A stretch of DNA of 12,354 nt, from positions 1 through 12,354 of the forward strand of contig QMUF01000037.1 of NCBI GenBank assembly GCA_003663525.1, in the 5' to 3' direction. The position numbers were made by a program, and so were the translations under genes. Positions 1-12,354 of the stretch are shown here, one piece after another; the first letter of the stretch is position 1, and every line of letters starts with the position of its first letter. The DNA is from Thermococci archaeon (GTDB taxonomy: Archaea; Methanobacteriota_B; Thermococci; Thermococcales; Thermococcaceae). The notes beneath the pieces are model-generated. The model made no database searches. It was not told the origin of the DNA and saw nothing but the letters and a program-made list of their open reading frames with translations.

Positions 1-304
1 CCGGCTCTGTTTCCAGGGGAATCCTTCCAATGACCTTTCCAATATCCATCTTTCCTCCAGTTTTGATAACAATAGCATCGGAAAAATCGTCCTGAATGCC
101 AAGGAACTCAAGCTGCTTTTTTACCAAGAAAAGGCTGTCTAAAACGTCGTCAATCATTATTTTTATTCCTCTCTCACGGGCGTATCTCACAAAAATGTAT
201 GTTGCCATAATCGAGCCGTAAGAGGCCTCATCCTCAATAAGGACTAAATCGCCGAAGGGAGTTCTATCTATCATATCAAAAAGCATTTCCTTTGTCATTT
301 CCAT
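1..304 (-). CDS. DUF257 family protein, C-terminal part outside window
   Basis: This is the N-terminal 101 residues of a Thermococcales DUF257 family protein; the frame stays open to the window edge. The family has no established function and I do not assign one. Visible features are a hydrophobic beta-rich start (FGDLVLIED near residues 18-25), then an IDDxxDSLFLVKKQLEFLGI block (51-70), then a KTGGKxxxGKVIGR block (81-94). All three blocks recur in the neighbouring gene, so the two are paralogs. I chose ATG 302-304 because GGTGAT lies 3 nt upstream; an in-frame ATG at 296-298 is also possible with a 9-nt spacer. Either start overlaps the end of the upstream gene, so the two are co-transcribed and probably translationally coupled. 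No signal peptide or membrane segment is visible in this part. Confidence 0.8.
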   Translation of the reverse strand, partial: MEMTKEMLFDMIDRTPFGDLVLIEDEASYGSIMATYIFVRYARERGIKIMIDDVLDSLFLVKKQLEFLGIQDDFSDAIVIKTGGKMDIGKVIGRIPLETEP

Positions 305-966
305 TCTATCACCCCGATAGGGATCTCAATTTTCTTTCCAAGCAAATCCAAACTTGTGGATTTTTTGAAAGTAAAAATGCCGGTTGTAGGGGTTGGAACA
401 GCTTCAATCACAGTGCTTGCGATTCTTTCAAGCTCTGTAAGGGGATTAAAGGGAATAGAAGATGCAATCTTCTTGTTGATTAAATAAAATGCTTTTCTCC
501 TTTTCTCTCCAAGGAAAGACTGAAACGCAATAACAAAGGTGTAGAATTCCGATACCGATGGAACAAATGAAAACAGTCTTTCAAGACCAAGTACAATGTT
601 TATGGATTTTTCAACATTTGAAAAAGCCGCTTTTGATGCTTCTTCATAGTTTCTTATATATATGACCTGTTCACTAACAAACCTTACTCTCGCAACAACG
701 TTTCCGACATTCCTTTTTCCACCAGTTTTAACGACAAGGGCATCTCTAAAGTCTTCGTCAATGCCGACAAATTCAAGGTGCTTCTGGATAACGTGGAGAG
801 AATCGAAGTTATCATCGATTATAACGGGCAATCCCCTTGTTCTTCCATAATATAAAAGTCCAAGAGTTGTAAGCTCGGGGATAAATGAGTGATAATACTC
901 AATAAGAACAGTCTCTCCAAATTTTACTTTGTCCATGAGAGTAAAAACATCTTCGAGAGCTTCCAT
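295..966 (-). CDS. DUF257 family protein, complete copy
   Basis: This is a 223-residue soluble protein of the DUF257 family, function unknown. It shares with the downstream gene an FGxxVLIE strand near the start, a (I/M)IDDxxDSLxxxxKxLEFxGIxxDF block (about residues 48-70) and a KTGGKxxxGxVxxR block (about 80-93), so the pair arose by duplication. The C-terminal half contains predicted alternating strands and helices but no Walker A motif, cysteine pair or other catalytic signature that I can recognise. The start is ATG 964-966. An in-frame GTG at 973-975 would add three residues, but that GTG lies in the GTGAT ribosome-binding-like sequence 4 nt upstream of the ATG, so it is better read as the binding site. 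The gene ends inside the start of the next copy. It is separated from the hydrogenase operon by a T-run and its own TATA-like box. Confidence 0.85.
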   Translation of the reverse strand: MEALEDVFTLMDKVKFGETVLIEYYHSFIPELTTLGLLYYGRTRGLPVIIDDNFDSLHVIQKHLEFVGIDEDFRDALVVKTGGKRNVGNVVARVRFVSEQVIYIRNYEEASKAAFSNVEKSINIVLGLERLFSFVPSVSEFYTFVIAFQSFLGEKRRKAFYLINKKIASSIPFNPLTELERIASTVIEAVPTPTTGIFTFKKSTSLDLLGKKIEIPIGVIEWK

Positions 967-995
967 CCTTATCACTGTTTGTTTATGTCAACCTA

Positions 996-1005
996 AAAAT
1001 ATAAA
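996..1005 (-). promoter_or_regulatory. TATA-like box for the DUF257 pair
   Basis: On the minus strand this reads TTTATATTTT, about 30-39 nt upstream of the DUF257 ATG. A start about 25 nt downstream would leave a leader of only around 10 nt that just includes the GTGAT ribosome-binding sequence. The assignment rests on sequence and distance only. Confidence 0.45.
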
Positions 1006-1013
1006 GTTTTTGT

Positions 1014-1020
1014 AAAAAAA
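1014..1020 (-). terminator. Oligo-T terminator of the hydrogenase operon
   Basis: A run of seven T residues on the transcribed-sense minus strand follows directly after the alpha-subunit TGA, with further T-rich sequence beyond it. No hairpin is evident. Oligo-T tracts are the usual intrinsic terminators in Thermococcales. It lies immediately upstream of the DUF257 promoter-like sequence. Confidence 0.5.
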
Positions 1021-2271
1021 TCAAAGCCTAACAACATGCACAGAACAGGAAATGCATGGATCAAATGCCCTTACAGTTTCCTCCAACTTCTGGAGGAATG
1101 TCACCTCATCTGAATCTCCATACCTCTTCTTGGCCTCTTCATAAAGGCTGAGCTCCATAATGGCGTGATTGAAGGCTGTCGGCGTTATTATATTGGAATA
1201 TGCTATGTTACCCCTTTCGTCTATTCTGTAGTGGTGCACTAGCACTCCTCTCGGAGCTTCGGCGTATCCTATCCCCTCTCCCTCTTGAGGTTCAATTGGA
1301 ACATTTTCTCCTTCAATGCCCTTATCTAATAGTGTTTTTGCAACCTCTTTTGCTTTTTCGAGAGCATATACAAGTTCTATAGCTTGGGCCAGATTGTTAA
1401 AGCTTATATAACCGCTTGCAAGTTTCTCTTTGTGTTCTTCATAAAAGTGCTTTGCCATTGGAGTGAGCATGTCGTGCTTTAGCATTACTCTGGAGAGGGC
1501 CCCAACCATAAATATGTTTCCTTTGTATCGGCTTTGTTTTGCAAAGCTGTAGGGAAGTGTTTTCTCTTCGACATGCTCAAGATAATCAAACTTCTCCCCC
1601 TCCTCTGCAATCAGCTTATCTCCATACAAGTATCCGTTAGTGGCAATGTAGTGCTGTACCGTAGCTCCCAATGGTTCTTGTTCTGCAAATATATTCACGG
1701 CTCTTCTTGCAGGCCTTAGAAGTGCTTCGCTCTGTCTTTCTATCCGTTCTAGTTCTTCAACTGTTGGGTATCGTCCAAATCCACCAGGTTTGATATTTAT
1801 GCCGTGTATCTCCCTACCACCGAGGATTTCACGAATATAATTACCAAATGCTTTGATAGTGATCCCTTCTTTGACGACTTCTCCATGCTTGCTGGCCATT
1901 CTTATAGCATCTGCATAGCCAAAGAGGTCTGGAGCAACGAGGAGATAAAGGTGCAGTGCATGACTCTCGATTAGCTCTCCAAGAAGACCAAGCTCTCTTA
2001 GTAGCATTATTTCTTCTGGAACATTAACGCCTAAGGCCCGCTCTATTCCAAGAACCGAGGCAACACTATGAGAGAGGTAGCATATAGCGCATATTCTGGC
2101 CTCTAAGTCAGGCACATCCCAGTAGTGTCTGCCAAGAGTTAGAAGCTCAAAGAATCTGGGCCCTTCGAATATCTTAAGCTTGACATCTTTTACTTCTCCA
2201 TTTTCAACGATGATTTCTGCTCCACCATTTCCTTCTACCCTGGTAAAGGGTTCAATTTCAATGTTTACCAT
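1021..2271 (-). CDS. shyA: Cytoplasmic [NiFe]-hydrogenase (sulfhydrogenase II-type) alpha subunit, catalytic
   Basis: This is the large catalytic subunit of a group 3b cytoplasmic [NiFe]-hydrogenase, where H2 is split or formed at the Ni-Fe site. It has 416 residues, close to the usual length for the archaeal sulfhydrogenases. The N-terminal nickel motif RICAIC places Cys61 and Cys64, and the C-terminal motif DPCISC places Cys406 and Cys409; these are the four Ni ligands. The conserved RGVLVHH segment (341-347) is present. The protein ends four residues after His412 (tail VVRL), the short extension that a maturation endopeptidase removes after Ni insertion; no such protease gene lies in this window. 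The gene overlaps the delta gene by 7 nt and has GGGTGAG 6 nt before its ATG. It is the last gene of the operon. I use the sulfhydrogenase II symbol because the delta subunit is SHII-like; the SHI paralog is the alternative. Confidence 0.93.
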   Translation of the reverse strand: MVNIEIEPFTRVEGNGGAEIIVENGEVKDVKLKIFEGPRFFELLTLGRHYWDVPDLEARICAICYLSHSVASVLGIERALGVNVPEEIMLLRELGLLGELIESHALHLYLLVAPDLFGYADAIRMASKHGEVVKEGITIKAFGNYIREILGGREIHGINIKPGGFGRYPTVEELERIERQSEALLRPARRAVNIFAEQEPLGATVQHYIATNGYLYGDKLIAEEGEKFDYLEHVEEKTLPYSFAKQSRYKGNIFMVGALSRVMLKHDMLTPMAKHFYEEHKEKLASGYISFNNLAQAIELVYALEKAKEVAKTLLDKGIEGENVPIEPQEGEGIGYAEAPRGVLVHHYRIDERGNIAYSNIITPTAFNHAIMELSLYEEAKKRYGDSDEVTFLQKLEETVRAFDPCISCSVHVVRL

Positions 2272-3005
2272 CTTAGCTCACCCCTTGCAAAAGTTTTGAA
2301 CTTTCTTCGGATGTACTCCTCGTCATATCCTAACTCCTTGAGAATCTCAAATTCACTTGCTGGGTTGGCTTCTTTTGGCAGAGGTCCTCTGCATCCGATA
2401 CACCCAACTCCTGACTTTATGCAGGCAGCATTGCATCCTCCAAGAGTTATTGGGCCTAAACAGGGTATTTCTTTTTTAACCAGAACACACTCATATTCGT
2501 TGAGTTTACACTCTACACACACTGGGTAATCCTTTGTTGGTGGTTCAATCCCTTTGGCTAGACTTATGAGCACTTGGTAAATCTCATCTTTATCGTAAGG
2601 ACAGCCGGGTAAAGCGTAGTCTACTGCAACGTGTTGTACAATTGGAGTAGAATCTAAAGCTCTCATGGGATTTGCTTTCGTGCCGTAGACTTTTTCGAGC
2701 TTCTCTCTGATTTTTCCCTCAACACTTGCTTGAACATTTCCATGAGTAGCACATGTTCCAAGGGCTATAAGATAGTTAGAGTGATTTCGGGCATAGTGAA
2801 GGAGGTTCAAGTCTCTCTGAGTTGAGACACTTCCCGTCACTACGGCAACATCAAGTGCATCGTGCTCTCTAAAGCTTGAAGCCATGTGGAATTCTTTTAT
2901 CTCATAGAATTCAAGTAAATCAAAGAGCTTCTCGTAGAGGAAAAGGATATTTAAAGCACAGCCACCACAGCCAGTGAGCTCAAAAACACCCAGTTTGAGC
3001 ATCAT
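2265..3005 (-). CDS. shyD: Sulfhydrogenase II-type delta subunit, electron-transfer small subunit
   Basis: This is the small subunit of the [NiFe]-hydrogenase. It passes electrons between the Ni-Fe site of the alpha subunit and the flavin/[Fe-S] subunits. It has 246 residues. The proximal [4Fe-4S] cluster is indicated by TGCGGC (Cys13, Cys16), GTCA (Cys85) and GCPYD (Cys135). Eight further cysteines (163, 166, 173, 182, 191, 195, 202, 205) supply the medial and distal cubanes. There is no twin-arginine signal peptide, which fits a cytoplasmic enzyme. The opening LGVFELTGCGGCALN matches my memory of P. furiosus SHII delta rather than SHI delta. I chose ATG 3003-3005, which makes an ATGA overlap with the gamma stop; the next ATG (3000-3002) is equally possible. 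The longer reading to 3062 would add 19 cysteine-containing residues inside the gamma gene and is rejected. Confidence 0.92.
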   Translation of the reverse strand: MMLKLGVFELTGCGGCALNILFLYEKLFDLLEFYEIKEFHMASSFREHDALDVAVVTGSVSTQRDLNLLHYARNHSNYLIALGTCATHGNVQASVEGKIREKLEKVYGTKANPMRALDSTPIVQHVAVDYALPGCPYDKDEIYQVLISLAKGIEPPTKDYPVCVECKLNEYECVLVKKEIPCLGPITLGGCNAACIKSGVGCIGCRGPLPKEANPASEFEILKELGYDEEYIRRKFKTFARGELRW

Positions 3006-3868
3006 ATCAGCCCCCTTGTTGAAAGCGCATCCCAATATGTAAATACAGGACCATCTTTGCACACGTACTTAATTGAGGTGCTTGTTCCAACGATGCAGTG
3101 CCCACATTTTCCAACTCCACACCGCATCCTTCTTTCAAGAGTCATGTAAATTCTCCCTGGAGATAACTTTCTGTCTAAGAGCTCCTTGATGACAAACTTA
3201 TACATCACTGGCGGGCCGCAGATCAAAGCATATGTGTTTTCTACATCAAAGCTTTCTCCTCTAAAGAGATCCGTGACAACTCCCTTACAAACTCTTGGTG
3301 AGTAGCCCTTCTCTAGATATATACATGAAGGACTTTCCACCTCATAGGCAAGTTTCACGTGACAGTTCATGTCCTCTCCATGTTTTAGCAGGTGAATTAC
3401 TTCGTCTCTAAAGAGAATGTCTTCGTAGGCCTTGGTACCATAGAACAGATATATTTTTTCATATTTTCCACTATCAAGAGCATACCATAACACTGATCTC
3501 AAGGGAGCCATGCCCAAACCGCCTGCAACTAGGATTAATGTGCTCCCTTCCATTTTTTCCATTGGAAATCCATTGCCATAAGGGCCCCTAATCCCAACAA
3601 TATCTCCTTCTTTTAGAGTGTGCATGTGTTTTGTCATCCTGCCTACTCTTCTAACACATAGTTGGAAGTATCCCTCTCTAGTTGGAGTTGAGCACAGACT
3701 TATTGGAAATTCCCCGAATCCCCTTATATCGACTATTACAAACTGACCGGGCTTGTATTTGAATCCCCTGTTAATTCCAGGGTCAACAAATCGGAGAGTG
3801 AAGAGCTTTTCTCTTGAAGTGAGTTCCTTTACCTCTAAAATCCTTGCCTCATGTGTTTGGAAGGTCAT
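3002..3868 (-). CDS. shyC: Sulfhydrogenase II-type gamma subunit, FAD/NAD(P)H reductase
   Basis: This diaphorase subunit exchanges electrons between NAD(P)(H) and the hydrogenase core. It has 288 residues in the ferredoxin-NADP reductase-like order. An N-terminal FAD-binding barrel contains the FPISLCSTP flavin segment (54-62). It is followed by IRGPYGNGF (93-101) and the nucleotide-binding VAGGLGMAPLRS (114-125). CGPP (217-220) is the usual conserved cysteine loop. At the C-terminus a [2Fe-2S] motif is formed by Cys250, Cys255, Cys258 and Cys270 (MRCGVGKCGHC then YVC), as in dihydroorotate dehydrogenase electron-transfer subunits. The start ATG 3866-3868 overlaps the beta stop as ATGA and has a purine-rich GGGAGGG upstream. 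Whether NADH or NADPH is preferred cannot be decided from the sequence; P. furiosus SHII is reported to accept both. Confidence 0.92.
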   Translation of the reverse strand: MTFQTHEARILEVKELTSREKLFTLRFVDPGINRGFKYKPGQFVIVDIRGFGEFPISLCSTPTREGYFQLCVRRVGRMTKHMHTLKEGDIVGIRGPYGNGFPMEKMEGSTLILVAGGLGMAPLRSVLWYALDSGKYEKIYLFYGTKAYEDILFRDEVIHLLKHGEDMNCHVKLAYEVESPSCIYLEKGYSPRVCKGVVTDLFRGESFDVENTYALICGPPVMYKFVIKELLDRKLSPGRIYMTLERRMRCGVGKCGHCIVGTSTSIKYVCKDGPVFTYWDALSTRGLI

Positions 3869-4869
3869 TGCAATCCCTCCCTTACCTCATCAAGAACCTT
3901 AACATGCTCTATTTTTGCTGGACAGAATTCATCGCACCTTCCACATCCAACACAGTTGAATCCGGACTCAGGATCAAAGTAGTTTTTGCAGTAGTAGCGG
4001 TGCCTAAATCTATCTAAGCGCGTGGGTCTAAAGTTATGTCCTCCAGCCACTAGTCCATGGGTTTCCATGAAACAGGAATCATAACGTCTAACTCTTACTG
4101 CTTCATAGGCGTTTATCCAGAGATCACACACTTCGTAACACCTGCATGTTGGGCAAACCATATTACAATTGCCACACCCAAGACAGATTCTCTCATATTT
4201 TTTCCACACTGGACTGTCAAATGCCAAATCGAGAATATCTGCTAGCCCTTCCTTATTTAAAGATCGTTTAAAGGAGTTAGTTCTCTTTTCTTCAAATTCT
4301 CTAAAGTGATGGAAGTCTTCTTCGGTCACGTTCTCAAAAAGTTCTTCACTTCCCCATGCAATCTCATGTCCCTTTACACTCCCAACTCTGACAAGCCAGC
4401 CATCGGGAAGCTCATGTAAAAACAAGTCGAACCCATGCATGGCAAAGTCCGTGCCCAAGCTCTTACAAAAACAGTATTCATCTGGCATACAGCTAATACC
4501 AATTATTATTGAGTTCTCTCGTCTTTTTTTGTAGTACGGATCCACTGGGTCACTCAAATAAACTTTGTCCAAAATTTCTAAGCCGTGTATATCGCAGGAA
4601 TGGACTCCAAAGAGAACTATAGGCTCTGTGCCATTGGCCTCTTCCCAGTGGCCTTCTTTAAGCTTAAGCATCTCGTCTTTTGGCCTTACAAAGAACTTTT
4701 TTGGTGGGAGCATAGTTCTTGTATAGTCCAAAGTAATTTCGGAAAGAGTTTCGACATTCTGGAAGGAGTATATATCCCCCTTCTTTACTGGTGCATACAA
4801 CTTGCCCCATCTTTTTAGGGAGTTGAAGAACTCCTCAAAATTTTCTTGGGGTAGCTTTACATATCGCAA
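3865..4869 (-). CDS. shyB: Sulfhydrogenase II-type beta subunit, 4Fe-4S protein, TTG start
   Basis: This iron-sulfur subunit (334 residues) of the cytoplasmic sulfhydrogenase is related to anaerobic sulfite reductase subunit A. It is usually held responsible, with gamma, for the sulfur/polysulfide-reducing side activity. Two [4Fe-4S] motifs are clear: Cys229-x2-Cys232-x2-Cys235-x3-Cys239, and Cys306-x2-Cys309-x2-Cys312-x3-Cys316. Extra cysteines (242, 244, 248 and 127, 133, 135) may add ligands. It is the first gene of the operon. I place the start at TTG 4867-4869, giving MRYVKLP, which matches the family N-terminus as I remember it and leaves GGTGAT (4874-4879) intact 4 nt upstream. The GTG at 4876-4878 would add three residues but lies within that ribosome binding site. 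All four hydrogenase genes overlap by 4-7 nt, implying coupled translation. Confidence 0.9.
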   Translation of the reverse strand: MRYVKLPQENFEEFFNSLKRWGKLYAPVKKGDIYSFQNVETLSEITLDYTRTMLPPKKFFVRPKDEMLKLKEGHWEEANGTEPIVLFGVHSCDIHGLEILDKVYLSDPVDPYYKKRRENSIIIGISCMPDEYCFCKSLGTDFAMHGFDLFLHELPDGWLVRVGSVKGHEIAWGSEELFENVTEEDFHHFREFEEKRTNSFKRSLNKEGLADILDLAFDSPVWKKYERICLGCGNCNMVCPTCRCYEVCDLWINAYEAVRVRRYDSCFMETHGLVAGGHNFRPTRLDRFRHRYYCKNYFDPESGFNCVGCGRCDEFCPAKIEHVKVLDEVREGLQ

Positions 4870-4873
4870 GACT

Positions 4874-4879
4874 ATCACC
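4874..4879 (-). promoter_or_regulatory. Ribosome binding site deciding the shyB start
   Basis: The minus strand reads GGTGAT, the Thermococcales consensus, with a 4-nt spacer to the TTG start at 4869. The GTG inside it is in frame and easily mistaken for the start codon. Confidence 0.65.
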
Positions 4880-4901
4880 TAGAGTTATTGGTCAATTTTA
4901 T

Positions 4902-4910
4902 GTTTGTAAA
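4902..4910. promoter_or_regulatory. Imperfect SurR-like half site
   Basis: The plus strand reads GTTTGTAAA, one mismatch from GTT-n3-AAC. It shares eight of nine bases with the inverted perfect site 45 bp away (GTTTGTAAC on the minus strand at 4955-4963). It lies between the hydrogenase TATA-like box and the shyB start, close to the expected transcription start. No third GTT at the extended spacing is present, so this may be chance. Confidence 0.25.
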
Positions 4911-4924
4911 GACTCGATTTAAGG

Positions 4925-4934
4925 ATTTTTTAAA
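4925..4934 (-). promoter_or_regulatory. TATA-like box of the hydrogenase operon
   Basis: The minus strand reads TTTAAAAAAT. A start about 25 nt downstream (near 4904) would leave a leader of about 35 nt before the TTG start of shyB. The SurR-type site lies 13 bp upstream of it, the arrangement expected for activation. A second AT-rich stretch nearer the gene (CATAAAAT) is a weaker alternative. Confidence 0.5.
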
Positions 4935-4946
4935 CGGATGGTGACT

Positions 4947-4963
4947 AACTAAACGTTACAAAC
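4947..4963 (-). promoter_or_regulatory. SurR-type operator, extended consensus, shared by divergent promoters
   Basis: On the minus strand the sequence is GTTTGTAACGTTTAGTT, an exact match to GTT-n3-AAC-n5-GTT. That is the extended site described for SurR, the sulfur-responsive redox-switch regulator of Thermococcales. SurR with reduced cysteines is known to activate hydrogenase operons and to release DNA when S0 oxidises it. The site sits between the two divergent TATA boxes, 13 bp upstream of one and 17 bp upstream of the other, so it could activate both operons. Binding itself is inferred. Confidence 0.75.
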
Positions 4964-4980
4964 ATATACTTTAGTGTGCA

Positions 4981-4988
4981 TTTATAAA
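4981..4988 (+). promoter_or_regulatory. TATA box of the bfuCBA-like operon
   Basis: The sequence is TTTATAAA, a near-ideal archaeal TATA box. A start about 25 nt downstream (near 5010) would give a leader of about 20 nt containing GGTGAT (5021-5026) before the ATG at 5031. The SurR-type site lies just upstream. Confidence 0.6.
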
Positions 4989-5030
4989 CGTCAATGTGAA
5001 AGATATTATGAGAAATGTAAGGTGATGGAC

Positions 5031-5495
5031 ATGAACTCTCAATTTGAGTATATCTACCATTACGAACCGAATCCCAGTTCTCTAATTCCATTGTTGCAAA
5101 AAACCCAAGAGACATTTGGGTATCTCCCAAAAGAGGCCCTTGAGAAGATTTCCAGATATTTAAAGGTGCCACTAAGCAGGGTTTATGGAGTCGCAACATT
5201 TTATGCTCAGTTTCGTTTTGAACCACTTGGAAAGTATGTGATAAAGATATGCCATGGAACGGCTTGCCATGTTAATGGTGCAGTGAACATTTCCCAAGCT
5301 ATACGAGAAGAAGTAGGGATTGAAGAAGGTCAAACAACCTCTGATGGTCTAATAACATTAGAGAGAGTCGCCTGCTTGGGATGCTGTAGCTTAGCTCCGG
5401 TCATAATGATAAACGAGAAGGTTTACGGAAAATTAACGCCTGATAAGGTTAGAAAAATCATTAGAAATCTCAAAGAGGGGAAGCTCAATGTCTGA
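5031..5495 (+). CDS. NuoE/HydC-like [2Fe-2S] subunit (BfuC) of a putative bifurcating oxidoreductase
   Basis: This is a 154-residue thioredoxin-like [2Fe-2S] protein of the 24-kDa complex I / HydC family. After a helical N-terminal region (LLQKTQETFGYLPKEALEKI, 21-40) comes the conserved VYGVATFYAQF segment (51-61). The cluster ligands are Cys74, Cys79, Cys115 and Cys119 (CHGTAC and CLGCC), all four present. In the HydABC/Bfu family this subunit pairs with the NuoF-like subunit to form the flavin core that handles NAD(H) and ferredoxin. The start is ATG 5031 because GGTGAT (5021-5026) lies 4 nt upstream. A longer frame from 4974 would begin at the TATA box and cannot be translated from the predicted transcript. 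It overlaps the next gene by 8 nt and is the first gene of the operon. Confidence 0.9.
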   Translation: MNSQFEYIYHYEPNPSSLIPLLQKTQETFGYLPKEALEKISRYLKVPLSRVYGVATFYAQFRFEPLGKYVIKICHGTACHVNGAVNISQAIREEVGIEEGQTTSDGLITLERVACLGCCSLAPVIMINEKVYGKLTPDKVRKIIRNLKEGKLNV

Positions 5496-7296
5496 AATTA
5501 AGGCTATCGCTGTGGGAATGAACTCCTGTGGAATTGCAGCCGGAGCTAGAGAAACGTATGAAGCTGTGAAAGAAGAACTGGAGAAGAGAAACCTCGACAT
5601 CAAGCTCAAAATAGTGGGTTGCGTAGGGATGTGTTACAGAGAACCTCTTCTTGATATTATTACCGAGAACGAAATCATTACCTATGGCCACGTTACACCC
5701 GATAGAGTGCCACGAATAATAGAAGAGCACGTTATAAACGGAAGACCCATAGAAGAGTGGATTGTCAAAAAGGACTGGTGGGAAAACGGAGAAAGAAAAA
5801 CTTGGGATGTTGATGGATATTTTGCAAAGCAGAAAAAAATAGTGTTAGAAAATTCAGGATATATAGATCCGGAGAACATAGAAGAATACATAGCAGCTGG
5901 AGGTTATGAGGCTCTCAAAAAGGCTTTCAAAATGAAACCTGAGGAGATAATAGATTTCATAACAAAATCCGGGCTCAGGGGAAGAGGAGGGGCTGGATTT
6001 CCAACGGGCCTTAAATGGAAGTTCACCAGAGGCGCTCCTGGAGATGAAAAATATATAGTGTGCAATGCTGATGAGGGGGACCCGGGTGCTTTTATGGACA
6101 GAAACGTGTTGGAAGGAGATCCACATAGGGTTATAGAGGGGATGATTATCGGCGCTTATGCTATTGGAGCTACAAAAGGGTTCATCTATGTGAGAGCGGA
6201 GTATCCACTTGCCATAAAGAGACTCAGAATAGCACTAAAGCAGGCAAGAGAAAAAGGATTCTTGGGAGAGAACATATTAGGAAGCGGTTTTTCCTTCGAT
6301 ATTGTAATAAAAGAAGGCGCAGGTGCTTTTGTTTGTGGAGAGGAAACTGCACTAATAGCATCTATTGAAGGAAAGAGGGGAATGCCAAGACCAAGACCAC
6401 CTTATCCTGCCCAAAAGGGGCTTTGGGGAAAACCAACCAATATAAACAACGTTGAAACTTGGGCAAATGTGCCATGGATAATAAGGCATGGCTGGGAGGC
6501 ATATGCTGCTCTTGGGACAGAAAAGAGCAAAGGCACGAAAGTTTTTGCTCTCTCTGGAAAGATCAAGCATGGTGGAAACGTAGAGGTTCCGATGGGTATC
6601 ACGTTGAGGGAGATACTCTACGAGATTGGAGGAGGAACTAAAACGGGTAAGAAGATAAAGGCAGTTCAGCTTGGAGGCCCGTCAGGAGGATGTATTCCTG
6701 ATTATCTCTTTGATACTCCCGTTGATTACGAGAGTGTCACTGCAACAGGTGCAATAATGGGAAGTGGCGGAATGGTGGTTATGGACGAAGACACGTGCAT
6801 GGTTGATGTTGCAAAATTCTTCTTAGACTTTACTGTGAAGGAGTCTTGTGGAAAGTGCACCTTCTGTCGTTTAGGAACTAAGAGGATGTGGGAACTCCTT
6901 GACAAAATTACAAAAGGCGAGGGAACTTTAGAAGATATTGAGAAACTTGAAAAGCTTGCACCACTAGTTAAAACTGGCTCTCTATGTGGACTAGGGCAAA
7001 CGGCGCCAAATCCAGTTCTCACAACTTTAAAATACTTCAAAGATGAGTATCTAGCACACATAGAAGGAAGATGTCCGGCTAAAGTCTGTAAACCTCTCAT
7101 AAAATACGTTATAATTACCGACAAGTGCACAGGTTGTACTGCATGTGCAATAATGTGTCCAGTGAAGGCCATCAGCGGAGAAAGAGGAAAGCCACACTTA
7201 ATCAATCAAGAGGCATGCATAAAGTGTGGAACCTGCTATGAGGTGTGTCGCTTTAATGCAATAGAAATAACCGATGCCAAGAGGGAGGGTGAGTGA
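5488..7296 (+). CDS. NuoF/HydB-like FMN and Fe-S subunit (BfuB) of a putative bifurcating oxidoreductase
   Basis: This 602-residue flavoprotein belongs to the NuoF/HydB family. Domains in order: a thioredoxin-like [2Fe-2S] domain (1-90); the FMN/NADH domain with GRGGAGFPTGLKW (165-177), NADEGDPGAFMDR (193-205) and GAGAFVCGEETALI (277-290); the N3-type [4Fe-4S] site (Cys454, Cys457, Cys460, Cys500); and two C-terminal [4Fe-4S] motifs (Cys547/550/553/557 and Cys577/580/583/587). The C-terminal ferredoxin domain separates it from respiratory NuoF and points to HydB/BfuB. His524, Cys529 and Cys534 could be the zinc site described in HydB structures. The N-terminal domain shows only Cys14, Cys44 and Cys48; the position of the usual first ligand is Val9. 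GAGGGG lies 7 nt upstream of the ATG. In the proposed complex this subunit oxidises or reduces NAD(H) and exchanges electrons with ferredoxin. Confidence 0.92.
   Translation: MSEIKAIAVGMNSCGIAAGARETYEAVKEELEKRNLDIKLKIVGCVGMCYREPLLDIITENEIITYGHVTPDRVPRIIEEHVINGRPIEEWIVKKDWWENGERKTWDVDGYFAKQKKIVLENSGYIDPENIEEYIAAGGYEALKKAFKMKPEEIIDFITKSGLRGRGGAGFPTGLKWKFTRGAPGDEKYIVCNADEGDPGAFMDRNVLEGDPHRVIEGMIIGAYAIGATKGFIYVRAEYPLAIKRLRIALKQAREKGFLGENILGSGFSFDIVIKEGAGAFVCGEETALIASIEGKRGMPRPRPPYPAQKGLWGKPTNINNVETWANVPWIIRHGWEAYAALGTEKSKGTKVFALSGKIKHGGNVEVPMGITLREILYEIGGGTKTGKKIKAVQLGGPSGGCIPDYLFDTPVDYESVTATGAIMGSGGMVVMDEDTCMVDVAKFFLDFTVKESCGKCTFCRLGTKRMWELLDKITKGEGTLEDIEKLEKLAPLVKTGSLCGLGQTAPNPVLTTLKYFKDEYLAHIEGRCPAKVCKPLIKYVIITDKCTGCTACAIMCPVKAISGERGKPHLINQEACIKCGTCYEVCRFNAIEITDAKREGE
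7287..7292 (+). promoter_or_regulatory. Ribosome binding site deciding the BfuA-like start
   Basis: GGGTGA lies 5 nt before ATG 7298. The in-frame ATG at 7274 has no such sequence and falls inside the preceding gene, so the later ATG is preferred. Confidence 0.6.
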
Positions 7297-7297
7297 G

Positions 7298-10165
7298 ATG
7301 GTCAAGATTACTGTTAACGGAAAGGAATTTGAAGCTCCCAAAGATAAACCCCTTATCGAGTTTCTCAGGGAAGTAACTCATGTGCCTGGCTTTTGCTACA
7401 ATGATGCCTTTGACCCGTATGGTTCCTGTCGTCTATGCTTGGTAAAGACTCCAAGAGGGATTACAACCTCATGCACCCTCAAACCTATGGAAGGGCTTTC
7501 AATTGAGACGTTGAGTGACGAAATAATAGAAATGAGGAAAACCGCCTTGGAGTTAATTCTTTCTGACCACTATGGGGATTGTATCGGGCCATGTCAAAAT
7601 GGTTGTCCAGCTCATAGTGATGTACAAGGGTACCTCGCGTTAATAGCTATGGGCAAATACCACGAAGCTGTAAAACTAATGAAAGAAAAATACATCCTCC
7701 CAGCAGTTCTTGGAAGAGTATGTCCAGCATTCTGTGAAGAAGAATGTAGAAGGAACCTTGTAGATGAGCCTCTAGCTATAAGACAATTGAAAAGATTTGC
7801 TGCTGATTATGATCTCGAACACGGCCCATGGATGCCAGAGATCCCCCCATCAACCGGCAAAAGGATCGCGGTTGTCGGAGGTGGGCCTGCAGGACTAGCA
7901 TGTGCCTATTATCTGAGAACCATGGGGCATGATGTGACAATTTTTGAAGCAATGCCTCATCTTGGAGGAATGATGCGGTATGGCATACCGCCCTACAGAC
8001 TCCCGAAAGACGTGCTTGATAAAGACATAGCGACGGTAATAAATACGGGCATAGAGGTAAAAACCAACACTGCCCTGGGAAAAGATATTGCCTTGGAAGA
8101 TCTTAGAGAACAATATGACGCAGTATTCCTTGGAGTGGGTGCATGGAAGAGTAGGAAGATGAGGATAGAAGGTGAAGACCTTGATGGTGTTATTCACGGC
8201 ATAGAATTTCTCAGAAAGGTCAATATGGGGGAGAAGGTTGAACTTGGAAAGAGAGTCATTGTAGTGGGTGGTGGAAACACAGCCATGGATGTTGCAAGGA
8301 CTGCACTGAGACTTGGAGCAGATGTTACAGTGGTTTATAGAAGGTCAAAGAGTGAAATGCCTGCAAATCCAAGGGAAGTAGAAGAGGCGGAGGAAGAAGG
8401 GATCAGGTTCATGTTCCTTACTAATCCCATAAAAATCATCGGTAAGGAGAAAGTGGAAGAAGTTGAACTCATAAAAATGAAACTAGGCGAACCAGACGCA
8501 AGTGGTAGAAGACGCCCGATACCAATAGAAGGCTCAGAGTTCAGAGTAAAAGTAGACAATGTTATCCTTGCTATAGGTCAATACTGTGATGAGGAGTTCT
8601 TGAGAACCATTGGCATCGAAGCAAAACGTGGGAGAGTTCTCGTAGACGAAGTAACACTCCAAACGAATAAGGAAGGAGTTTTTGCTGGTGGAGATTTAGT
8701 ATTAGGCCCATCCACAGTTATAGAAAGTATTGCAACTGGAAGAAGGGCCGCAATTATGATAGATCTCTATTTGAAGGGCAAGCTTGAAAAAGCAAAAGAA
8801 GTGCTTCTAGATCCTTCAAAGCACATCGAAGAGGTTTTATGTGATGAAGACCTTTATAGAGTTCTTTTTGATCTAAGACCATACAATCACTGGAAGAAAG
8901 TGACGGAGAAAGATTATGAACATGTGGAGAGAAAACCGAGAGCCAAAGTAAAGCTCCTCGATCCAGAAATTAGAAAGAACAATTTCAAGGAAGTTGAACC
9001 AACAATGGATGAGGAAACAGTTCTTACAGAAGCTCAGAGGTGCATGAGTTGCGGGTGTATGGAGGTCTTTAGATGTAAGCTCAGAGAATATGCAACGCTC
9101 TATGATGCAAAACAGGATGCATTTATAGGAGAACAGAACAAATTTGAAATCGATGAGACTCATCCCAATATTGTGTTAGACAACAACAAGTGTGTTCTTT
9201 GTGGTCAGTGTGTCAACTTCACCCATGAGGTTGCCAAAGAGGGTATCGTAGACTACCTGTTCAGAGGCTTTAAGACATATATTGGACCCCAGTTAGGAGA
9301 GAAGTTGAAGGATCAAAAGGGAGTGTTCATTGGAGAACTTATTGACATTTGTCCTGTTGGAGCAATAACTGAAAAGCTTCCATTCGTCAAACCCGGTCCT
9401 TGGAAGACCCAGCCGGTGAAAACAGTATGCAATGGATGTTCATTTGCATGCGAGATGAACATAGAGGTCTACAACGACATCTTAGTTAGGGCCTCAAGCA
9501 GAAAAGACTCGTGGAATGGATACATTTGCGATTACTGTCGCTTTGAAAGACCATGGGCTCAAGACCTTACCCAGCCAATTTTGAACGGGAATGCTGTAAG
9601 CTGGGAAGACGCTGAAAAGTTCCTAAAAGAAAAAGAATATGCTCTAATACTCACACCCTCTCTTACAAATGAAGAGATAGCGTTCTTCAAAGAGCTTGCG
9701 GAAAGAAGGGGAATTCCAATAGGCTCAACCGTTGATGGTGGAACTTCAACCGCAACTCTTGAAGACATTAGAAATGCAAAGCGCGTCCTCCTAAAAGCTA
9801 ACGTAGAGAAATATCCTCTTCTAAAGGTACTACTGAAGGGCAAGGAGATAGTGGAAGAAGGCTACGAGGTGGCAATAATTGAAGGTCCAGCTGAGCCTAT
9901 GGACGTGCCAACTTTAATCCTCCACGATGGAGTGAATGCTATGGGATTAACAAAGGCAGGAGTTACAGGCATACCAGAGGCAGGAGCTTATGTCATCATA
10001 GGAAACCCACCCGCAATAAGTAAGCTAAAAGGTGAATACCTAATACTGACAAGTGGACTCTGGGCGGAAAAAGAAGGAACCGTCACAAACGCCTTTGGAA
10101 TAGAGTTGAAAGTGAGAAAGGCAAGAAAAGCACAGTACGATGTTAAAAGCCTGTTTAACTTTTAA
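7298..10165 (+). CDS. NuoG/HydA-like Fe-S protein with an inserted GltD/NfnB-like FAD-NADP(H) module (BfuA)
   Basis: This 955-residue multidomain oxidoreductase is the largest subunit of the operon. Domains in order: an N1b-type [2Fe-2S] ferredoxin domain (Cys33, 44, 47, 59); a GltD-type N-terminal Fe-S domain (Cys95, 99, 103, 142, 146, 150); an FAD Rossmann fold with VVGGGPAGL (192-200); an NADP-type Rossmann fold with VVGGGNTAMD (322-331) and YRRS (347-350), whose arginines suggest NADP(H); and the flavin-closing AGGD (463-466). A cysteine-rich linker follows (Cys582, 585, 587, 593). Then come a NuoG N4-type [4Fe-4S] site (Cys632, 635, 638 plus Cys685 of CPVGAI), an N7-like site (Cys711, 714, 718 with Cys744 or 747), and a short molybdopterin-oxidoreductase-like remnant (about 760-955). 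It begins one base after the BfuB stop. With its neighbours it would couple NADP(H) to the NAD/ferredoxin core, like NfnABC. The reaction is inferred; automated pipelines may call it a glutamate synthase small subunit. Confidence 0.88.
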   Translation: MVKITVNGKEFEAPKDKPLIEFLREVTHVPGFCYNDAFDPYGSCRLCLVKTPRGITTSCTLKPMEGLSIETLSDEIIEMRKTALELILSDHYGDCIGPCQNGCPAHSDVQGYLALIAMGKYHEAVKLMKEKYILPAVLGRVCPAFCEEECRRNLVDEPLAIRQLKRFAADYDLEHGPWMPEIPPSTGKRIAVVGGGPAGLACAYYLRTMGHDVTIFEAMPHLGGMMRYGIPPYRLPKDVLDKDIATVINTGIEVKTNTALGKDIALEDLREQYDAVFLGVGAWKSRKMRIEGEDLDGVIHGIEFLRKVNMGEKVELGKRVIVVGGGNTAMDVARTALRLGADVTVVYRRSKSEMPANPREVEEAEEEGIRFMFLTNPIKIIGKEKVEEVELIKMKLGEPDASGRRRPIPIEGSEFRVKVDNVILAIGQYCDEEFLRTIGIEAKRGRVLVDEVTLQTNKEGVFAGGDLVLGPSTVIESIATGRRAAIMIDLYLKGKLEKAKEVLLDPSKHIEEVLCDEDLYRVLFDLRPYNHWKKVTEKDYEHVERKPRAKVKLLDPEIRKNNFKEVEPTMDEETVLTEAQRCMSCGCMEVFRCKLREYATLYDAKQDAFIGEQNKFEIDETHPNIVLDNNKCVLCGQCVNFTHEVAKEGIVDYLFRGFKTYIGPQLGEKLKDQKGVFIGELIDICPVGAITEKLPFVKPGPWKTQPVKTVCNGCSFACEMNIEVYNDILVRASSRKDSWNGYICDYCRFERPWAQDLTQPILNGNAVSWEDAEKFLKEKEYALILTPSLTNEEIAFFKELAERRGIPIGSTVDGGTSTATLEDIRNAKRVLLKANVEKYPLLKVLLKGKEIVEEGYEVAIIEGPAEPMDVPTLILHDGVNAMGLTKAGVTGIPEAGAYVIIGNPPAISKLKGEYLILTSGLWAEKEGTVTNAFGIELKVRKARKAQYDVKSLFNF

Positions 10166-10171
10166 CTGACC

Positions 10172-10182
10172 TTTTAATTTTT
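10172..10182 (+). terminator. T-rich terminator-like tract after the bfuCBA-like operon
   Basis: TTTTAATTTTT begins 7 nt after the BfuA-like stop and is followed by more pyrimidine-rich sequence. No hairpin is visible. It could terminate the operon, or double as an AT-rich promoter element for the next gene, whose own TATA box is not obvious in the 79-nt gap. Confidence 0.4.
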
Positions 10183-10244
10183 CCTTCCATCTTTTGTTCA
10201 CGAAATTTTGATAAAGCTATCTTCGAGATTCCTAGGGTGATTCC

Positions 10245-10778
10245 ATGGATTTCTTTGAAGTAGTTAAGAAAAGGAGAAGCATTAGAAAGTATCAAGAGAA
10301 AAAAGTGCCAAGGGAATACATAGAGAAAATTCTTGAAGCAGCTTTTTATTCCCCAAGCTCAATGAACAGGAGACCATGGCATTTTGTGGTTGTTGACGAT
10401 AGAGGGATCATTCAAAAGCTGGCAAATACGAGAAGAGCGTTAAGATTTCTTGAAACAGCGCCTCTAGCGATAGTAGTGTGCGGAGATGAAAATATGAGCC
10501 TCTCTTGGGTTTTCGATGCTTCAATAGCAGCGGAGCACATTCAATTAGCCGCTACAGCCTTAGGCCTAGGAGCATGCTGGGGACACGTATTGGATAGGCA
10601 ACACAGTGAAGAAAAGAGTGCCGAGGACTATGTAAGGGAACTTTTAGGAATCCCAGAACATATTAGGATTTTATGTGTAATTGGAATAGGTTATCCGGCA
10701 GAAGACAAAGAGGAACATAAGGAAGAGGAAATAATGTGGAACAGAGTTCACTGGAACAGGTTTGGAAGCAACCTTTAG
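10245..10778 (+). CDS. Nitroreductase-family FMN protein
   Basis: This is a 177-residue member of the nitroreductase/FMN-dependent oxidoreductase fold, which acts as a homodimer with FMN at the interface and uses NAD(P)H. Visible motifs are the phosphate-contacting RRSIRKY (10-16), SPSSMNRRPW (36-45) with the expected Ser/Asn positions, the dimer helix DASIAAEHIQLAATALGLGACW (starting at 91), and the terminal glycine motif IGIGYP (146-151). The C-terminal tail is highly charged (KEEHKEEE). The substrate cannot be inferred; members of this family reduce nitro compounds, quinones or flavins. GGTGAT (10236-10241) precedes the ATG by 3 nt. The gene lies 79 nt after the BfuA-like gene on the same strand, so read-through is possible. 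It converges on the next gene with 4 nt between the stop codons. Confidence 0.88.
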   Translation: MDFFEVVKKRRSIRKYQEKKVPREYIEKILEAAFYSPSSMNRRPWHFVVVDDRGIIQKLANTRRALRFLETAPLAIVVCGDENMSLSWVFDASIAAEHIQLAATALGLGACWGHVLDRQHSEEKSAEDYVRELLGIPEHIRILCVIGIGYPAEDKEEHKEEEIMWNRVHWNRFGSNL

Positions 10779-10782
10779 ATCA

Positions 10783-12354
10783 TCACGCCCTTTTCCTCTT
10801 AAGGTACCATATTATCAACGAAATAGCGAGGAGGCCTGCCAAAAACCCTATTAGTTTTTTCGGAGGAGTTTTCTCATAGTTTTTAAAGCTCTTACTTTGG
10901 AGATCCATCAAAAGAAGCAACATCACGTAATCTTCGGAGCATCCTCTTATTCCGTAATCTCCTGCCAGCTCACTCTCACACCTAAGTGAATTATACTCTT
11001 TTAGGAATTTTTCTATATCTTGAGTGTTGCCTAATAAATAATACCAAAGAAGAGCCATCACAGAGGGCCTTATAGAGTCACTCCACCAGTCATAGTGTGG
11101 ATGAATTTTGAAATTATAACATCCCTTACCACACTTCTGTATTTCAGCACAATAAACTCTCATATAACTGTCATTTGAGAGTTTTTTGAGAAGGAATACA
11201 TCAACCTCTGGTTCCCAAGTGATTTCTTCTGGAATAGTGAAATTAAGATGTCCATTTACTGTGAAATTCTTATCAAATGCCTTAAACTCCCAGCTCTTGC
11301 TTAAGAGGTAGTAGAATGTCCCATTATCCTCAATTTTAGTTAAATTGGTTCCGCTAAATGTCACATCAATATAGTACTTTTCCTTTGAGTTCCAGAACAA
11401 GTCCACTGAAACGTAGAGAGCATAATAATCGGTAAAAGAGAGTTTCGTTTTATTTAGGACCGAGGCCACAAAATCAATGATATCCGGGTTGAGTTCCAAC
11501 CCTTCTTCTTTAATTAGCACTAGAGGAATAATCAAGCTTTCAAAGGGTTCTCTGTGAGAGGTGTGAACACTTGGAAAACCAAGCTGGTAAAATGGAAAGT
11601 TGTAACTCCATTTAGGAGTTTCATTGTCAATGAAAAATGCGAGATATTCCTTGTTCATCAAATTTTTAGGCTCAAGATTTGAGTTCAACCACTGCAGAGG
11701 CTTTGAAACATCGTACCCCAATCTGTGCAAAAGTGCAATAGCATATGCCGTGGAAACTAAGCTCGGCGTTTCTTTAAAGCTCCATATCGCTTCCGCTTTT
11801 TCACAGCTTGAGTGTCCAACCTTAGAAGATGAGACAGTATAGAAATAACTCCAATATGTGCCATTTTTCATGGTTTTCAAGAGATATTGTACGCCCTTCT
11901 TTATTACGGGGGAATCTTCAGGTTCGCCGGCATCTAGGAGTGCATATAAAACCAGAGCTGTCGAAGCGACTCTAGAACAGGTTGTTATGTAGCTGTACTC
12001 TGGGCATTTCTTAAATGAGAAGCCATAAAGACAAGAGGGAAAGCTCTCGAACTCTTTAGGTCTTTCCGCATAGTAATAAGCATCGCAAAAAGGGACACCA
12101 GAAACATCAAAGGTTATAATGGGTGGAAACGAACCATCATCACGCTGAAGGGATTTTAGCCATTCTGAGTATTCCTCGGTAATTTTCTCTTCCTTAAGAC
12201 CTGACCTTGCAACAGCTATTATTTCAAGTGAGCGGACGTATATTTTGTAGCCCAACTCAGCATTTTCAATCGATTTATCTTGAATAATTTCCTCAATGAC
12301 ATCTTTTTTAGCCTCATCAATGGAAGTTGCTCTAACTTGGGGAGTTAAAATGAG
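10783..12354 (-). CDS. Exported, membrane-anchored alpha/alpha-toroid protein (prenyltransferase/squalene-cyclase-like repeats), N-terminus outside window
   Basis: The frame is open to the right edge, giving 523 visible residues; a TTG at 12253-12255 is only an internal codon. The first visible residues (LILTPQVRA followed by TSID) look like the end of a signal peptide, so only a short piece is probably missing. The body shows helical-repeat segments typical of the terpenoid-cyclase/prenyltransferase alpha/alpha toroid: SLQRDDGSFP (68-77), a STALVLYALL helix followed by a GVQYLL helix, and STAYAIALLHRLGY. I see no squalene-cyclase DxDD motif, so a cyclase activity is not supported. A single transmembrane helix (501-518) is followed by KRKRA, so the bulk is outside the cell. 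Eight N-x-S/T sequons and ten cysteines in the body fit a glycosylated, possibly disulfide-stabilised surface protein. Its function is unknown. Its stop lies 4 nt from that of the convergent nitroreductase gene. Confidence 0.75.
   Translation of the reverse strand, partial: LILTPQVRATSIDEAKKDVIEEIIQDKSIENAELGYKIYVRSLEIIAVARSGLKEEKITEEYSEWLKSLQRDDGSFPPIITFDVSGVPFCDAYYYAERPKEFESFPSCLYGFSFKKCPEYSYITTCSRVASTALVLYALLDAGEPEDSPVIKKGVQYLLKTMKNGTYWSYFYTVSSSKVGHSSCEKAEAIWSFKETPSLVSTAYAIALLHRLGYDVSKPLQWLNSNLEPKNLMNKEYLAFFIDNETPKWSYNFPFYQLGFPSVHTSHREPFESLIIPLVLIKEEGLELNPDIIDFVASVLNKTKLSFTDYYALYVSVDLFWNSKEKYYIDVTFSGTNLTKIEDNGTFYYLLSKSWEFKAFDKNFTVNGHLNFTIPEEITWEPEVDVFLLKKLSNDSYMRVYCAEIQKCGKGCYNFKIHPHYDWWSDSIRPSVMALLWYYLLGNTQDIEKFLKEYNSLRCESELAGDYGIRGCSEDYVMLLLLMDLQSKSFKNYEKTPPKKLIGFLAGLLAISLIIWYLKRKRA

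Follow-up and report, generated by a model that had tools for sequence, protein, structure and literature searches.

An Nfn-type Bfu triad divergent from hydrogenase II in a Thermococcus-like archaeon, and a proposed exchange slot for two bifurcating enzymes

The locus

The window discussed here, i.e., the whole stretch of 12,354 nucleotides that was analyzed, carries at 5031-10165 a complete BfuC-BfuB-BfuA set of three complete open reading frames on the + strand (Table 1). Its source is a Thermococcus-like archaeon close to Thermococcus sibiricus. The bfuC gene starts with an ATG at 5031, with AGGTGATG just before it, and its product matches the counterpart in a related genome (G079) at 97.4%; the bfuC and bfuB frames overlap by 8 bases. 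BfuB consists of an N-terminal thioredoxin-like part, the Pfam domains Complex1_51K, SLBB, and NADH_4Fe-4S, and a C-terminal 2x[4Fe-4S] part (Fer4). C14 is Cys in 48 of 81 relatives, and the other 20 of its 21 cysteines are conserved in at least 79 of them. The best solved relatives of BfuA (9n5u_A, "NfnA"; 2099.8 bits over 955 residues) and BfuB (9n5u_B, "NfnB"; 1376.6 bits over 602 residues) both come from an entry titled Thermococcus sibiricus NfnABC. A chance origin of the frames and their domain matches is excluded.

The control region that the triad shares with the hydrogenase II operon contains GTTNNNAAC (SurR-type) at 4955-4963, with a long form at 4947-4963 that is read towards shy.

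Table 1. Features of the window, with their coordinates, strand, and basis of assignment
Feature	Position	Strand	Basis
Hydrogenase/sulfhydrogenase II operon shyBCDA	1021..4878	-	NCBIfam equivalogs ShyA, ShyD, ShyC, ShyB, all over cut-off
Divergent control region common to triad and hydrogenase II operon	4879..5030		Motif count
bfuC (NuoE/HydC/StnA-like), thioredoxin-like [2Fe-2S] subunit	5031..5495	+	154 aa; Pfam PF01257 (2Fe-2S_thioredx), 1.2e-54
bfuB (NuoF/HydB/StnB-like), FMN and NAD(H) subunit	5488..7296	+	602 aa; Pfam and PDB alignments
bfuA (StnC/NsoC/NfnA-like), NuoG/HydA-like scaffold with GltD unit	7298..10165	+	955 aa; Pfam, PDB alignments
BfuA: N-terminal [2Fe-2S] domain and His-Cys3 motif part 1 (H91-x3-C95)	7298..7582	+	Alignment with H-cluster BfuA
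BfuA: inserted GltD/NfnB-like FAD and NADP(H) unit, two [4Fe-4S] sites	7583..9040 (limits approximate)	+	Fer4_20, Pyr_redox_2, 5jca_L alignment
BfuA: His-Cys3 motif part 2 (C582xxC585xC587x5C593-K-L) and N4-type cluster domain	9041..9370	+	Pfam, alignment
BfuA: N7-type CxxCxxxC...C site (C711, C714, C718, C744)	9428..9538	+	Columns invariant in 8 aligned sequences
BfuA: shortened molybdopterin-oxidoreductase-like C-terminal part	9548..10162	+	S. ovata StnC alignment
Nitroreductase-family gene, far side of the slot	10245..10778	+	Profile match

Architecture of BfuA

The Pfam domains of BfuA, namely Fer2_4 (residues 1-72), Fer4_20 (98-175), Pyr_redox_2 (189-480), and Fer4_Nqo3 (623-691), agree with the description in an earlier note on this DNA of a GltD unit in a NuoG scaffold that has no hydrogenase H-cluster domain. 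No [FeFe] catalytic domain was found by Pfam search, and the NCBIfam [FeFe] matches fall in the scaffold portion. The same note had allowed for other third substrates; we rejected the idea that an H-cluster, formate dehydrogenase, or any other catalytic domain provides a third substrate site, as Pfam and NCBIfam searches found none. The AlphaFold model of BfuA has a mean pLDDT of 61, and the TM-scores from the fold search were left out of the results.

The note had further placed the GltD unit between the N1b-type [2Fe-2S] domain and the N4-type cluster, where NuoG normally has its His-Cys3 cluster. The location holds, but a plain replacement of the motif was rejected, as the alignment shows motif sequence on both sides of the insert. 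The N-terminal segment aligns with all 16 H-cluster BfuA proteins (16/16) to at least C95, 5jca_L aligns to residues 97-493, and the insertion lies within the motif, between the His and the last Cys. Both flanks are kept in 31 of 35 GltD-fused frames, an arrangement that suggests a way out of the inserted unit for the electrons. Around this unit, twelve candidate ligands are invariant in 8 aligned sequences, and the His/Cys-rich motifs flanking it (HxxxCxxxCxxxCP and CxxCxCx5C) match those of the Stn family. K165 and R234 correspond to K170 and R239 of Sporomusa ovata StnC, and alignment with the latter shows the C1-type cysteines to be present and the C2 cysteines to be absent. Both the missing C2 cysteines and a shorter C-terminus have already been described for archaeal homologs (PMC10482914).

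Family membership and known relatives

The triad is already known: it is an ortholog of T. sibiricus Nfn-Bfu/NfnABC and a homolog of Sporomusa StnABC. As in Type 1 Nfn-Bfu enzymes (PMC9304861), BfuB joins a NuoF core to an N-terminal thioredoxin-like part and a C-terminal ferredoxin domain, an adjacent gene encodes a BfuC of the NuoE/HydC kind, BfuA bears a GltD/NfnB-like NADP(H) domain, and BfuB groups with Nfn-type BfuB (in our own 81-row tree). This phylogeny had been named beforehand as a refuting test. In that tree, the window's BfuB belongs to a starred set that makes up 36 of the 81 rows: 34 GltD-type proteins and 2 that are untyped because their contigs end. GltD-type BfuB does not form one clade there (4 label changes, with L047 outside). 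Together with the coupled activity of the T. sibiricus ortholog, this placement bears out the earlier view of an archaeal Bfu/NfnABC-like triad whose GltD unit joins NAD(H), NADP(H), and ferredoxin. The note did not know whether the archaeal form had been purified; in fact, the T. sibiricus enzyme has been, and its NADPH-dependent reduction of ferredoxin was tightly coupled, requiring the addition of NAD+ (PMC9304861). Structures of T. sibiricus NfnABC have been deposited (9n5u, 9n5v), and our literature search found no paper on them.

Compared by sequence, the window's triad and T. sibiricus NfnABC (Tsib1517-1519) show ordinary divergence only: the three subunits are the same, the third is 94% identical over its full length, and both are without the second dicluster site. 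The S. ovata enzyme (PDB 8oh5, 8oh9), for which a structure and mutants have been published, defines the Stn family as a StnABC tetramer with clusters C1 and C2 (PMC10482914). It shares the domain order, the K170/R239 equivalents (K170 lying beside cluster C7), and the His/Cys-rich flanks of GltD at the split motif with the window's triad. However, S. ovata StnC is longer, at 1172 aa, and has cluster C2 as well as an extended FdhF-like part, whereas BfuA has 955 aa and no C2 ligands, and C114 of StnC is replaced by V109.

Two other bifurcating enzymes were also compared. The bacterial bifurcating [FeFe]-hydrogenase HydABC has the BfuBC core in common, and the N-terminal and N4-type parts of its third subunit are homologous. 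Its HydA has a contiguous His-Cys3 motif, whereas that of BfuA is interrupted by GltD, and the H-cluster domain is missing from BfuA (Pfam). The large subunit of NfnAB/NfnI (PDB 5jca) aligns to the GltD unit, and the overall reaction and the genomic slot are the same. The gene set has no NfnA-like partner, though, and NfnI has no Bfu core; its own FAD is the site of bifurcation, unlike the FAD of Stn-type enzymes.

Proposed reaction and mechanism

The triad is very probably an Nfn-type Bfu enzyme (Nfn-Bfu/NfnABC/StnABC) that would reversibly couple NADPH to NAD+ and ferredoxin; its genes form a divergent pair with hydrogenase II. The reaction is usually written as 2 NADPH + NAD+ + oxidised Fd <-> 2 NADP+ + NADH + reduced Fd. 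In the proposed path, the FAD of the GltD unit, which does not bifurcate, would accept a hydride from NADPH. Electrons would then pass over the unit's two [4Fe-4S] sites to a third one, located at the split His-Cys3 motif, and would reach BfuB via the N-terminal [2Fe-2S] and then the N4-type cluster. There, FMN and neighboring clusters would route them to NAD+ and, with gating by BfuC, to ferredoxin. The reaction has been demonstrated for the T. sibiricus and S. ovata enzymes and the path for that of S. ovata; for the window's copy we infer both. Since the archaeal form is without all four cysteines of S. ovata cluster C2/A4, its internal electron route may differ.

Two other activities should be weighed. 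Thermococcus litoralis NsoABC, whose third subunit also has 955 aa and which is likened here by its description as highly similar to Stn (PMC7483475), bears a different name: NADPH-dependent sulfur/oxygen oxidoreductase (Toth 2008, as cited in PMC7483475). That name, together with the sulfur-regulator-type motif in the triad's control region, could mean that sulfur or O2 is the main acceptor of the electrons that the triad takes from NADPH, with bifurcation being incidental. We consider this very improbable, as the complete BfuBC core would then be superfluous, the T. sibiricus enzyme, once purified, reduces ferredoxin only in the presence of NAD+ (PMC9304861), and Kremp et al. suggest that Nso may itself be a Stn-type enzyme (PMC7483475). 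Equally improbable is a plain NADH:NADP(+) transhydrogenase that works without ferredoxin, built on a non-bifurcating NuoF relative. S. ovata Stn does show side activities without full coupling, but clusters B2-B5 are missing in non-bifurcating homologs whereas the window's BfuB keeps its N- and C-terminal cysteines, and coupling was seen in the T. sibiricus ortholog (PMC9304861).

A proposed exchange slot beside hydrogenase II

Among 39 full-length Thermococcaceae orthologs of the triad that were examined, 36 stand in divergent orientation to the hydrogenase II operon. NfnI, a bifurcating enzyme that is not related to Bfu, occupies the same position, divergent from shy, in 23 of the 24 genomes that have it, and none of 94 genomes has both NfnI and Nfn-Bfu. 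Here, proteins were classed as NfnI where they scored at least 374 bits to NF004862, above a gap in the scores, with a check on one member per class (573.7 versus 218.5 bits to 5jca_S). The nitroreductase neighbor also lies beside NfnI, namely in G081, G075, G076, and five genomes of another genus. On a hydrogenase tree of 58 rows, or 57 when the long row G055 is omitted, 8-9 switches of occupant are needed, at least 5 of them on well supported branches. G064, whose cut contig shows bfuB and bfuC next to shy, was counted as Bfu, and the contig-cut G067 and G091 were left out.

Among divergent control regions of this kind, all 34 (34/34) contain the short SurR-type motif, against 4.2 expected, the regions being related rather than independent. 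Between the two halves of the control region, identity falls from 0.87-0.89 to 0.67-0.70 in two NfnI-Bfu pairs of the window's genus; because it likewise drops in one Bfu-Bfu pair (0.80 to 0.63), we claim no exchange breakpoint.

We propose that in Thermococcaceae the position divergent from hydrogenase II is an exchange slot, in which FAD-based NfnI and FMN/Fe-S-based Nfn-Bfu have repeatedly taken each other's place behind a SurR-type control region that they share, and that hydrogenase II and the occupant form one functional unit, H2 <-> NADPH <-> NADH + reduced ferredoxin. Such a unit would be a two-enzyme archaeal counterpart of bacterial HydABC, a type of bifurcating hydrogenase for which, according to a 2022 report, no archaeal example was yet known. 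In our judgment, this proposal stands an even chance of being right. The occupant would keep up an exchange between NADH, ferredoxin, and the NADPH that hydrogenase II produces or consumes.

Alternatively, the neighborhood reflects shared regulation and inherited gene order only, with no functional unit and exchange by ordinary recombination, which is a substantial possibility if somewhat short of even. SurR motifs indeed stand on many electron-flow operons of Thermococcales, and related genomes inherit their gene order. Moreover, three triads (G024, G027, and G018) occur where no full shy operon is present, which shows that the triad can do without the hydrogenase, and one of the two transhydrogenases is still found in 7 of 20 genomes that are at least 90% complete and lack hydrogenase II. 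Against this, one of the two unrelated transhydrogenases is present in all 55 hydrogenase II genomes of at least 90% completeness (55/55, not independent genomes), and the occupant changes repeatedly beside a constant hydrogenase neighbor. In five genomes of lower completeness, hydrogenase II is present but neither transhydrogenase was found.

Biological significance

The triad itself is ordinary; the noteworthy part is the proposed recurrent in-place swap of two unrelated bifurcating enzymes beside one hydrogenase, of which our literature search found no description. If the swap is true, close relatives would serve as a ready-made test of whether FAD-based and FMN/Fe-S-based bifurcation can stand in for each other in the cell, and of what determines which enzyme stays.

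The Triad and Its Published Relatives

The earlier note had placed an archaeal Bfu/NfnABC-like triad at 5031..10165, and these coordinates proved exact: three tightly packed plus-strand frames form bfuC-bfuB-bfuA, and the domains it had assigned to the three subunits agree with the Pfam domains found. The reading as such a triad is supported as well. The enzyme is already known, to the point that its ortholog from Thermococcus sibiricus, NfnABC (94% identical), has a solved structure. Foldseek returned this structure under the title 'Structure of the Thermococcus sibiricus NfnABC complex', together with an NAD(H)-bound form (released 2025-05-07), and its titles also include a Caldicellulosiruptor Nfn-ABC structure (9bov). 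The alignment of BfuA with NfnA of 9n5u covers the full length of the protein (2099.8 bits), and BfuB scores 1376.6 bits against NfnB of the same entry.

Features of the window
Feature	Position	Strand	Remark
small-protein genes	2-975	-	two related small proteins
bfuC	5031-5495	+	8-base overlap with bfuB
bfuB	5488-7296	+	8-base overlap with bfuC; gap of 1 base to bfuA
bfuA	7298-10165	+	last gene of the compact bfuC-bfuB-bfuA unit
right-end gene	10783-12354	-	hydrophobic C-terminal stretch; frame open at the window's end

The Bfu family was defined by Schut et al. 2022 (PMC9304861), with Nfn-Bfu as Type 1; these authors used P. furiosus as the expression host for the operon of T. sibiricus and purified the enzyme, whose ferredoxin reduction by NADPH was tightly coupled and occurred only with NAD+. 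T. litoralis Nso is described as highly similar to Stn by Kremp et al. 2020 (PMC7483475), who credit Toth et al. 2008 with the idea of a GltD integrated into a NuoG-like protein. For StnABC of Sporomusa ovata, Kumar et al. 2023 (PMC10482914) present the cryo-EM structure, mutants, and the electron path, which runs FAD -> C7 -> C6 -> C5 -> C4 ([2Fe-2S]) -> C3 in StnC, then B1 -> FMN in StnB.

The host assembly counts 220 contigs and 1,623,465 bases (82.83% complete), and the window is the entire contig C37. Among the family genomes, BfuA is closest to that of G083 (98% over residues 88-955, the G083 copy being cut), followed by G079 (94% at full length); identity to G079 is 94.5% for BfuA, 97.5% for BfuB, and 97.4% for BfuC. 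The nearest named genome returned, by a scan that may omit records very close to the window, was Thermococcales archaeon 44_46 (BfuB 89%). The host also carries a decayed GltD fragment (locus L083, 166-837, on contig C55), which begins mid-gene and whose reading frame is broken by an internal TAG and a shift close to the end; over 232 residues it shares 92% identity with the large subunit of a second NfnAB-like class in G079.

Genes similar to the two small-protein genes lie downstream of shyA in many relatives, and an NCBIfam scan of one of the two proteins gave no match. The squalene-cyclase-like matches of the right-end protein are weak (8.3e-05, falling well short of the cut-off), and this protein has an 83% relative at the equivalent place in G078.

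Insertion of GltD within the His-Cys3 Motif

The GltD unit had been described as standing ahead of the N4-type domain, where the His-Cys3 cluster lies. This location holds; the actual position is inside the motif, with both flanks kept. We entered 18 loci; the patterns for the H-cluster and for His-Cys3 were both found in 16 BfuA frames (not in L066 or L070; L065 was left out), and all 16 read H-x3-C-x2-C-x5-C followed by E-[LF]. The N-terminal flank of the window aligns through H91-x3-C95 with 16/16 of these frames, and the post-GltD flank aligns, again in 16/16, via the last Cys of His-Cys3 on into the N4-type domain; GltD therefore sits between the His and the last Cys of the motif. BLAST mostly matches C582 and C585 to the first two Cys, with a two-residue gap ahead of C593, and C587-x5-C593 keeps the native spacing.

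Both flanking motifs occur in 31 of the 35 BfuA frames having the N-terminal part and GltD; of the other four, L022 is cut by a contig end, L034 is split across frames, and the first pattern is missing from L078 and both patterns from the L064 frame. The two motifs were already noted by Kremp et al. 2020 (PMC7483475); what the present alignment adds is their probable origin from His-Cys3.

Twelve residues (H91, C95, C99, C103, C142, C146, C150, K165, C582, C585, C587, and C593) are invariant in eight aligned sequences and are candidate ligands for three clusters. Aligned with S. ovata StnC, K170 and R239 correspond to K165 and R234 of the window, whereas C114 is replaced by V109, a position held by Val or Ile in two homologs (PMC10482914). 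One whole cluster of StnC is missing: the window BfuA keeps CxxCxxC...CP, but at the second dicluster site none of the four Cys is retained. The C2 cysteines are reported absent in T. litoralis and T. sibiricus (PMC10482914), as is A4 in T. sibiricus (PMC9304861).

Phylogeny of BfuB

The phylogeny proposed for the NuoF-like subunit was built by a quick method (81 rows). It places the window BfuB with L002 (support 98), then with Heimdallarchaeota L003 (support 100), inside a well-supported set of 36 rows, of which 34 are GltD-type and two (L021, L071) are untyped as their contigs end there. The GltD-type label needs four changes on this tree, and L047 is GltD-type yet outside that set.

In L047 (Delongbacteria), a GltD-type BfuA is paired with a BfuB that falls outside the principal GltD-type clade, a hint that BfuA types may have been exchanged between Bfu cores. 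GltD-type Bfu sets also occur in Heimdallarchaeota (L003) and Thermoplasmatota (L007) genomes; the tree joins the BfuB of the former to the Thermococcales pair (support 100).

The Slot Beside Hydrogenase II

In the window, shyBCDA (hydrogenase II) is divergent from the triad, 152 bp apart. The 94 family genomes hold 41 full-length and 3 partial orthologs, and we examined the neighborhood of 39 of the 41: shy is divergent from Bfu in 36/39 (exceptions G024, G027, G018). All four shy genes adjoin bfuC in 30 of 33 fetched loci, and likewise in the window, G079, G082 (L002, where shyB is split in two), G048, and G083; G078, whose fetched stretch ends inside shyA, is counted as shy-adjacent. In G018 (L149, L186), the BfuABC set is intact but its neighbor is just a shyA remnant of ~324 bp with one TAG, which looks like a recent loss of hydrogenase II.

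The same place can be taken by NfnI, whose small subunit occurs in 24 genomes and is divergent from shy in 23 (exception G057). Across the 94 genomes, 45 carry Bfu (41 full, 3 partial, and the contig-cut G064), 24 NfnI, 25 neither, and none both. Schut et al. 2022 (PMC9304861) state that Thermococcaceae have Nfn-Bfu or NfnAB, never both together; a second NfnAB-like class coexists with Bfu, for example in G079, and the mutual exclusivity observed in these genomes is therefore limited to the NfnI class.

Among the 75 genomes at least 90% complete, ShyA exceeds the cut-off in 55, all with Bfu or NfnI (55/55), compared with 7/20 of those without ShyA (Fisher 6e-10, a figure that is not a probability as the genomes are related). 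ShyA with neither enzyme was found in five of the 94, all incomplete. That this neighborhood is only a matter of gene order is a serious possibility, to which we give somewhat less than an even chance.

GTTNNNAAC is present in 34/34 Bfu-shy control regions (4.2 expected) and, counted without a shuffle control, in 22/23 NfnI-shy regions, both sets being related by descent. Published SurR motifs of T. piezophilus precede NfnI and hydrogenase II, with consecutive locus numbers (PMC8595942), which means that the NfnI side was already known.

Probable Exchange of the Occupant

Concerning Nfn-Bfu in the slot or an exchange of occupants, we met no published description in a search that included text of PMC9304861, PMC12162507, PMC8595942, PMC10025317, PMC6401487, and PMC2432063, figures, supplements, and most subscription papers being outside its scope; such silence is weak evidence of novelty.

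On the ShyA+B+C tree (58 rows), the occupant label requires nine changes, at least five of them forced by well-supported branches (shuffled mean 18); minus the long row G055 (57 rows), it requires eight, again at least five forced. In the window's genus, G084 (Bfu) forms a trio with G076 and G080 (NfnI; support 100), and G077 (Bfu) with G075 and G081 (NfnI; support 96). On the far side of the slot, BfuA is followed by a nitroreductase-family gene in the window, L002, G079, and G078, as is NfnI in G081, G075, G076, and five genomes belonging to a different genus. Of 29 other Bfu loci fetched with 1.5 kb flanks (G079 re-counted among them), just 4 have this gene nearby, and two common flanks are therefore shown for the window's genus only. 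Beside hydrogenase II, Bfu and NfnI thus appear, by the present computation, to have been exchanged recurrently.
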